Below, one piece after another: positions 1-64,000 of a stretch of 64,000 nt of DNA. Every line of letters begins with the position of its first letter. Position 1 is the first letter of the stretch. The notes beneath the pieces were generated by a model, which was given only the letters and a program-made list of their open reading frames with translations, was not told where the DNA came from and did not search any database. Made by a program: the position numbers and the translations under genes. Location of the stretch: contig JAIXXJ010000019.1 in NCBI GenBank assembly GCA_027490815.1, positions 186,001 to 250,000 of the forward strand, in the 5' to 3' direction. The stretch is from Streptomycetaceae bacterium. Lineage in GTDB: Bacteria; Actinomycetota; Actinomycetes; Nanopelagicales; Nanopelagicaceae.

Positions 1-1
1 T

Positions 2-385
2 TTGTTATACGAATCCGATATCCGTGGCACTGATGCTTTGCAAACTTTAGAACAGCGGGATCTGCCAGAGGAAGGCCCATATGCCAGACCAATTCGCGAT
101 TACACACGCGAACTCATATCGGGTGTTGTCGAAAATCGGCGCAAAATTGATGAATTGATCATGACCTATGCCCAGGGTTGGGACATGGATCGTTTGCCGG
201 CAGTTGACAGAAACATTCTAAGAATTGGAATATTCGAAATTCTTTGGAGTACCGCCGTTCCAACGAGTGTGTCTATCGATGAAGCATTAAACCTAGCTAA
301 AGAGTTGTCTAGTGATGAGTCATCAAAATACATCCACGGTGTACTGGGCAGAATTTCATCGCTCAAGGACTCTATTTCGATCTAG
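2..385 (+). CDS. nusB: Transcription antitermination factor NusB (5' end outside window)
   Basis: NusB binds boxA RNA with S10 (NusE) and supports rRNA antitermination. The frame is already open at the first base, so the N-terminus is missing; 127 residues remain. The C-terminal part is typical of the family: a helix with RPIRDYTRELISGVVEN, then DMDRLPAVDRNILRIG and the SIDEALNLAKELSSDESSKYIHGVLGR segment (residues about 91-117) that closes the all-helical NusB fold. It overlaps the 3' end of the convergent bldD by 14 bp, so there is no room for a terminator between them. In actinobacteria nusB commonly neighbours bldD and the pyr operon, as here. Confidence 0.93.
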   Translation: MLYESDIRGTDALQTLEQRDLPEEGPYARPIRDYTRELISGVVENRRKIDELIMTYAQGWDMDRLPAVDRNILRIGIFEILWSTAVPTSVSIDEALNLAKELSSDESSKYIHGVLGRISSLKDSISI

Positions 386-845
386 GAACGCAGAAATCAT
401 CTATACATGACTGAATTTCAGATCCAGTTAACCCTGTGAATAGAGACAGGTTTGTTATGTCAGTCGCCCGGATAGAGATTATCTCCCCATTCCAATCTCC
501 TCTTAGTTTGGTAATTTCTCTTAATACCCGTGTGGTTTTCACAGACTCACGACGTGCACTTTGACCTATCTTTCTTAAGTCAACTGTGATTCGTATCGGT
601 TCTACTCGCTCTGTTTTTTGGGTCAGTATTTCTGATGCTGGAAGTTCATAGACTCTGGCTATCTGTAGAAGTTTGGAAAGACTAATTTGTCTATCTCCTC
701 TTTCGTAACTTCCTAGGGCAACGGCAGTGACTTCGCCCCCTGATTTTTGTTCAACATCGAGTAAGGTCAAGGATCTCTCCTCACGAACACGACGTAACCG
801 TTGGCAAACCTTGTCAACTTCGTCTTGCGTATTTAGATTCTCCAT
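372..845 (-). CDS. bldD: BldD-like transcriptional regulator with c-di-GMP-binding signature
   Basis: A 157-residue regulator. Residues about 8-70 form an XRE-type helix-turn-helix with the BldD-like stretch GSYERGDR. The C-terminal domain carries RGD at 115-117 and RATD at 126-129, which is exactly the RxD-x8-RxxD signature through which Streptomyces BldD binds a c-di-GMP tetramer; spacing and position match that protein almost residue for residue. I chose the ATG at 845 over the GTG at 854 because a TACCGT box lies 7 nt upstream of the ATG, as in other leaderless starts here. The gene is divergent from pyrR and convergent with nusB. Family assignment is firm; the c-di-GMP response is inferred from the motif. 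Confidence 0.9.
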   Translation of the reverse strand: MENLNTQDEVDKVCQRLRRVREERSLTLLDVEQKSGGEVTAVALGSYERGDRQISLSKLLQIARVYELPASEILTQKTERVEPIRITVDLRKIGQSARRESVKTTRVLREITKLRGDWNGEIISIRATDITNLSLFTGLTGSEIQSCIDDFCVPRSK

Positions 846-852
846 GCGAGCC

Positions 853-858
853 ACGGTA
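853..858 (-). promoter_or_regulatory. Predicted -10 box of bldD (leaderless)
   Basis: TACCGT on the minus strand, 7 nt before the ATG at 845. This fits a TANNNT -10 element whose transcript would start at the start codon. Confidence 0.5.
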
Positions 859-911
859 GTCGAGAAGTGCGGCGCGAGTTATGGCTTATCCACAAGAACT
901 TGCGAGGATGC

Positions 912-917
912 TATAGT
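912..917 (+). promoter_or_regulatory. Predicted -10 box of the pyr operon
   Basis: TATAGT lies 52 nt before the pyrR ATG. Transcription from about 924 would give a leader of roughly 46 nt holding the PyrR-binding hairpin. No convincing -35 is visible. Confidence 0.4.
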
Positions 918-938
918 TCGCAGCGCATCCTTTAACAA

Positions 939-956
939 CCCATCCAGAGAGGTGGG
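939..956 (+). promoter_or_regulatory. PyrR-binding RNA hairpin in the pyrR leader
   Basis: CCCA (939-942) pairs with UGGG (953-956) around a loop containing UCCAGAGAGGU. This matches the core of the PyrR recognition consensus ARUCCNGNGAGGYU at 12 of 14 positions. The Shine-Dalgarno AAAGGAG (957-963) starts at the next base, 6 nt before the pyrR ATG. There is no terminator/antiterminator pair, so the layout fits PyrR-dependent translational repression, as described in mycobacteria, rather than Bacillus-type attenuation. Confidence 0.75.
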
Positions 957-969
957 AAAGGAGATTTAA

Positions 970-1506
970 ATGAACGTTGTCCTGTCCGCTGAGGATATTT
1001 CTCGCGCGTTAACCCGCATCTCACACGAAATATTAGAGCGCAATCATGGCTCAACAAATGTTGCTATACTTGGAATTCCAACTCGCGGTGCCCATCTGGC
1101 GCTACGAGTTGCAGAAATAATGGCAAAAATAGAGGGTACGAATATCCCTTGCGGAACACTCGATATAACTTTGCATCGAGATGATCTGAGGTTACGTCCT
1201 CCTCGAGCAATCATGCCAACGTTAATTCCTCAGTCGGGAATTGAAGGCAGAGATGTTGTTCTGATTGATGATGTCCTCTTTTCTGGTCGAACAATTCGAT
1301 CAGCACTAGATGCATTAGGTGAAGTTGGACGCCCAAAAACAGTTCAATTGGCCGTGCTTGTTGATCGTGGCCACCGGGAACTTCCAATTAAGGCCGATTT
1401 TGTTGGAAAGAATTTGCCTTCATCGTTAGATCAATCAGTTCGAGTATCGTTGACAGAGATAGATGGTCGCGATGAAGTTGTTATCGAGAGCCGGAAACAA
1501 CCATGA
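970..1506 (+). CDS. pyrR: Bifunctional pyr operon RNA-binding regulator / uracil phosphoribosyltransferase PyrR
   Basis: PyrR senses UMP/UTP and represses pyr expression by binding leader RNA; it also has weak uracil phosphoribosyltransferase activity. The 178-residue protein is of normal length, with the PRPP-binding loop [13 protein letters not shown] at 96-108. Translation starts at ATG 970 behind a strong AAAGGAG. It is the first gene of an eight-gene operon and overlaps pyrB by 4 bp (ATGA). A hairpin matching the PyrR binding consensus lies directly against its own ribosome-binding site, so it probably controls itself and the downstream genes through translation. Confidence 0.96.
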
Positions 1507-2450
1507 AGCACTTACTCTCGATTGCGGACTTAAATCTGCAAGAAGCGATTGGAATTTTAGATACTGCTACAGAGCTTTCCCGCATTAACGATGGTCAGAT
1601 CAAGAAGCTGCCTACTTTGCGCGGAAGAACTGTTGTCAATTTATTTGCGGAGGATTCAACTCGCACAAGAATATCTTTTGAGGCCGCTGCGAAAAGATTA
1701 TCTGCTGACGTAATCAATTTCTCAGCCAAGGGTTCAAGCATTAGTAAGGGAGAGTCACTCAAAGATACCGCCATGACTCTCCAGGCGATGGGCGCAGATG
1801 CCGTAGTTATTCGTCATAGCGCATCAGGTGCTGCTCAAAGGTTGGCCGATAATCAATGGATGTCAGGAGCAGTAATTAATGCCGGTGATGGAACACATGA
1901 GCATCCAAGTCAGGCACTATTAGATGCCTTCACAATACGTAAACATCTAGGCAAAGGTTCTAGCGACTTGCAGGGTCTACACGTTGCAATTGTTGGGGAC
2001 ATACTTCACTCTCGAGTGGCTAGATCAAATGTATTACTTCTTGCGCTCTTAGGAGCAAAAGTAACGTTAGTTGCTCCGCCTACTTTGTTGCCGATAGGCA
2101 TAAAAAAATGGCCTTGTGCTGTCTCCTATGATTTTGACTCGGTTTTGCCATACGTGGATGCAGTGATGATGTTGAGAGTTCAGCAAGAGAGAATGACCGA
2201 GCTTTTCTTTCCTAATGCTCGTGAGTATTCACGATATTACGGATTAAATGCAGAGCGAATGAGAACACTCAAACCAGCTGCACTCATCATGCATCCGGGC
2301 CCAATGAACCGAGGTCTAGAGATATCAGCAGAGGTTGCCGATAGTGCGCGCTCTGTAATCACTGAACAGGTTTCAAATGGTGTGAGCGTTCGAATGGCTA
2401 TCCTCTACGTTCTACTCGCCGGATCTTCGCTTGATGTTGGGAGTTTTTAA
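1503..2450 (+). CDS. pyrB: Aspartate carbamoyltransferase catalytic subunit
   Basis: Condenses carbamoyl phosphate with aspartate to give N-carbamoyl-aspartate, the committed pyrimidine step, in the cytoplasm. The 315-residue chain has the carbamoyl-phosphate motif STRTR at 52-56, HPSQALL at about 134-140 and the C-terminal [12 protein letters not shown]. No regulatory PyrI gene is nearby, as usual in actinobacteria. It overlaps pyrR by 4 bp and ends directly before the pyrC ATG, so the genes are very likely translationally coupled. The segment around residues 200-215 ([14 protein letters not shown]) is a little divergent from common homologues, but catalytic motifs are intact. Confidence 0.96.
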
Positions 2451-3755
2451 ATGAGCAGCAAATATATTCTTAAGTCAGTAGTCCTTCCTAACGGTGATAA
2501 ACGAGATATCGCAATCGAAGATGGATTTATTTCTGCGGTGAGTCAAAATATTGCTCCGACTTCCCACGTTGTTATCGATACCAAAGGCAGCAGAGTCCTA
2601 CCAGGGCTTGTTGATCTTCATACCCATCTACGTGAACCAGGACGTGAAGACGCGGAAACTGTTCTTACAGGAAGCCGGGCTGGTGCAAAAGGTGGATTCA
2701 CTGCCTTATCTGCCATGGCAAACACATCCCCCGTTGCTGATACAGCAGGAGTTGTAGAACAAGTTTATAGATTGGGACAAGATGCGGGTTATTTGGATGT
2801 CTTTCCCATAGGAGCTGTAACAAAAGGTTTAGTGGGTGAATCACTTTCAGAAATCGGCGCCATGGCTGATTCAATTGCGCGCGTTCGAATTTTTAGTGAT
2901 GATGGAAACTGCGTTTTTGATCCTTTGCTCATGCGAAGAGCACTTGAATATGTGAAAAAATTTGGGGGAGTGATCGCACAGCATGCTCAAGACCCTCGGC
3001 TAACTGTTGGCTCCCAGATGAATGAAGGAGAGATCTCAGCACGCCTCGGACTTAAAGGTTGGCCTGCTGTTGCAGAAGAGGCGATTATTGCTCGAGATGT
3101 GCTGCTGGCAGATCACGTGAAATCTCGACTGCATATATGTCATGTCACTACAGCCGGTGGTGTCGAGATTATTCGATGGGCAAAACAACGCGGTATAGAC
3201 GTTACTGCCGAAGTGACCCCGCATCATCTTTTATTGACCGATGAACTTACAACTTCTTATGACCCAATCTTTAAAGTTAACCCACCTCTTCGAACAAGTG
3301 ATGATGTGCATGCTTTGCGCGAAGCATTAGCCGAAGGAGTCATCGACATAGTCGCAACAGATCATGCACCGCATCCTGTTGAATCAAAAGAGTGCGAATG
3401 GCAAGAAGCATCCTTTGGCATGTTGGGACTAGAAACTGCATTATCGATTGTTCAAAAAACCATGGTGGAAACGCAGCTAATGACGTGGGAGCAGGTTGCC
3501 GACCGTATGTCACTAGCCCCGGCACGAATAGGTGGTTATAAGAATCAGGGTCAAGAGATCGCAGTTGGCTCGGCGGCAAACCTTGTAGTGATCGATCCCT
3601 CAAAAAATTGGCAAGTGGACCGTGATTTAACTATGTCAAAGGCCACAAATACTCCCTACCATGGGCTCACTCTTCCTGGAGTGATCACGCATACTTTTTA
3701 CGAAGGTAGAGCTACTGTGATTGATTCGGTCGTTCAAAAGATTGGGGATGTGTGA
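2451..3755 (+). CDS. pyrC: Dihydroorotase (class I, zinc-dependent)
   Basis: Cyclises N-carbamoyl-aspartate to dihydroorotate. The 434-residue length and motifs are those of the large class I enzyme: DLHTHLREPG with zinc ligands H57 and H59, the DDGNCVFD region, HICHVTT, and the catalytic ATDHAPH near residue 303. It starts on the base after the pyrB stop and its TGA overlaps the carA start, so it sits inside the tight pyr operon. Confidence 0.96.
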   Translation: MSSKYILKSVVLPNGDKRDIAIEDGFISAVSQNIAPTSHVVIDTKGSRVLPGLVDLHTHLREPGREDAETVLTGSRAGAKGGFTALSAMANTSPVADTAGVVEQVYRLGQDAGYLDVFPIGAVTKGLVGESLSEIGAMADSIARVRIFSDDGNCVFDPLLMRRALEYVKKFGGVIAQHAQDPRLTVGSQMNEGEISARLGLKGWPAVAEEAIIARDVLLADHVKSRLHICHVTTAGGVEIIRWAKQRGIDVTAEVTPHHLLLTDELTTSYDPIFKVNPPLRTSDDVHALREALAEGVIDIVATDHAPHPVESKECEWQEASFGMLGLETALSIVQKTMVETQLMTWEQVADRMSLAPARIGGYKNQGQEIAVGSAANLVVIDPSKNWQVDRDLTMSKATNTPYHGLTLPGVITHTFYEGRATVIDSVVQKIGDV

Positions 3756-4876
3756 TGAGTAGTGCATATCTCGTCTTTGATGACGGTCGAATTTTCGAAG
3801 GTCTAAGCTGGGCGGCGACAGGAAAAACATTTGGCGAAGCAGTTTTTCAAACCGGCATGACTGGGTATCAAGAAACTTTGACTGATCCTTCATATCGAAA
3901 ACAAATTGTGATCATGACAGCGCCACACATCGGTAACACAGGGGTTAACAAAGAAGATAACGAATCTGAGAAGATCTGGGTCGCAGGTTTTGTTGTCCGC
4001 AATCCCTCTTCACTCTCATCTAATTGGCGGTCACACCAAAGCTTAGAATCAGAATTGGTTGAACAAGGAATTATTGGAATTCAAGGGGTAGATACCCGCG
4101 CAATCACGCGCCATATTCGCGACCGAGGGGCGATGCGTGTTGGAATATTCTCCGACCTCAACCTTTCCCGTGAAGAGATGGTTGTGGAAGTTCGAAAGAT
4201 TCCAGCAATGGCGGGATCAAATTTAGTTGAAGATGTTTCAACCAAACAGAGCTACATAGTTGAACCTATCGGGCCAAAACGTTTTGTTGTTGCCGCTCTG
4301 GATCTAGGTATTAAGAAGGCCACACCAAAAGGTCTATCAGAGCGTGGAGTTCAAGTTAATGTGATGCCATTTAACTCCACGGTTGAACAGATTCTTGCAA
4401 TTAAACCAGATGGTGTTTTTCTTTCCAATGGCCCTGGCGATCCGTCCACCATGGGAGATGTAGTTGAAACGGTGCGCGCACTGCTATTAGAAGAGATTCC
4501 GATTTTCGGAATATGTTTTGGTCATCAAATACTTGGAAGAGCTCTTGGTTTTGAAACTTACAAGTTAGCCTTTGGACACCGCGGCATCAACCAACCGGTC
4601 ATGGACAAGACTTCGGGTAAAGTTGAAATCACAGCACACAATCATGGTTTTGCAGTGCAAGCACCAATTGATATGGAGTTCTCTACCGTGTATGGGAGGG
4701 GAGAAGTAACTCACTTCTGTCTAAATGATGGTGTTGTTGAAGGTCTAGCTTTATTAGAACGTCCAGTATTTTCTGTTCAATATCATCCTGAGGCTGCGGC
4801 TGGGCCGCATGATGCAGCTTATCTTTTTGATCGCTTTATAGAATTGATGATGAAATCCCAGCAGGTGATCGCCTAA
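3755..4876 (+). CDS. carA: Carbamoyl-phosphate synthase small (glutaminase) chain
   Basis: Hydrolyses glutamine and channels ammonia to CarB. After an N-terminal CPSase small-chain domain ([14 protein letters not shown]), the C-terminal class I amidotransferase domain has the nucleophile motif FGICFGHQ, the HNHGFAV loop and the His/Glu pair in QYHPEA. I prefer ATG 3755, which overlaps the pyrC stop as TGATG, over an in-frame GTG one codon earlier; this gives 373 residues. Its stop overlaps the carB start (TAATG). Confidence 0.96.
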
Positions 4877-7800
4877 TGCCTTTAGATCCATCCATCAAAT
4901 CAGTTTTGGTTATTGGTTCAGGTCCAATTGTTATTGGGCAAGCTTGCGAGTTTGATTATTCCGGAACTCAAGCATGCCGCGTACTGAGGGCCGAAGGCAT
5001 TCGAGTAATTCTGATTAACTCTAACCCTGCAACAATAATGACAGATCCAGAATTTGCAGATGCGACTTTCATCGAACCGATCACACCAGAGATAATTGAA
5101 AAGATCATCGTTCAAGAAAAACCCGATGCCGTCCTTGCCACTCTTGGTGGCCAAACTGCACTCAATGCGGCGATCGCTCTCTTTGAGCGTGGAACGCTAG
5201 CCAAATACGGGGTGCGTCTAATTGGCGCCGATGTTGAAGCAATTCACCGCGGCGAAAATCGTGATTTGTTTAGAGGCATTGTGGAAAAGGTTGGCGGAGA
5301 GTCGGCTAAATCTAGAATTTGTCATACTATGGATCAAATACTTGCTGCAGTTGCAGAATTGAATTACCCAGTCGTTGTACGTCCATCTTTTACTATGGGT
5401 GGACTTGGTTCTGGCATCGCCTTCAATGAGTCTGAATTACGCCAAATTGCAGGTGCCGGTTTAAGGCATAGTCCTACTTCTGAAGTCTTGCTGGAAGAAT
5501 CAATAATCGGTTGGAAAGAGTATGAGTTAGAAGTCATGCGTGATCATAAAGATAATGTGGTTATTGTCTGTTCAATTGAAAATTTAGATCCTATGGGGGT
5601 TCATACAGGTGACTCAATCACGGTTGCTCCTGCAATGACATTGACGGATGTTGAATACCAAAAACTACGTGATTTATCGATTGACATTATTCGAGAAGTT
5701 GGAGTTGAAACCGGAGGCTGCAATATTCAATATGCAGTTAACCCCGCAAATGGAAGAGTTATTGTTATTGAGATGAATCCAAGAGTTTCTAGATCCAGTG
5801 CTTTGGCATCGAAGGCAACTGGGTTTCCCATTGCAAAGATCGCAACAAAGCTTGCGATTGGTTATTCGCTAGATGAGATCCAAAATGACATCACTAAGGT
5901 AACCCCGGCTTCTTTTGAACCAACTTTGGATTACGTAGTTGTTAAAGTTCCTCGCTTTGCCTTTGAAAAGTTTGCTGATGCCGATCCTAGGTTAACAACG
6001 ACCATGAAAAGTGTTGGTGAGGCGATGGCGATAGGACGCTCATTCTCAGAAGCTCTAATGAAGGCACTACGTTCTCTGGAACGCAAAGAGGCGATTTTCA
6101 GCTGGCCAACGGTTTCAGACGATGAACTAAGTGATCTTATGTCAGCCATGAAAACTCCAACAGAATACAGACTCCAGCAAGTACAAAAAGCTATGTGGGC
6201 CGGTGCAAACACAGAAGAGATTCATGCCGCGACAAAAATAGATCCTTGGTATTTATACCAAATCGCGCTCATTAACCAACAAGCGCGTCTGATTTCTCAG
6301 CCAGGTGAGTTCACAGAGAAGTTATTGCGCAAAGCTAAGAGCGATGGTTTCTCAGATTCTCAAATTGCCTTACTTAGGAATACTTCTGAGGAAGAAATTA
6401 GAAATCTGCGACACCGTTTAGGTGTTCGTCCAGTTTTTAAAACGGTTGATACTTGTGCTGCAGAATTTGAGGCATTCACTCCTTACTTCTATTCAAGTTA
6501 TGAAGAAGAAACTGAGGTTGGATCGCGCTCAAACCCAGCTGTAATCATTCTTGGCAGTGGTCCGAATCGAATTGGGCAAGGTATCGAGTTTGACTATTCA
6601 TGTGTTCATGCCTCTTTTGCATTACGCGAAGCTGGGTATGACACGATAATGATTAACTGTAATCCTGAAACTGTTTCAACCGATTATGACACTAGCAGTC
6701 GCTTGTATTTTGAGCCTCTAACTCTTGAAGATGTGCTCGAGGTTATTCACGCCGAAACTCAGGCCGGTCCTGTTTTGGGTGTTATCACTCAACTGGGTGG
6801 TCAAACACCCCTTGGTTTAGCTGCGGCATTGAAGGCTAATGGAGTTTCAATTTTGGGTACTTCACCTGAAGCAATTAATTTAGCTGAAGAGCGCGGTGCA
6901 TTTGGAGCAGTTCTTCAGCAACAATCACTTAAGGCCCCTCAGTTCGGAATGGCGTCAACTCAGTTAGAAGCGCAATCTATTGCACAAAATATTGGCTATC
7001 CCGTGCTTGTTCGTCCTTCATTTGTTCTCGGGGGACGAGGTATGGAGATTGTCTATGATGATGATTCATTAGCTGGCTTTATTACACGTGCAACACAGAT
7101 AACACCTGATCATCCAGTACTCGTTGATCGCTTTTTAGACAATGCAATTGAGATAGATGTAGACGCACTGTATGACGGAAATGAGCTTTTCTTGGGTGGA
7201 ATCATGGAACACATTGAGGAGGCAGGAGTCCACAGCGGCGACAGTGCCTGTGTTTTACCATCATTAACGATTACATCAGATCAAAGGAAAGAGATACGGG
7301 TAGCAACGGAAAAAATAGCTCGTGGTGTTGGAGTAAGGGGCTTGATTAACATTCAGTTTGCAATTGAACACAATGTTCTTTATGTACTGGAAGCTAATCC
7401 TCGTGCTTCACGAACCGTTCCCTTTGTAAGCAAAGCCACGGGTGTGGCACTTGCTAAAGCAGCGGCAATGATTTCAGTTGGAAAATCTATTTCGCAGCTC
7501 CGCGATTTGGGTATGTTGCCGTCAACTGGTGATGGTCTCACGCATGGCATTTCCGTCAAAGAGGCGGTGTTGCCTTGGAACCGATTCCGTAGAACTGATG
7601 GAAGAGGAGTGGACGCAGTACTTGGACCTGAAATGAGATCTACGGGTGAAGTAATGGGTATAGCGCCAACATTCGGGGAAAGTTACGCCAAATCTCAAAT
7701 TGCATCCTTTGGGCCTCTGCCAAAATCTGGAACCGTATTCATTTCGCTGGCCGACAAAGATAAGGCGTCAGGAATTGAACCATCGAAAGGTTTTGCTGCA

Positions 7801-8136
7801 TTGGGTTTTCGAATTCTTGCAACAGATGGCACAGCTCAGTTTCTTCGATCAAGGGGATTAAATCCAACGACAGTTCGTAAAAATTCTGAGGGCACTGGTC
7901 CATTGGGTGAAAAAACGATCGTTGAGATGATGAATAACGGGGAGATAGATCTAGTTATCAATACGCCCGTAGGACGTGGTACTCGTGAAGATGGATGGGC
8001 CATTCGTACTGCTGCGATTCAACGTTCAATTCCTTGTATAACAACAATTGCTGGCTTTAGTGCAGCTGTTCAAGGAATTAAGTTCCTCCAAGGCTCTACA
8101 TCGAGTATTAAGTCTTTACAGAAATGGTTAGCATAA
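4876..8136 (+). CDS. carB: Carbamoyl-phosphate synthase large chain
   Basis: Makes carbamoyl phosphate from bicarbonate, ATP and CarA-delivered ammonia, feeding both pyrimidine and arginine synthesis. At 1086 residues it is full length, with two homologous ATP-grasp halves: the first opens [21 protein letters not shown], the second [19 protein letters not shown] near residue 556. An oligomerisation segment separates them, and an MGS-like C-terminal allosteric domain starts near 950 ([11 protein letters not shown]). Start and stop abut carA and pyrK without gaps. Confidence 0.97.
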
Positions 8137-8973
8137 GTGAGTCCAATAAATAAGAATGCTAAACAGGTATTGGCTCCGGTAGCATCAAATAAACGCGTCG
8201 GTATCTATCATCAGATTATCGTAAACATTGGCGATCTTGCTCAAAAGTGTAAGCCAGGTAACTTTGTTGCAATACAGGTCGGCGGGGATAACTCTGCTCT
8301 TGTTTTAAGACGTGCATTTGCGATTTCCAGAGTCTCAACTTCTTCTGCCACGGGCGGAACAATGGAGTTAATTGTTGCCCCGCATGGCCAGGGAAGCACG
8401 TGGCTGTGCAATCGCGTCGAAGGGGATTTAATCGACATCGTCGTCCCATTGGGAACGGCCTTCGGAGTTCCTACGGAACCGGTTCCAGTTTTATTAGTTG
8501 GCGGTGGCTACGGTTCTGCGCCTCTTTTTGGTTTAGCTGAGGTGTTAAATGCCCGTGGATCTCGCGTTGACATGATTCTGGGTGCAAGTACGTCCTCGAA
8601 TATTTATGCTCCGATGGAAGGCAAGCGCGCAGTAAATACTATGCGTATCTACACCGAAGACGGTTCTGCTGGCCAAACTGGTCGCGTGACAGATCATTTG
8701 TATGAGCAAATAAGAGATTTGAATATTGCAGTTGTCTACTCCTGCGGTCCCATGTCAATGCTCTCGGCGATTACAACGATCACAAAAGCACTAGATGTCG
8801 TTCATCAATGTTCTGTTGAAGAATCCATGGCGTGCGGAATAGGAATATGCATGACTTGCGTCTTACCTGTCGAAGGTGAAGACGGATCAATCTCGATGTT
8901 GCGATCGTGCATAGATGGACCAGTTATGGATGGATCACTGGTGAGTTGGAACCAGGTCGGAAAAACTCTATGA
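8137..8973 (+). CDS. pyrK: Dihydroorotate dehydrogenase electron-transfer subunit PyrK
   Basis: Partner of class 1B PyrD: an FAD and [2Fe-2S] protein that passes electrons from dihydroorotate oxidation to NAD+. The 278-residue chain has a ferredoxin-reductase-like FAD domain, the nucleotide-binding VGGGYGSAPLFGLAEVL near 115-131, and a C-terminal cluster site CGIGICMTC followed by a fourth cysteine in RSCIDGP. It uses a GTG start immediately after the carB stop and overlaps pyrD by 4 bp (ATGA). Its presence makes the downstream PyrD an NAD-linked rather than quinone-linked enzyme. Confidence 0.93.
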   Translation: MSPINKNAKQVLAPVASNKRVGIYHQIIVNIGDLAQKCKPGNFVAIQVGGDNSALVLRRAFAISRVSTSSATGGTMELIVAPHGQGSTWLCNRVEGDLIDIVVPLGTAFGVPTEPVPVLLVGGGYGSAPLFGLAEVLNARGSRVDMILGASTSSNIYAPMEGKRAVNTMRIYTEDGSAGQTGRVTDHLYEQIRDLNIAVVYSCGPMSMLSAITTITKALDVVHQCSVEESMACGIGICMTCVLPVEGEDGSISMLRSCIDGPVMDGSLVSWNQVGKTL

Positions 8974-9917
8974 CCGCGATCGATTTTTCCACGACAATCG
9001 GCCATGCTTGGTTTCCTGCGCCAACATTTACTGCAAGTGGATGCGCCAGCTCTGGGCGAGAACTTGCTCAATTTTTTCCACTTCGAGAAATGGGTGGAGT
9101 AGTAACTAAATCTGTCATGTCTCGCATGCGACCTGGTCGCCCGACTCCTCGAATGGCTGAAACACCAAGTGGCATGCTTAATTCAATTGGTTTGCAGGGG
9201 CCTGGAATCGATGCATTTCTAGCTCAAGACATTTCTTACCTTGTGGAGCAGAAAGCTAGAGTTATTGTTTCTATAGCCGGTGAAACAGTGGAAGAGTATT
9301 CGACCCTGGCAAGAAAGCTACGTTCTGTCTCAGGCATCAGCGCCGTTGAAGTTAACATTTCTTGTCCTAATGTAGAAAACCGAGGACTAGTTTTTGCGTG
9401 TGATCCAGATGCCTCTCGACGAGTAATCGATGGAGTTCGAAGAACTCTAGGGGGAGAGCTACCGATAATTGCCAAACTTTCACCAGATGTTACAGATCTG
9501 GTTTCAATTGCTCGCGGAGTCGTTGATGCAGGCGCAGACGGTTTGGCCTTGATAAATACGGTTCTGGGAATGGTTATAAATGTCAACACAATGCGTCCCC
9601 ATCTCGGTGGAAAAACTGGTGGACTTTCTGGACCTGCGATCAGACCGATAGCAGTGCGCGCCGTTTACCAAGTTCATGCTGCATTACCAAAAATACCGAT
9701 TTTAGGTATGGGTGGCATTGCAAACGGAAAAGACGCTTTTGAGATGATTTTGGCAGGAGCAAGCGGCGTATCCATCGGTACTGCCAGTTTTGGAAATCCA
9801 ACTGCGATTATGTCGATTCAAAGTGAATTAAAGCAGTTACTTATCGACCGAGGATTTAAGTCGCTCAAGGATGCTGTTGGTTATGCCCATCGCGAAGAAG
9901 GTGTGACACGTGAGTAA
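8970..9917 (+). CDS. pyrD: Dihydroorotate dehydrogenase, class 1B catalytic subunit
   Basis: FMN enzyme oxidising dihydroorotate to orotate. The 315-residue chain lacks the N-terminal membrane helix of class 2 enzymes. It contains the active-site loop NISCPNVENRG with the catalytic cysteine of class 1 enzymes, plus the FMN-phosphate segment GMGGIANGKDAFEMILAGAS near the C-terminus. The start is the ATG at 8970 in an ATGA overlap with pyrK; an upstream in-frame extension would run inside pyrK and has no homology. It overlaps pyrF by 8 bp. Confidence 0.94.
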   Translation: MTAIDFSTTIGHAWFPAPTFTASGCASSGRELAQFFPLREMGGVVTKSVMSRMRPGRPTPRMAETPSGMLNSIGLQGPGIDAFLAQDISYLVEQKARVIVSIAGETVEEYSTLARKLRSVSGISAVEVNISCPNVENRGLVFACDPDASRRVIDGVRRTLGGELPIIAKLSPDVTDLVSIARGVVDAGADGLALINTVLGMVINVNTMRPHLGGKTGGLSGPAIRPIAVRAVYQVHAALPKIPILGMGGIANGKDAFEMILAGASGVSIGTASFGNPTAIMSIQSELKQLLIDRGFKSLKDAVGYAHREEGVTRE

Positions 9918-10620
9918 GGCACCCATAGTTCTTGCAGTTGATACTCCCGAACTCAAGACGGCAATTGAATGGGTAAAAACTACAGAAGGTTTGATTTCGG
10001 TATATAAGTTAGGTCTAGAATTTTTCCTTTCTTTTGGAATCTCTGGTGTCAGGGCAATCCAGGAGCAGACGGATGCAGATATATTTCTTGACTTAAAACT
10101 CCATGACATTCCACACACGGTCAGTGGTGCAACTAAAGCCATTGCTAATTTGGCACCAAAGTATTTAACAGTTCACGCATCAGGGGGAGCAGCTATGGTT
10201 CGAGCTGCGGCCGATGCAATCCCAGATAGCTTTATAACGGGAGTAACCATTCTTACGTCATTAGGTGATGAAGATGTGAAAGCAATCGGATATCAAGAAG
10301 CTGCTTTAGAAAGTGCTGTTCGCCTTGCGAAGTTAGCCGTGGCATCTGGTGCTCGCGCGATCGTGTGCTCGCCTTTAGAGATCACCGCAATTCGTAAGGC
10401 CGTAGGTTTGCAAACCATCATCATTACACCAGGTGTTAGGCCGGCAGGAAGTAACAAAGTAGATGATCAAGTTCGCACAATGACACCCGTAGATGCAATC
10501 TCAGCTGGTGCCTCATTAGTTGTGATAGGCCGCCCGATCACACAAAATTGGATCACTGGAAGTTCGGCCATGAGAGATGCTGCTGCAGAGATAGCCGCCC
10601 AGCTTTTGATTAGCGAGTAA
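9910..10620 (+). CDS. pyrF: Orotidine 5'-phosphate decarboxylase (type 1)
   Basis: Decarboxylates OMP to UMP, the last de novo step. The 236-residue chain has the type 1 catalytic signature DLKLHDIPHT at 61-70 (DxKxxDIPxT) and the phosphate-binding TPGVRP and VVIGRPIT motifs. Mycobacterium carries the type 2 form, so this operon differs from that relative. The start is a GTG inside the end of pyrD. Its TAA stop doubles as the first three bases of a predicted -10 box for the next gene. Confidence 0.95.
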   Translation: MSKAPIVLAVDTPELKTAIEWVKTTEGLISVYKLGLEFFLSFGISGVRAIQEQTDADIFLDLKLHDIPHTVSGATKAIANLAPKYLTVHASGGAAMVRAAADAIPDSFITGVTILTSLGDEDVKAIGYQEAALESAVRLAKLAVASGARAIVCSPLEITAIRKAVGLQTIIITPGVRPAGSNKVDDQVRTMTPVDAISAGASLVVIGRPITQNWITGSSAMRDAAAEIAAQLLISE

Positions 10621-10623
10621 GTT
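10618..10623 (+). promoter_or_regulatory. Predicted -10 box of the mIHF-Gmk gene (leaderless)
   Basis: TAAGTT sits 6 nt before the ATG at 10630. Its TAA is the pyrF stop codon. Confidence 0.5.
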
Positions 10624-10629
10624 TCTCCT

Positions 10630-11502
10630 ATGGCTCTACCTCCACGTTTGACCGATGAACAACGCTTGAAGGCGCTAGAAAAAGCCGCCATGTCTAGAAA
10701 ACGTAGAGCATTTGTAAAGGCAGAACTCAAACAGGGAGCTCTGGATATCGAGGCAATACTTGATTTGTCTAAAACAGATGAAGCGGTGGCCAATATGCGG
10801 GTTCGTGAACTTCTTGAATCTTTATCCGGAGTCGGTAAAGTACGGGCATTAACATTGATGGAGCGCCTTGAGATATCACCAACACGGCGAGTAAAAGGTC
10901 TGGGAAGACATCAGCTAACACAGATAAGAAATGAGTTTATGAAATCAGCACACGCGATTACCCCAGGAAAACTTTTAGTTCTCTCGGGGCCAGGTGGTGT
11001 GGGAAAGAGTACGGTGGCAAAGAAACTTCGTGAAGTTGGCGATTTTTGGGTAAGTGTTAGCTACACAACGCGCGAGCCTCGTGTAAATGAGAAAGATGGC
11101 CGAGATTACCATTTTGTTTCACATGAAGTTTTTCAAACAATGATCAATAATGGTGAGTTTTTAGAGTGGGCCGAATTTGCAGGAAACAGATATGGAACAA
11201 CACAAGATAAAGTTGAGCAGGCCTTACTACTTGGCAAGAATGTACTACTTGAGATAGAAATTGATGGTGCTAAACAGGTAAAGGCGCATTTACCAAAATC
11301 AATCCTTGTTTTTCTAGAACCGCCTTCTTGGGAAGAACTTGTTGCACGGTTGGAAGGCCGGGGGACAGATGATGAAGATCGTCGAGCACATAGGCTTGAA
11401 TTAGCACAGGCAGAGCTAGAGGCCGCCTCGTCCTTTGATGTGGTCCTGATAAATGATGAGGTCGGGGCAGTAGTAAAGAAACTGATAGAGTTGGCCTCCT
11501 AA
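10630..11502 (+). CDS. gmk: Fusion of actinobacterial integration host factor (mIHF) and guanylate kinase
   Basis: One uninterrupted 290-residue frame joins two proteins that are normally separate neighbours in actinobacteria. Residues 1 to about 103 are mIHF: MALPPRLTDEQR opening, basic helix MSRKRRAFVKAELK, and the DNA-binding LLESLSGVGKVRA...TRRVKGLG. Residues about 112-290 are guanylate kinase, with P-loop GPGGVGKST at 120-128, SYTTREPR, GRDYHFVS and LLEIEIDGAKQVK. The kinase makes GDP from GMP; mIHF is a nucleoid and site-specific recombination factor. An ATG at 10939 (residue 104) could allow a separate kinase product, but no clear ribosome-binding site precedes it. rpoZ follows, as in other actinobacteria. 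Confidence 0.9.
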   Translation: MALPPRLTDEQRLKALEKAAMSRKRRAFVKAELKQGALDIEAILDLSKTDEAVANMRVRELLESLSGVGKVRALTLMERLEISPTRRVKGLGRHQLTQIRNEFMKSAHAITPGKLLVLSGPGGVGKSTVAKKLREVGDFWVSVSYTTREPRVNEKDGRDYHFVSHEVFQTMINNGEFLEWAEFAGNRYGTTQDKVEQALLLGKNVLLEIEIDGAKQVKAHLPKSILVFLEPPSWEELVARLEGRGTDDEDRRAHRLELAQAELEAASSFDVVLINDEVGAVVKKLIELAS

Positions 11503-11526
11503 CTCTTTGATGAAGCGGAGAAATTC

Positions 11527-11775
11527 ATGGATGGCATTACTAATCCTCCAATTGACGAACTACTAGATAAGAGTGGTTCTAAGTACAGTTTGGTTTTGTA
11601 TGCTGCCAAGCGCGCTCGTCAGATTAACGCCTATTACTCACAGCTAGGTGAAGGCCTTCTTGAGTATGTTGGTCCATTGGTTGAAACTCATGTTCACGAA
11701 AAGCCGCTTTCTATCGCACTTCGTGAGATCAATGAAGGTTTACTCACAATCGAAAATCTAGAACCGACTGCATAA
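11527..11775 (+). CDS. rpoZ: RNA polymerase omega subunit
   Basis: Omega helps fold and assemble the beta' subunit. The 82-residue protein has the family pattern: [32 protein letters not shown] and a C-terminal [13 protein letters not shown] helix. A GGAG lies 7 nt before the ATG. Its place between gmk and coaBC is the standard actinobacterial order. Confidence 0.93.
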
Positions 11776-11778
11776 ACT
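11773..11778 (+). promoter_or_regulatory. Possible -10 box for coaBC overlapping the rpoZ stop
   Basis: TAAACT begins with the rpoZ stop codon. A transcript from about 11785 would have a leader of roughly 18 nt containing AAGGA before the coaBC ATG. Confidence 0.3.
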
Positions 11779-11802
11779 ATTTTTTTGTTTCAAGGATCAG
11801 AC

Positions 11803-12987
11803 ATGTCCCAAATCGGTCCAGAGATAGTTTTAGGTGTTGGTGGCGGAATTGCCGCATATAAATCATGTGAGCTACTTCGACGGCTACAAGATCGTGGCTA
11901 TCAGGTAACGGTTGTACCGACTCCTTCATCACTTAATTTTGTAGGTAAGGCAACATGGGAAGCGCTTTCAGGAAGACCGGTTAGCACCCAAGTTTGGGAA
12001 AATGTTCATCTAGTTCCTCATGTATATATGGCAGAGCAGGCTAAGTTTTTTATCATCGCTCCGGCTACTGCAGATTTGATTGCAAGATTAGCCGCCGGAA
12101 GAGCCGATGATCTTCTCACTAATTTAGTTTTGGCTTCAGATGTTCCAAAGTTCCTGATTCCAGCAATGCATCCATCAATGTGGCTAGATGCAGCGACGGT
12201 AGCTAATGTGCACACTCTTCGTAGTAGAGGTTTCAAAGTTATGGAGCCAGATGTTGGCCGTTTAACCGGCAGTGATATTGGACCAGGTCGTTTTCCTGAG
12301 ACTGCCGCCATCGTGCATGAGTTTGACCAGATGACTGGAAATGTTGCAGATCTCATGGGCAAGCGGGTTCTTGTAACAGCAGGGGGCACCCGTGAAAACA
12401 TTGATCCTGTTCGCTTTATTGGAAATAGATCCTCTGGAAAACAAGGTATTGCCATTGCAAAGGCAGCACAGAGAAGGGGAGCGGTTGTTCATTTGATTGC
12501 TGCCAATGTGGATGAAAACAATGTAAAAGGTATAGAGACTACTCATGTCGCTACAACACAAGAGATGCATGATGTACTCAAACAGGAGTTCCCTGAATGC
12601 GACATTCTCATTATGAGCGCCGCCGTTGCAGATGCTAAACCTAAATTAGCCTCAATAGATAAGATTAAAAAGGCAATGCTCGGCAGTATTGAACTTGTTC
12701 CTAATGTTGATCTTCTAGCCGATATTAGCAAAGGAAAAATGAACCAGATTATTGTTGGATTTGCGGCTGAAACAAAAGACCATCTTGCTGAGGCTCGTCG
12801 AAAGCTTGAGAGTAAGGGTATGGATGTTATATATGTAAACGATGTTTCCGGCGGGGCTATTTTTGGCAAAGATGAGACTATGGGTACGATACTCACACGC
12901 AATGATGCGGATATAGCGGTCAAGGAAGTCTCCAAAGACGCTCTCGGTAATCTACTCCTTGATCAAGCCATCCGGCAGATTGGTTAA
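11803..12987 (+). CDS. coaBC: Bifunctional phosphopantothenoylcysteine decarboxylase / phosphopantothenate-cysteine ligase
   Basis: Performs two steps of coenzyme A synthesis: ligation of cysteine to phosphopantothenate (CoaB) and FMN-dependent decarboxylation (CoaC). The N-terminal flavoprotein domain shows [37 protein letters not shown] and PAMHPSMW. The CoaB domain starts near residue 185 with [20 protein letters not shown] and includes NRSSGKQG. I chose ATG 11803 because AAGGA precedes it at good spacing; an upstream in-frame TTG at 11785 has no such signal. This gives 394 residues. metK follows after 2 bp. Confidence 0.95.
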
Positions 12988-12989
12988 AA

Positions 12990-14180
12990 ATGTCAAAACG
13001 TCTTTTTACATCAGAATCCGTGACCGAGGGACATCCTGACAAAATTGCAGATGCGATCTCTGATGCTGTTTTAGATTCACTAATATCGCAAGATAAAACT
13101 AGTCGTGTAGCTGTTGAAACCTTGATTACAACGGGACAAGTACATGTTGCTGGCGAAGTGACAACAAATGGTTACGCCGATGTAATGGGCATTGTCCGAG
13201 ATACGGTTTTGAACATTGGATATGATTCCTCTGATAAGGGTTTTGATGGGAACTCATGTGGTGTGTCGATCTCTATCGGTCAACAATCACAAGATATTGC
13301 AGCTGGTGTCGATGATGCATATGAACACAGAGTCTCGGCCGCAGTCGATCCATTAGATCTTCAGGGCGCTGGAGATCAAGGCTTAATGTTTGGGTACGCC
13401 TGTGATGACACCAAAGAATTGATGCCACTTCCAATCTGGTTAGCTCACGCTTTAGCTGCACAGTTGACTAAGGTTAGAAAATCCGGAGAGCTCGCATACT
13501 TGAGACCCGATGGCAAAACTCAGGTCACTATTGAATATGAAGGCGACAAAGCGATTGCAATCGATACGGTTGTCATTTCTAGCCAACATTCAGAGAATAT
13601 TGACGTCGCAAAGAAGCTCACTCCTGAGATTATTGAGCACGTAATTAATCCAATACTTAAATTGATAGATCTCCCAAAGAGTAATCTTCGAACACTCATT
13701 AATCCGACTGGACGTTTTGTGATTGGTGGCCCTATGGGCGATGCAGGTCTGACTGGTAGAAAGATTATTGTTGATACTTACGGCGGTATGGCTCGACACG
13801 GAGGCGGAGCATTTAGTGGCAAGGATCCATCGAAGGTAGATCGCTCTGCGGCATATGCCATGCGTTGGGTTGCAAAAAATGTTGTTGCAGCTGGTTTGGC
13901 GAAAAGGTGCGAAGTTCAGGTTGCTTATGCAATTGGGAAAGCCCAACCAGTCGGAGTTTTTGTCGAAACTTTTGGAACTGAAACTGTTCCTGTCGCGAAG
14001 ATTCAGAACGCCGTCCTTTCTACATTTGATTTGCGTCCTGCAGCAATCATTAGGGATTTAGAATTACTTCGTCCAATTTATTCACTAACTAGTGCATACG
14101 GTCACTTCGGACGCGAACTACCAGAGTTTGCTTGGGAGCGAACTGATCGAACTGCTGCGCTTCAAAACGCAATCAAATAG
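12990..14180 (+). CDS. metK: S-adenosylmethionine synthetase
   Basis: Makes S-adenosylmethionine from methionine and ATP. The 396-residue protein begins [22 protein letters not shown] and contains [12 protein letters not shown] and the P-loop-like [19 protein letters not shown], both MAT signatures. It is 2 bp behind coaBC and likely co-transcribed. metH, which regenerates methionine, is elsewhere in the window (35410-38916). Confidence 0.97.
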
Positions 14181-14181
14181 A

Positions 14182-14187
14182 TAGATT
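14182..14187 (+). promoter_or_regulatory. Predicted -10 box of priA (leaderless)
   Basis: TAGATT ends 6 nt before the priA GTG at 14194 and starts 1 nt after the metK stop. Confidence 0.45.
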
Positions 14188-14193
14188 CCCGTT

Positions 14194-16110
14194 GTGGCAA
14201 CCTCGAGGCTTTTTCGTCTAAAAGCCGAAGTTGCCGATTTGCCCTCTGGTCCGAAGGCGTCAACGCTTGCATATGTCAGAGTTCGAGTCGATACGGGTGT
14301 GTTTCACCTTGATGACCTATATGACTACTGCGTTCCAGAAAAGTTCTCTCAACTTGCAGCTGTTGGAATTAGAATTCAAGTTCCCTTTGGAAACAAAGAA
14401 GTTGAGGGAATAATTGTTGATCGAATTAGCCACCCAGAGCGAGCAGGATCGATCAAGTTCATTTCGAAGATACTTTCCCAGCACCCAGTAGCAACAGCCG
14501 TGTCACTGAAGCTATTTCAAGAGATCGCCCGTGATTATGCCTGCAACCCTTGGGATGTTATTCGCTCAGCCATTCCACCAAGAGTCGCCTCAGTCGACAA
14601 GAGAAGAAGCGCAGATCAAGTTCCATCAGAGAGCCAGTCAGACCGTAATAGCTCGGTACAAGCGCATGATACGAAGAAAGTTAAGTCACGCTTTGTTCAG
14701 CTGGCTCCCTTTACTGATGCATCTGAGCAGGTTGCATCGATTGCTCAGAGTTGTTTGGGTCAGGGGAATGTACTGATCGTTGCCCCGGACGAGAACGATG
14801 TTGATCAGATTCACGACCACTTAACACGTTCTGGAAATTCTGTACTGAAGCTGACTGCTTCATTGTCGCGGGAGGAGAGATATACAAACTTTCTTGATTG
14901 CTTCAGTGAAACTAGAAAGATAGTTGTTGGTACGCGAAGTGCGATATTTGCACCGGTTTTTGGGCTATCTACCATAATTATCTATAAGGAGTCTTCTATC
15001 GATCATTACGAAGTCAGATCTCCAGGCTGGGATAGTAAGAATGTCGCAAAAAAACGTTCTGTAATGGAAAAATTAGATGTGGTTACAGTCGGTTATTGCC
15101 CTTCAATTGAAATGGCTCATGAAATTGATGAGGGCAAGGTTGTATTCGAATCATATCCAAAACCTGTCAGTGTGAAAGCATTTGATCCAGATCTAGGAAC
15201 ACTCTTGCCAGGAAGAATTTTTCCAGAGATAAGAAAAGCCCTTAAGAGTGGACCCGTGCTATTTCTTGCGGCGAGAAAAGGATATGGAAATGCGCTACTT
15301 TGTGGGCAATGTAGAAACGTTGCTCACTGTGATTGTGCAGGTCGTTTACAGGTTGGTGGTCGGTTTATTCCACCAATGTGTGTTCATTGTGGAAAGACCT
15401 TTAAGGAATGGAGATGCAGTTTCTGCAAAGGAAGTTCGCAGTATCTTGCTGGGCGCGGGATCGAGAGGGCATCTGAGGAAATATCACGCGCATTTCCCGG
15501 TACACCTGTCATCATCTCGTCCGGAGAAGTAATCAAAAATCGTGTTGATAAAAAGCCCTCATTAGTTCTTTCAACACCGGGCGGACAGCCAAGAGTTGAG
15601 GGCGGTTATGCCGCGGTAGTCGTTTTGGATGCAATGAGATTGTTTTCTCACACAGATATCCGAGCACAGGAAAGAGCAAGAGAGATTATTTTTGAAACCT
15701 CAGCCATGGTCAGTTCTGGAGGTAGTGTTTTAATCGTAATTGACACTGTGCATCCGATTGTTCCAGCGGTATCACGCTGGAATGTAGTTTCTCTTTTAAA
15801 GCGCGATCTTGGTGAACGTAGAGAAGTCAATCTCCCACCGTATTTATCCTCTGCAGTACTTATAGTTTTTGAAAAAGAGAGCATTTCAATTGCAACAGGC
15901 ATACGCAAAGCTATAAAAGATAGCCGTTTACCGTCATCGGTACAGCTCTTTGGTCCAACACCTATTGCAAAGAATCAATCGAAATTAGTGCTTTTCTGTG
16001 ATCATGGTGATGCCCCGGAAATGCAATCTTTCCTTCATGAGTTTCAAAAAAGGCGCAGTATAGCTAGAAAAGATTTGTTAACAATACGCTTAGAGCCTTA
16101 TTCACTATAA
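14194..16110 (+). CDS. priA: Primosomal protein N' (PriA), ATPase-deficient actinobacterial form
   Basis: PriA recognises stalled forks and reloads the replisome. The 638-residue chain keeps the N-terminal 3'-DNA-binding domain and a central block of eight cysteines (CGQC, CDC, CVHC and CSFC groups, about residues 370-410) able to bind two zinc ions. The helicase core has no GxGKT Walker A and no DExH box: the expected P-loop region reads LAPFTDASEQV. This matches actinobacterial PriA, which is thought to have lost helicase activity, so a structural role in fork restart is inferred. GTG start; followed by def, fmt and rsmB as usual. Confidence 0.88.
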   Translation: MATSRLFRLKAEVADLPSGPKASTLAYVRVRVDTGVFHLDDLYDYCVPEKFSQLAAVGIRIQVPFGNKEVEGIIVDRISHPERAGSIKFISKILSQHPVATAVSLKLFQEIARDYACNPWDVIRSAIPPRVASVDKRRSADQVPSESQSDRNSSVQAHDTKKVKSRFVQLAPFTDASEQVASIAQSCLGQGNVLIVAPDENDVDQIHDHLTRSGNSVLKLTASLSREERYTNFLDCFSETRKIVVGTRSAIFAPVFGLSTIIIYKESSIDHYEVRSPGWDSKNVAKKRSVMEKLDVVTVGYCPSIEMAHEIDEGKVVFESYPKPVSVKAFDPDLGTLLPGRIFPEIRKALKSGPVLFLAARKGYGNALLCGQCRNVAHCDCAGRLQVGGRFIPPMCVHCGKTFKEWRCSFCKGSSQYLAGRGIERASEEISRAFPGTPVIISSGEVIKNRVDKKPSLVLSTPGGQPRVEGGYAAVVVLDAMRLFSHTDIRAQERAREIIFETSAMVSSGGSVLIVIDTVHPIVPAVSRWNVVSLLKRDLGERREVNLPPYLSSAVLIVFEKESISIATGIRKAIKDSRLPSSVQLFGPTPIAKNQSKLVLFCDHGDAPEMQSFLHEFQKRRSIARKDLLTIRLEPYSL

Positions 16111-16118
16111 ACCGTTGG

Positions 16119-16124
16119 TAGTAT
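16119..16124 (+). promoter_or_regulatory. Predicted -10 box of def (leaderless)
   Basis: TAGTAT lies 6 nt before the def ATG at 16131, in a 20-bp gap after priA. Confidence 0.5.
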
Positions 16125-16130
16125 TGACTC

Positions 16131-16691
16131 ATGTCAATTCAACCAATCCGATTGTTCGGTGATCCGGTGCTTACGACACCTGCATCAGATGTCACCACTT
16201 TTGATAAGGAATTGCGCACTCTTGTTGCTGACTTAACACAGACGATGTTGGATGCACCTGGTGCCGGGTTAGCGGCTCCTCAGATCGGAGTTCCGCTAAG
16301 GGTGTTTGTATGGGATGTTGATGAGGCTTTAGGTCATCTAGTTAATCCAACACTGGATCTCAGTGATGAAATGCAAGATGGGGAAGAAGGTTGCCTATCT
16401 TTTCCAGAGATTCGCTATGACACACCAAGATCCATGCACGTGGTGGCAAAGGGCTTCAATATGCATGGTGAACCTGTAACGATCCAAGGCTCAGAGTTTC
16501 TTGCGCGCGCCCTCCAACATGAAAATGATCATCTAAACGGAGTGCTCTTTATCGACAAACTGTCAAAAGCCAATCGAAAGCTGGCTATGAAAGAAATACG
16601 CGAATCTGATTGGTTTTCACAGGCATCCCAAGCGGGCATAAATGTTTCGATTAAGGAATCACCACACTCGATGTTCGGACGGAACACTTAG
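16131..16691 (+). CDS. def: Peptide deformylase
   Basis: Removes the formyl group from nascent N-terminal methionine. At 186 residues it has all three metalloprotease motifs: GAGLAAPQIG (44-53), EGCLS (86-90) with the cysteine metal ligand, and QHENDH (129-134), a variant of HExxH that keeps both histidines and the glutamate. The stop overlaps the fmt GTG by one base. Pairing with fmt puts formylation and deformylation in one operon. Confidence 0.95.
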   Translation: MSIQPIRLFGDPVLTTPASDVTTFDKELRTLVADLTQTMLDAPGAGLAAPQIGVPLRVFVWDVDEALGHLVNPTLDLSDEMQDGEEGCLSFPEIRYDTPRSMHVVAKGFNMHGEPVTIQGSEFLARALQHENDHLNGVLFIDKLSKANRKLAMKEIRESDWFSQASQAGINVSIKESPHSMFGRNT

Positions 16692-17599
16692 TGCGTATAG
16701 CTGTTGCGGCAACTCCAAACGTTGCAATACCAACATTAGAATGGTTGTTGGCATCTGAACATCAGCTTGATTTGATCATTACACAACCTGATAGGCCTTC
16801 AGGTCGTGGGCAGAAAAGTAGCGAAAGTCCTGTCTCAATGTGGGCCCGTGCTAAGAATGTCGAGTTATTCAAACCTAAGTCACCATTGGAACTGTCGCCG
16901 ATAGTGCCTAATTTTGATTTAGTGATCACGATCGGTTATGGAGTGATTCTTCCTGAAAATTTGTTAAGACTACCTTCCCATGGATTTTTGAATCTTCATT
17001 TCTCTTTGTTGCCCGCATACCGAGGTGCCGCTCCAGTTCAAAGGGCAATAGAAAATGGCGAGTTAGAAAGTGGAGTTACAGTATTTAAACTTGATAAAGG
17101 TTTAGATACAGGACCCATTTACTCCCAAGCCAAACTTGCTGTTGAACCGACGTGGAGAAGTTTTGAGCTCTTGCAGGAGTTGGCTAAGCTTGGTGTTGTT
17201 GCCATAGCAGATGCAATAGAGAAGATTGATTTGAATTTCGAGCCACTTGCGCAAATGGGTAGCCCCTCTTATGCACCAAAGATCTCGAAGATTGAAGCAA
17301 AAATCGATTTTGATTTACCAGCCACTACTGTTTTACACCGAATTAAGGCTTTCACATACGAACCGGGCGCTTGGACGATGTTTAATAAAGATCCCTTCAA
17401 AATATCTGATGCACGAGAAGTCGATTATGTGCAAGGAAATCCGGGAGAAGTTTCTGTTGTTGGTCAAAAAGTCATTGTTGCTTGTGGCAACTCTACGTGT
17501 TTAGAGATTTTGAAAGTGACGCCATCTGGAAAGCGAGAGATGGATGCCATTGATTGGTCCCGGGGAGCACGATTAGATCAAGGTGCCTCTTTTGGTTGA
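16691..17599 (+). CDS. fmt: Methionyl-tRNA formyltransferase
   Basis: Formylates initiator Met-tRNA using 10-formyl-tetrahydrofolate. The 302-residue chain has the folate-binding signature SLLPAYRG at 105-112 with upstream NLHF, and the TQPDRPSGRGQ loop at 31-41. A GTG start overlaps the def stop by one base; the 3' end overlaps rsmB by 17 bp, so coupled translation is likely. Confidence 0.95.
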   Translation: MRIAVAATPNVAIPTLEWLLASEHQLDLIITQPDRPSGRGQKSSESPVSMWARAKNVELFKPKSPLELSPIVPNFDLVITIGYGVILPENLLRLPSHGFLNLHFSLLPAYRGAAPVQRAIENGELESGVTVFKLDKGLDTGPIYSQAKLAVEPTWRSFELLQELAKLGVVAIADAIEKIDLNFEPLAQMGSPSYAPKISKIEAKIDFDLPATTVLHRIKAFTYEPGAWTMFNKDPFKISDAREVDYVQGNPGEVSVVGQKVIVACGNSTCLEILKVTPSGKREMDAIDWSRGARLDQGASFG

Positions 17600-18947
17600 G
17601 CCTGGTAGGAAAACTTTTAGGTCCCCAAAGCCGGATGCAGCAAGATTGCTAGCTTTTGATTTAATTACTGAAGTCAATCGCAATATGGGCTATTCCAATC
17701 TGCTTTTACCACAGGCTCTTAATGCAAGTTCATTGGATGAGAGAGATAGGTCCTTAGTCACGGAACTAGTCTATGGAACTATTCGAATGCAAGGAAAACA
17801 CGACTGGATCATTAAACAGATTAGTGATCGAACATTTTCAGAGATAGATCCGGGGATAATTCATGTATTGCGCCTTGGAATTCATCAAATTCACGAAATG
17901 CGTATCCCCGATCACGCCGCAGTTTCGGCCACCGTCGAGGTTGCGCGCAAGCGCTTAGGTGAGTCAAAAGCATCTTTCGTCAATGCTACGTTGCGAAGCG
18001 TCGCGCACGCTACTAAGGATGAGTGGTTTGCACCTCTAGATTTGATTGAGGATCCTATTGAACAACTATCGATCCGATACTCACACCCCGAATGGATCAT
18101 CTCTTCTTATTTTGATTTATTGAAAGATTGGACCGAGGTTGAGTTAGCTTTAAAGACAAATAATGAACCTGCAACACCAACTCTTGTTTCTTGGCCCGGA
18201 TTTTCAACCCTTGCAGACTTGATCGATGTTGGGGGATTACCAACCGAGTTTTCACCCTACGGCGCTCACTGGAAAGGCAATCCTGGATCTTTGGATTTAA
18301 TAAAATCGAGGAGAGCTGGTGTGCAAGATGAGGGTTCGCAACTTGTAGCAGAGATTTTCAGTAGGGCCGCAAAGGGTAAATATTGGCTAGATATGTGTGC
18401 CGGTCCAGGAGGTAAAGCGGCGTTGCTTTCTAGTATCGCAAGAGAACGGTCTATCTCCTTTACTGCAAATGAAATTTCGGTGAGCCGTGCAGATCTAGTA
18501 CGTCAGGTTGTTCATGGAGATCAGGTTCTAGTGGGAGATGGTCGCGAAATAGGTTCAATGGATCAAAAGTATGACGGCATTTTAATTGATGCACCTTGCA
18601 CAGGTTTAGGTGCCCTGCGCCGTAGACCTGAAGTGCGTTGGCGCCGGGACCTTAAAGATTTACGATCACTTACTCAACTACAACGCGAGCTGATTGCATC
18701 AGGAGTCTCAGCATTATCACCATCTGGAGTTCTTGGTTATGCAACGTGCTCGCCTCATTTAGCTGAAACTTCTGTTCAGGTAGCCGATCTATTACGCACT
18801 TTTCCTCATCTAGAGCAAATATCCGTGGACTCATTTTTACCTGGCAATTTATCGGGTGCGGAGCGTTCAGGTGCGCTTTCATTATGGACGCATAAACATG
18901 GAACTGACGCAATGTATTTAGCATTATTTCGCCCTCGATCAGGTTAA
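17583..18947 (+). CDS. rsmB: 16S rRNA (cytosine-967-C5)-methyltransferase RsmB
   Basis: Two-domain rRNA methyltransferase. Residues about 17-150 form a NusB-like RNA-binding domain (RSLVTELVYGTIRMQGKHDW, FVNATLRSV). The SAM-dependent domain has DMCAGPGGKAALL near 268, the DAPCTGLGALRRRPEVRWR motif IV and YATCSPH motif VI; both catalytic cysteines are present. 454 residues. The GTG start at 17583 lies inside fmt. Its TAA is reused within the predicted rpe -10 box. Confidence 0.94.
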   Translation: MPLLVEPGRKTFRSPKPDAARLLAFDLITEVNRNMGYSNLLLPQALNASSLDERDRSLVTELVYGTIRMQGKHDWIIKQISDRTFSEIDPGIIHVLRLGIHQIHEMRIPDHAAVSATVEVARKRLGESKASFVNATLRSVAHATKDEWFAPLDLIEDPIEQLSIRYSHPEWIISSYFDLLKDWTEVELALKTNNEPATPTLVSWPGFSTLADLIDVGGLPTEFSPYGAHWKGNPGSLDLIKSRRAGVQDEGSQLVAEIFSRAAKGKYWLDMCAGPGGKAALLSSIARERSISFTANEISVSRADLVRQVVHGDQVLVGDGREIGSMDQKYDGILIDAPCTGLGALRRRPEVRWRRDLKDLRSLTQLQRELIASGVSALSPSGVLGYATCSPHLAETSVQVADLLRTFPHLEQISVDSFLPGNLSGAERSGALSLWTHKHGTDAMYLALFRPRSG

Positions 18948-18950
18948 GGT
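18945..18950 (+). promoter_or_regulatory. Predicted -10 box of rpe (leaderless)
   Basis: TAAGGT, made from the rsmB stop codon plus GGT, ends 6 nt before the rpe ATG at 18957. Confidence 0.5.
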
Positions 18951-18956
18951 TGTCGC

Positions 18957-19625
18957 ATGGTTTCTGATGTGAGAATCACTCCGAGCATTCTAAATGCTGA
19001 TTTTTCACAGCTTAATTCGGAAGTTGCTAAGATCAGTCAGGTTGCTGACCTTCTTCATTTAGATGTTATGGATAATGTTTTTGTTCCAAACTTTACGTTC
19101 GATTTTGAGGCGGCGTCAAAAATTGTCAAGGAATCAGCACTTCCAGTCGATGCGCATCTGATGGTGGCTGATGTTGATAAAATTGCGGTGCAATATGCAG
19201 AAATTGGATGTGCATCTGTAACTATTCATGCTGAGGCAACGCGTAACATTGGTCAGACTTTGAAAAACATACGTGCAGCCGGTTCCAGAGCAAGCCTAGG
19301 AATTAAACCTGGAACAGAAATTGACGCCTACGAGGAGTACGTCGACCAACTAGATATGTTTTTAATCATGACAGTAGAACCCGGTTTTGGGGGTCAGAAG
19401 TTTATGGAAAATATGATGTCCAAAGTTAAGCGAACTAGGCAGATCATCGGAGATCGTCCTATTTGGCTGCAGGTGGACGGTGGTGTTTCAATGTCGACTA
19501 TCGAGTTTGCACTAGAAGCAGGCGCAGACACATTTGTTGTTGGAAGTGCTGTTTTCAATGATCCTGATCCTGCAGCAATGGTCCAGAAATTGCGAAAACA
19601 CGCTCACGAATACCTTGGTTACTGA
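18957..19625 (+). CDS. rpe: Ribulose-phosphate 3-epimerase
   Basis: Interconverts ribulose 5-phosphate and xylulose 5-phosphate in the pentose phosphate pathway. The 222-residue TIM barrel has ITPSILNADFSQL at the N-terminus, the metal/catalytic LHLDVMDNVFVPNFTF, the DAHLMV motif, the MTVEPGFGGQKF phosphate loop and VDGGVS. All catalytic Asp and His positions of the family are visible. Confidence 0.96.
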   Translation: MVSDVRITPSILNADFSQLNSEVAKISQVADLLHLDVMDNVFVPNFTFDFEAASKIVKESALPVDAHLMVADVDKIAVQYAEIGCASVTIHAEATRNIGQTLKNIRAAGSRASLGIKPGTEIDAYEEYVDQLDMFLIMTVEPGFGGQKFMENMMSKVKRTRQIIGDRPIWLQVDGGVSMSTIEFALEAGADTFVVGSAVFNDPDPAAMVQKLRKHAHEYLGY

Positions 19626-19660
19626 TTATAAAATCAACACTCCCACGCTTGCATCTCCAG

Positions 19661-19666
19661 TAAACT
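19661..19666 (+). promoter_or_regulatory. Predicted -10 box of hisE (leaderless)
   Basis: TAAACT lies 6 nt before the hisE ATG at 19673. Confidence 0.5.
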
Positions 19667-19672
19667 TTCACC

Positions 19673-19936
19673 ATGAAAAGTTTTGAAACCTTGTGGAAAG
19701 AGCTATCCGAAAAAGTCACAGAGAATGCTCCTAACTCAGGCACCGTGCTAGCAGTAAATTCTGGCGTTCATGAAATTGGCAAGAAAGTTTTAGAAGAAGC
19801 AGGTGAAGTTTGGCTTGCCGCAGAACATGAGTCAGATGATGAATTAGCAGAAGAAATAAGTCAGTTGCTTTATCAACTTCAGGTATTGATGATTGCTCGC
19901 GGTCTTTCCATCAACGACGTCTACAAGTTTCTTTAG
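19673..19936 (+). CDS. hisE: Phosphoribosyl-ATP pyrophosphatase
   Basis: Second step of histidine synthesis: hydrolyses PR-ATP to PR-AMP. The 87-residue all-helical protein has the MazG-like metal-binding pattern [17 protein letters not shown] followed by [17 protein letters not shown]. hisG, the first-step enzyme, starts 9 bp downstream. The other his genes are not in the window, so hisEG forms its own unit, as in many actinobacteria. Confidence 0.94.
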
Positions 19937-19945
19937 GAGATGACA

Positions 19946-20791
19946 ATGCTAAGAGTGGCTGTACCCAATAAAGGATCGCTAGCAGATGTAGCCATTGAGA
20001 CCTTGAAAGAAGCGGGATATCGCCAACGCACCGATAGCCGTGATCTCATTATTTCTGACGTTGATAATGGCGTGGAGTTTTATTATCTTCGTCCTCGCGA
20101 TATCGCGGTGTATGTCGGATCAGGTGAGCTTGAAGCAGGAATCACAGGTCGGGATTTGATGATCGATTCTGGTGCAGAGGCTACTGAGATTCTTTCTTTA
20201 GATTTTGGCAAGTCCACCTTTCGCTTTGCAGGCCCTACGGAGAAGAACTTTTCAATGAGTGACATCTCCGGTAAGCGCGTTGCAACGGCCTACCCCGGCT
20301 TAGTTCAACAACACTTAGCTGATTTGAAGATCACCGCAAAAATAGTGCGACTAGATGGCGCAGTTGAAAGTAGTGTGCGACTTGGCGTAGCAGATCTAGT
20401 AGCCGATGTTGTTAGCACTGGAAACACTTTGCGCCAAGCTGGTTTAAAAATATTTGGAGATCCAATTCTTCAAAGTGAAGCCGTCGTGATCACTCGGTCT
20501 GGTTCGAAGATCAAACCAGAACTCGATGTGTTGATTAGAAGAGTTCAAGGTGTTGTTACAGCAAGGCGTTACGTCCTGCTCGATTACGATGTTCAAAAGA
20601 CATTCCTTGAACAGGCATGTGCAATAACTCCAGGTTTAGAGTCTCCGACGATATCGCCACTCCAAAAGCCTGAATGGGTAGCCGTAAGGGCAATGGTTTT
20701 ACGTGAAGAGACTAATAATGTTATGGATCAGTTATGGGCAATAGGAGCAAGAGGAATTTTAGTAACTGATATTCATGCTTGTCGTTTGTAG
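19946..20791 (+). CDS. hisG: ATP phosphoribosyltransferase (long form)
   Basis: Condenses ATP with PRPP, the committed and feedback-regulated step of histidine synthesis. The roughly 281-residue length marks the long HisG with a C-terminal regulatory domain (after residue about 205, VVTARRYVLLDYD) that binds histidine; no HisZ is needed. LRVAVPNKGSLA and the PRPP loop ADLVADVVSTGNTLR are present. AGGAG (19935-19939) sits 6 nt before ATG 19946 but directly against an alternative ATG at 19940, so I chose the later one. Confidence 0.95.
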   Translation: MLRVAVPNKGSLADVAIETLKEAGYRQRTDSRDLIISDVDNGVEFYYLRPRDIAVYVGSGELEAGITGRDLMIDSGAEATEILSLDFGKSTFRFAGPTEKNFSMSDISGKRVATAYPGLVQQHLADLKITAKIVRLDGAVESSVRLGVADLVADVVSTGNTLRQAGLKIFGDPILQSEAVVITRSGSKIKPELDVLIRRVQGVVTARRYVLLDYDVQKTFLEQACAITPGLESPTISPLQKPEWVAVRAMVLREETNNVMDQLWAIGARGILVTDIHACRL

Positions 20792-20794
20792 TAA

Positions 20795-21436
20795 TTAAAG
20801 ACCAAGCAGTTTGATCACACCGCGAAGTGATGGTTCGTTGATTGATTTATCAGCAGCCGCAACGACAATCGGTTTTGCATTAAATGCAATGCTTAATCCC
20901 GCGACAGCCATCATGTCCAGATCATTTGCGCCATCACCGATAGCGACAGTATTGGCCATATCTACACCGGAAGATGCAGCAAATTCCATAAGAGCGGTCG
21001 CTTTAGCAGCTCGATCAATGATTTCACCCTCGATTCTTCCAGTTAGATATCCATTGTCTATCTCTAAGGCATTTGCACGGAAATATTTGATAGATAACCT
21101 CTCAACTATAGGCGCCATTACTTGCACAAAACCACCTGAAACAAGTGAGACGCTGTGTTCAAGTGAATGGAGTCTTTCTACTAGCTCTTGAGCGCCATCA
21201 GTCAGTCGTATCTCTTGTTGAACTTCTTTCAACGCGGCGTAGGGGAGTCCTTCAAGTAGCCGAACACGAGAAATTAGACTTTGTGTAAAATCAATCTCAC
21301 CGCGCATAGCTGATTCAGTTATTCTTGCGACCTCGCTCAGCACTCCTGCTTTAGCAGCCAATAGCTCGATTGCTTCTTGTTGTATGAAAGTTGAATCGAC
21401 ATCAAATTGAACCAACATTTTATGTTTAATCATCAT
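20795..21436 (-). CDS. serB: Phosphoserine phosphatase, catalytic (HAD) half of a split SerB
   Basis: Dephosphorylates phosphoserine to serine. The 213-residue HAD enzyme has the nucleophile motif FDVDSTF (DxDxT), the SGGF motif and GDGANDLDM. It aligns with the C-terminal half of actinobacterial SerB2-type proteins, in which two ACT domains precede the phosphatase in one chain. Here those ACT domains are in a separate gene 16 bp upstream. The native start is at or near ATG 21436. Activity without the ACT half is plausible, since other bacteria have short SerB enzymes. Confidence 0.9.
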   Translation of the reverse strand: MMIKHKMLVQFDVDSTFIQQEAIELLAAKAGVLSEVARITESAMRGEIDFTQSLISRVRLLEGLPYAALKEVQQEIRLTDGAQELVERLHSLEHSVSLVSGGFVQVMAPIVERLSIKYFRANALEIDNGYLTGRIEGEIIDRAAKATALMEFAASSGVDMANTVAIGDGANDLDMMAVAGLSIAFNAKPIVVAAADKSINEPSLRGVIKLLGL

Positions 21437-21452
21437 TAGCTCTCACGCTCGA

Positions 21453-21974
21453 TCACAGGGAGAAGACCTTAATATCCGGTGTATTTTCAAACTGAAGTTC
21501 ATTCATCGCTTTCAGGGTGGCTTGTAGATCTGCACCCGATACTTTAAAAAGAAGACTAGTTTTTTCTTGGTTGGTTCTAGTAATACTTTCTATTTCGGCC
21601 TTCAAATCTTCTATTCCTTGAGCAACTGTCATAAGAACCATTGGATGCATTTTTTCTGAAGTGACTTCAATTCCGATGTACTCCTTAAGCGCGGGTAGTC
21701 TGCTTTGTTCACCAAAAATGGTAGCTATATCAAAGCCAGAACTATCAGCAAACAGACTCAAATCTGTCTCGATCGCGCCTTGATGTGCAGGATTTAAAGT
21801 CAGAAGTACGGTTAGTATCAGTCTGTCGTTAATTACTATCTGCTCGATATCAATAATTTGGACAACGAACTCTGAGAGTGAAGTAAAAAGTCCACGAGCG
21901 GCTCCTGGAGCATCCTGCCCAGTGAGTAAAATTAATCCTGTAAAAACTGGGCTCTTTTCTGGAGAGTTACTCAT
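21453..21974 (-). CDS. Free-standing tandem ACT-domain protein, regulatory half of a split SerB
   Basis: A 173-residue protein with two ACT modules. The first opens FTGLILLTGQDAPGAARGLF and continues IIDIEQIVINDRLILTVLL, closely resembling the N-terminal ACT domain of mycobacterial SerB2 (TGVDQPGV, NVEQVVIRGRL). The second begins around residue 92 (HPMVLMTVAQG). The start is ATG 21974, preceded by AAGGA. The serB phosphatase gene follows after 16 bp, so the two products probably form a serine-responsive complex; that is inference. The gene is divergent from the ABC ATPase gene. Confidence 0.85.
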   Translation of the reverse strand: MSNSPEKSPVFTGLILLTGQDAPGAARGLFTSLSEFVVQIIDIEQIVINDRLILTVLLTLNPAHQGAIETDLSLFADSSGFDIATIFGEQSRLPALKEYIGIEVTSEKMHPMVLMTVAQGIEDLKAEIESITRTNQEKTSLLFKVSGADLQATLKAMNELQFENTPDIKVFSL

Positions 21975-22047
21975 AAGAATCCTTAGTTTATCTCTAAAGA
22001 GCCTTCTCCCACGCATGGTTTTGCACTCACTTTGCCACTAAAAGCAC

Positions 22048-22053
22048 TATGTT
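22048..22053 (+). promoter_or_regulatory. Possible -10 box of the ABC ATPase gene
   Basis: TATGTT lies 8 nt before ATG 22062, slightly longer spacing than other leaderless candidates in the window. Confidence 0.35.
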
Positions 22054-22061
22054 TTGCATCT

Positions 22062-22853
22062 ATGAGTAGTCAGAACGTGCTCGCACTTCGTGATGTCACT
22101 GTTGTCAGAGGTGATCACACAATCCTTGGGCCTTTAAACCTGGCCATTTCACAAGGTGAGCGTTGGGTGATTCTTGGACCAAATGGTGCGGGAAAATCCA
22201 CTCTCCTCCAAATGTTGGCGACAAAAATATTTCCAACGACAGGTCAAGTAAATGTTTTAGACCGAGAGTTTGGACGAATCGATCTATTCGAATTACGCAC
22301 TCGTATAGGAATCTGCAGCTCTAGCATTGCCGAGGAGATTCCGACTGAAGAGATTGTAAGAGATGTTGTTCTGACAGCAGCGTATGCAATCTATGGCAGA
22401 TGGAATGAAGGTTACGACCTTTGGGATGAATCTCGCGCTATAGCGTTACTCACAACTTTCGGCGTGCGTGAGTTAGGAGCAAGAGAGTACGGAACTTTAA
22501 GTGAAGGAGAGAAAAAACGTGTACAGATTGCTCGTGCGCTCATGACAGATCCAGAACTCTTGTTATTAGATGAACCGGCAGCAGGATTAGATGTTGGTGG
22601 TCGAGAAGATCTACTCTCACGCCTAACCAGCTTTTCATTAGATCCATTGGCACCTGCAACTGTCTTGGTCACCCACCACATTGAAGAGATACCTGTTGGA
22701 ACGACCCATGCCTTGATACTAAAAGATGGAATAGTGGCAGTGTCTGGGCCCATCGAGCAGGTTGTTACTTCAGAACATATTTCTGCAATTTTTGAAACAC
22801 CAATTACTGTTACCTGTGAGTCAGGACGCTATTTTGCCCGGGCTACTCTATAA
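22062..22853 (+). CDS. ABC transporter ATP-binding protein (YlmA/ModF-like)
   Basis: A 263-residue ABC ATPase with Walker A GPNGAGKST, signature LSEGEKKRVQIARAL, Walker B LLLLDEPAAGLD and switch VTHH. No permease or binding protein gene is adjacent, so the substrate is unknown. The closest recognisable type is the soluble YlmA/ModF-like group that often stands alone, and export is not certain. ATG 22062 is chosen by homology (LALRDVTVVRGDHTILG). The 3' end overlaps ung. Confidence 0.85.
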   Translation: MSSQNVLALRDVTVVRGDHTILGPLNLAISQGERWVILGPNGAGKSTLLQMLATKIFPTTGQVNVLDREFGRIDLFELRTRIGICSSSIAEEIPTEEIVRDVVLTAAYAIYGRWNEGYDLWDESRAIALLTTFGVRELGAREYGTLSEGEKKRVQIARALMTDPELLLLDEPAAGLDVGGREDLLSRLTSFSLDPLAPATVLVTHHIEEIPVGTTHALILKDGIVAVSGPIEQVVTSEHISAIFETPITVTCESGRYFARATL

Positions 22854-23478
22854 ACAGTTGCATTCTGACTGGCAACAGGTTCTAGTCGATCTCCAATCCC
22901 ACATTGATTCGATCGAGCAATCCTTGGACAGAGAAACTGTAACCCCTGATTTCGAAAATATTTTTAAAGCGTTACAAACTCCAATCTCATCAGTAAAAGT
23001 GGTTATTTTTGGACAGGACCCATACCCAACATCCGGAGTCGCACACGGTTTAGCCTTTTCAGCAATAAAGCCTGGGACAAAAATCCCAGCATCGCTACAA
23101 AACATTTTTACTGAGCTTAGTGACGATACTGGCAAAGCACTACGGATCAACATGGATTTAAGCGATTGGGCGCATCAAGGTGTTTTGCTCCTGAATCGAA
23201 TTTTGACGACGTCAGTTGGAAGTTCCCTGTCGCATTCAAAGTTGGATTGGGAGAGAGTTACTGATCGTGTCGCAGAAGTTTTAGGGGAGCGCAATGTCGT
23301 TGCGATCTGTTGGGGCCGATATGCACAAGAAGTTTCGAAATTCTTTCGCGAAGAATGGCTCATTACTTCAGTCCATCCGAGCCCTTTATCAGCATATCGT
23401 GGTTTCTTTGGCTCTAAACCATTCTCAAAGGCCAATGAAATTCTGAAAAAGAACGGAATCACAGCGATTAATTGGTGA
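22834..23478 (+). CDS. ung: Uracil-DNA glycosylase
   Basis: Excises uracil from DNA to start base-excision repair. The family 1 signature GQDPYPTSG carries the catalytic Asp (residue 62 in this frame), and HPSPLSAYRGFFGSKPFS near the C-terminus gives the catalytic His and DNA-intercalating loop. About 214 residues. No ATG lies in a sensible place; a TTG at 22834 with AGGA upstream gives a family-like N-terminus and a 20-bp overlap with the ABC gene. A TTG at 22858 is the alternative. Confidence 0.9.
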   Translation: MPGLLYKQLHSDWQQVLVDLQSHIDSIEQSLDRETVTPDFENIFKALQTPISSVKVVIFGQDPYPTSGVAHGLAFSAIKPGTKIPASLQNIFTELSDDTGKALRINMDLSDWAHQGVLLLNRILTTSVGSSLSHSKLDWERVTDRVAEVLGERNVVAICWGRYAQEVSKFFREEWLITSVHPSPLSAYRGFFGSKPFSKANEILKKNGITAINW

Positions 23479-23486
23479 GAGGCAAA

Positions 23487-23521
23487 AAGTAAAGGCCCCC
23501 GATTACCAGAGGCCTTTACTT
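23487..23521. terminator. Intrinsic terminator between ung and the purine permease
   Basis: Perfect 11-bp stem AAGTAAAGGCC (23487-23497) / GGCCTTTACTT (23511-23521). A run of five T follows on the minus strand, so it best ends the permease transcript; the plus-strand tract is weaker. It is the only clear intrinsic terminator I found at a convergent junction here. Confidence 0.75.
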
Positions 23522-23584
23522 CTTAACCTTACTACTTATACAGATTTACTTTTTTTAAACAACTGTTGTCCATTTATCTATTGA

Positions 23585-25033
23585 TTATCCAACCCATGTG
23601 TTAATTGGTGAAGATAAGAAATAGACCATGAACAAGGCAGCTATGAGCCATAGAAGTGCATGGATCTCTTTTGCGCGACCTTGTACGACTCTAATAACCA
23701 CATGTGTGATAAAGCCTGCACCAATACCAACAGTGATGTTGTAGGTGAACGGCATCAAAATGATGGTCAAGAACGCTGGAACAGCAATGCCCATGTCATC
23801 CCAGTCAATATTCTTGATCTGAGACATCATAAGGAAGCCAACGATGATTAAAGCAGGTGTTGCTGCTTCGTAAGGAATAACGTTGACAAGAGGCGAGAGA
23901 ACCGTGGTCAACAGGAATAGAACTCCCGTGATCACTGATGCTAGGCCAGTGCGTGCACCTTCTCCGACACCCGATGCTGATTCGATATAAGAGGTGTTGG
24001 ATGAAACACCCGCTGCGCCACCTGCGGCAGCTGCAACAGAGTCAACGAGCAAAATGCGATTGGCATTTGGCACATTTCCATCTTTATCGATTAACCCAGC
24101 TTCATGACCGATAGCAGTCATTGTTCCCATGGTGTCAAAGAAGTCAGCTAGCAAGAGCGTAAATACGAGCAACGCTGCTGCAATAAAGCCAATCTTTGAA
24201 AATGAACCAAGTAGGTTGAATTGACCCAAAAGATCAAAATTTGGAGTCGCAACAACTTCACTTGGAATGGCTGGAACGTTTAGTCCCCACCCCTTTGGAT
24301 TTATAAAATCTTTACCATCTGCGGTGAACGCACCTGGAATGTAGTTAGTACCGACCTTGAATGCTCGCTCAATAATGATTGAAAGAATAGTCGCGGCCGC
24401 GATTCCGATAAGGAGTGCGCCTTTAACTTTCTTCACCATAAGAACGATCATTAAGAAGAAGCCAACAATGAAGACAATGATTGGCCAACCGATGAGAGAC
24501 TTACCATCACCTAGAGTTACAGGTACTGGGCCGACACCTGTTCTGCGAACAAAGCCTGCATCAACTAAACCAATTAATGCAATGAACAGTCCAATACCGA
24601 CTGAGATTGCAACCTTGAGCTGTGCTGGGATTGCTTTGAAAACTGCAGTTCTAAAGCCAGTGAGAACCAATACGAGAATGATGAGACCTTCAAGTACTAC
24701 AAGTCCCATGGCATCAGCCCATGTCATTTGCGATGCGATTGCATATGCAACAAATGTATTAAGACCAAGTCCGGTAGCTATCGCAAGTGGATAATTTGCA
24801 ACAACTCCCATCAGCAATGTCATAATGCCCGCTACAAGAGCAGTGGCAGCAGCAATCTTTGCCATGCCATTTTCTCCACCGAGGAAATCACCGTTTACAT
24901 CCGTGGCTCCGCCAAGAATGATTGGGTTAAGTACAACTATGTAAGCCATCGTGAAGAATGTGACGACTCCGCCACGAACTTCTCGACCGATTGTCGATCC
25001 GCGTTCACTTATTTTAAAGAATGAATCCAGCAT
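23585..25033 (-). CDS. NCS2/AzgA-type purine (hypoxanthine/guanine/adenine) permease
   Basis: A 482-residue inner-membrane permease with about 12 hydrophobic segments. FKISERGSTIGREVRGGVVTFFTMAYIVVLNP at the N-terminus and ATALVAGIMTLLMGVVANYPLA, GLGLN, and DFFDTMGTM downstream are hallmarks of the AzgA/PbuG purine:proton symporters. Import of purine bases fits the nearby apt. It has an ATG start with AAAGGTG upstream and an 88-nt gap to yczE that folds into hairpins, unlike most genes here. It ends near a good terminator. Confidence 0.92.
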   Translation of the reverse strand: MLDSFFKISERGSTIGREVRGGVVTFFTMAYIVVLNPIILGGATDVNGDFLGGENGMAKIAAATALVAGIMTLLMGVVANYPLAIATGLGLNTFVAYAIASQMTWADAMGLVVLEGLIILVLVLTGFRTAVFKAIPAQLKVAISVGIGLFIALIGLVDAGFVRRTGVGPVPVTLGDGKSLIGWPIIVFIVGFFLMIVLMVKKVKGALLIGIAAATILSIIIERAFKVGTNYIPGAFTADGKDFINPKGWGLNVPAIPSEVVATPNFDLLGQFNLLGSFSKIGFIAAALLVFTLLLADFFDTMGTMTAIGHEAGLIDKDGNVPNANRILLVDSVAAAAGGAAGVSSNTSYIESASGVGEGARTGLASVITGVLFLLTTVLSPLVNVIPYEAATPALIIVGFLMMSQIKNIDWDDMGIAVPAFLTIILMPFTYNITVGIGAGFITHVVIRVVQGRAKEIHALLWLIAALFMVYFLSSPINTWVG

Positions 25034-25057
25034 GAATTCACCTTTCTGTTTTGGTAT

Positions 25058-25116
25058 CGGGGGTGTTTGCGACCCCGTGTGCGAAAAGGCGCACAGCCTT
25101 GGGAAGCCTTAAGCCT
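25058..25116 (-). promoter_or_regulatory. Structured 5' leader of the purine permease gene
   Basis: On the minus strand two consecutive hairpins precede the permease ribosome-binding site. One is a 6-bp stem TGTGCG/CGCACA (plus 25078-25083 and 25090-25095). The other is a 5-bp stem GGGGT/ACCCC (plus 25060-25064 and 25072-25076). An AGGCTT-type repeat lies upstream. The conserved cores of known purine riboswitches were not recognised. Regulatory function is inference. Confidence 0.4.
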
Positions 25117-25121
25117 AATGA

Positions 25122-25787
25122 TTACTGAGAAGTAACTCGGGCTACGACACCAAGAGCGATAGCTATGGATTGCCCTATCAGTACTGCAAATAGCAGTGTT
25201 CCGAGCCCGACTGTTCCTCCGAGGCTAGCCCCTAGGACTAAGACAAATGCCTCTATGGCTAAACGAACTCTTCCGATCCGCACACCCGAGCGAGTATGAA
25301 TGGCTGTCATCAAGCCATCTCGTGGTCCTGAACCCAAACCGCATGTAATGTAGAAAGCTGAACCGAATCCAACTAACGAGATCCCGATAAGGCAGTAAAA
25401 AACGGCAACAAGAAAATCATCTGGTTGAGGAAAAAACGTGATTCCAATTTGTATCGCGACAGCAATCACAACAATGTTGGAAATTGTTCCAAGTCCAGGA
25501 CGCTCTTTGAGTGGGATCCACAGTAGAAGAACAAGTGAGCTGATTAGAAAAGTTGACCAACCTAAAGTTATATCTAATCGCTGCGATAGGCCTTGAGCAA
25601 GCACTGACCACGGAGCATTTCCTATCTGACTCTGTATGAGTAGTGAGTCACCTAATCCAAAGATAAAAAGTCCAAAGAACAAGATCATTGCACGCAGAGG
25701 ATTAAGAGACCAACGAGAATTTGCCGTCCATGGAGTTAGTGGCACGGTCTTATGAGGACGAAGAAAATTCTGAAGCCACGAACGCAT
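25122..25787 (-). CDS. YczE/YitT-like integral membrane protein
   Basis: A 221-residue protein with five or more hydrophobic segments. The first conserved block LFIFGLGDSLLIQSQIGNAPWSVLAQGLS and the later FGSAFYITCGLGSGPRDGLM belong to the YczE family (COG2364), whose function is unknown. The start at 25787 is 6 nt after a TACACT box and only 35 bp from the divergent DUF554 gene. No functional partner is obvious; the permease gene downstream on the same strand may be co-transcribed. Confidence 0.8.
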   Translation of the reverse strand: MRSWLQNFLRPHKTVPLTPWTANSRWSLNPLRAMILFFGLFIFGLGDSLLIQSQIGNAPWSVLAQGLSQRLDITLGWSTFLISSLVLLLWIPLKERPGLGTISNIVVIAVAIQIGITFFPQPDDFLVAVFYCLIGISLVGFGSAFYITCGLGSGPRDGLMTAIHTRSGVRIGRVRLAIEAFVLVLGASLGGTVGLGTLLFAVLIGQSIAIALGVVARVTSQ

Positions 25788-25793
25788 CTATGT

Positions 25794-25799
25794 AGTGTA
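25794..25799 (-). promoter_or_regulatory. Predicted -10 box of yczE (leaderless)
   Basis: TACACT on the minus strand, 6 nt before ATG 25787; it faces the divergent box at 25811-25816. Confidence 0.5.
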
Positions 25800-25810
25800 A
25801 CGACAGCGGC

Positions 25811-25816
25811 TATACT
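25811..25816 (+). promoter_or_regulatory. Predicted -10 box of the DUF554 gene (leaderless)
   Basis: TATACT lies 6 nt before ATG 25823; a strong -10 match and the reason that ATG is preferred over the GTG at 25817. Confidence 0.55.
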
Positions 25817-25822
25817 GTGAGT

Positions 25823-26557
25823 ATGTTTCCAGGCATCGGCACAATCATCAACGTTGTTGCAATTATTGGTGGCGCTGGAATAGGCGTTGTCGTGGGCGCT
25901 AGGATGAAAGAGCAGACACGAAATCTTCTTACCGATGTTCTAGGTCTGGTACTGATTTTAGGTGCGGCATCGGCGGTTGTTCCGCTTTGGTCTAGCCGAT
26001 ATATAGATGCAGTTCCACAAGGGTGGACTCTTTTAATTGTTCTTGGAGCTTTACTTATTGGTGGACTTATTGGCTCACTTTTAAAATTAGAAACCCGTTT
26101 GGATGGGCTAGGGGAGCGTTTACGAGTGAGGTTTAAAGCTAGGAGTGATTCACCTTTTGTTGAAGGGTTTGTTGCAGCATCACTTCTTTTTGCTATAGGG
26201 CCTCTAGCAATCTTGGGAAGTATCAGCGATGGAATGGGCACTGGCATAGATCAGCTAGTCCTGAAAAGTACCTTGGACTTCTTTGCCGCAATGGCATTTG
26301 CAACCTCACTTGGTTGGGGAGTGGCAGTCTCTGCTATCCCTGTGGCAATCTATCAAGGCTTTTGGACGATCGTAGGTCTCGGTCTTGGCCAGATTCTTGA
26401 TGGTTATCAAATAGACGCTATGACGGTAGTTGGTGGAATTATGCTGATGTGCATTTCGCTGCGATTGCTCAATATAAAGCAGGTTGCAGTTGGAAATCTT
26501 CTACCAGCACTGGCGATCGCGCCTTTTATGGCTTTAATCGTCCATTCATTTAACTAA
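25823..26557 (+). CDS. DUF554 family membrane protein
   Basis: A 244-residue protein with repeated hydrophobic segments (about seven) and the family blocks PGIGTIINVVAIIGGAGIGV, GGLIGSLLKLETRLDGLG, and FVEGFVAASLLFAIGPLAILGSI. DUF554 (YdfK-like) proteins are thought to be transporters of unknown substrate. ATG 25823 is supported by the TATACT box. The gene is divergent from yczE by 35 bp and its stop shares CTAA with the convergent alcohol dehydrogenase stop. Confidence 0.85.
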   Translation: MFPGIGTIINVVAIIGGAGIGVVVGARMKEQTRNLLTDVLGLVLILGAASAVVPLWSSRYIDAVPQGWTLLIVLGALLIGGLIGSLLKLETRLDGLGERLRVRFKARSDSPFVEGFVAASLLFAIGPLAILGSISDGMGTGIDQLVLKSTLDFFAAMAFATSLGWGVAVSAIPVAIYQGFWTIVGLGLGQILDGYQIDAMTVVGGIMLMCISLRLLNIKQVAVGNLLPALAIAPFMALIVHSFN

Positions 26558-27594
26558 ATTGTAGAAGCGTCAATTACGAAGCGATACTTAACATCGCTTG
26601 CAACCGTTCTTACATAAGCCTCATTGATGTAGTCGGCGCTCACGACTTCGACTTCGCTTAGAATATTGTGCTTTCCACAAAAATCGAGCATTTCCTGTAT
26701 CTCTGGAAGTCCACCGATCATTGACCCAGCAATACTTCGTCTTCCGCTGAGTAGATTACGAACATTGATTTTGTAGGGTTCACCAGGGATTCCAACTACC
26801 ACTAATGTTCCATCAAGCTTTAACAGTTTTAAGTAGTCGTCAATAGCCACTTCCGCGCTTATGGTATTGAGAATTAAATCAAACGATTTTTGAATAGATT
26901 TGAAATTATCAGGATTATTTGTTGCCACGAATGAATGTGCGCCCATTGCAAAAGCATCTGCTTCTTTGCCTGGAGAATGAGATAGGACTGTCACGTGCGC
27001 ACCCATAGCAACGGCGAATTTCACTCCCATATGTCCTAGGCCTCCAAGGCCCATTACGGCTACATGCATACCGGGAGAGACGTTCCAACGTTTAATCGGA
27101 GAGTACAAAGTTATTCCTGCACATAACAAAGGAGCGACTCCCTTTAAATCAAGATTTGCAGGAATATGCAGTGCGTAATCTTCATTGATGACAAAGAGAT
27201 CACTGTAACCACCCATCGCTACTGTTTCTCCATCTGACTCCAACCCGTTATAGGTTCCGATCATTCCCTTAACACAGTATTGCTGAAGCCCTGTTGTGCA
27301 GTTGTCACAAACGCGGCATGAATCGATAAAGACGCCAACTCCTATTGCATCGCCAATTTTGAAATTTGTAACTTTACTTCCAACAGATGAAACAATTCCG
27401 GCGATCTCATGCCCAGGAACCATTGGAAATATTGAAGGTCCCCACTCCTCTGCAACTTGGTGAATGTCGCTATGGCATATCCCTGAGTAAGAGATTTTCA
27501 AAGCAACGTCGTGATCACCAACATCACGACGATCAAAAGTAAATGGCACTAGTGGTGATCCTGCACTCATAGCTGCGTATGCTTTTGTTTTCAT
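26554..27594 (-). CDS. Zinc-dependent alcohol dehydrogenase (NADP-type, cinnamyl-alcohol dehydrogenase family)
   Basis: A 346-residue medium-chain dehydrogenase. Catalytic zinc ligands lie in GICHSD, PGHEIAG and LLCAG; the structural zinc site is the four-cysteine CRVCDNCTTGLQQYC. The cofactor loop is GLGGLGHMGVKFA. The pattern resembles YahK/AdhC-type NADP-dependent aldehyde reductases, so reduction of aldehydes is the likely role; the natural substrate cannot be told. AAGGAG precedes ATG 27594, and the tdk stop is 5 bp upstream, suggesting one transcript. Confidence 0.9.
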   Translation of the reverse strand: MKTKAYAAMSAGSPLVPFTFDRRDVGDHDVALKISYSGICHSDIHQVAEEWGPSIFPMVPGHEIAGIVSSVGSKVTNFKIGDAIGVGVFIDSCRVCDNCTTGLQQYCVKGMIGTYNGLESDGETVAMGGYSDLFVINEDYALHIPANLDLKGVAPLLCAGITLYSPIKRWNVSPGMHVAVMGLGGLGHMGVKFAVAMGAHVTVLSHSPGKEADAFAMGAHSFVATNNPDNFKSIQKSFDLILNTISAEVAIDDYLKLLKLDGTLVVVGIPGEPYKINVRNLLSGRRSIAGSMIGGLPEIQEMLDFCGKHNILSEVEVVSADYINEAYVRTVASDVKYRFVIDASTI

Positions 27595-27599
27595 ATCGT

Positions 27600-28244
27600 C
27601 TACTCCTTAAATGGAAGTGGTTGTGGTGAAGTATGTGCTGCCTTGGAGCCGTTTGCTGTGACTTGTCGCATGTGATGACGCCTGCAAAGTACTTCATATG
27701 CAACCTGGGCGCCGGGTGCTACATCTCCAACAACAACCTGCTCGCCTTCAACAACCATAGTTCCGCCAACAGTACGCGCATTGTGAGTTGCCCTTGAACC
27801 ACACCAACATAACGCCTCAACTTGCAGTGTATTTACTCTGTCGGCAAGTTCTACTAATCGAGCTGAACCCGGAAAAAGTGAGGTGCGAAAATCAGTGAGA
27901 ATTCCAAAGGCATAGACATCTATTCCTAAACCATCAACAATGCGAGCTAATTGTTCTATCTGAGCTTTCTCGTAAAACTGAGCTTCATCACAGATGATGT
28001 AATCAATTCGCTCCCCAACTGATAAGTGATCCACTACGTACTTGTGTAGATCTAAACCAGGGAATACTTCGATTGCTGGACTAGACAATCCCAACCTAGA
28101 AGAGATGGTGCCACTTCCTGCGCGGTCTTTGTTTGTAAAAATGAAGCCCGTACGTCCTCGCGATTGATGGTTGTGGGCAGTTTGTAGAGCAAGAGTTGAT
28201 TTACCGCTATCCATCGTTCCGCAGTAGTAGATCAGCTCGGCCAT
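27600..28244 (-). CDS. tdk: Thymidine kinase
   Basis: Phosphorylates thymidine in pyrimidine salvage. Type II thymidine kinase features: P-loop GTMDSGKST near the N-terminus, Walker-B-like DYIICDEAQF, and a zinc lasso with two C-terminal cysteine pairs (CWCG and the later C...RRHH). I prefer ATG 28244 (MAELIYYCG) over an upstream ATG at 28253, giving 214 residues. A CAAGAT hexamer 7 nt upstream is a near match to the leaderless -10 pattern. It follows apt on the same strand after 72 bp. Confidence 0.93.
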   Translation of the reverse strand: MAELIYYCGTMDSGKSTLALQTAHNHQSRGRTGFIFTNKDRAGSGTISSRLGLSSPAIEVFPGLDLHKYVVDHLSVGERIDYIICDEAQFYEKAQIEQLARIVDGLGIDVYAFGILTDFRTSLFPGSARLVELADRVNTLQVEALCWCGSRATHNARTVGGTMVVEGEQVVVGDVAPGAQVAYEVLCRRHHMRQVTANGSKAAHTSPQPLPFKE

Positions 28245-28316
28245 GGTGAGCATCTTGCCACAGCCGATGGATTTTTTCCTAGAAGGCTGCTTCCGACCTC
28301 GCAGATGAAAGGAGGG

Positions 28317-28844
28317 TCACGAAACTAAAAAGGAGGTGATGGGAATCTTTGGGTAAGTCTGGTTGATCTTTTGACGTCCAGATAAACCTGATATTTCAAG
28401 AAGTGCAAGGACGTGTACTACCTCGCCACCAATTCTTTGAATCAAATCAATTGCAGCAGCAATAGTTCCGCCAGTAGCTAGAACATCATCAATGAGTAAA
28501 ACCTTGGCGCCGGGATTTACTGCGTCTTTATGAATTTCAAGAGTATCGACACCGTATTCAAGACCATACTTTGCCGAAACGCTCTCATGGGGGAGTTTTC
28601 CTGCTTTCCTTATCGGAACAAACCCGCTGCCCAAACTATTTGCCACCGCGGATGCGAATATGAAACCACGTGCCTCGATACCAGCAATCACTGTAGATGA
28701 GTCGGCAAAGGATGCAAATTCTTTAGTAACAGAATTAAATGCCGGCCCATTTGAAAGTAAAGGCGTTATATCCTTGAAAAGAATTCCAGGCTTTGGGAAA
28801 TCTGGAACATCGCGAATGAGTTGCAAAGCCTGATCAATTTTCAT
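28317..28844 (-). CDS. apt: Adenine phosphoribosyltransferase
   Basis: Salvages adenine to AMP using PRPP. The 175-residue protein has IRDVPDFPKPGILFKDITPLL at the N-terminus, GIEARGFIF, and the PRPP motif VLLIDDVLATGGT. The start codon is one nucleotide after the 3' end of tRNA-Leu on the same strand, so any ribosome-binding site would fall inside the tRNA and none is seen. Release by tRNA 3' processing would leave an almost leaderless message. Paired with the purine permease, it supports salvage. Confidence 0.95.
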   Translation of the reverse strand: MKIDQALQLIRDVPDFPKPGILFKDITPLLSNGPAFNSVTKEFASFADSSTVIAGIEARGFIFASAVANSLGSGFVPIRKAGKLPHESVSAKYGLEYGVDTLEIHKDAVNPGAKVLLIDDVLATGGTIAAAIDLIQRIGGEVVHVLALLEISGLSGRQKINQTYPKIPITSFLVS

Positions 28845-28845
28845 G

Positions 28846-28929
28846 TGTCCGAGAGGGGACTTGAACCCCTAATCCCTTGCGGGAACTAACACCTCAAGCT
28901 AGCGCGTCTGCCAATTCCGCCACCCGGAC
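28846..28929 (-). tRNA. tRNA-Leu (GAG anticodon)
   Basis: An 84-nt class II tRNA. The acceptor stem GTCCGGG/CTCGGAC has one G-T pair, the D arm is GGCGGAATTGGCAGACGC, the anticodon stem CTAGC/GTTAG encloses TTGAGGT (anticodon GAG), a long variable arm has a CCC/GGG stem, and the T arm is AGGGG-TTCAAGT-CCCCT. The discriminator is A. CCA is not encoded; the next bases are C and then the apt ATG. Confidence 0.96.
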
Positions 28930-28942
28930 TAAGTGATGGCCA

Positions 28943-28948
28943 AGGATA
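28943..28948 (-). promoter_or_regulatory. Predicted -10 box for tRNA-Leu and apt
   Basis: TATCCT on the minus strand, 13 nt before the tRNA 5' end. It is the nearest plausible promoter for both the tRNA and the abutting apt. Confidence 0.4.
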
Positions 28949-28960
28949 GCAATCCAGTGC

Positions 28961-28966
28961 CACAAT
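28961..28966 (+). promoter_or_regulatory. Possible -10 box of the M20 peptidase gene
   Basis: CACAAT lies 6 nt before ATG 28973; it is a near match (C for the first T) to the leaderless pattern. Confidence 0.3.
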
Positions 28967-28972
28967 AGCGAA

Positions 28973-30286
28973 ATGACTTCTTCTACCTCAACGGAGATCA
29001 TTGATGAAACCATTCGAATCTGCCGAGAATTGATTCAGATTCCTAGTGTTAATTACGGTGATGGTAACGGAAATGAAAAAGAAGTAGCTGATCACGTGGT
29101 CAAACTTCTCGATGAAGTTGGAATCAAATCCACAGTGTATGAATCTGCGCCTGGTCGATGCAATGTGATCGCGCGTATAAAAGGCAGAGATAGCAATCGT
29201 CCAGGCCTTGTTGTTCATGGCCACTTAGACGTAGTACCTGCAAATGCGCAGGATTGGTCTGTTGATCCCTTCAAAGCAGAGATTAAAGATGGTTACATAT
29301 GGGGTCGAGGCGCAGTAGATATGAAGAATATGAATGCAATGATTATTGCAACTGTTCGACATTGGGCTCGAGTTGGTTTCGTCCCAGAGCGAGATATCGT
29401 TTTGGCGTTTTTTGCAGATGAAGAAGCAGGCAGTATCTACGGGTCACACTTTATGGTGGACAAACATCCCGATGTATTTACTGGTTGCACGGAGGCAATC
29501 TCAGAAGTCGGAGGCTTCTCTGTAACACTTCCTAATGGAAAGCGGCTATACCTTATTGAAACGGCCGAAAAAGGTATTCATTGGATGCGATTGACTGCCC
29601 AGGGACGAGCCGGTCATGGATCTGTGATGAATCAAGAGAATGCAATTACTCGAATTTCAGAAGCGGTGACAAAAGTTGGCACCTATCAATGGCCGCAGCG
29701 ATATAGCAAAACTGTGAAGGTTTTCTTTCAACGAATTGCCCAAGTTACTGGGCGCGATTATGACGATAAGGATTTGCAACCTTTACTTTCTGAGCTCGGG
29801 TTTGCATCTCGCATGATCGGTGCAACTCTGCAAAATACAGCGAATCCAACCATGCTAGAGGCTGGTTATAAGGCAAATGTAATTCCCGGTTCTGCCTCTG
29901 CTGTCATTGATGGTCGATTTATTCCTGGGTATGAGGATGAACTCAATGAGACGATAAGAAACATTGTTGGTTCAGATATTTCGATCCAAACAATTACACG
30001 GGACAAAGCGCTAGAGGTTGCTTTTGAAGGTGATCTAGTAGATCAAATGTGTCGATCTTTATTGCAGCATGATCCAGAGGCAATCCCGGTTCCATACGTA
30101 ATGAGTGGTGGAACCGACAATAAAGCTTTAGCCGAAATAGGAATTATCGGATATGGGTTCTCACCTTTGCGATTAGAAGCTGATTTTGATTTTATGGCAA
30201 TGTTTCATGGTGTGGATGAGCGAGTACCGATAGATGGTTTAAGTTTTGGCGTTCTAGTCTTGAAAGATTTTATGGAGAACGCTTAG
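28973..30286 (+). CDS. M20 family metallopeptidase / deacylase
   Basis: A 437-residue cytosolic zinc enzyme that hydrolyses peptide or acyl-amino-acid bonds. The dinuclear metal site is seen in VHGHLDVVPA, GRGAVDMKN, and FADEEAG; the lid/dimerisation domain follows (GIHWMRLTAQGRAGHGS), and MSGGTDN near the C-terminus ends the catalytic domain. It resembles actinobacterial dipeptidase/ArgE-like members; the substrate cannot be fixed. It is divergent from tRNA-Leu, and its stop shares TTAG with the convergent aldo/keto reductase. Confidence 0.88.
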   Translation: MTSSTSTEIIDETIRICRELIQIPSVNYGDGNGNEKEVADHVVKLLDEVGIKSTVYESAPGRCNVIARIKGRDSNRPGLVVHGHLDVVPANAQDWSVDPFKAEIKDGYIWGRGAVDMKNMNAMIIATVRHWARVGFVPERDIVLAFFADEEAGSIYGSHFMVDKHPDVFTGCTEAISEVGGFSVTLPNGKRLYLIETAEKGIHWMRLTAQGRAGHGSVMNQENAITRISEAVTKVGTYQWPQRYSKTVKVFFQRIAQVTGRDYDDKDLQPLLSELGFASRMIGATLQNTANPTMLEAGYKANVIPGSASAVIDGRFIPGYEDELNETIRNIVGSDISIQTITRDKALEVAFEGDLVDQMCRSLLQHDPEAIPVPYVMSGGTDNKALAEIGIIGYGFSPLRLEADFDFMAMFHGVDERVPIDGLSFGVLVLKDFMENA

Positions 30287-31227
30287 AAACTTACATCATC
30301 TAAAGCGCTACGAACAATTAATGGAAGTTCTATTTCTTCACTCTTTAAAATTCCGCGCAGTTGTGCTCCTGTGCGCGCTCCAACTAAAGCAGTTGTTATG
30401 CCTGGAGCATCTCTTACCCACGCTAAAGCGATTTCAAGGGGGGAGTAGCCCAATCCCTGCGCAGCTACAACGACCGCTTCAACAATGCGAGCTGAGTGCT
30501 CATCAAGATAAGGCTCTACTTGCTTGGCAAAATGTGGCGCCGCAGCACGTGAATCACTTGGAATTCCATTGCGATATTTACCCGTTAAAACTCCTCTTCC
30601 AAGGGGGGCCCAAGCGATGAAACCTAAACCACAGTTTTCGGCCGCATCTAGAATTTCATTTTCTGCGCTTCTATTTAAAAGCGAATACTCATTTTGAGCG
30701 CAGGCAAGCGGTGCTTTCATGCTATTGCTTTGTTGTTTTGTTGCCGCTCTTGCTAGTTGCCACCCTGAGTAATTACTGACTCCAACATATCTTGCCCGGC
30801 CACTTGTGTAGGCATAGTCAAGGGCAGAGAGTGTTTCATCTATGGGAGTTAATTCATCCCAATTATGTATTTGCCATAGATCAACAAAATCTGTTCCCAA
30901 TCGTTCTAATGTTCGATCCAGATCAGATATTAAAAATTGTCGGGTCGCGTTAATTCTGCGCGAATTTTCATTGAGATTGATTCCAGCCTTACTTGCTATG
31001 ACAACATCTTCACGTTTAAAAAGAGTGGAGATAAGACCACCAATCAAACGCTCGCTATCTCCATCTCCGTAGGTCGGAGATGTATCAAGGAAATTTCCTC
31101 CAGCATCGAGATAGGCCCGGCATTGATCGGCCGCTTCAATCTCATCAGTGTCGCGCCCCCACGTCATCGTCCCCAAACCCAAGCGCGATAACTCCAATCC
31201 GCTACTGCCTGCGCGCCTTTTTTCCAT
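30283..31227 (-). CDS. Aldo/keto reductase
   Basis: A 314-residue NADPH-dependent oxidoreductase of the TIM-barrel AKR type. It shows LGLGTMTWGRDTD, the catalytic aspartate and tyrosine in FLDTSPTYGDG, IASKAG with the lysine, and LWQIHNWDE with the histidine. QNEYSLLNR and the C-terminal GARTGAQLRGIL bind cofactor. Start ATG 31227 is chosen because a TATCGT box is 6 nt upstream and homology begins there; a longer in-frame extension is unlike the family. The substrate is unknown. Confidence 0.88.
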   Translation of the reverse strand: MEKRRAGSSGLELSRLGLGTMTWGRDTDEIEAADQCRAYLDAGGNFLDTSPTYGDGDSERLIGGLISTLFKREDVVIASKAGINLNENSRRINATRQFLISDLDRTLERLGTDFVDLWQIHNWDELTPIDETLSALDYAYTSGRARYVGVSNYSGWQLARAATKQQSNSMKAPLACAQNEYSLLNRSAENEILDAAENCGLGFIAWAPLGRGVLTGKYRNGIPSDSRAAAPHFAKQVEPYLDEHSARIVEAVVVAAQGLGYSPLEIALAWVRDAPGITTALVGARTGAQLRGILKSEEIELPLIVRSALDDVSF

Positions 31228-31233
31228 GGGGCG

Positions 31234-31239
31234 ACGATA
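31234..31239 (-). promoter_or_regulatory. Predicted -10 box of the aldo/keto reductase gene (leaderless)
   Basis: TATCGT on the minus strand, 6 nt before ATG 31227. Confidence 0.5.
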
Positions 31240-31265
31240 GCAAGGCGGGGTGAGCAAAGCTGCGA

Positions 31266-31271
31266 TAACCT
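31266..31271 (+). promoter_or_regulatory. Predicted -10 box of the phosphatase-DUF3090-SCO1664 unit (leaderless)
   Basis: TAACCT lies 7 nt before ATG 31279. Confidence 0.45.
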
Positions 31272-31278
31272 TTGATTT

Positions 31279-31956
31279 ATGCGAGTGGTTTTGATCAGAC
31301 ATGCACATTCACAAGCGAACTTGGCGGGTGTGTTATCTGGCAGACGTCCAAATGTTCATCTTTCAAAAGATGGCATCGAGCAGGCAAATGATCTTGCACG
31401 AAGGCTCGGTGATTTCAAGCCCCATGAAATTCGAATTTCTCCTATGGAGCGTTGTTTGGAAACAATTTCTCCGTGGTTAGACAAGAGCAACGGTTCAAAG
31501 GCCAATATACCGAAACCGATAACTGATCATGGCTTAACTGAGGTTGATTACGGTGATTGGTCAGGTAAAAAACTCTCGGTTCTTTCCAGAAATAAACTGT
31601 GGTCAGTTGTTCAAAACACACCCAGTCAAATGTATTTCCCAAAAGGTGAAGGCATCCTAGAGATGCAAACTCGATCCTTGCAATCTATTCACAACAGTAT
31701 CGATAGGAAAGCAAAAGCCCCCTTAGTGATCGTGAGCCATGGGGACGTCATTAAATCTATTGTTGCCGCCTGTCTTGGAATGCACATCGATGAGTTCCAA
31801 CGAATCATTATTGATCCGGCCTCCATTAGCATCATTGATTTTTCGCTAGAAAAACCTCGTGTGCTTCTTCTTAATGACAGCCGATCTGTCGTGACTGATC
31901 TTTTAATCGCAAAGAAAAGACCGGCAAATCTGCTTGGTGGAGGAAGTGGCAAGTGA
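31279..31956 (+). CDS. Histidine phosphatase family protein (MSMEG_4193-like)
   Basis: A 225-residue branch-1 histidine phosphatase (phosphoglycerate-mutase fold). The phosphohistidine motif is LIRHAHSQANLAG, followed by SPMERCLET, EVDYGDWSGK and VIVSHGDVIKSI. It corresponds to the actinobacterial group found with DUF3090, SCO1664 and mshC, and the same order occurs here. The substrate is unknown; a link to mycothiol or inositol phosphates is suggested only by context. GTGA overlap with the next gene. Confidence 0.88.
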   Translation: MRVVLIRHAHSQANLAGVLSGRRPNVHLSKDGIEQANDLARRLGDFKPHEIRISPMERCLETISPWLDKSNGSKANIPKPITDHGLTEVDYGDWSGKKLSVLSRNKLWSVVQNTPSQMYFPKGEGILEMQTRSLQSIHNSIDRKAKAPLVIVSHGDVIKSIVAACLGMHIDEFQRIIIDPASISIIDFSLEKPRVLLLNDSRSVVTDLLIAKKRPANLLGGGSGK

Positions 31957-32462
31957 GATATGAAGTATCTGGTCCTGATCGTTTTGTCGTGGGAACGGTA
32001 GGGGCGCCAGGGGAGAGAGCTTTCTTTGTTCAAGTAAGAAAAGATCGAAACGTCTTTTCTGTTGCAATCGAAAAGGATCAAGTGCGGGCTATTGTTGCGC
32101 GCCTTGAAGTCATTATTGCGGAGATCAAGAGAGCAAATCCATTTGAAGTTGTTGAAATACCTGCAGTAGATGATGCACCGCTTGATTCTCCAGTCGATGC
32201 GATGTTCGTTACCGGTGCAATATCAATATCTTGGGATAATGAGGTTAAATCAATTAAATTTGAATTCTTTGAAGCATCAAATGAGCCAGAGGAGCCTGAT
32301 GATCAGGTTCTATCTCTGTCGGTAAATCTAGGAACTGCCCAATCTTTTGCGCTGCGTTCCAAAGCAGTTGTTAACGCTGGACGTCTGCCTTGTCCGTTCT
32401 GTTCAATTCCAATAGACCCGCGGGGACACTTATGTCCTAGAGCAAATGGATATAAAAGATAG
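31953..32462 (+). CDS. DUF3090 family protein
   Basis: A 169-residue protein of unknown function, specific to actinobacteria. Conserved features are the opening YEVSGPDRFVVGTVG, SFALRSKAVVNAGR and a C-terminal zinc-ribbon-like CPFCSIPIDPRGHLCPRANGY. A GTG start overlaps the phosphatase stop by 4 bp, implying coupled translation. Always seen with the phosphatase, the SCO1664-type kinase-like protein and mshC, it is probably part of one process. Confidence 0.88.
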   Translation: MRYEVSGPDRFVVGTVGAPGERAFFVQVRKDRNVFSVAIEKDQVRAIVARLEVIIAEIKRANPFEVVEIPAVDDAPLDSPVDAMFVTGAISISWDNEVKSIKFEFFEASNEPEEPDDQVLSLSVNLGTAQSFALRSKAVVNAGRLPCPFCSIPIDPRGHLCPRANGYKR

Positions 32463-32513
32463 TGAATACGGTAAAGAATTGCCATTGGCGAGACCTCCCA
32501 AATCATCGACTAG

Positions 32514-33239
32514 ATGAGCAAAATCATGAGTAGTAGATCAGGCAAACTAGTAGCTATTTCAGAAGGTGAACTAACTGTAACGGGACGTTTAGTTGATGCT
32601 TCAAATGCAACCCTTTACGCACATGTTGTGCATGAGGATGAGGAGATCATCTGTATTTATAAACCGATCGCTGGAGAGCGTCCGCTATGGGATTTTGATC
32701 AAGGATGCCTTGCTCATCGAGAGCTTGCAGCATATTGTGTGAGCAACTACCTATCACTTGATTTGGTCCCTTTTACTGTTCTAAGGGATGGTCCCTATGG
32801 TCAAGGAATGGTGCAAGAGTGGATTGATATTGATGAGTCGATTGATTTGTCCGAATATTTTTCGCAAGACCGTGACGAGCTCAGAAAGATGGCTTTATTT
32901 GATGCCATCGTTAATAATACTGATCGTAAAATAGGTCACCTTCTTCCGACAGTAGACAAGGGTTTATTTGGTTGTGATCACGGGGTGACTTTCCATAAGG
33001 ACGATAAATTAAGAACCGTTCTTTGGCAGTGGTCAGGTAAAAACCTCACCGATGATGAGATTACCTTACTTGAAAGATGCAAACAAGGTCTAAATGGAGA
33101 GCTTGGTGAAGTACTTTCTCCGTTGTTAACAGGTGAAGAAATTCAGGCTTTTGGTAACAGAATAGATCGCATTCTAGAAAGCCAAATGTTCCCAGAACCG
33201 TCCCCAGATTGGCCGGCAGTGCCCTGGCCCGCGTTTTAA
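32514..33239 (+). CDS. SCO1664 family protein (PI3/4-kinase-like fold)
   Basis: A 241-residue protein of an actinobacterial family distantly related to phosphatidylinositol 3/4-kinases and HipA-like kinases. The P-loop-like region reads ICIYKPIAGERPLWDF, the catalytic-loop analogue AIVNNTDRKIGHLL and the metal motif FGCDHGVTFH. Activity on a protein or inositol lipid is unproven. A second in-frame ATG at 32526 is possible. It precedes mshC, which has its own promoter. Confidence 0.85.
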   Translation: MSKIMSSRSGKLVAISEGELTVTGRLVDASNATLYAHVVHEDEEIICIYKPIAGERPLWDFDQGCLAHRELAAYCVSNYLSLDLVPFTVLRDGPYGQGMVQEWIDIDESIDLSEYFSQDRDELRKMALFDAIVNNTDRKIGHLLPTVDKGLFGCDHGVTFHKDDKLRTVLWQWSGKNLTDDEITLLERCKQGLNGELGEVLSPLLTGEEIQAFGNRIDRILESQMFPEPSPDWPAVPWPAF

Positions 33240-33259
33240 TCTTTACTGGCTATCTGACA

Positions 33260-33265
33260 TAGAAT
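33260..33265 (+). promoter_or_regulatory. Predicted -10 box of mshC (leaderless)
   Basis: TAGAAT lies 6 nt before ATG 33272. Confidence 0.5.
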
Positions 33266-33271
33266 TCCAAA

Positions 33272-34513
33272 ATGAAAGCCTGGGGCCCGTTAACGGTAAA
33301 GGACCTTTCGGCATCCATTGTTTTCCCGCAAATTCATCTTTCTGATACTGCATCTACTTCAAAAAAGCTTCTAACAAAGAAGCCAAAATATCGAATGTAT
33401 GTCTGTGGCATTACGCCTTATGACGCTACACATCTAGGCCATGCTGCGACGTACCTAACTTTTGATCTTCTTCACCGTCTCCTTCTTGCCACTGGCTCAG
33501 AGGTGAATTACGTACAGAATATAACTGACATAGACGAACCACTCTTAGAAAGAGCGGTTCGAGATGGCGTTCAATGGGATGAACTTGCAGCTGATCAAAT
33601 TGAGCTCTTTAGACAAGATATGACCGCGCTCAACGTGATTCCACCGACTAGCTATATGGGCGCTATTGAATCGATCCCGCTCGTCACACTAGCAATCGAC
33701 AAATTGGCACACAACAAAACCACATATGAAATCGAAAATGATATGTATTTTTCGGTTAATCATGATGGGAAATTCGGGAGTATTTCTCACTTGAGTAAAT
33801 CAGAAATGGTTGAGCTTTTCTCACAACGGGGTGGAGATCCAGCACTGGCCGGAAAAAAGGATTCACTTGATTGTCTTATCTGGATGCAACAGCGGCCAAA
33901 TGAACCTGGTTGGCCGTCAGCTCATGGATTTGGTCGTCCCGGCTGGCATATCGAGTGCACAGCAATCGCGATGGAATTCCTCAAACCTGACGCTCATGAA
34001 GAGACGTTGATTGATATACAAGGCGGTGGAAGTGATTTAATTTTTCCTCATCATGAAATGTGCTCCTCGCAAGCTCGCGCGATATCGGGTAAGGAGCTGG
34101 CCTCACATTACGTTCACGCCGGCATGATCGGATTAGATGGCGAAAAAATGAGCAAAAGCAAAGGTAATCTGGTGTTTGTTTCGTCTTTGCTTGCAAGTGG
34201 CGCCGATCCTTTTGCAATTCGGTGGGCCTTAATGCGCGATCACTACCGAAGCGAGCGAATGTGGAATAGCGAAAGATTAGTTCAGGCAGAGAAAGAAGTG
34301 GCCAGACTAAGACAGGTCCTGAAGTCCAAAACTGTTGCCCCCACACAAGCACTCGAGATAGACATCGTTAAGTTTCTCAGCGACGATTTAGATACACCTT
34401 CAGTTGTAAATGTAATTAACAATTGGGTTGAAGCAAGTTTAAGTGGTAAAAGTGGAGGCGATCATCAGAAGATTAGAGCCACTATTCAAAATCTTCTCGG
34501 TTTTGCAAGCTAA
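33272..34513 (+). CDS. mshC: L-cysteine:1D-myo-inositol 2-amino-2-deoxy-alpha-D-glucopyranoside ligase (mycothiol synthesis)
   Basis: Ligates cysteine to GlcN-Ins in synthesis of mycothiol, the actinobacterial low-molecular-weight thiol. The 413-residue chain is related to cysteinyl-tRNA synthetase but has the MshC version of the HIGH region, VCGITPYDATHLGHAATY, with a zinc-binding cysteine, WHIECTAIA, and GEKMSKSKGN for the KMSKS loop. The shorter C-terminus lacks the anticodon-binding domain of CysS. The convergent PAC2 gene ends 3 bp away. Confidence 0.92.
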   Translation: MKAWGPLTVKDLSASIVFPQIHLSDTASTSKKLLTKKPKYRMYVCGITPYDATHLGHAATYLTFDLLHRLLLATGSEVNYVQNITDIDEPLLERAVRDGVQWDELAADQIELFRQDMTALNVIPPTSYMGAIESIPLVTLAIDKLAHNKTTYEIENDMYFSVNHDGKFGSISHLSKSEMVELFSQRGGDPALAGKKDSLDCLIWMQQRPNEPGWPSAHGFGRPGWHIECTAIAMEFLKPDAHEETLIDIQGGGSDLIFPHHEMCSSQARAISGKELASHYVHAGMIGLDGEKMSKSKGNLVFVSSLLASGADPFAIRWALMRDHYRSERMWNSERLVQAEKEVARLRQVLKSKTVAPTQALEIDIVKFLSDDLDTPSVVNVINNWVEASLSGKSGGDHQKIRATIQNLLGFAS

Positions 34514-34516
34514 TTG

Positions 34517-35380
34517 CTAATCCTCTTGATGTCGACGTAAATACCTTTCAAATTCCTTTGCAATCGTCTCACCAGATGCCTCAGGTATCTCTACTGCATC
34601 CTTGCTGGCCTCCAGAGATTTCACATACTCGGCTACATCGGCATCCTCTGATGCAAGTTCAGTGACAGAGAGCTCCCATTCCTCAGCCTGTTCTGAAAGT
34701 TGGCCGAGTGGAATGGTTATCTCAAGGTATTCCTCAATCGCTTGAATTAAAGCTAAGGAGGCTTTTGGTGATGGGGCATTGGGTGCGTAATGAGGAACAG
34801 ATGCCCAGAGCGAAAGTGATTCAACTCCGCGCCTTGTGCAACCATCTTGGAGGACACCGATAATTCCCGTTGATCCTTGATAAGTGGAAGGCTGAAGATC
34901 AAACTTAATGCCTAAGTTAGAACTGGCAGATGTTGCGATAATTTTTATCGGACGTGTATGTGGTGAATCAGAAAGCATCGCACCGACAGTAACAATCAAA
35001 GACACCTCTAAGTCATCTGCTATGTCTAGAATTTCACGCGAGAATGATTTCCAACGCATAGATGGCTCAACCCCAGTGACGATAACTAAATCCCTTTTCA
35101 TTGAAGGTATCGATAATCCAAAAATCTGAGTTCCTGGCCACGTAATTTCTCTTTGGGATGACTCATTTAAGCGAACTTGTGGGCGCGATACTTGATAGTC
35201 ATAAAAATCTTCAGAATCCACCTGAGCAATCAACACTGGCACAACATCATCATCTGACTCTTGCCAAGCCGACAGGAGGTGATCTATCGCACCAGAGGCA
35301 GCTTCGGCTCCATCGTTCCAACCAGAAAACGCAATCAGCATTACTGGATTGCGCAGCATTGGTATCTGAAGAATCTCCAC
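34517..35380 (-). CDS. PAC2 family protein (proteasome-assembly-chaperone-like fold)
   Basis: A 287-residue protein of the PAC2 family. It shows MLIAFSGWNDGAEAASGAIDHLL, VITGVEPSMRWKSF and the YAPNAPSPKASLALI region. The fold is shared with archaeal and eukaryotic proteasome assembly chaperones, but bacterial members are uncharacterised and no proteasome genes are found in this window. A GTG at 35380 is the best start because TAAGGT lies 7 nt upstream and homology begins there. The C-terminus is acidic. Divergent from metH by 29 bp. Confidence 0.85.
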   Translation of the reverse strand: MEILQIPMLRNPVMLIAFSGWNDGAEAASGAIDHLLSAWQESDDDVVPVLIAQVDSEDFYDYQVSRPQVRLNESSQREITWPGTQIFGLSIPSMKRDLVIVTGVEPSMRWKSFSREILDIADDLEVSLIVTVGAMLSDSPHTRPIKIIATSASSNLGIKFDLQPSTYQGSTGIIGVLQDGCTRRGVESLSLWASVPHYAPNAPSPKASLALIQAIEEYLEITIPLGQLSEQAEEWELSVTELASEDADVAEYVKSLEASKDAVEIPEASGETIAKEFERYLRRHQED

Positions 35381-35387
35381 GAAAGCA

Positions 35388-35393
35388 ACCTTA
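35388..35393 (-). promoter_or_regulatory. Predicted -10 box of the PAC2 gene (leaderless)
   Basis: TAAGGT on the minus strand, 7 nt before GTG 35380. Confidence 0.45.
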
Positions 35394-35396
35394 CGG

Positions 35397-35402
35397 TAAC
35401 CT
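35397..35402 (+). promoter_or_regulatory. Predicted -10 box of metH (leaderless)
   Basis: TAACCT lies 7 nt before GTG 35410; only 3 bp separate it from the opposing PAC2 box. Confidence 0.45.
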
Positions 35403-35409
35403 TGTCCAA

Positions 35410-38400
35410 GTGAACACGCGTAAGTTGGATCAAACACAGGGATTGTTGCGCAAAGCCCTTGCTACGCGTGTAGTGATCGCTGATGGAGCGATGGGAACGA
35501 TGCTCCAGGACGCTGATCCAACATTGGAAGATTTCCAAAATCATGAGGGCTGTAATGAAATACTAAATGTCAGCCGTCCAGATATTGTGCGCTCGGTCCA
35601 TGATGCCTATTTAAAGGTTGGTGTAGATGCGATCGAAACCAATACTTTCGGAGCAAATTGGGCGAATTTGGCCGAGTATGGCATCGAGGATCGTATTTAT
35701 GAACTGGCCTTTGCCGGTGGAGTTATTGCTCGTGAAGCTGCGGATGCTTTCTCCACTCCTGACAAACCAAGGTTTGTTCTTGGTTCTTTAGGTCCAGGAA
35801 CAAAACTACCTAGCCTTGGACACACGAGTTATCAAAAACTCAAAGATGCTTATTATTTAGCGGCAAAGGGACTTGTAGATAGCGGAAGTGACGCTTTGCT
35901 AATTGAAACTGCGCAAGATCTCTTACAAGTAAAAGCAGCTGTAAATGGTTCACGTTTAGCAATAGAGGAATCCGGTCGAGACATAGTTTTGATTGCACAA
36001 GTTACGGTTGAAACAACAGGCACGATGTTGGTGGGATCAGAGATCGGCGCTGCGCTTAATGCCTTGCAACCTCTCGGGGTTGACCTCATTGGTCTCAACT
36101 GCGCCACTGGACCTGCCGAAATGTCAGAGCACCTTCGATACTTAAGTAAGAATGCAGATGTTGCAATCTCCGTCATGCCAAATGCTGGACTTCCAGTACT
36201 AGGTCCGAAAGGTGCAAGTTACCCACTAGGTCCAGATGAGTTAGCAGTAGCTCTGGATACTTTTGTAAATGATTATGGGATCACTCTCATTGGTGGATGT
36301 TGCGGAACAACTCCGTCACATCTAGAAGCAGTTGTAAAGAAGTTAGATCGCAGAACTGTTCCAAAACGGCAAACCACAATTGAGCCCGGTGCATCCTCTC
36401 TTTACCAATACGTTCCTTTTAGGCAAGATAAAACCTATTTAGCAATCGGTGAACGCACAAACGCAAATGGTTCACGTGCATTTCGCGATGCTCTCCTTTC
36501 GCAAGATTGGGAGAAATGCGTTGAGATAGCACGAGATCAGATCCGAGAGGGTGCTCACATGTTAGATCTTTCGGTTGATTACGTGGGAAGAGATGGCGCA
36601 GCTGACATGGCTGAACTTGCTTCTCGATTCGCAACAGCTAGTACTTTGCCAATTGTTTTAGATTCAACCGAGCCTCTTGTTCTAAAGGCTGGGCTTGAAC
36701 ACCTAGGTGGTCGATGTGTCATCAACTCCGTCAACTACGAAGACGGTGATGGACCTGACTCTAGATTCGCAAAGATAATGCCACTAGTACAAGAGCATGG
36801 CGCAGGTGTTGTTGCACTTACGATTGATGAACAGGGCCAAGCAAGAGACTGCGACTGGAAGTTAAGAGTGGCACGCAGATTAATTGCAGATCTACGTGAT
36901 AACTGGGGTATGAATGTTGGAGACATCTTGATCGATTGCCTTACTTTTCCGATTGCAACAGGACAAGAAGAGACGCGTAAAGATGGCATAGAGACGATAA
37001 ATGCGATTAGAAAGCTGAAGGAAGAGTTCCCCGAGGTTCAGGCTACGTTGGGTGTTAGCAATGTTTCATTCGGACTTAATCCCGCCTCTCGAATCGTTCT
37101 TAACTCAGTCTTCCTTCACGAATGCGTTCAAGCTGGATTAGATTCAGCGATTGTTCACCCCTCAAAAATTACTCCAATGAATAGAATCGATGAAAGAGCC
37201 AAGGAAGTAGCACTTGACCTGATTTATGATCGTAGAGTCTTTGATGGTCAGGAGTGCACATACGATCCTCTTCAAGAGTTTTTGCAGCTTTTCGAAGGCG
37301 TAGAACTTGCTTCAAGCAAAAATGCACGCGCCGAAGCTTTGGCGGCTTTGCCTCTGTTTGATCGTTTACAGCGCAGAATCATCGATGGAGAAAAAGTTGG
37401 TCTAGAGGATGACTTAAAGTTGGCAATGGATCAGGGAACAAAACCTTTACAAATCATTAATGATCATCTTTTAGAGGGCATGAAAGTGGTCGGGGAACTT
37501 TTTGGTAAGGGCGAAATGCAGCTACCTTTCGTCCTCCAAAGCGCCGAAGTTATGAAGTCTGCTGTTGCAATACTTGAGCCATTTATGGAGAAAACAGGCG
37601 ATGAAGGTCGTGGCACGATGTTGCTTGCAACAGTTAAGGGTGATGTTCACGATATCGGCAAGAATCTAGTTGACATCATTTTAACGAATAACGGATATCG
37701 CGTTGCAAACATTGGTATAAAACAGACTATCAATCAGATAATTGACGGTGCATTAGAGGCAAATGCAGATGCAATTGGAATGAGTGGTCTACTCGTTAAA
37801 TCAACGGTAATTATGAAAGAGAATTTGGAAGAGATAACTTCGCGTGGTCTAGACCAACGTTGGCCGATTGTTCTTGGGGGAGCAGCACTTACTCGGGCCT
37901 ACGTTGAGCAGGATTTGGCTAGTGTGTTTCCTGGCCAAGTACGTTATGCACGAGATGCTTTTGAAGGTCTACGCATAATGGATTCCATCATGGCTATTAA
38001 GCGAGGTGAAGAAGGAGCGGCCCTACCGCCATTGAAGGAACGTAAGACTGTCAATACTCGTGTGAAAGAAATTGATCTTCCTATCGATACAAATCGCAGT
38101 GATGTAAGCACAGATGTTTCGATACCAACGCCACCGTTCTTTGGTTCAAGAGTTGTGAAAGGAATATCACTGGCCGATTACTCCGGGATGTTGGATGAAC
38201 GCGCACTATTTGTAGGACAGTGGGGCTTAAAAGGTAATCGCGGCGAATATGAAGAGATGGTTTTAAAAGAAGGTCGTCCCCGTCTTCGTTCATTAATCAA
38301 TGAAGTTCAATCAAAAGGGTGGCTAAATGCTGCCGTGGTTTATGGTTATTTTCCCTGCTACAGTGAAGGAAATGATCTAGTAATTCTTCATCATGAAGGT

Positions 38401-38916
38401 GCAAACAAAGGACAAGAACGCCTTAGGTTAACATTCCCAAGGCAACGTCGCGATCGTCGACTATGCATTAGTGATTTCTTTGCATCTAAATCTGCTGGAA
38501 AAACCGATGTAGTCGCATTCCATGTTGTGACTATGGGAGCCTCTGTAAGTGCCGCGGCTGCCAAGCTTTTTGCAGCAGATAAATACCGTGAATATTTAGA
38601 GCTACACGGTTTATCCGTGCAACTGACTGAAGCACTTGCAGAACATTGGCATGCTCGCATGCGCGAGGAGCTTCATGTTCACGAAGATGATGCACCTGAA
38701 CTGCAAGCAGTTCTTGATCAGGGATATAGAGGTTCTAGATACTCCTTTGGATACCCAGCTTGTCCTGATCTTGAGCAACAGGTTCAATTGTGCGAACTAC
38801 TAGAGCCTGGGCGTATTGGCGTCGAACTTTCAGAAGAGTTTCAACTTCATCCTGAGCAGTCGACTTCGGCGATCATCGTTCATCACCCTGAAGCCAAATA
38901 TTTCAACGCGAATTAA
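35410..38916 (+). CDS. metH: Cobalamin-dependent methionine synthase
   Basis: Transfers methyl from methyl-tetrahydrofolate to homocysteine through cobalamin. From GTG 35410 it has about 1168 residues in four modules. These are the homocysteine domain (DGAMGTML, zinc cysteines in LNCATGP and GGCCGT), the pterin-binding domain (IGERTNANGSRAF), the B12 domain (GDVHDIGKN with the cobalt-ligand His), and the C-terminal reactivation domain (ending PACPDLEQQ...ELLEPGRIGVELSEEFQLHPEQS). The start is set by the TAACCT box and by where homology begins. There is no room for a cobalamin riboswitch. A HAD phosphatase gene follows after 5 bp. Confidence 0.94.
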   Translation: MNTRKLDQTQGLLRKALATRVVIADGAMGTMLQDADPTLEDFQNHEGCNEILNVSRPDIVRSVHDAYLKVGVDAIETNTFGANWANLAEYGIEDRIYELAFAGGVIAREAADAFSTPDKPRFVLGSLGPGTKLPSLGHTSYQKLKDAYYLAAKGLVDSGSDALLIETAQDLLQVKAAVNGSRLAIEESGRDIVLIAQVTVETTGTMLVGSEIGAALNALQPLGVDLIGLNCATGPAEMSEHLRYLSKNADVAISVMPNAGLPVLGPKGASYPLGPDELAVALDTFVNDYGITLIGGCCGTTPSHLEAVVKKLDRRTVPKRQTTIEPGASSLYQYVPFRQDKTYLAIGERTNANGSRAFRDALLSQDWEKCVEIARDQIREGAHMLDLSVDYVGRDGAADMAELASRFATASTLPIVLDSTEPLVLKAGLEHLGGRCVINSVNYEDGDGPDSRFAKIMPLVQEHGAGVVALTIDEQGQARDCDWKLRVARRLIADLRDNWGMNVGDILIDCLTFPIATGQEETRKDGIETINAIRKLKEEFPEVQATLGVSNVSFGLNPASRIVLNSVFLHECVQAGLDSAIVHPSKITPMNRIDERAKEVALDLIYDRRVFDGQECTYDPLQEFLQLFEGVELASSKNARAEALAALPLFDRLQRRIIDGEKVGLEDDLKLAMDQGTKPLQIINDHLLEGMKVVGELFGKGEMQLPFVLQSAEVMKSAVAILEPFMEKTGDEGRGTMLLATVKGDVHDIGKNLVDIILTNNGYRVANIGIKQTINQIIDGALEANADAIGMSGLLVKSTVIMKENLEEITSRGLDQRWPIVLGGAALTRAYVEQDLASVFPGQVRYARDAFEGLRIMDSIMAIKRGEEGAALPPLKERKTVNTRVKEIDLPIDTNRSDVSTDVSIPTPPFFGSRVVKGISLADYSGMLDERALFVGQWGLKGNRGEYEEMVLKEGRPRLRSLINEVQSKGWLNAAVVYGYFPCYSEGNDLVILHHEGANKGQERLRLTFPRQRRDRRLCISDFFASKSAGKTDVVAFHVVTMGASVSAAAAKLFAADKYREYLELHGLSVQLTEALAEHWHARMREELHVHEDDAPELQAVLDQGYRGSRYSFGYPACPDLEQQVQLCELLEPGRIGVELSEEFQLHPEQSTSAIIVHHPEAKYFNAN

Positions 38917-38921
38917 ATTCC

Positions 38922-39593
38922 ATGACTGACTTTTTTGATGCAGTTTTTTTTGATATGGACGGCCTGACCGTTGATTCCGAGCCTCAATGGCTGATATCTG
39001 AAAGAGAAGTAATTGCTCCTTTTGGTTATGAGTGGACACAAGAAGATCAGGTAGCTTGCTTAGGTGGCCCACTTGAAAAATTGGGCGACTACATGTCCCA
39101 GAAGTGCAACAACATTGAGCAGTCTGCGTACTTCGTTGATCAATTAATCAAGAGGCAGGCAGAGCGAATGCGGACTAACACCACAGTAATGCCAGGTGCA
39201 ATAGAGCTCATAAATTCCTTGAAGGCCAATGGTGTAAAAACTGCATTAGTTTCAGCCAGCCCACGTGTGATCGTCGAAGCGGTCCTAGAAAACATCGGTA
39301 AAGGTCTTTTTCCTTTCTCTATAAGTGGGGATGATGTTTTGAGAACTAAACCTGATCCAGAGGGTTATTTGAAGGCAGCTTTAACTTCTCAAAGTAATAT
39401 TGAAAACTGTCTAGTATTTGAAGATTCATTGCCTGGAATGCAGGCAGCGATCGACAGTGGTGCATGGTTAATTGCCGTGCCTCATATGGTCCAGATTGAA
39501 GAAAGCGAACGTGTAAGAAGCATTAAATCTCTTAGCGAGCTCTCGTTTGAGAAACTTAAAGAGCTGAAAGCGAACTTTTCAATAGAAATTTAG
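38922..39593 (+). CDS. HAD family hydrolase (beta-phosphoglucomutase-like)
   Basis: A 223-residue HAD subfamily IA phosphatase. The nucleophile motif is FFDMDGLTVDSE, the threonine/serine motif ALVSASP, the lysine lies in RTKPDPEGY, and the acidic motif is VFEDSLPGMQAA. It lies 5 bp behind metH, an association seen in other actinobacteria, but the substrate is unknown. The stop shares TTAG with the convergent recB-like gene. Confidence 0.87.
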   Translation: MTDFFDAVFFDMDGLTVDSEPQWLISEREVIAPFGYEWTQEDQVACLGGPLEKLGDYMSQKCNNIEQSAYFVDQLIKRQAERMRTNTTVMPGAIELINSLKANGVKTALVSASPRVIVEAVLENIGKGLFPFSISGDDVLRTKPDPEGYLKAALTSQSNIENCLVFEDSLPGMQAAIDSGAWLIAVPHMVQIEESERVRSIKSLSELSFEKLKELKANFSIEI

Positions 39594-40354
39594 TCATTGT
39601 GTGCAGGGCATATTTTTTTAAAGAAGCACCAATCGCATAGCTTTGTTGGATTAGGCGGCCAATAGTCCTTCTCTATCGAGACTGAGATATCTTTAGCAAC
39701 TCTCATTAGGGTTTTTTCGGTAGATTCTAAATCGGCTGAAGTTGGTTGGCTTTTCACAAGTTTTCCATCGCCAAGATATATCAGTTGTAGCAACCTAGGC
39801 AGAACACCTTTGTTCTTCCAGTACAAAAGTGCATATACCCGCAACTGGAAAAGAGCTTTCTCTTCCCACCCGGGTTTTGGAGCCTTTCCTGATTTGTAGT
39901 CGACAATTCGTACTTCGCCAGTTGGCGCTACATCTAAGCGATCCACATAACCATGCAGATAGATACTCTCCGTTAAGTCATTTTCCAGATGTATTTCTCG
40001 ATGCGTTGCTTCGAATGTTTTGGGATCTTCAACAGTGAAATATGTTTCGAGAAGCGATGCAGCGCTATCAAGCCATTCTTTTTCGTTTGAAACAAGATCA
40101 ATTAACTCAGGCTTGGCTTCGATCTGTGCTTTCCATCGTGAAGGAAGTAGATCTATGGCCGTCGGTGGGGTCCGGTTCTCAGCTACCGATTCAAACAGGT
40201 CATGAAGAACCGTGTGTACTAGCGTTCCTCTTTCTGCATCCAATGAAGGTGGTTCCGGCAGCTTATCTATCTTGCGGTAGCGATACAGAAGCGGACAGTT
40301 TTGGTACTCAGTCACGGCGCTAGGGGATAGACGTAGCGGTTGATTCATACTCAT
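39590..40354 (-). CDS. RecB family Fe-S exonuclease (PD-(D/E)XK)
   Basis: A 254-residue stand-alone nuclease domain. EYQNCPLLYRYRKID near the N-terminus and CDWCFFKKICP at the C-terminus supply the four cysteines of the Fe-S staple known from AddB and Cas4. The catalytic motif is VRIVDYKSGKAP. It corresponds to the mycobacterial gene beside trmI (Rv2119). Start ATG 40354 is 7 nt from TATCTT; longer in-frame extensions run into the divergent promoter region. A role in DNA repair is inferred. Confidence 0.88.
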   Translation of the reverse strand: MSMNQPLRLSPSAVTEYQNCPLLYRYRKIDKLPEPPSLDAERGTLVHTVLHDLFESVAENRTPPTAIDLLPSRWKAQIEAKPELIDLVSNEKEWLDSAASLLETYFTVEDPKTFEATHREIHLENDLTESIYLHGYVDRLDVAPTGEVRIVDYKSGKAPKPGWEEKALFQLRVYALLYWKNKGVLPRLLQLIYLGDGKLVKSQPTSADLESTEKTLMRVAKDISVSIEKDYWPPNPTKLCDWCFFKKICPAHND

Positions 40355-40361
40355 GCTGCGC

Positions 40362-40367
40362 AAGATA
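40362..40367 (-). promoter_or_regulatory. Predicted -10 box of the RecB-like nuclease gene (leaderless)
   Basis: TATCTT on the minus strand, 7 nt before ATG 40354. Confidence 0.45.
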
Positions 40368-40393
40368 CTCCTACCCAACCCGTTTAATTCGCC

Positions 40394-40399
40394 TAAGAT
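40394..40399 (+). promoter_or_regulatory. Predicted -10 box of trmI (leaderless)
   Basis: TAAGAT lies 6 nt before GTG 40406. Confidence 0.5.
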
Positions 40400-40405
40400 G
40401 CTCCC

Positions 40406-41257
40406 GTGTCTAATCTTGGGTTCTTTGCCGCAGGAGATCGCATTCAATTAACCGATCCCAAGGGAAAGTTGTATAGCTTCACAATTACTCCAGGCAAAGA
40501 GTGGCATACACACAAGGGCTGGATTACACACGATGATTTAATCGGTTTGCCAGAGGGTTCGGTTGTCAGCACTACAGCGGGATTGTCTTTTTCTGCTTTC
40601 AAACCATTGTTATCAGATTTTGTTTTAACAATGCCTCGAGGCGCCACGATTGTTTATCCCAAGGATGCGGCAATGATCATCGGTGCTGCAGATATTTATC
40701 CAGGTGCGCGAGTATTAGAGGCAGGTGTAGGAAGTGGCGCCCTAACTATCTCGTTGCTTCGCGCAGTCGGTGATGGCGGGTCTGTTCATTCGGTTGAAAG
40801 ACGAGAAGATTTTGCTCAAATTGCAAAAACAAATGTTCAGGAGTATTTCTCGGGAGAGGTAAAAAACTGGAAACTCGACGTTGGAGATTTACAAGATAAC
40901 ACTTTTGACGCGAACTATGATCGCGTCGTTCTAGACATGCTCGCACCATGGGAGTGCATTGATACTTCTGCACAGGCGCTGCGACCAGGTGGTGTATTCC
41001 TGGCATATGTGGCTACAACGACTCAACTTTCGGCAACTGCTGAGGCCTTGAAAAATGATGGTCGTTTCACTGAGCCTGAAAGTGCTGAAACCTTGGTTCG
41101 TGGATGGCACCATGAGGGCCTTGCAGTAAGGCCGCAGCAAAGAATGATTGGTCATACTGGTTTTATCATTCAAAGTCGGCGCATGGCACCTGGTGTTCAA
41201 GTTCTAGCTAGGCGTCGCCGTCCTTCTAAAGGTGCATACGGTGTCTCGGAAGATTGA
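40406..41257 (+). CDS. trmI: tRNA (adenine-58-N1)-methyltransferase
   Basis: Makes m1A58 in the T loop of tRNAs as a homotetramer. The 283-residue chain has the N-terminal beta domain (GDRIQLTDPKGKLYSFTITPGKEWHTHKGWI), the SAM-binding VLEAGVGSGALTISLLRAV and the catalytic DRVVLDMLAPWEC. In mycobacteria the next genes would be the proteasomal ATPase, dop, pup and prcBA; here pafB overlaps its 3' end directly. Confidence 0.94.
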   Translation: MSNLGFFAAGDRIQLTDPKGKLYSFTITPGKEWHTHKGWITHDDLIGLPEGSVVSTTAGLSFSAFKPLLSDFVLTMPRGATIVYPKDAAMIIGAADIYPGARVLEAGVGSGALTISLLRAVGDGGSVHSVERREDFAQIAKTNVQEYFSGEVKNWKLDVGDLQDNTFDANYDRVVLDMLAPWECIDTSAQALRPGGVFLAYVATTTQLSATAEALKNDGRFTEPESAETLVRGWHHEGLAVRPQQRMIGHTGFIIQSRRMAPGVQVLARRRRPSKGAYGVSED

Positions 41258-42182
41258 GCGCTTAGTTAACTTAACTATTGCGTTGCTGGCAACAAAAAGA
41301 TTCTTAACAAAGTCTGAAATATTTAGAACTGTCGAAGGTTATGAGGGAACACCAGAGACTAAAGAGCGAATGTTTGAACGAGACAAAGACGATCTAAGGG
41401 CTTTAGGTATAGAGATTTCGGTGGGAAGTTTCGATCCCGTTTTTCAGGACGAGGCCGGTTACAGAATAAATTCTGACACCTATCAATTCAATATCGGGCT
41501 TCTCTCGCCCCTAGATGTTTCCTTACTTTCTTTGGCTGCACAGTGTTGGCAGGGTGCTGCTTTAGATCAAGCCGCTCACCGAGTACTCCGTAAATTACGT
41601 TCAATTGGTATTCCAGCAGATGAATTGGATATTCCAGCGATACATTCCAAGCTCTCCACAAGTGGGCAGGATCTAGACATCATAAGTAGTGCAATTGCAG
41701 AATGTGCATTAATCAGATTTAACTACATAGCCAAAGATCTAGAAAGTCAACGTCGGACTGTTATTCCATTTAACTTGGCCACTCATGCAGGGTTCTGGTA
41801 CGTCGCAACGGTTGATCAAGATAACCAGGAAGTTCGTATATTCAGGCTAGATCGTATGAGTAGTCGCGTCGAAAAAAGTTTACCGCAAAAGGATTTCCAA
41901 GCGCCCATAGATTTTGATTTCCAGAAAGCTTTGAAAAATACGCATTCTAACAAGTCAGCAATCCTTGATGTTCAAAAAGGTAAAGGCCAACTGATACGAA
42001 AATTAGCAACGTCGATAAAAGATCTAGGGGAATGGGATCGCTTGGAAGTTCCTATCGTAAATATGGATAACTTACTTTCTCTTGCTTTATGGCACGGAGA
42101 TGACGTTTTAGTACATTCACCCGAAGAGCTCGTAGAGATGATTAAAACCTCACTTCATGAAATTTTGGCTAGTCATGAGTAA
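41241..42182 (+). CDS. pafB: PafB, WYL-domain transcriptional activator
   Basis: Acts with PafC as a heterodimer activating LexA-independent DNA-damage genes in mycobacteria. The 313-residue protein starts SRKIERLVNLTIALLATKRFLTKSEI (winged HTH, close to mycobacterial PafB) with RMFERDKDDLRALGI. A WYL domain follows near residues 150-205 (ALIRFNYIAKD, RRTVIPFNLA, GFWYVATVD). AAAGGTG lies 6 nt before GTG 41241, inside trmI. It overlaps pafC by 8 bp. Confidence 0.9.
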   Translation: MSRKIERLVNLTIALLATKRFLTKSEIFRTVEGYEGTPETKERMFERDKDDLRALGIEISVGSFDPVFQDEAGYRINSDTYQFNIGLLSPLDVSLLSLAAQCWQGAALDQAAHRVLRKLRSIGIPADELDIPAIHSKLSTSGQDLDIISSAIAECALIRFNYIAKDLESQRRTVIPFNLATHAGFWYVATVDQDNQEVRIFRLDRMSSRVEKSLPQKDFQAPIDFDFQKALKNTHSNKSAILDVQKGKGQLIRKLATSIKDLGEWDRLEVPIVNMDNLLSLALWHGDDVLVHSPEELVEMIKTSLHEILASHE

Positions 42183-43128
42183 AGATTTATCAGCGCCACT
42201 TTTGCGAACAGCACGTTTGTTAGATCTAGTTCCTTACTTGAACTCAAATCAGGGAATTTCAATCAAGGATTTAGCAACGGATTTTGGTGTGTCAACCGCA
42301 CAAATAAATTCAGACCTAACAACATTATGGATGTGCGGTTTGCCAGGATATACACCCCTGGAATTGATGGACTTGGAATTTGAATCTGGTTTTGTCACGA
42401 TTCGAAACGCACCAACGCTTTCTAAACCACGAAACATTTCATTTGATGAGGGTTTAGCGATCATGCTTGGCCTCGAGCTACTTCAGCAACAAATTCCGAC
42501 CGATAGAGAAGATTTGCATACCGAGATAGAAGTTCTTAAGGACAAATTCTCGAATCAATTTGGAGTTCCGAGGGCTGTTACTGTCTCGCACGCTATTGAC
42601 CCTTCAATAATTTCTCCAGTGATGCACGCAATTAATACTTCACGAGATGTAGAGATCACATACCATTCACTCTACTCAGATGAAATTTCCGTAAGGACAG
42701 TATTACCGCTAGCAACTTTCGTAGAAGGAGGGAACAATTACCTTCGCGCTTTTTGTAGAAGAGTAGAGGCAATCAGAATTTTTAGACTCGACCGTATCGT
42801 TTCTTTGTCCCTCATAGATGCTGGACCCGATGGAGCTGAAGTTCCAAAGAGTTTCATCGAGACAGATGAAATTGAAAGTGACAAGATTCTCTACACGATC
42901 AAAATCAAGAGGCTTACTCGAGACGTTATCGAGCGCTTTAATTTGAGTCATTTATTGCAGGACAATCCCAAAACTAGGGAGTTGACCATTGAGCTGTCAT
43001 CCTTCTCAGGTGAATGGATTAAACGTGCCGTATTAGCAACTGGATCGGATGTTGAACTACTTTCTCCTTCAGAATTGCGCAACGAGGTTGCTAATCGCGC
43101 CCAACTTCTCATAAAGCGGTATACCTAG
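42175..43128 (+). CDS. pafC: PafC, WYL-domain transcriptional activator
   Basis: Partner of PafB. The 317-residue protein has an N-terminal HTH (RTARLLDLVPYLNSNQGISIKDLATDFGVS), a central region DEGLAIMLGLELLQQQ, and a WYL domain (VEITYHSLYSDEISVRTVLP, NYLRAFCRRVEAIRIFRLDRI) thought to sense single-stranded nucleic acid. ATG 42175 is chosen by homology and overlap with pafB. The tat genes follow, as in mycobacteria. Confidence 0.9.
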   Translation: MSKDLSAPLLRTARLLDLVPYLNSNQGISIKDLATDFGVSTAQINSDLTTLWMCGLPGYTPLELMDLEFESGFVTIRNAPTLSKPRNISFDEGLAIMLGLELLQQQIPTDREDLHTEIEVLKDKFSNQFGVPRAVTVSHAIDPSIISPVMHAINTSRDVEITYHSLYSDEISVRTVLPLATFVEGGNNYLRAFCRRVEAIRIFRLDRIVSLSLIDAGPDGAEVPKSFIETDEIESDKILYTIKIKRLTRDVIERFNLSHLLQDNPKTRELTIELSSFSGEWIKRAVLATGSDVELLSPSELRNEVANRAQLLIKRYT

Positions 43129-43203
43129 GGACTGAGCCTAGGAGAAGTTATCAACCTGGTGTAAACTCAGGCCAATTACAAACGAGCACGGTTGGAGTTT
43201 TAA

Positions 43204-43386
43204 ATGAATCTAGGCGCACGCGAAATTATTGTTTTACTTGTTGTGGTTTTGGTTCTCTTTGGCGCAAAGCGCTTGCCAGATTCAGCACGTTCCCTTGGTC
43301 GATCTATGCGTATTTTCAAGAGTGAAATGAAGGAAATGAAAGCTGACGACAAGCCAGCCAACGAAGAAGGAAATCAAGAGAAGTAA
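43204..43386 (+). CDS. tatA: Sec-independent translocase component TatA
   Basis: Pore-forming subunit of the twin-arginine protein export system. The 60-residue protein has one N-terminal membrane helix ([19 protein letters not shown] with the FG hinge), then an amphipathic helix [17 protein letters not shown] and an acidic tail. GGAG precedes ATG 43204. A TAAACT at 43162-43167 may be its -10 with a short leader. TatB is not in the window. Confidence 0.93.
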
Positions 43387-43390
43387 ACCT

Positions 43391-44206
43391 ATGGCGTCTA
43401 CTCATGACGCGAGGATGCCGTTACTAGATCATTTACGGGAGTTTCGTAAACGTATCGTACGGGCAGCCATAGCGATTTTTTTGGCTTCAGGTGCGGGTTG
43501 GTATTTCTACAATACGATCATAACAACGCTTGCCGAACCTGTCTGTGACTTAAAGTCAGCTCAACTTTCCGGTTCCGAGAATTGCGGGGCGCTCTATATC
43601 AGCGGCGTTTTAGGGCCATTGAATTTACAAATGAAAGTAGCACTACTAACCGGCGTAATTATATCTGCACCATTTTGGCTTTATCAATTGTGGGCGTTTA
43701 TTGCACCAGCATTACATCGTAAAGAGAAACGAAATAGTTTCCTATTCATACTTTCTGCAACACCTTTTTTCGCATTTGGAGCCACACTTGGCTATTTGAT
43801 CCTCCCTTTAGCTATAAAAGTTCTTTTTGGTTTCACACCTGAGGCACTGAATAACCTCGTTCGTTTTGACGATTACTTGGATTTCGTACTGCGAATAATT
43901 CTTTTATTTGGATTAGCCTTTGAACTACCTGTCTTCCTGCTTACATTTAATTTGATTGGTTTCCTAAGAGGCAAAACCATTCTACGGCCTTGGCGAATTT
44001 GGGTCTTCGGCATATTTATCTTCTCGGCAGCGTTTACACCGACTGCAGATCCCTTCACAATGCTTCTACTAGCAGTGCCGATCATGCTTTTGTACTTCTT
44101 AGCAGGCTTCATTGCAGTCTTAGTTGACAGGGTTCGAGACAAAAGATTCGATAAAACGGAAATTGCAGGTTCTTCAATCGAATCTCCAACTTCAATCTCG
44201 GAATGA
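43391..44206 (+). CDS. tatC: Sec-independent translocase component TatC
   Basis: Membrane receptor for twin-arginine signal peptides. The 271-residue protein has six hydrophobic segments and the family signature MPLLDHLREFRKRIVRA at the N-terminus, a conserved cytoplasmic SAPFWLYQLWAFIAPALHRKEKR loop, and FGLAFELPVFLL with the key glutamate. It is 4 bp behind tatA. The C-terminal tail is polar and variable. Confidence 0.95.
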   Translation: MASTHDARMPLLDHLREFRKRIVRAAIAIFLASGAGWYFYNTIITTLAEPVCDLKSAQLSGSENCGALYISGVLGPLNLQMKVALLTGVIISAPFWLYQLWAFIAPALHRKEKRNSFLFILSATPFFAFGATLGYLILPLAIKVLFGFTPEALNNLVRFDDYLDFVLRIILLFGLAFELPVFLLTFNLIGFLRGKTILRPWRIWVFGIFIFSAAFTPTADPFTMLLLAVPIMLLYFLAGFIAVLVDRVRDKRFDKTEIAGSSIESPTSISE

Positions 44207-44210
44207 AAGA

Positions 44211-44216
44211 TAGGCT
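44211..44216 (+). promoter_or_regulatory. Predicted -10 box of the lipid-kinase-like gene (leaderless)
   Basis: TAGGCT lies 6 nt before ATG 44223, in the 16-bp gap after tatC. Confidence 0.45.
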
Positions 44217-44222
44217 CGTACT

Positions 44223-45092
44223 ATGTGGGCCCTGGTGATTAATCCCGTTGCAGGACAGGGTAAAGGAGCAACGGTCGGGTCTTATGTCGCCGGCTATCTC
44301 CAGAATGTTTCTGCTCCTTTTGTGATAGTGACTGGAAAATCCTCAACCGCACTTGTTGATCATCTTGAGAGTTTTCTAGCAAATAACTCTAATTGCAAGG
44401 GGGTTATTTGCGTTGGAGGAGATGGGCTTCTACATATAGTTTTACAAAAGGTTGTCCCGGTTCATGTTCCGATTGCCGTGATTCCAGCAGGAACGGGTAA
44501 TGATTTTGTTCGGTCTCTTGGTTGGGATCTTTCTGATGTCGATTGGCAACTAGAACACATCCTCAATTTCGATCCAGTCCCATTGGATCTAGGTTTGGTG
44601 GACGGAGAGTGGTTTGCAAGTGTTCTCTCTACTGGTTTTGATGCTGTTGTCAACGAACGTGCTAATAAACTGAGCTGGCCGAAAGGTCCTATGAAATACA
44701 ACGCAAGTATTGCCATTGAACTTCCACGGTTCAAACCGAAAGATTATGAGATTCAATTAGATGATCGGACCATAACTACCCAAGCTATGTTGATAGCAGT
44801 AGGAAATGGGCGTTCTTACGGCGGCGGAATGCTTGTGTGCCCTAATGCTGACATGAGTGATGGCTATTTTGATGTGATGGTTCTGCATCCCGTTTCAAAA
44901 ATTGAGTTCATTAAGACCTTCCCATCTGTTTTTATAGGAGCGCATGTGGATCATCCTGCAGTAGAGATAGTTCGAAGTAAGAAGGTACGAATCCAATCAA
45001 AAGCTGTTGCATACAGTGACGGTGAGCGAGTTGGTCAACTTCCTGTAAACGCTGAATGTATCCCCGGTGCAATGCTTGGATGGAGACCATGA
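44223..45092 (+). CDS. Diacylglycerol/sphingosine kinase-like lipid kinase
   Basis: A 289-residue protein of the DAGK_cat family (YegS/DgkB type). Motifs are INPVAGQGKG at the N-terminus, VGGDGLLHIVLQ (GGDGT-like nucleotide loop, here with Leu in place of Thr) and IPAGTGNDFVRSLG. The C-terminal domain includes AVGNGRSYGGGMLVCPNADMSDG. It likely phosphorylates diacylglycerol or a related lipid; the substrate is open. It overlaps helY by 4 bp (ATGA). Confidence 0.88.
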   Translation: MWALVINPVAGQGKGATVGSYVAGYLQNVSAPFVIVTGKSSTALVDHLESFLANNSNCKGVICVGGDGLLHIVLQKVVPVHVPIAVIPAGTGNDFVRSLGWDLSDVDWQLEHILNFDPVPLDLGLVDGEWFASVLSTGFDAVVNERANKLSWPKGPMKYNASIAIELPRFKPKDYEIQLDDRTITTQAMLIAVGNGRSYGGGMLVCPNADMSDGYFDVMVLHPVSKIEFIKTFPSVFIGAHVDHPAVEIVRSKKVRIQSKAVAYSDGERVGQLPVNAECIPGAMLGWRP

Positions 45093-47464
45093 CAACGCCG
45101 GCCGCTTCATATGCTGCGGCTAAAAAGCGCGGAATGCACCCTGTTACAACTGCTTTCGTTCAAACATTTGATTTTGAATTTGATCTATTCCAAATTTCTG
45201 CCTGCCACGCAGTCGAAGATGGAAAGGGTGTTCTAGTAGCTGCGCCAACGGGCGCTGGAAAAACAGTTGTCGGGGAGTTCGCTGCCTATTTTGCACTTCA
45301 AGCTGGCAAGAAATGTTTCTACACAACTCCGATTAAGGCTCTTTCTAACCAAAAATATGCTGAGTTCGCAGAAAAATTCGGCGAGGATCGAGTCGGTCTG
45401 TTGACTGGAGATACGAGTATTAACTCTGAGGCAGATATTCTCGTGATGACGACCGAAGTTCTGAGAAACATGCTCTATGCGGGCTCGAATACTCTTACAA
45501 ATTTAGGTGCTGTCGTAATGGATGAAGTTCATTATTTAGCAGACAAGTTTCGCGGAGCTGTTTGGGAAGAGGTTTTGATTCACCTCATGGAGAGCGTGCA
45601 GGTCATTTCACTATCTGCAACGGTTTCAAATGCTGAGGAGTTTGGGGAGTGGCTAGGGGAAATTCGAGGTGAAACCGAGGTCATTGTTAGTGAAATACGT
45701 CCGATACCTCTTTTTCAGCATGTACTAATTGGAAATCGCCTTCTAGATCTTTTTGAGCAGCCAGGACGGGTGAACCCTGAGATATTGAAACGAGAAAGGG
45801 AGGCGATAAGACGAACCAGTTTGGGCCGCAATCGTCGGTCACGCTTTGATGATTCTAGTGATCGTCTTTCACGCTCTGACATCATAGAAAAGCTACAAGG
45901 TGAGAATTTACTGCCTGCGATAACGTTTATTTTCTCTCGAATTGGTTGTGATGCTGCAGTAAAACAATGTTTGAATGCTGGCCTTCGCTTAACCTCACCA
46001 CAAGAGCGTGAGGAAATACGATCAACGGCTCTTCGCTATACACAAAACATTGCTGAAGAAGATTTGGAAGTTCTTGGCTTTACTGAATGGTTGACCGCCT
46101 TGGAGCGGGGCATCGCAGCACATCATGCTGGGTTGCTTCCAAGTTTTAAAGGAGCCGTTGAGGACCTTTTTCAACGAGGGTTAGTAAAGGCTGTCTTTGC
46201 CACCGAGACTCTGGCATTAGGTATCAATATGCCAGCTCGAACTGTTGTCCTAGAAAAACTTGTGAAGTTCAACGGCGAAGCTCACGTTCCTGTTACCCCC
46301 GGTGAATACACTCAACTAACAGGTCGTGCAGGTCGTCGAGGAATCGACATTGAAGGCAATGCTGTCATTCTATGGTCACCAACTGTCGACTCTGCAGCGG
46401 CAGCAGGTTTGGCATCTACTCGCACATATCCGCTGCGTTCATCTTTCTCACCTTCTTACAATATGTCTATTAATTTGATCGCACAGTTTGGTCGGGAACG
46501 GGCCCGTCGATCTCTCGAATCATCTTTTGCGCAGTTTCAAGCTGATAGAGCAGTTGTTGGACTTACTCGTCAGATCCGAAAAAATGAAGCATCCATTCAA
46601 AAGTTAATGAAGGATGCAAGTTGCCATATGGGAGATTTTGATGAGTATGCGCGGATTCGAAGATCCATAAAAGAAGTTGAGGTTTTACTAAGCCGTCGTG
46701 ATCAGCGGAAGACATTCGAAAACAGGCAAAGAGGACACCTTGAGGGGGAGTTATCTGAACTTCGAAAGAATATGAAGAGTCATACTTGTCACGGTTGCGC
46801 CGAACGTGAAGATCATTCTCGCTTGGCAGAACGAGCAGGACGATTAACCAGAGAAAATGATGGATTAACATCTAGGGTAGAAAATAGAACTCACGTAATC
46901 GCTAAGACATTTGATCAAATCTGCCAAGTCCTAGATCACTTGGATTACATTCATGGAGAAAAGCCCTCTACACAGGGCAAGATCCTCACCAAGATTTATG
47001 CAGAATCAGATCTTTTGCTGACCGAATCAATTCGCCGAGGCCTTTTGGATGATCTCAATAGTGCAGAGCTGTTATCCGTTGCTTCTTGCATGATATTTGA
47101 ATCAAGATCGGCGGAAAATATCGCACCAAAGATGCCAAGTGCAAAAGTTACATCAACTATTACAGAAGTAATTGCTCTATGGGCAGAACTTGAAAAAATT
47201 GAAAGTGATTTTGGAGTAAAGACTCAGCGAGAGCCAGATGCGGGATTTGTTTTCATCTCTTATCGTTGGGCTATGGGAAATTCTTTACGTAATGTCCTTA
47301 AGGGCAGTGATATGTCAGTCGGTGATTTTGTTAGGTCAACAAAACAACTTATTGACCTGCTGAATCAAATTGCTGGTGCTAGTGAGAATTTGCGTCCTGC
47401 ATGTAAAGAGGCGGTAAAAAAGATCGATCGCGGCGTCGTGGCATATCTATTGGGCGATTTATGA
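45089..47464 (+). CDS. helY: SKI2-like DEAD/DEAH-box helicase HelY
   Basis: A roughly 791-residue superfamily 2 helicase of the Ski2/Mtr4 type, probably an RNA helicase. Motifs in order: AAPTGAGKTVVGEF (I), TTPIKALSNQKYAEF (Ia), MDEVHYLADK (II, DEVH), SLSATVSN (III), and QLTGRAGRRGID (VI). A helical C-terminal domain with CHGC holds further cysteines. It matches mycobacterial HelY downstream of tatC. ATG 45089 lies in an ATGA overlap with the previous gene. Confidence 0.92.
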   Translation: MTTPAASYAAAKKRGMHPVTTAFVQTFDFEFDLFQISACHAVEDGKGVLVAAPTGAGKTVVGEFAAYFALQAGKKCFYTTPIKALSNQKYAEFAEKFGEDRVGLLTGDTSINSEADILVMTTEVLRNMLYAGSNTLTNLGAVVMDEVHYLADKFRGAVWEEVLIHLMESVQVISLSATVSNAEEFGEWLGEIRGETEVIVSEIRPIPLFQHVLIGNRLLDLFEQPGRVNPEILKREREAIRRTSLGRNRRSRFDDSSDRLSRSDIIEKLQGENLLPAITFIFSRIGCDAAVKQCLNAGLRLTSPQEREEIRSTALRYTQNIAEEDLEVLGFTEWLTALERGIAAHHAGLLPSFKGAVEDLFQRGLVKAVFATETLALGINMPARTVVLEKLVKFNGEAHVPVTPGEYTQLTGRAGRRGIDIEGNAVILWSPTVDSAAAAGLASTRTYPLRSSFSPSYNMSINLIAQFGRERARRSLESSFAQFQADRAVVGLTRQIRKNEASIQKLMKDASCHMGDFDEYARIRRSIKEVEVLLSRRDQRKTFENRQRGHLEGELSELRKNMKSHTCHGCAEREDHSRLAERAGRLTRENDGLTSRVENRTHVIAKTFDQICQVLDHLDYIHGEKPSTQGKILTKIYAESDLLLTESIRRGLLDDLNSAELLSVASCMIFESRSAENIAPKMPSAKVTSTITEVIALWAELEKIESDFGVKTQREPDAGFVFISYRWAMGNSLRNVLKGSDMSVGDFVRSTKQLIDLLNQIAGASENLRPACKEAVKKIDRGVVAYLLGDL

Positions 47465-48363
47465 CTCTGATGCTTCTAGACAGCGCATCTCTTTGGTATC
47501 GCGCCTATTACGGAATGCCGGACACAATGCTTTCACCCGATGGTATATCGGTAAACGCAGTGCGAGGTTATGTCGATATGACCGCTCGATTAGTCCAGGC
47601 TTATAAACCAAATCGATTAGTTGCATGTCTAGATGGTGATTGGCGTCCAAGTTGGCGGGTTGATATTTTTCCAGATTACAAAGCAAATCGAATAGAAGAA
47701 GACGGCGAAACTGAAGAAGAACCAGAAACCCTCACCCCTCAAATTCCTATTCTATTGGACCTGCTTGATCTATTCGGAATACCGGTAGTTGGCGTCGATG
47801 ATTATGAAGCTGATGATGTAATGGCAACCTATGCACATATTGAGAAAGGTCCTATACGAATAGTTACGGGTGATAGAGATCTGTTTCAAGTAGTCGATGA
47901 CAAAAAAGATGTCAAAGTTGTTTATCTAGCTAAGGGTTTATCGCAACACGATTTAGTCGATATTAAGTATGTTGCAGACAAATATTCTATTCCTGGAGAT
48001 AGGTATGATCTCTTTGCAATGTTTCGCGGAGATCCTTCAGATGGACTGCCTGGAGTAAAAGGTATCGGAGAAAAGGGCGCTGCAATCATTGCCAACTCAT
48101 ATGCCAGCGTTGATGAAGCGTTAGCAGGTGCACACAATGCTGACGAGGGTCTTGCACCAGGTTTGGCTAAGAAAATTATTGCTGGTTCCGATTATTTAAA
48201 GATCGCCCCAACTTTAGTTCGCGTTGCTAGGGATGTTCCTTTACCAAAAGTGGATTTAGCCCTTCCTAAGGCACCAACTGATCTTTCATCAATCTACCAA
48301 TTTAAGGAGCGTTATGCCTTGGGGGCAAGCGTAGATCGTTTGATCAGTGCATTAGGTTGGTAG
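47461..48363 (+). CDS. 5'-3' exonuclease (PolA-like flap/exonuclease domain)
   Basis: A 300-residue stand-alone homologue of the N-terminal 5' nuclease domain of DNA polymerase I, equivalent to mycobacterial Rv2090. Metal-binding acidic residues lie in MLLDSASLWYRAYYG, VACLDGD, DDYEADDVMAT and VTGDRDLFQ; the helix-hairpin-helix is DGLPGVKGIGEKGAA. It probably removes RNA primers or flaps. ATGA overlap with helY. Confidence 0.9.
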   Translation: MTLMLLDSASLWYRAYYGMPDTMLSPDGISVNAVRGYVDMTARLVQAYKPNRLVACLDGDWRPSWRVDIFPDYKANRIEEDGETEEEPETLTPQIPILLDLLDLFGIPVVGVDDYEADDVMATYAHIEKGPIRIVTGDRDLFQVVDDKKDVKVVYLAKGLSQHDLVDIKYVADKYSIPGDRYDLFAMFRGDPSDGLPGVKGIGEKGAAIIANSYASVDEALAGAHNADEGLAPGLAKKIIAGSDYLKIAPTLVRVARDVPLPKVDLALPKAPTDLSSIYQFKERYALGASVDRLISALGW

Positions 48364-49721
48364 GAATTCTTCTCTCTGCTATCTCAGGACTTCTTTTATC
48401 GCTTGCTTATGAACCAGTAGGGAAGTGGTGGATAGCACCACTAGCAATAAGTCTGCATATATATTCAATGCACCTTACAAAACACAAGGTAATCTCTGCG
48501 CTTATCTTTGCGCTCGTATTAAATACGGTAGTTTTACATTGGAGTAGCACATTTGTTGGCTCATTGCCTTGGTTGATACTCTCCACTGGATTGGCTATTT
48601 TCTATATACCTTTGGCGTTGGTTTCGCGATGGGGTATGTCAATTTACCCGGTTGTTTTTATAGTGATGGAAGAGGTCAGAAATTATTTTCCATTTGGGGG
48701 ATTTGGATGGACAAGATTGGCCTACACACAGGCTGATGCCCCTTATGCGCGGATTGCTGCGATCGGTGGATCAGTTGCTTTATCCAGCTTTGTGTTGCTA
48801 ATTGCGCTCGGTCTTTTTATCCTTTCGCAGAAACGCTTAACTTTAATACCACTAGTTCCTGCATTATTTCTTTTAGTACCGTTTCAGTTACAGAGTATTG
48901 GATCAACTGAAGTTCTCATGATTCAAGGGAATGTCCCACAACTTGGTTTGGATTTTAACTCTAGGGCGAAAGAAGTATTCAATAATCATCTGGAACTCAC
49001 GAAACAAGAGCTACGAAAAGATCCCAGTGTTGACTTCATCCTGTGGCCTGAGAACTCAGTTGACGTAGATCCATTTCAGTATCCCGACGTTAAGCAACAG
49101 CTTGACTCTATCGATCAGCCACTGATTATCGGTGCTGTATTGGGCAAAGGAAACAAGTTACTCAATACGTCGATCCTTTGGGGCGGCGAACTTCCACCAA
49201 CATACATAAAACAGCATTTGACACCATTTGGTGAATACATTCCGTTACGTTCTATCGCGTCCTTGATATCGCCGTATACGGACCGTGTAACTGATTTTGA
49301 GCCAGGTCGAGGACAGGTACTTTTTACTGTAAAAGATGCAGTTATCGCTCCAGTTATTTGCTTTGAGTTAATTGATGATCAAATACTTCATGAAGCCGCC
49401 GTTTCTTCCAATCTTTTAGCGGTTCAAACCAATAGCGCAACCTTTGGTATGTCGGCTGAAAGCGCACAACAGTTATCCATGACGAGAGTTCGAGCAATAG
49501 AACATGGGCGAAGTATTGTTTCGGTATCTACCACCGGATACTCAGCTGTAATTGATCGAAATGGAAAAGTTCTTCAACAAACATCAATGGGAACGGCTGA
49601 AAGCATTCGTGCTCAAGTAGATTTATTGGAAGGCCAGACACCTAGAGACAGGATGGGCAGATGGGCAATGTTTCTAACGATCGGCATCTTGATCTTGATC
49701 GCCCGGCGAGAGTATCGCTAG
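48357..49721 (+). CDS. lnt: Apolipoprotein N-acyltransferase
   Basis: Adds the third acyl chain to lipoproteins at the membrane. The 454-residue protein has about six N-terminal hydrophobic segments, then a nitrilase-type domain. The Glu-Lys-Cys triad is visible in WPENS (about 229), YIKQHLTPFGEYIPLR (about 282) and VICFE (about 335). A TTG start at 48357 overlaps the exonuclease gene by 7 bp; no ATG gives a suitable N-terminus. In mycobacteria this domain is often fused to a mannosyltransferase (Ppm1), but here it stands alone. Confidence 0.9.
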   Translation: MVGILLSAISGLLLSLAYEPVGKWWIAPLAISLHIYSMHLTKHKVISALIFALVLNTVVLHWSSTFVGSLPWLILSTGLAIFYIPLALVSRWGMSIYPVVFIVMEEVRNYFPFGGFGWTRLAYTQADAPYARIAAIGGSVALSSFVLLIALGLFILSQKRLTLIPLVPALFLLVPFQLQSIGSTEVLMIQGNVPQLGLDFNSRAKEVFNNHLELTKQELRKDPSVDFILWPENSVDVDPFQYPDVKQQLDSIDQPLIIGAVLGKGNKLLNTSILWGGELPPTYIKQHLTPFGEYIPLRSIASLISPYTDRVTDFEPGRGQVLFTVKDAVIAPVICFELIDDQILHEAAVSSNLLAVQTNSATFGMSAESAQQLSMTRVRAIEHGRSIVSVSTTGYSAVIDRNGKVLQQTSMGTAESIRAQVDLLEGQTPRDRMGRWAMFLTIGILILIARREYR

Positions 49722-49722
49722 T

Positions 49723-49752
49723 GCCGATAAGTTACATTATGTAAACTTAGGC
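49723..49752. terminator. Weak dyad between convergent lnt and gcvP
   Basis: GCC...AAGTT-ACAT (49723-49737) pairs with ATGT...AACTT-AGGC (49739-49752), with small bulges. It contains the gcvP stop codon. No T-tract follows on either strand, so termination is uncertain. Confidence 0.3.
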
Positions 49753-52623
49753 AAATTCGGAGATGGGCAAGCACGAACAAACCAGGTTTCGGTCTCCGTA
49801 AGCACCGTCTATACGCCCCACTGCCGGCCAATACTTACCTTTCAAACCAATTATCTCACCCGCAATCAAACCATCTCTTTTTTCGGGCAAAGCTGCAAAT
49901 TCACGGCTATAAGAACGGTCCCATTCACCAGAAATTACGGATTCAACGGTGTGTGGTGCGTTTCTTAGAGCTGACTCCTCTACAGGAATTAATCCGTCGA
50001 GTATTTCTTGAATTTCTCCATGAATCGAAATCATCGCAGATATAAATCTATCAATTTCTGCAAGATCTTCACTTTCGGTGGGTTCAATCATCAGTGTCCC
50101 AGGCACGGGAAAACTCATTGTAGGTGCGTGAAAACCATAATCCATCAACCTTTTAGCGACGTCATCGACTGTCACACCACTTATTTTTGTAATCTCGCGC
50201 AGATCCAAGATGCATTCATGTGCAACTCGACCCTTCTCCCCCGTATATAGAACAGGAAAGTACGGATCTAATTTCGTTGCCATGTAATTTGCCGAGAGAA
50301 TTGCAATCGATGTTGCACGAGTTAAACCTTCTGCACCCATCATTCGAATATATGCCCACGAAATAGGCAAAATGTTTGCTGAGCCAAATGGCGCACCGCT
50401 AATTGGTCCAGGGCCAGTTTTAGGTCCAGATGTTTGATCCATCGGGTGATTGGGCAAAAAAGGAGCAAGATGTGCTTTTGAGATGACAGGACCAACACCT
50501 GGTCCTCCACCACCATGGGGTATGCAGAATGTTTTATGAAGGTTCAGGTGTGAAACGTCGGCGCCGAATTTGCCAGGTTGTGAAAGCCCAACAAGTGCAT
50601 TCAGGTTCGCGCCATCAACGTAAACCTGTCCCCCAGCGTTGTGCACCATTTCACAAATCTGCGTGATTGCAGACTCAAAAACGCCATGTGTTGACGGATA
50701 AGTAACCATGATTGCAGCAAGATTATCGGAATGTATTGAAATCTTTTCTTTGATATCTTGAATGCTTACATTTCCAGATTCATCACAATCAACAACAACA
50801 ACTCTCATTCCCGCCATAACAGCGCTGGCTGCATTAGTTCCGTGTGCACTAGATGGAATCAAACAAATCGTTCTTTGCTCATCGCCCCTTGAATCATGAT
50901 AATTTCTGATTGCAAGTAAGCCTGCAAATTCTCCCTGGCTTCCCGCGTTGGGTTGCAAGCTCACTGCGTCATATCCAGTGATGGCGATCAACCATGTAGA
51001 AAGTTCTGTGATTAGTTGTCGATATCCAGCACTCTGCTCAATTGGAGAGAATGGATGTATTGATGAGAATTCAGGCCACGTTACCGCTTCCATCTCCGTT
51101 GTTGCGTTCAACTTCATAGTACAGCTGCCTAACGGGATCATTGTTCGATCTAACGCTAAGTCTCTGTCGGAAAGTGTGCGAATGTAGCGCAACATAGATG
51201 TCTCAGAACGATGTGTATTAAAAACAGGATGCTGCAAAAATGTTGAAGTCCTTGTCAGATGATTTGGTAATTGTGTTGAACTTACAACGAGAGCTTGCGT
51301 TTTAAAAATCTGCGCAAGTGCATCAAGAGTTTTCTGATTAGTTGTTTCATCAAGTGAAATCCCAACATGGCGTTCATCTATTGCACGAAGATTGATTCTC
51401 ACTGCTTGACTTGCAGCATGTATGGCTGCCGCATTGGGAACTTTCACAACTATTGTGTCGAAAAAGTGATTTGTTTTTACATCAAAACCCGCGTCTTTGA
51501 GCGCTGTAACTAACGCGGCCGTCTGGGAATTAATTTTATTTGCAATTGCCTTAAGTCCCGTAGGGCCGTGCCACATCGCATAGAAAGCACTCATGACTGC
51601 AAGCAAAACCTGAGCTGTGCAAATGTTACTTGTCGCTTTATCGCGACGTATGTGCTGCTCTCGAGTTTGCAGCGCTAGTCGAAATGCAGGATTGCCATGT
51701 GCATCTAAACTCTGACCAACTAATCTCCCAGGTAACGAGCGTTCTAACCCAGATCGAACACTTAGAAAACCTGCATGAGGCCCACCAAAACCCATAGGAA
51801 CACCAAAGCGCTGGGCTGATCCCAGTGCGATATCGGCCCCCCACTCCCCTGGAGCTTTAAGAACGGTAAGCGAAAGAAGATCTACCGCAGCGATGAGTAA
51901 CCCGTCTTTGTCATGCGCCCAGTTGGCGATATCTGAGTAATTTCGGATTTCCCCCGTTGAATCCGGATACTGCACTAGTACTCCGAAAACATTCTCATTC
52001 GATAGATTTGCTAACGACTGAGGATCAGAAAAATCGACTGTCTTAACCGCAATACCTAATGGCTTGGCACGTGTAGAAACAACGGCAAGGGTTTGTTGAT
52101 GCACTTTTTGATCTATCAAGAAGATGGCATCATCGCTTCCCTTAAACACTCTTCGAGCTAACGTCATTGCTTCGGCAGCAGCTGTGGATTCATCTAGCAT
52201 CGAAGCATTTGCAGTTTGCAATGCGGTTAGTTCACATACAACTGTTTGGAAGGCAAACAACGCCTCTAAGCGCCCCTGAGATATCTCCGGTTGATACGGT
52301 GTATAGGCGGTGTACCAAGCAGGATTTTCTAAAACATTTCTTAGCACCACTGGTGGGGTAATAGTTGCGTTGTATCCACACCCTATCAACGACGTAAAAA
52401 CCGCATTCTTATCGGCAATCTCATGAAGTGCTGCAATAGTTTCACTCTCGGTCAGAGGCTGCGGCAATACATTTTCTAACTTTTCCGTGATAGTGATATT
52501 TTCAGGAACGACATCTGCAATGAAATCTTTTAGGCTCGAATAACCAAGCTCCATCAGCATTGTTGATGTTTGAACCTCATTGGGGCCTATGTGGCGGTTT
52601 TCAAAAGCCTCATGGGAGTTCAC
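49747..52623 (-). CDS. gcvP: Glycine dehydrogenase (decarboxylating), P-protein
   Basis: PLP-dependent decarboxylase of the glycine cleavage system, passing the aminomethyl group to the lipoyl arm of GcvH. At 958 residues it is the single-chain (fused alpha-beta) form: N-terminal half [17 protein letters not shown] and [22 protein letters not shown]-terminal half with the PLP lysine in [20 protein letters not shown] near residue 690. GTG start with GAGGTGA upstream. gcvH is in the same minus-strand cluster, but gcvT is not in the window. Confidence 0.96.
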
Positions 52624-52685
52624 AACGTCACCTCGCCCAATATCGATCGCCCAAGGTCGGGCTATGGGCGCAAGAGTATTAGCCC

Positions 52686-53186
52686 TTAGGCGCCTTTGCT
52701 CTTTCGACGCAATGAAAGTTCGTCGTTATTCTCACCACTTACGAACTGCCCAGCAACCTCGCCTTGGAGCACTGATAGTGATCCCTCTACTTCGTGCCAT
52801 ACCTTGCCAACTGCGATACCAAAAACACCCTGGCCACCCTGCAATAAATCGATAATCTCATCCGAATTTGTGCATTCATAGATGGATGCACCGTCACTCA
52901 TCAATGTAATTCTCTCTAGCTCTACAACTCCGCTGTTGCGCAAGTGATCCACAGCGGTGCGGATGTTTTGAAGCGAAACCCCGGCATCCAATAAACGTTT
53001 AACAATCTTTAAAACCAGAATATCTCTAAAGCCGTATAAGCGCTGGGTTCCAGAACCGCTGGCAGTTCGAATGCTTGGCTCAAGCAACCCTGTTCTCGCC
53101 CAGTAATCTAATTGCCGATAAGAAATTCCTGCAGCCGAACATGCAGTGGCGCCTCTATAGCCGATCTCTAAATCCTGTGGGGACAC
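52686..53186 (-). CDS. MerR-family regulator (Rv1830-like)
   Basis: A 166-residue regulator with an N-terminal MerR winged HTH ([58 protein letters not shown]). It lacks the cysteine effector sites of metal-sensing MerR proteins. The position beside a bifunctional nuclease, ftsR, garA, gcvH and gcvP matches mycobacterial Rv1830. The effector is unknown. GTG start. The 139-bp upstream gap has a promoter-like pair and a dyad (see separate entries). Confidence 0.88.
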
Positions 53187-53260
53187 GGGAATTCTCGATT
53201 CTCTTGGGGAATGGTTAAAGGTACGGGCTCAGCATCCTGGATTCAACAACCGACACGATC

Positions 53261-53280
53261 AAACCCTCTAGTAGAGGTTT
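53261..53280. promoter_or_regulatory. Dyad over the predicted MerR-gene promoter
   Basis: AAACC-C-TCT / AGAGGTTT inverted repeat with one bulged base, overlapping the predicted -10 at 53276-53281. It could be an operator, possibly autoregulatory. Confidence 0.35.
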
Positions 53281-53304
53281 AGTCTTTTCCCCCTCGTGGG
53301 TCAA
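53276..53304 (-). promoter_or_regulatory. Predicted promoter of the Rv1830-like MerR gene
   Basis: On the minus strand TTGACC (plus 53299-53304) and TAAACC (plus 53276-53281) are separated by 17 bp. Transcription would begin roughly 80 nt before the GTG at 53186. Confidence 0.4.
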
Positions 53305-53325
53305 TTACCCCCAGCTCTATAGCTT

Positions 53326-53811
53326 CTAGCCGATGAAGTCTTCGGGATTGATCTGGTCTAAGAACTCTCTGAACTTCTCGACCTCTTGATTGGTGCCATC
53401 CCCTGCCGGCATCTCGATGCCTGCCTTGCTGAGTACTTCAGCAGTGGCCAGAATATTGCTGTGGGTTCTAATGGCCAAAGCTATTGCATCCGAGGGCCTG
53501 GCATCTAGGGTTAATGCCGTCGAAGATTGGTCTCGAACAAGAAGAGTGGCGAAAAAAACTCCATCAACAAGATCAGTTATATGAACCGCGGTTAGCGTTG
53601 CTTCTAATAAATCCAGAACGTTGCTCATCAAATCATGAGTCAATGGCCTGGCAGGTTCTAGTCCCTGCTGAGCAAAAGCGATCGCTGTTGCTTCCCCAGT
53701 TCCAACCCAAATCGGCAAAAATCTTGAACCATTGATCTCTTTAAGGAGAACAATCGGCTGATTTGAAGGCATCTCAACTCGGACCCCAACAACCTCCATG
53801 GGTATCAGCAT
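53326..53811 (-). CDS. Bifunctional nuclease family protein (DUF151)
   Basis: A 161-residue protein with the BFN fold: MEVVGVRVEMPSNQPIVLLKE, RFLPIWVGTGEATAIAFAQQG, RPLTHDLM, and ARPSDAIALAIRT, then an acidic C-terminal region ending FREFLDQINPEDF. It closely resembles mycobacterial Rv1829. Plant homologues have nuclease activity; the bacterial role is unclear. ATG 53811 or ATG 53799 could start translation; ftsR ends 11 bp upstream. Confidence 0.88.
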   Translation of the reverse strand: MLIPMEVVGVRVEMPSNQPIVLLKEINGSRFLPIWVGTGEATAIAFAQQGLEPARPLTHDLMSNVLDLLEATLTAVHITDLVDGVFFATLLVRDQSSTALTLDARPSDAIALAIRTHSNILATAEVLSKAGIEMPAGDGTNQEVEKFREFLDQINPEDFIG

Positions 53812-53822
53812 TGATCGAAGGT

Positions 53823-54545
53823 CTAACGAACTCGGTTGAGGCCACCACGAACAAGGGCTGCGTGAAGTCTGATCGAGAGTGATGCGATCTCTTTTTGCAC
53901 TTCCTGGGCGCGGGCCTTTGAATCGGAGTTCTTCTGTCGTGTCAACGGAGTAATAACCTGCTCAATCAAACCAATCTCCCGATCTGCGGCCGATTTAAAC
54001 GATCGAAGATGTCTAGGCTCTATTCCAAAGCCGCCCATCTCTGTTACTGCCTTAGCAACTGCTAACGCGTCCCCATCGTAATGACGGCCACGAGGAGCAA
54101 TAAGTCCATAACCCTCCAGCTCGACCAATTGCCCTTCATTGAGTCCACTATTTTTTAAAAGCTCATCACGAGATAAACGCATCTCGCTCACTTCTCCAAA
54201 AGCACTTGGAGCCATTTCGCCATCGATTGTGGCAATGTTCATCGTTGCTCGAGGCGTGGCAACTGCTCCTAGTTGAGCCGGCTGTAGTCCGCGGTCGATA
54301 GCATCAAGATTGTCTTTGATTACCTTCAAAGGAAGATACTGGTCGCGTTGAGCAAGTAAAACATATCGCAAACGATCTAAATCAGAGGTAGTGAACTTAC
54401 GATATCCAGAGGGCGTTCTCTGAGGCTCAATCAGCCCTTCGGATTCAAGAAAGCGAATCTTTGAAATCGTAATGTCTGAGAAGTCTCCCCGCAATCGGTT
54501 AAGAACCTCACCGATGCTCAAATACGCCCGTGCTGGAACTGCCAT
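53823..54545 (-). CDS. ftsR: MerR-family cell-division regulator FtsR
   Basis: A 240-residue MerR protein related to Corynebacterium FtsR and mycobacterial Rv1828. N-terminal HTH: LSIGEVLNRLRGDFSDITISKIRFLESEGLIEPQRTPSGYRKF; a second helical domain follows near residue 120 (LKNSGLNEGQLVELEGYGL). FtsR activates ftsZ in Corynebacterium; the same role is inferred. GGGGAG precedes ATG 54545. Position next to garA matches relatives. Confidence 0.88.
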   Translation of the reverse strand: MAVPARAYLSIGEVLNRLRGDFSDITISKIRFLESEGLIEPQRTPSGYRKFTTSDLDRLRYVLLAQRDQYLPLKVIKDNLDAIDRGLQPAQLGAVATPRATMNIATIDGEMAPSAFGEVSEMRLSRDELLKNSGLNEGQLVELEGYGLIAPRGRHYDGDALAVAKAVTEMGGFGIEPRHLRSFKSAADREIGLIEQVITPLTRQKNSDSKARAQEVQKEIASLSIRLHAALVRGGLNRVR

Positions 54546-54608
54546 GTCTACTCCCCTAGAATCGATCAATCTTTGATTGAATACTTCTCGTTCTTTGAAA
54601 CTAAGTGC

Positions 54609-55058
54609 TTATTTACTTCCGATGAACAACAAATGAAACTTACCTATTTGAAATTCGTCGCCTGACAACAATTCTCGCTGCGTGATCGGAGCATTTTCAA
54701 AATATGTGCCATTGAGCGAACCTTGATCTGTCAAAACAAAACTATCTTCAACCTTGGCAATCTTTGCGTGTAAACGTGAAACCGTAATATCGTCTAAAAA
54801 AATGTCGCTATCTGCAGATCTTCCAATAGTTACGCCCTCTGGTGCAATGAGAAAGCGTGACCCTTTGTTAGGTCCACGAGCGATAATAAGCATGGATTTT
54901 TCAGATTTGGATCCCCGAATAGCGGCGATAACTTCGCGATCTTCGGCTGGCAGTGCGGCGATAATCTCTTCGAGTTTATTAGATGGGGAATTACTAACCT
55001 CTCGAAGGTTTAGATGGAGGGTCGTTGTAAGTTCGTTCTTTGGCGCTTCAGCAACCAT
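54609..55058 (-). CDS. garA: FHA-domain metabolic regulator GarA/OdhI
   Basis: Controls 2-oxoglutarate dehydrogenase and glutamate metabolism by phosphorylation-dependent FHA binding. The 149-residue protein has an FHA domain at about 55-148, with R80, S94 and H97 in GVTIGRSADSDIFLDD and TVSRLH, and QGSLNGTYF. The N-terminal phosphorylation site, ETTS in mycobacteria, is LTTT here (T11-T13). Strong GGAGG before ATG 55058. The kinases are outside the window. Confidence 0.92.
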   Translation of the reverse strand: MVAEAPKNELTTTLHLNLREVSNSPSNKLEEIIAALPAEDREVIAAIRGSKSEKSMLIIARGPNKGSRFLIAPEGVTIGRSADSDIFLDDITVSRLHAKIAKVEDSFVLTDQGSLNGTYFENAPITQRELLSGDEFQIGKFHLLFIGSK

Positions 55059-55115
55059 TTCACTACCTCCTGACCGTCAACCTAAGGGTGACAGTAGAGG
55101 GGGAAATTCCTTTGG

Positions 55116-55490
55116 TCAAGCCGTGATTTGGGCGTATTCCTGGGCCGTTAGAAGATCTGTCGGCTGACCTATTACTTCAATCTTTGCCAGCCAACCTTGG
55201 CCATATGGATCGGTATTGATAGTTTCTGGTGAGTCAGATAACGATTGATTAATCTCAACAACAACACCTGAAACCGGTGCATAAATATCTGAAACGCTCT
55301 TTGTTGACTCAACTTCCCCACACACTGTGCCAGCTGTGAGCTTGTCTCCTACCTTTGGTAGTTGAACATAGACGATGTCACCCAACGCTGCTTGGGCATA
55401 ATCGGAAATTCCCATGGTGCAGATAGAAGCATCAATACTGACCCATTCATGTTCCTTCGTATATGAAACATTACTTGGAATAGATGACAT
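55116..55490 (-). CDS. gcvH: Glycine cleavage system H protein
   Basis: Lipoylated carrier protein moving the aminomethyl group between P and T proteins. The 124-residue chain has YTKEHEWVSI, GISDYAQAALGDIVYVQLP and the lipoyl-lysine motif GEVESTKSVSDIYAP, and ends INTDPYGQGWLAKIEV. It overlaps the upstream phosphatidyltransferase gene by 20 bp. Its operon also holds garA and ftsR. Confidence 0.95.
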   Translation of the reverse strand: MSSIPSNVSYTKEHEWVSIDASICTMGISDYAQAALGDIVYVQLPKVGDKLTAGTVCGEVESTKSVSDIYAPVSGVVVEINQSLSDSPETINTDPYGQGWLAKIEVIGQPTDLLTAQEYAQITA

Positions 55491-56043
55491 TGTCTCCCCT
55501 TAATTGCACAATCGCCTGACGCGCATATCCAACACCTGTCGAAATGTAGAGTGCAAAACCCCAGATTGCAAAGCTCCACCCAGTAACAAAGGCTAGATCA
55601 CCCCAGATCCCAACAGATTCAGCAAGTAGAAGCAGAGGGAATGCATACATCAAATTAAAGGTCGCGGCCTTACCCAAATAAGTTACTGATAATGCTGGAA
55701 TCGACTTTCGCGACAACATGATTGTAAGAACGCCGAGGATTAGATCGCGACCAATCAAAACCAGAATCATCCACAGCGGCAAGATCTCACGAACCAGAAA
55801 AACAATAAGTATGGCAAAAATATAAAGGCGATCGATTGCTGGATCTGCTATCTCGCCAAATCGCGATGTTTGATTCCACGCTCTTGCGATTTTTCCATCA
55901 AAATAATCCGTCGCTCCCCCAATAACCAGAACAATGATCGCCCATCCATCTGCTTCAAGGTTTAATGCAAGGTGTATGAAAAGCGGAATCCCCAGAAAGC
56001 GCAACAAAGTCAGCGCGTTAGGAACAGTAATCAACGTGCTCAC
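55471..56043 (-). CDS. CDP-alcohol phosphatidyltransferase (PgsA-like)
   Basis: A 190-residue integral membrane enzyme with about six hydrophobic segments. The catalytic motif DG-x2-AR-x8-G-x3-D-x3-D is complete in [20 protein letters not shown] followed by PAID. It makes a phospholipid such as phosphatidylglycerol phosphate; the exact alcohol cannot be told. In mycobacteria the matching position holds pgsA2. GTG start; overlaps both neighbours. Confidence 0.87.
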
Positions 56044-58001
56044 TGGTTGTCTCTTTCTTTAACTCTAATCGCAACTTGCACTGGAGTTCCAGGGAACTTG
56101 AACTCCTCACGCAAACGTCGCTCGATGAACCGACGGTAGGAAGCTTCGATCCATCCACTCGAAAATACAACAAACTTCGGAGGCGCAATGCCAGCCTGTG
56201 TTGCGTAATAAACCTTGGGTTGTTTACCGCCACGAACTGGCGGAGGTGTGGCACCAATAAGTGCGCCCAAAAATGAATTCAATTTTGCTGTAGGAACACG
56301 TCGCTCCCAACTATCTAGTGCTGTGCGCAAGGCCGGTGCCAATCGATCTCTATGCCAGCCAGTCTTTGCCGCGATGTTAACTCGCTGAGCCCACTCGACT
56401 TGATCGAGGTGGCGATCAATCTCTCTATCTAGTGCAATGCGTCGATCCTCATCAACTAAATCCCACTTGTTCATGACGATGACCATCGCTTTTCCAGCCT
56501 CTTCAACCATTGTGATAACGCGAAGATCTTGTTCTGTAATTGGCTCTGATGCATCGAGAACAACTACTGCTACTTCACAACGTTCGAGTGCGGTACTTGT
56601 TCGAAGTGATGCGTAATAGTCAGTTCCGGAATCCTGATTAGCTCTTTTCTTTAATCCGGCAGTGTCGATAAATCTCCAAACCGATCCACCGAAATCCAGC
56701 AGTGAATCAACTGGATCTCGGGTTGTGCCTGCTGCATCATCAACAATGGAAAGTGACTCCCCCGCAATCGCATTGAACAGTGAAGATTTCCCAACATTTG
56801 GTCTACCGATCAACGCAACTTTTCGATAGCCATCTTGATTTTGCGCTCTACCAACTTCAGGCAACAAGGCAACAATGTGATCGAGCAAATCACCACTTCC
56901 GCGACCATGCAGAGCGGAAACAAATCTTGGTTCCCCTAAGCCTAAACTCCACAAACCGTGGGCTTCTGCTTCTTCTCGTTCACCGTCAACTTTGTTTCCA
57001 ATCAGAATGGTTGGCTTCTTAGCTTTACGAAGATGCTGGACCAAAATGTCATCTTCATCTAGAGCACCAACTTGTGCATCAACAACAAAGGCCAAAACAT
57101 CAGCATCTGCCATCGCTAACTCTGAGCCGGCACTTACTTGCACAGAAATTCCATCAGGCTTTGCTTCCCAACCACCTGTATCCATAATGATGAATCGTCT
57201 TCCACCCCACTCGCACTCATACTTCACGCGATCACGGGTAACTCCTGGCACGTCTTCAACAATCGCCTCCCGACGGCCTAAAAATCGATTAATCAGAGTT
57301 GATTTTCCTACGTTAGGACGACCTAGAATCGCAACTATTGGTAGTCCAAGAAGATTTCTCTGTTTTAGCAGTTCCCAAATCCGCTCTATCGTTTCTTCTA
57401 AATTCAAATGTGTAGAATCAATCTCCACTGCATCATTTGCCATAGCTAATGGAGAGTGAATCCGCGTGGAATCGATGGAATCTCTTGAGCCCAGAGATGC
57501 TTTGACATCAACTGATTTGTCCTCAACTTCATCTTCTCTGCGCTTGGCTCTTGCATCCAAATCTGCAGTTAGAAATATCTTGAGCCCGGCATCAGGTGCT
57601 ACAACTGTTCCGATATCTCTTCCCTCTACAACAACTCCGCGTTCACTTGCATCAATGATTCGGTGTTGAATCGCCAAGAGTTCTCTTCGAATCTCTGGCA
57701 TTGCGCTAATTCTCGAAACATTTTCAGTCACAGAATTACCACGTATTGAATGTGTTATCTGAACATCTCCTGCAAAGATATTTGCCGAAAGTGGATCTGC
57801 TTCAAAGCGAATCGGATGATCTTTTAACAACTGTAGGATCGAGAACGCTTCTTCGCAGTTATTCTCTAAAGCTAACCACGTTACAGCGCGATAAAGTGCG
57901 CCAGTATCTAAATAGTTCCATCCCGCACGTTGAGCTATCGCCTTTGCGGCTGAAGATTTTCCTGCACCGCTTGGACCATCTATTGCTACCACTATGCCCA
58001 T
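56040..58001 (-). CDS. der: Bifunctional cytidylate kinase / ribosome-assembly GTPase Der
   Basis: A 653-residue fusion. Residues 1 to about 218 are cytidylate kinase (GPSGAGKS at 9-16, [28 protein letters not shown]), making CDP and dCDP. The rest is Der (EngA) with two GTPase domains: GRPNVGKST near 230 with DTGGW and NKVD, and GRPNVGKSS near 395 with DTAGL and NKWD. A KH-like C-terminal domain follows ([15 protein letters not shown]). cmk and der are adjacent separate genes in many actinobacteria; this joined form is also known (for example in bifidobacteria). It overlaps the next gene by 4 bp. Confidence 0.95.
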
Positions 58002-58016
58002 GAGATGAGCCTACTT

Positions 58017-59117
58017 CTAATTACGAATTGGATGAACGTTCCAGCCTATCGCGCCAAGATGATCCGATAGTTTATGTGCATCAGGGGCTGAAAGAGACAA
58101 AGTTATCAGTGCGCTTAATTGGCCAGGGGAATGTTCGATAATTAAATCCTCAACATTGACGCCCAACGTTGAACATTCGTTAAAGATTGCAGCAAGTTGT
58201 CCCGGTTTATCATCAATGACTATGGGCAAGTAACTGTATTCCCTCGCCTTACCCCCGTGCTTTCCTGGAATTAGTTCTCGACCAATACGACCTTGTGACA
58301 ACATTTTTTCAATATGTGAAGAATCTTCAAGATTAACAATCAGCCCCTCCAGGTCCATCTTTAAATCCTTTAGTAGCTTTGTGAGGATCTTGCGGTTTGA
58401 GTAAATGATCTCTTTCCAAAGCTGTTCATCCGAGGCAGCAATTCTCGTTGAATCCCGCAAACCCTGTCCCGATAGCTCCATCCATTCAGGCTTTGTTCCA
58501 ATCAGTTGCTTAGCCAGTAACGAAGAGACAATTTGAGGCAGGTGCGAGATCTTGGCTACCGCGGCGTCGTGATCTGCGGCTGATAAGACCAATGAAGTTG
58601 CCCCAAGAAGAGAAATCAAATCCTGCACGATTTCTGTGCTTTCAGAGTTCGTCGATGGTGTCGGAGTTACAACCCAGCTGCGTCCAACAAATAGATCAGC
58701 CCTTGCAGAACTTGCTCCCCCTATTTCGCGTCCGGCCATTGGGTGGCTTGGAACAAATCGATCAGACATTCCCGGGATAGATTCAACCTTAAGTAGAACT
58801 TCAGTTTTAACACTGCCAACATCCATAAACGTCGACTTTGGGTTTAAATTAAATTCACCATGCAAGACCATTTCTAGTTGCCCGGTAGGCAAGGCAAAAA
58901 TAACTATCTCAGGCGACTTAGTTTCCTTTGAGCCAATCAAGTCAGAGGCTAAAGATTGGGATCTGGGATCAGAATCGATCATTTCAACTTGAACGCCATG
59001 TTGAACTAAGCCCAGACCGATAGAAGTTCCTATTAGCCCGGATCCGACTATACGAACCTGTGAAAAACTCGTACGAGCGTGGCTTTTTGGCCCGTCTGAG
59101 CCTGCTAAAGCGCTCAC
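58017..59117 (-). CDS. tyrA: Prephenate dehydrogenase with C-terminal ACT domain
   Basis: Converts prephenate to 4-hydroxyphenylpyruvate for tyrosine synthesis. The 366-residue chain has the NAD-binding GSGLIGTSIGLGL (25-37), catalytic-domain motifs SHPMAGREIGGASSARADLF and VTPTPS, and an ACT domain after about residue 295 (YLPIVIDDKPGQLAAIFNEC) for feedback control. GTG start overlapping the aroH stop, so both aromatic steps are coupled. Confidence 0.93.
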   Translation of the reverse strand: MSALAGSDGPKSHARTSFSQVRIVGSGLIGTSIGLGLVQHGVQVEMIDSDPRSQSLASDLIGSKETKSPEIVIFALPTGQLEMVLHGEFNLNPKSTFMDVGSVKTEVLLKVESIPGMSDRFVPSHPMAGREIGGASSARADLFVGRSWVVTPTPSTNSESTEIVQDLISLLGATSLVLSAADHDAAVAKISHLPQIVSSLLAKQLIGTKPEWMELSGQGLRDSTRIAASDEQLWKEIIYSNRKILTKLLKDLKMDLEGLIVNLEDSSHIEKMLSQGRIGRELIPGKHGGKAREYSYLPIVIDDKPGQLAAIFNECSTLGVNVEDLIIEHSPGQLSALITLSLSAPDAHKLSDHLGAIGWNVHPIRN

Positions 59118-59476
59118 TGAGCTATGTCGCGACGAAGTGCTGCCGCTCCGCGAAGATATACGTGAGATATTTGATCGGGTGATAACTCAGTTTCTACGAG
59201 CAAAAGTGCTCTAACTGTGCGATCCAAGGCATTGGGCACTGATACCTCGACTGAGCCAATGAGTGGAACATTAGCAAACCCCATTTCGCGGCATGCCGCT
59301 GCCGGGAAGGATGCCGTGAGATCTGCTGTTGAAGTAAAGAAAACTGAAACCACATCTGAAGGCGAAATCGAATTGGACTTTAAAATAGAGCTAATGAGCT
59401 CCTGGACGCCGGTAGCTATTTCCGTAGAGGTATTTTCCTCCACCTGGATTGCCCCTCGGATCCCACGCGTTGCCAT
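59114..59476 (-). CDS. aroH: Chorismate mutase, AroH type
   Basis: Rearranges chorismate to prephenate, the substrate of the adjacent TyrA. The 120-residue protein is the trimeric Bacillus-type AroH: RGIRGAIQVEENTSTEI, SPSDVVSVFFTSTADLTASFPA, and a C-terminal LRGAAALRRD. TATCCT lies 6 nt before ATG 59476. It begins a minus-strand unit through tyrA, cmk-der and beyond. Confidence 0.93.
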   Translation of the reverse strand: MATRGIRGAIQVEENTSTEIATGVQELISSILKSNSISPSDVVSVFFTSTADLTASFPAAACREMGFANVPLIGSVEVSVPNALDRTVRALLLVETELSPDQISHVYLRGAAALRRDIAQ

Positions 59477-59482
59477 GGGATA

Positions 59483-59488
59483 AGGATA
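59483..59488 (-). promoter_or_regulatory. Predicted -10 box of aroH (leaderless)
   Basis: TATCCT on the minus strand, 6 nt before ATG 59476. Confidence 0.5.
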
Positions 59489-59573
59489 CCCGCCTTGCCT
59501 GAATCTGGCGGGAGGTTAGAAAATCTAGAAACCAGTTAAACCTTTTATCGACATAACTTGTTTACTACTTTTA

Positions 59574-59604
59574 GTGACTCCGAGTCGCATGCTCTGGAGT
59601 TCAC
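59574..59604. repeat. Bulged 11-bp inverted repeat
   Basis: GTGA-CTCC-GAG (59574-59584) pairs with CTC-GGAG-TCAC (59592-59604) with two single-T bulges and a 7-nt loop. No T-tract follows on either strand. Confidence 0.5.
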
Positions 59605-59677
59605 GTTCAGATGGGGCAAATATCGATAAAACCGTTTTCGACGAATTTTCATGCACACAAATTTGAACAAAAATAGA

Positions 59678-59746
59678 TTTATAGACAATGGTTCATTGGA
59701 ATACTGTTTTATAGATTTATAGATAATAACTCGTAATATCTATAAA
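59678..59746. repeat. Cluster of TTTATAGA repeats with a 10-bp dyad
   Basis: TTTATAGA occurs at 59678, 59708 and 59716 (the last two in direct tandem) and inverted at 59739. The third copy and the inverted one extend to a perfect 10-bp inverted repeat TTTATAGATA (59716-59725) / TATCTATAAA (59737-59746) around an 11-nt spacer. Confidence 0.7.
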
Positions 59747-59757
59747 TACTAAACATG

Positions 59758-60471
59758 CTAAAGATTTAAAGCTCTTTGTAGATTAAGCAATTCTGTCTTG
59801 TTCAGGTCTCGCCATCGCCCTTCGGGTGTATCCCCTAAAGATATAGGGCCGAACTTAGTTCGAACCAGCCGGAGAACGTCCACGCCGACGGCCTCCATCA
59901 AACGCCTGATGATGTGATAGCGGCCCTCATGTATGGAGACCTCGATCCACCGAGGGGAAATCTGCCGGTAGCTCAAGACACGTCCCATTCCATCTTCGAG
60001 CTCTACGCCTTTGAGAAGTACTTTATCTATCCCCTGAGGCAGAACTCCATCGAATTCGATTATGTAGGTTTTCTCCAGTCCAAAAGACGGATGGGTTGCA
60101 CGGAAGGTCAAGTCCCCGTCGTTAGTAAGCAGGATCAACCCTTCTGAATCCTTGTCCAGGCGACCAACATGAAAAAGGCGCTCCTTACGAAGGTCTATGA
60201 AGTCATCTAAGGAGGGGCGACCATCTGGGTCAAGCATGGTAGACAAAACACCCTTTGGTTTATGAAGTACTAAATAACTTTTAGACAAAGTGCGTTTGAT
60301 TGTCTCACCATCAACCATTACTTCAGAGATAGCAGGATCAAACTTACTTCCCATCTCACGTATAACAACACCGTCGACAGTTACTCGACCTGATTCGATT
60401 AATTCATCTGCACCGCGCCTACTAGAAACACCGGCATCGGCAATTATTTTGTTGAGCCTCATCTGGGCCAT
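59758..60471 (-). CDS. rluB: rRNA pseudouridine synthase (RluB family)
   Basis: Isomerises a uridine in 23S rRNA. The 237-residue protein has an N-terminal S4 RNA-binding domain (RLNKIIADAGVSSRRGADELIESGRV), KPKGVLST and the catalytic-aspartate motif VGRLDKDSEGLILLTNDG. The ribosome-binding GGAGG before ATG 60471 is buried in a hairpin. Downstream of scpA-scpB as in other actinobacteria. Confidence 0.92.
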   Translation of the reverse strand: MAQMRLNKIIADAGVSSRRGADELIESGRVTVDGVVIREMGSKFDPAISEVMVDGETIKRTLSKSYLVLHKPKGVLSTMLDPDGRPSLDDFIDLRKERLFHVGRLDKDSEGLILLTNDGDLTFRATHPSFGLEKTYIIEFDGVLPQGIDKVLLKGVELEDGMGRVLSYRQISPRWIEVSIHEGRYHIIRRLMEAVGVDVLRLVRTKFGPISLGDTPEGRWRDLNKTELLNLQRALNL

Positions 60472-60473
60472 GG

Positions 60474-60500
60474 CTATCCTCCCGACAGTCAGGAGGCTAG
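60474..60500 (-). promoter_or_regulatory. Hairpin covering the rluB ribosome-binding site
   Basis: On the minus strand CTAGCCTCC pairs with GGAGGATAG (eight of nine pairs) around a 9-nt loop. The second arm contains the GGAGG of rluB, so translation may depend on opening this hairpin. Confidence 0.5.
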
Positions 60501-60513
60501 GTTAGCCCAAGCG

Positions 60514-61065
60514 TTAGTCAGTTAGCGAATCGAGGATCTCGTCCAGACCTTCAAGATCTGGGAGGTATGGTGCCAGAGCAGGCAAATCAGCTAAAGCGTT
60601 TAAGCCTAAACGCTCTAGGAAATAACTGGTCGTTTTATACAAAATAGCGCCAGTTTCATGCTCTAGGCCTGATTCCTCGACCAAGCCGCGAGTGACCAAA
60701 GTCTTCATAACGGCTTCGACGTTTACGCCGCGGATTGCCGAGACGCGAGCTCTGGAAACTGGCTGGCGGTAGGCGATAACAGCAAGGGTTTCAAGGGCTG
60801 CTTGGGTGAGGCGAGATTGCTGGCCATCTAGGACAAACTTCTCAACTACGGCTGAATAGTTGGGGTTGCTATAGAAGCGCCATCCCCCATTGATCTTTCG
60901 CAGGGAAAAACCTCGATCTTCATAGCTCGTCTCAAGAACGGCTAAAGCCGCCTCTACAACCTCGACAGGTTGTTCAAGTACTTGAGCTAGAACTACCTCA
61001 TTAAGCGGCTCATCGACGACCATAAGGATCGCTTCGATAGAACGCTCGACTTCTACATTAGACAT
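60514..61065 (-). CDS. scpB: Segregation and condensation protein B
   Basis: Subunit of the SMC-ScpAB condensin complex. The 183-residue protein has two winged-helix domains: IEAILMVVDEPLNEVVLAQVL and TQAALETLAVIAYRQPVSRARVSAIRGVNVEAVMKTLVTRGLVEE. It ends in an acidic tail. It overlaps scpA by 8 bp. Confidence 0.93.
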   Translation of the reverse strand: MSNVEVERSIEAILMVVDEPLNEVVLAQVLEQPVEVVEAALAVLETSYEDRGFSLRKINGGWRFYSNPNYSAVVEKFVLDGQQSRLTQAALETLAVIAYRQPVSRARVSAIRGVNVEAVMKTLVTRGLVEESGLEHETGAILYKTTSYFLERLGLNALADLPALAPYLPDLEGLDEILDSLTD

Positions 61066-61930
61066 TCTCGCTGCTTTCTGTCGAATCTTGCATATTCAAT
61101 ACCACTGGAACGTCGAACTCGTCAGTGATCTCGACTTCACCCTCCAGGCTGCCAGTCCAGCTTATTTGAAGCTCGCCCAACGCTATGACCTGCTCAAAAC
61201 GCAAAACCCCCTGACGATAAAGGTCCAACAACGCTAAAAAACGAGCCACAACCACAAGGGTGTTGTCTGCATCCGAGATTAGATGCCTAAAACTTACTGT
61301 TTTCCCCGCTCGCAGGGCTAGAACCACGTTCTTTGACTCTTCGGCCACACTAACCATCGCCGAGTGGAGATGCTCGAGGGCAACAACGGGGGTGGTTTTG
61401 GGTGTCAGTATTCGCTCGGCGATCGCGGCAAACCGCGCTGCCCCAACCCCGATTAGGACTTCAGGCAAAAGAGCCGATAGGGCAGGGTCTAGAGCCACTA
61501 CCCTCGGAAAAGACTTCTCGGCAGTTGTTATGCGCTCGCTAAAGGTTGCCGCTATCTGCTTAAAGGCGCGATACTGAAGCAGGCGGGCGAATAAGAGGTC
61601 ACGCGCCTCCAAAAGAGCCAAATCTTCTTCATCTTCCACGTCACCACTCGGGAGCAGGCGGGCCGCCTTAAGGTCTAGCAGAGTGGCCGCCACCACCAGA
61701 AACTCTGTGGCCTGATCTAACTCCCACCCTTTACCAGAACTCTCTAAATCTCGAATAAACGAGATGAACTCATCGGTCACAGCGCTGAGCGCCACCTCGG
61801 TAACGTCCATTTTGTGTCTAGAAATGAGTTGGAGCAAGAGATCAAAAGGCCCGTCAAAGTTTTCTAGATGGACAGAGAATGCACCCGATGCGGGATTTAC
61901 ATCGGTTGACTCCTCTAATGAAATCTCCAT
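61058..61930 (-). CDS. scpA: Segregation and condensation protein A
   Basis: Kleisin bridging the SMC heads. The 290-residue chain has the N-terminal SMC-neck-binding region (VHLENFDGPFDLLLQLISRHKMDVTEVALSAVT) and EFLVVAATLLDLKAARLLP, then a C-terminal winged helix (LFARLLQYRAFK is between them). ATG 61930 lies 6 nt from TAGGGT. Divergent from parA. Confidence 0.93.
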   Translation of the reverse strand: MEISLEESTDVNPASGAFSVHLENFDGPFDLLLQLISRHKMDVTEVALSAVTDEFISFIRDLESSGKGWELDQATEFLVVAATLLDLKAARLLPSGDVEDEEDLALLEARDLLFARLLQYRAFKQIAATFSERITTAEKSFPRVVALDPALSALLPEVLIGVGAARFAAIAERILTPKTTPVVALEHLHSAMVSVAEESKNVVLALRAGKTVSFRHLISDADNTLVVVARFLALLDLYRQGVLRFEQVIALGELQISWTGSLEGEVEITDEFDVPVVLNMQDSTESSENV

Positions 61931-61936
61931 TGGCGC

Positions 61937-61942
61937 ACCCTA
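61937..61942 (-). promoter_or_regulatory. Predicted -10 box of scpA (leaderless)
   Basis: TAGGGT on the minus strand, 6 nt before ATG 61930. Confidence 0.45.
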
Positions 61943-62009
61943 CTTCACGCTTGCCTGTTTTCTATGTAACGCCTAGGCTCACGGCTATATCAGGAAAGAG
62001 GTTTGAAGA

Positions 62010-62894
62010 TTGAGCGCTAAATCGACAATTGCTGAAGAAGTGGCTACAACGGCCAACCTACTAGGCAAAAAAGCTAAAAACTTCCCTGCGCCTGCAACCT
62101 TGGTTAACCATGGCAACGCGAAAATTATCTCCATCTTCAATCAAAAAGGCGGTGTTGGTAAAACAACCAGCACTATAAATCTTGGCGCTTCTTTGGCCGA
62201 GCTTGGTCGACGCGTTCTACTCGTCGACTTCGACCCTCAGGGCGGTCTATCTCTTGGCCTTGGCGTCAATGCTCACTCATTGCCTTTAGAACAAACTGTC
62301 TACTACGCGTTAATGACTCCAACAGCAAAAGTAGATGACATTGTTCTGAAGTCCTCCGTAGCCGGACTTGATTTCCTTCCTGCAAATCGTGATCTTGGTA
62401 CTGCAGAGACAACTCTTGGTGCCGAAATTGGCGGACAGCAGTACCTAAAGCGCGCACTTGCCCCACTAAAGGATTACTACGATGTTATTTTGATTGACTG
62501 TCAACCAACTATGGGGCAACTAACGATAAACGCATTGGTCGCATCGGATGAAGTAATCGTTCCAATGCAATGTGAGTACTTTGCTCTCCACGGATTCATC
62601 GAACTCAAGGGCAACCTTGACAAAGTAAAGAGTTTTTTGAACCCAGAGTTAAGGTTGATAGGGATCTTGGCCACGATGTATGACAAGAAAACTTCACATA
62701 ACCGGCAAGTTCTAGAGCGCTTGTTGGAACAGTTCCCTGAAGATGTCTTTGAAACGATAATTGCAAAAACAATTCGTTTTCCAGAAACCACAGTTGTTGG
62801 TGAACCAATTACAAAATACGCTACTTCATCTGGTGGTGCGGCTTCATATCGCAGACTTGCCAGAGAGTTAATCGCCAGAGGAGGCGCCCGATGA
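62010..62894 (+). CDS. parA: ParA/Soj-family ATPase
   Basis: A deviant-Walker ATPase of the ParA/MinD superfamily. The 294-residue chain has a short N-terminal extension, Walker A' KGGVGKTT at 46-53, Walker B' and RVLLVDFDPQGGLSLGLG, IDCQPTMGQLTINAL. It corresponds to the second actinobacterial ParA encoded beside scpA (Rv1708-like). A TTG start at 62010 is preceded by AAGAGG at good spacing. A ribbon-helix-helix gene overlaps its end by 4 bp instead of a ParB. Function in chromosome organisation is inferred. Confidence 0.88.
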   Translation: MSAKSTIAEEVATTANLLGKKAKNFPAPATLVNHGNAKIISIFNQKGGVGKTTSTINLGASLAELGRRVLLVDFDPQGGLSLGLGVNAHSLPLEQTVYYALMTPTAKVDDIVLKSSVAGLDFLPANRDLGTAETTLGAEIGGQQYLKRALAPLKDYYDVILIDCQPTMGQLTINALVASDEVIVPMQCEYFALHGFIELKGNLDKVKSFLNPELRLIGILATMYDKKTSHNRQVLERLLEQFPEDVFETIIAKTIRFPETTVVGEPITKYATSSGGAASYRRLARELIARGGAR

Positions 62895-63307
62895 CACGCA
62901 GAGCCAATCTTCCAGGAGCAGATGAGCTATTTCGCTCAACCTCTCCAGCACTTTCTGCAGTTCCAACACCGACAACTACCGAAACATCAGCCCCTCTTGT
63001 TCCCCCTGCAATAGCAACACCCAAGGCACCATCTTCCAAAAAAGGTGTCCGCACTATCGCTCGCAGACGAGTAACAACGGTTGATCGCTCCCCTTCAGGC
63101 CGTGAGCGTCATGATGAAAAAATTACTGTTTATCTTTCACCAGATGAGTTATTCGATTTGGATCAGGCGAGGTTACAGATGCGTGGAGATCTAGGTTTAG
63201 CAGTTGATCGCGGTCGCATCGTTCGTGAATCTATCGCTGTCATTATTGCCGATCTCGAAGCAAAAGGTGATCAGAGTATTCTGGCTCGTCGATTGCGCGG
63301 TCAGTAA
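62891..63307 (+). CDS. Putative ribbon-helix-helix DNA-binding partner of ParA
   Basis: A 138-residue protein of no named family. Residues 1 to about 75 are Pro/Thr/Ser/Ala-rich and probably disordered, ending in a basic stretch (KKGVRTIARRRVT). Residues about 76-130 look like a ribbon-helix-helix: DEKITVYLSPDELFDLDQARLQM, then GRIVRESIAVIIADLEAKG. The ATGA overlap with parA suggests partnership; RHH partners of ParA are known from type Ib plasmid partition. It ends 3 bp from convergent xerD. Confidence 0.7.
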   Translation: MTRRANLPGADELFRSTSPALSAVPTPTTTETSAPLVPPAIATPKAPSSKKGVRTIARRRVTTVDRSPSGRERHDEKITVYLSPDELFDLDQARLQMRGDLGLAVDRGRIVRESIAVIIADLEAKGDQSILARRLRGQ

Positions 63308-63310
63308 GTC

Positions 63311-64000
63311 TTATTTCGCCCGCGGGTGAGCTAGTGAATAACTCTCTCGAACTTTATCTATCGTGATCAGTGTGTAAATTTGCGTCGTTGTTACAGATGC
63401 ATGCCCCAACAGCTCTTGCACGACACGAATATCTGCTCCTCCATCTAATAGATGAGTTGCATAAGAATGTCGAAAAACGTGTGGAGAAACATGATCAGTG
63501 ACTCCAGCTGCTTTGGCCGAATCAAGAACCATTTGCCATGCTGATTGACGTGAAATTCTTCCGCCTCGAGAGTTGAGAAACAAAGCAGTGCTATTTCCAA
63601 CTCCCTTGGCAGCAAGACCTGGACGGATTCGAACGCTGTAGTTTTCTATGGCTCTGGTAGCAAATGATCCTAGAGGAACAATTCTCTCCTTAGATCCTTT
63701 GCCGCGTAGCTTGAGAGTGGTGATTTCACCATCACTGGTTTGTGTAGTACTTAAATCATTTACATTGATCCCGATTAATTCACTAACACGTGCCCCGCTA
63801 CTGTATAAGAACTCCAGCATTGCTTGATCCCTTAAGGTGATGGGTTCGCTTTCTCTATATGCAGCTTCAATCATTGCGAGAATCTGTGTGATAGTTAACG
63901 CCTTTGGAAGACGCCTTACCGATTTTCCTGAAGCAATTTCGAGCGTTGGGTCACCTAACCCATACTCTGATTGTAAGTGCTTGAAGAAAGAGCGCAATGT
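63311..64000 (-). CDS. xerD: Tyrosine recombinase XerD (5' end outside window)
   Basis: Chromosome-dimer-resolving recombinase acting at dif. The frame is open to the window edge; about 230 residues remain, so much of the N-terminal core-binding domain is missing. The catalytic domain is complete: SGARVSELIGINVNDL (Arg), RGKGSKERIVPLG (Lys), HVFRHSYATHLLDGGAD (His-x2-Arg), LLGHASVTTTQIYT (His and Tyr). Its place beside parA-scpAB is the usual chromosomal xerD position. Confidence 0.9.
   Translation of the reverse strand, partial: TLRSFFKHLQSEYGLGDPTLEIASGKSVRRLPKALTITQILAMIEAAYRESEPITLRDQAMLEFLYSSGARVSELIGINVNDLSTTQTSDGEITTLKLRGKGSKERIVPLGSFATRAIENYSVRIRPGLAAKGVGNSTALFLNSRGGRISRQSAWQMVLDSAKAAGVTDHVSPHVFRHSYATHLLDGGADIRVVQELLGHASVTTTQIYTLITIDKVRESYSLAHPRAK

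Follow-up and report, generated by a model that had tools for sequence, protein, structure and literature searches.

The start codon of apt, which encodes adenine phosphoribosyltransferase, directly adjoins the 3′ end of tRNA-Leu(GAG) in the window (the whole 64,000 nt stretch of DNA, from a freshwater actinobacterium, that was analysed). How, then, is the 5′ end of the apt mRNA made, and which base comes first? An earlier note on this DNA had placed the apt ATG 1 nt after the tRNA, with neither an encoded CCA nor a Shine-Dalgarno sequence, and the sequence, ARAGORN, Rfam and TIGR01090 all confirm this placement.

The tRNA-Leu(GAG)-apt junction within its genome

On the minus strand, the end of the tRNA reads CTCGGAC (ending at position 72), A (73, 28846) and C (74, 28845), followed by ATG (28844-28842), where 28842 is the G of the start codon. 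The tRNA ends at 28846 (A73), or at 28845 when C74 is counted; ARAGORN gives its extent as 28845-28929 and the Rfam tRNA model as 28846-28929 (Table 1). No CCA is encoded at the 3′ end of tRNA-Leu(GAG), and there is no Shine-Dalgarno tetramer at positions -18 to -5 of the apt ATG. The identity of the open reading frame is given by TIGR01090 (204 bits versus a cut-off of 186). Upstream, the reading frame is closed by an in-frame TAG in the T arm of the tRNA, and ATG, GTG and TTG are absent between this TAG and the apt ATG. A later true start was considered and rejected; the only candidate is a TTG at codon 7, which occurs in some relatives and is not conserved.

About 14 bases upstream of tRNA-Leu(GAG) lies a conserved extended -10 element, TGCTATCCT, which is retained with variable flanking bases in most of the relatives that have the junction and in L007-L009, and which takes the form TGCTATTCT in one relative. 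It is the sole visible conserved promoter at this locus, so that the tRNA and apt are most simply read as one transcript. Nearby, on the plus strand, CACAAT (28961-28966) occupies positions -12 to -7 of a divergent M20 peptidase gene (ATG at 28973), only 43 bp from the 5′ end of the tRNA, and is a possible weak leaderless -10. At the other end of apt, the sequence encoding its C-terminus (28317-28345, minus strand) contains ATCACCTCCTTT, which resembles the 3′ end of 16S rRNA; it was rejected as a meaningful element and is probably due to chance, because among the relatives read it is common to the window and L031 only.

Table 1. Positions of the features at the apt junction and of the other genes found at tRNA ends.
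Feature	Position	Strand	Basis or remark
tRNA-Leu(GAG), 5′ end to discriminator A73	28846..28929	-	ARAGORN; Rfam RF00005, 47.6 bits
C74, encoded first C of the CCA end	28845..28845	-	predicted cut between 28845 and 28844
apt, adenine phosphoribosyltransferase	28317..28844	-	ORF; TIGR01090; N-terminus and start kept in relatives
Predicted -10 box TGC-TATCCT (extended -10), promoter of tRNA-Leu and apt	28943..28948	-	inferred from sequence
orn	after tRNA-Arg TCT, start at +0		NF003765
Cyclophilin-type isomerase	after tRNA-Ala TGC, start at +0		PF00160
Short Rieske-like protein	after tRNA-Asn GTT, start at +0		C-x-H/C-x-x-H motif read by eye
leuS	start 2 nt after C74 of tRNA-Ala GGC
ANTAR response regulator	directly after tRNA-Leu(CAA) C74		L213-L215, L217, L218, L221, L224, L225, L233-L235, L237

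The same arrangement recurs in this small, gene-dense genome (1.23 Mb, 37 tRNA matches), where four tRNAs have an ATG exactly after C74, placed before apt, orn, a cyclophilin gene and a Rieske-like gene. Exact junctions between tRNAs and start codons exceed chance here; if spacing were free, four of them among some 9-20 neighbours in the same direction would be most improbable (P ~1e-6 to 4e-5, for a null in which genes start anywhere within 100 nt).

Recurrence of the junction and its exchange with leaderless promoters

Across the genus, tRNA-Leu(GAG) lies upstream of apt in all 30 loci examined (the L010 sequence covers only its 3′ part), where the compared genomes are largely MAGs and the loci counts represent species rather than independent events. 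The junction is exactly +0 in 8 of the 30, whose apt genes have otherwise diverged (62-100% amino-acid identity), and also in L031-L033; in the remaining 22, a gap of 17-92 nt follows C74. Conservation of the 1 nt spacing, proposed earlier as a check, holds for the eight loci and breaks down in the other 22. An Apt tree needs three changes to explain the junction and, with its weak support, fits one or several origins.

Other genes show the same placement. In particular, orn has a +0 junction in 14 genus loci, the cyclophilin gene has +0 in 15 and +3 in 5, the Rieske-like gene has +0 in 2 and +2 in 4, and leuS has a GTG at +0 in 6 and an ATG at +2 in 12, the short +2/+3 forms coming to 21 loci in total. 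The pattern of a T arm followed by C74 and ATG is found in 93 of 101 genus genomes, including all 32 high-quality ones, with about 177 matches genus-wide (summed over the genomes) versus 8 for the reversed pattern, and it is matched in 11 of 11 genomes from other genera of the family. In other families, ARAGORN confirms tRNA-Gln(TTG)-C74-ATG before glmU (8 loci), tRNA-Val(TAC) before NIF3 (3 loci) and tRNA-Leu(TAG) before a VTT-domain protein (1 locus); class-wide matches in high-GC genomes are mostly chance occurrences without a tRNA. The glmU loci L253-L256, L259, L261, L262 and L264 come from a different family of Actinobacteria, whose genomes measure about 3-4 Mb. As a separate observation, the placement of an ANTAR response regulator directly behind tRNA-Leu(CAA) is common in the genus.

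A TANNNT motif about 12 bp before the start codon is the published signature of actinobacterial leaderless genes (PMC3160421), and the window contains a TANNNT peak exactly at -12 of candidate starts (13/125, or 10.4%, versus 4/513 control codons, or 0.8%). Where the tRNA is not adjacent, this motif appears at -12/-13 of the start in 14 of 14 orn loci, 10 of 10 intact leuS loci, 6 apt loci (L007-L010, L022 and L030) and 2 cyclophilin loci. With loci interrupted by a contig edge left out of the counts, every intact orn and leuS locus belongs either to the junction class or to the TANNNT class (28/28 for each), which places their predicted mRNA starts at most 2 nt from the start codon. Because orn and leuS carry the TANNNT -10 in loci with a distant tRNA or none, the tRNA end appears to replace a leaderless promoter, and this exchange suggests that selection has favoured a 5′ end at the AUG. 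For apt, the junction and the -10 at -12/-13 are both absent from 16 of the 30 loci, so that some species probably express the gene from mRNAs with a short leader; 8 cyclophilin loci likewise fall into this short-leader class. The earlier note would have taken relatives with the two genes apart as a refutation. Such relatives do occur in form, but in 6 of the 22 a leaderless promoter precedes apt, and separation of the genes does not refute a processed, leaderless message.

Position of the predicted cut, its candidate enzyme and the alternatives

Taken from the sequence, the most probable course, and one held with good confidence, is that a joint tRNA-apt transcript would be cut after C74 by an enzyme other than RNase Z to leave a leaderless apt mRNA. 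One promoter upstream of tRNA-Leu(GAG) would produce this transcript; the tRNA would fold, and RNase P would generate its 5′ end; an endonuclease would then separate C74 from the start codon, and the CCA-adding enzyme would supply the missing CA. The second product would be an apt mRNA that carries a 5′ monophosphate and has AUG as its first codon, presumably translated by the leaderless route that is widely used in Actinobacteria. At the junctions, the start codon (ATG or GTG exactly after C74) is located directly at the predicted processed 3′ end of the tRNA, and the first nine bases of the predicted processed apt mRNA are unpaired. In mycobacteria, leaderless initiation requires a 5′ ATG or GTG (RTG), which is also sufficient for it (PMC4633059), and leaderless messages make up about one quarter of the M. 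smegmatis transcripts (PMC6448022). The earlier proposal of an effectively leaderless apt mRNA whose 5′ end comes from tRNA 3′ maturation is thus the most likely reading, with a promoter seen only upstream of the tRNA, neither a Shine-Dalgarno sequence nor a -10 before the ATG, and a layout that recurs and alternates with leaderless promoters. A link between apt expression and tRNA maturation, as suggested in the note, is implied by the arrangement of the two genes; regulation would be a further step.

The position of the cut is indicated by the tRNA genes themselves. The base C occupies N74 in all 36 tRNAs of this genome, including the 29 that encode no CCA, and in all 97 CCA-less tRNAs taken as a sample from another four actinobacterial genomes (G054, G039, G048 and G037), while N75 and N76 are mixed in both sets. 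A tie between loss of RNase Z and retention of C74 was considered and dropped, since C74 is invariant in all four genomes, both those with a near-full-length RNase Z match (G054 and G039) and those with none (G048 and G037). Published 5′-end maps of P. acnes and S. coelicolor place an endonucleolytic cut within the encoded CCA, between its Cs, and for CCA-less tRNAs they give cut sites near the 3′ end only (PMC3848588, PMC4681348). If the same enzyme acts here, C74 would stay on the tRNA and AUG would come first in the mRNA. Together with the invariant C74 and the free N75, these maps make a cut after C74 more likely than the C-AUG start proposed earlier, and our analysis indicates that the apt mRNA most likely begins exactly at AUG. 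The invariant C74 could instead be a nuclease recognition site that is cut on its 5′ side, giving C-AUG.

The earlier note had named RNase Z as the enzyme, cutting after the discriminator base, which is known for RNase Z in B. subtilis. One extra 5′ base would still leave the message near-leaderless, but a search of the genus with the TIGR02651 profile, covering also G014 and G015, which are complete, gave no homologue that scored above 35 bits, while 14 of 14 control genomes were positive; what the profile matched in the genus (~18-35 bits) was short pieces of metallo-beta-lactamase, for the most part inside long ORFs that encode other proteins. The invariant C74 and the free N75 further put the boundary one base later, and a cut by RNase Z is extremely unlikely. 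Elsewhere in the class, near-full-length RNase Z matches occur in 4 of the 18 other genomes listed (245-282 bits, in each case short of the curated cut-off), and the P. acnes study states that P. acnes has no obvious tRNase Z (PMC3848588). RNase E/G, which is present in the genus (505 bits), appears to be the leading candidate for the 3′ cut. Its presence and the constancy of C at N74 also suit the main alternative, in which a non-RNase-Z enzyme such as RNase E cuts between A73 and C74, keeps C74 for recognition and releases C-AUG; mycobacterial RNase E prefers the 5′ side of cytidines and follows an RN↓CNU rule (PMC10641625), and C-A-U follows A73 here. At apt, however, position -2 is C72 rather than a purine, many tRNAs with C74 lack a U at 76, and in P. 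acnes and S. coelicolor the cuts mapped inside the CCA leave C74 on the tRNA; on balance, the C-AUG product of such an enzyme is unlikely.

Two further explanations are both very improbable. The first places an apt promoter inside the tRNA gene, yielding a primary transcript that is leaderless or has a short leader. Relatives demonstrate that such promoters exist at this locus, with a -10 (TAGGAT) in L007-L010 that precedes the ATG by six bases, but in the window there is no TANNNT at -11 to -14 of the apt ATG (-12 to -7 is CCTCTC), so that the separate primary start named earlier as a refutation lacks a -10 at the right place; the same junction also occurs at several unrelated tRNAs, each of which would need its own promoter. 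The other explanation treats the spacing as a by-product of genome compaction, with the joint RNA translated uncut or apt poorly expressed. It agrees with the small, gene-dense genome, in which +0 is the tightest spacing that spares C74. Against it, there is no Shine-Dalgarno sequence, the ribosome site would fall in the acceptor stem, the junction is also present in 2-4 Mb genomes, and the exchange with leaderless promoters argues for selection on the 5′ end. Overall, the feature first pointed out is real and meaningful, with the enzyme and the first mRNA base corrected.

Known systems and biological meaning

In animal mitochondria, tRNAs abut coding sequences, tRNA excision makes the mRNA ends, and the messages are leaderless. 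The junctions described here share the placement of a tRNA directly against a coding sequence, their 5′ ends being predicted only; unlike the mitochondrial system, they are individual pairs of a tRNA and a gene on a bacterial chromosome, C74 would be retained, there is no RNase Z/ELAC2 homologue, and leaderless promoters serve other genes in the same genome. The arrangement would work like tRNA punctuation and, as the genus gives no RNase Z match above 35 bits, is not counted as a member of the mitochondrial system. In E. coli, thrU-tufB is a tRNA-mRNA operon in which tufB has a normal leader with a Shine-Dalgarno sequence; as is predicted for apt, it has a tRNA and a protein gene on one transcript, whereas the apt junction has no leader.

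Actinobacterial leaderless genes (PMC3160421, PMC4633059) are comparable, in that the same genes in sister species have the same predicted 5′ end and no Shine-Dalgarno sequence, but the apt junction has no TANNNT and its 5′ end would be made by RNA processing, with a predicted 5′ monophosphate. The C74-C75 cut of P. acnes and S. coelicolor (PMC3848588, PMC4681348) agrees in phylum and predicted position; in those reports the enzyme is unnamed and the cut is described as tRNA maturation, and the passages on the cut do not mention coding sequences that start there. A literature search, with most subscription journals outside its coverage, did not find a bacterial junction between a tRNA end and a start codon described. 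We propose to call the arrangement bacterial 'tRNA punctuation', and strong genomic support suggests that it replaces leaderless promoters. More broadly, we lean slightly towards a tRNA 3′ rule shared by Actinobacteria (an encoded C74 and a cut between C74 and N75, not by RNase Z); in lineages throughout the class, protein genes would have come to lie at this cut repeatedly, so that exact leaderless mRNAs arise from tRNA maturation and tRNA punctuation stands in for leaderless promoters.

If true, leaderless bacterial mRNAs would have a second source, namely RNA processing at a defined base, and genes for purine salvage, oligoribonuclease, cyclophilin, leucyl-tRNA synthetase and GlmU would be coupled to tRNA supply. 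Moreover, the junctions could readily be used to assay the unnamed enzyme responsible for tRNA 3′ cleavage in Actinobacteria that lack RNase Z, and they offer natural species pairs in which the same gene acquires its leaderless end either from a promoter or from processing.
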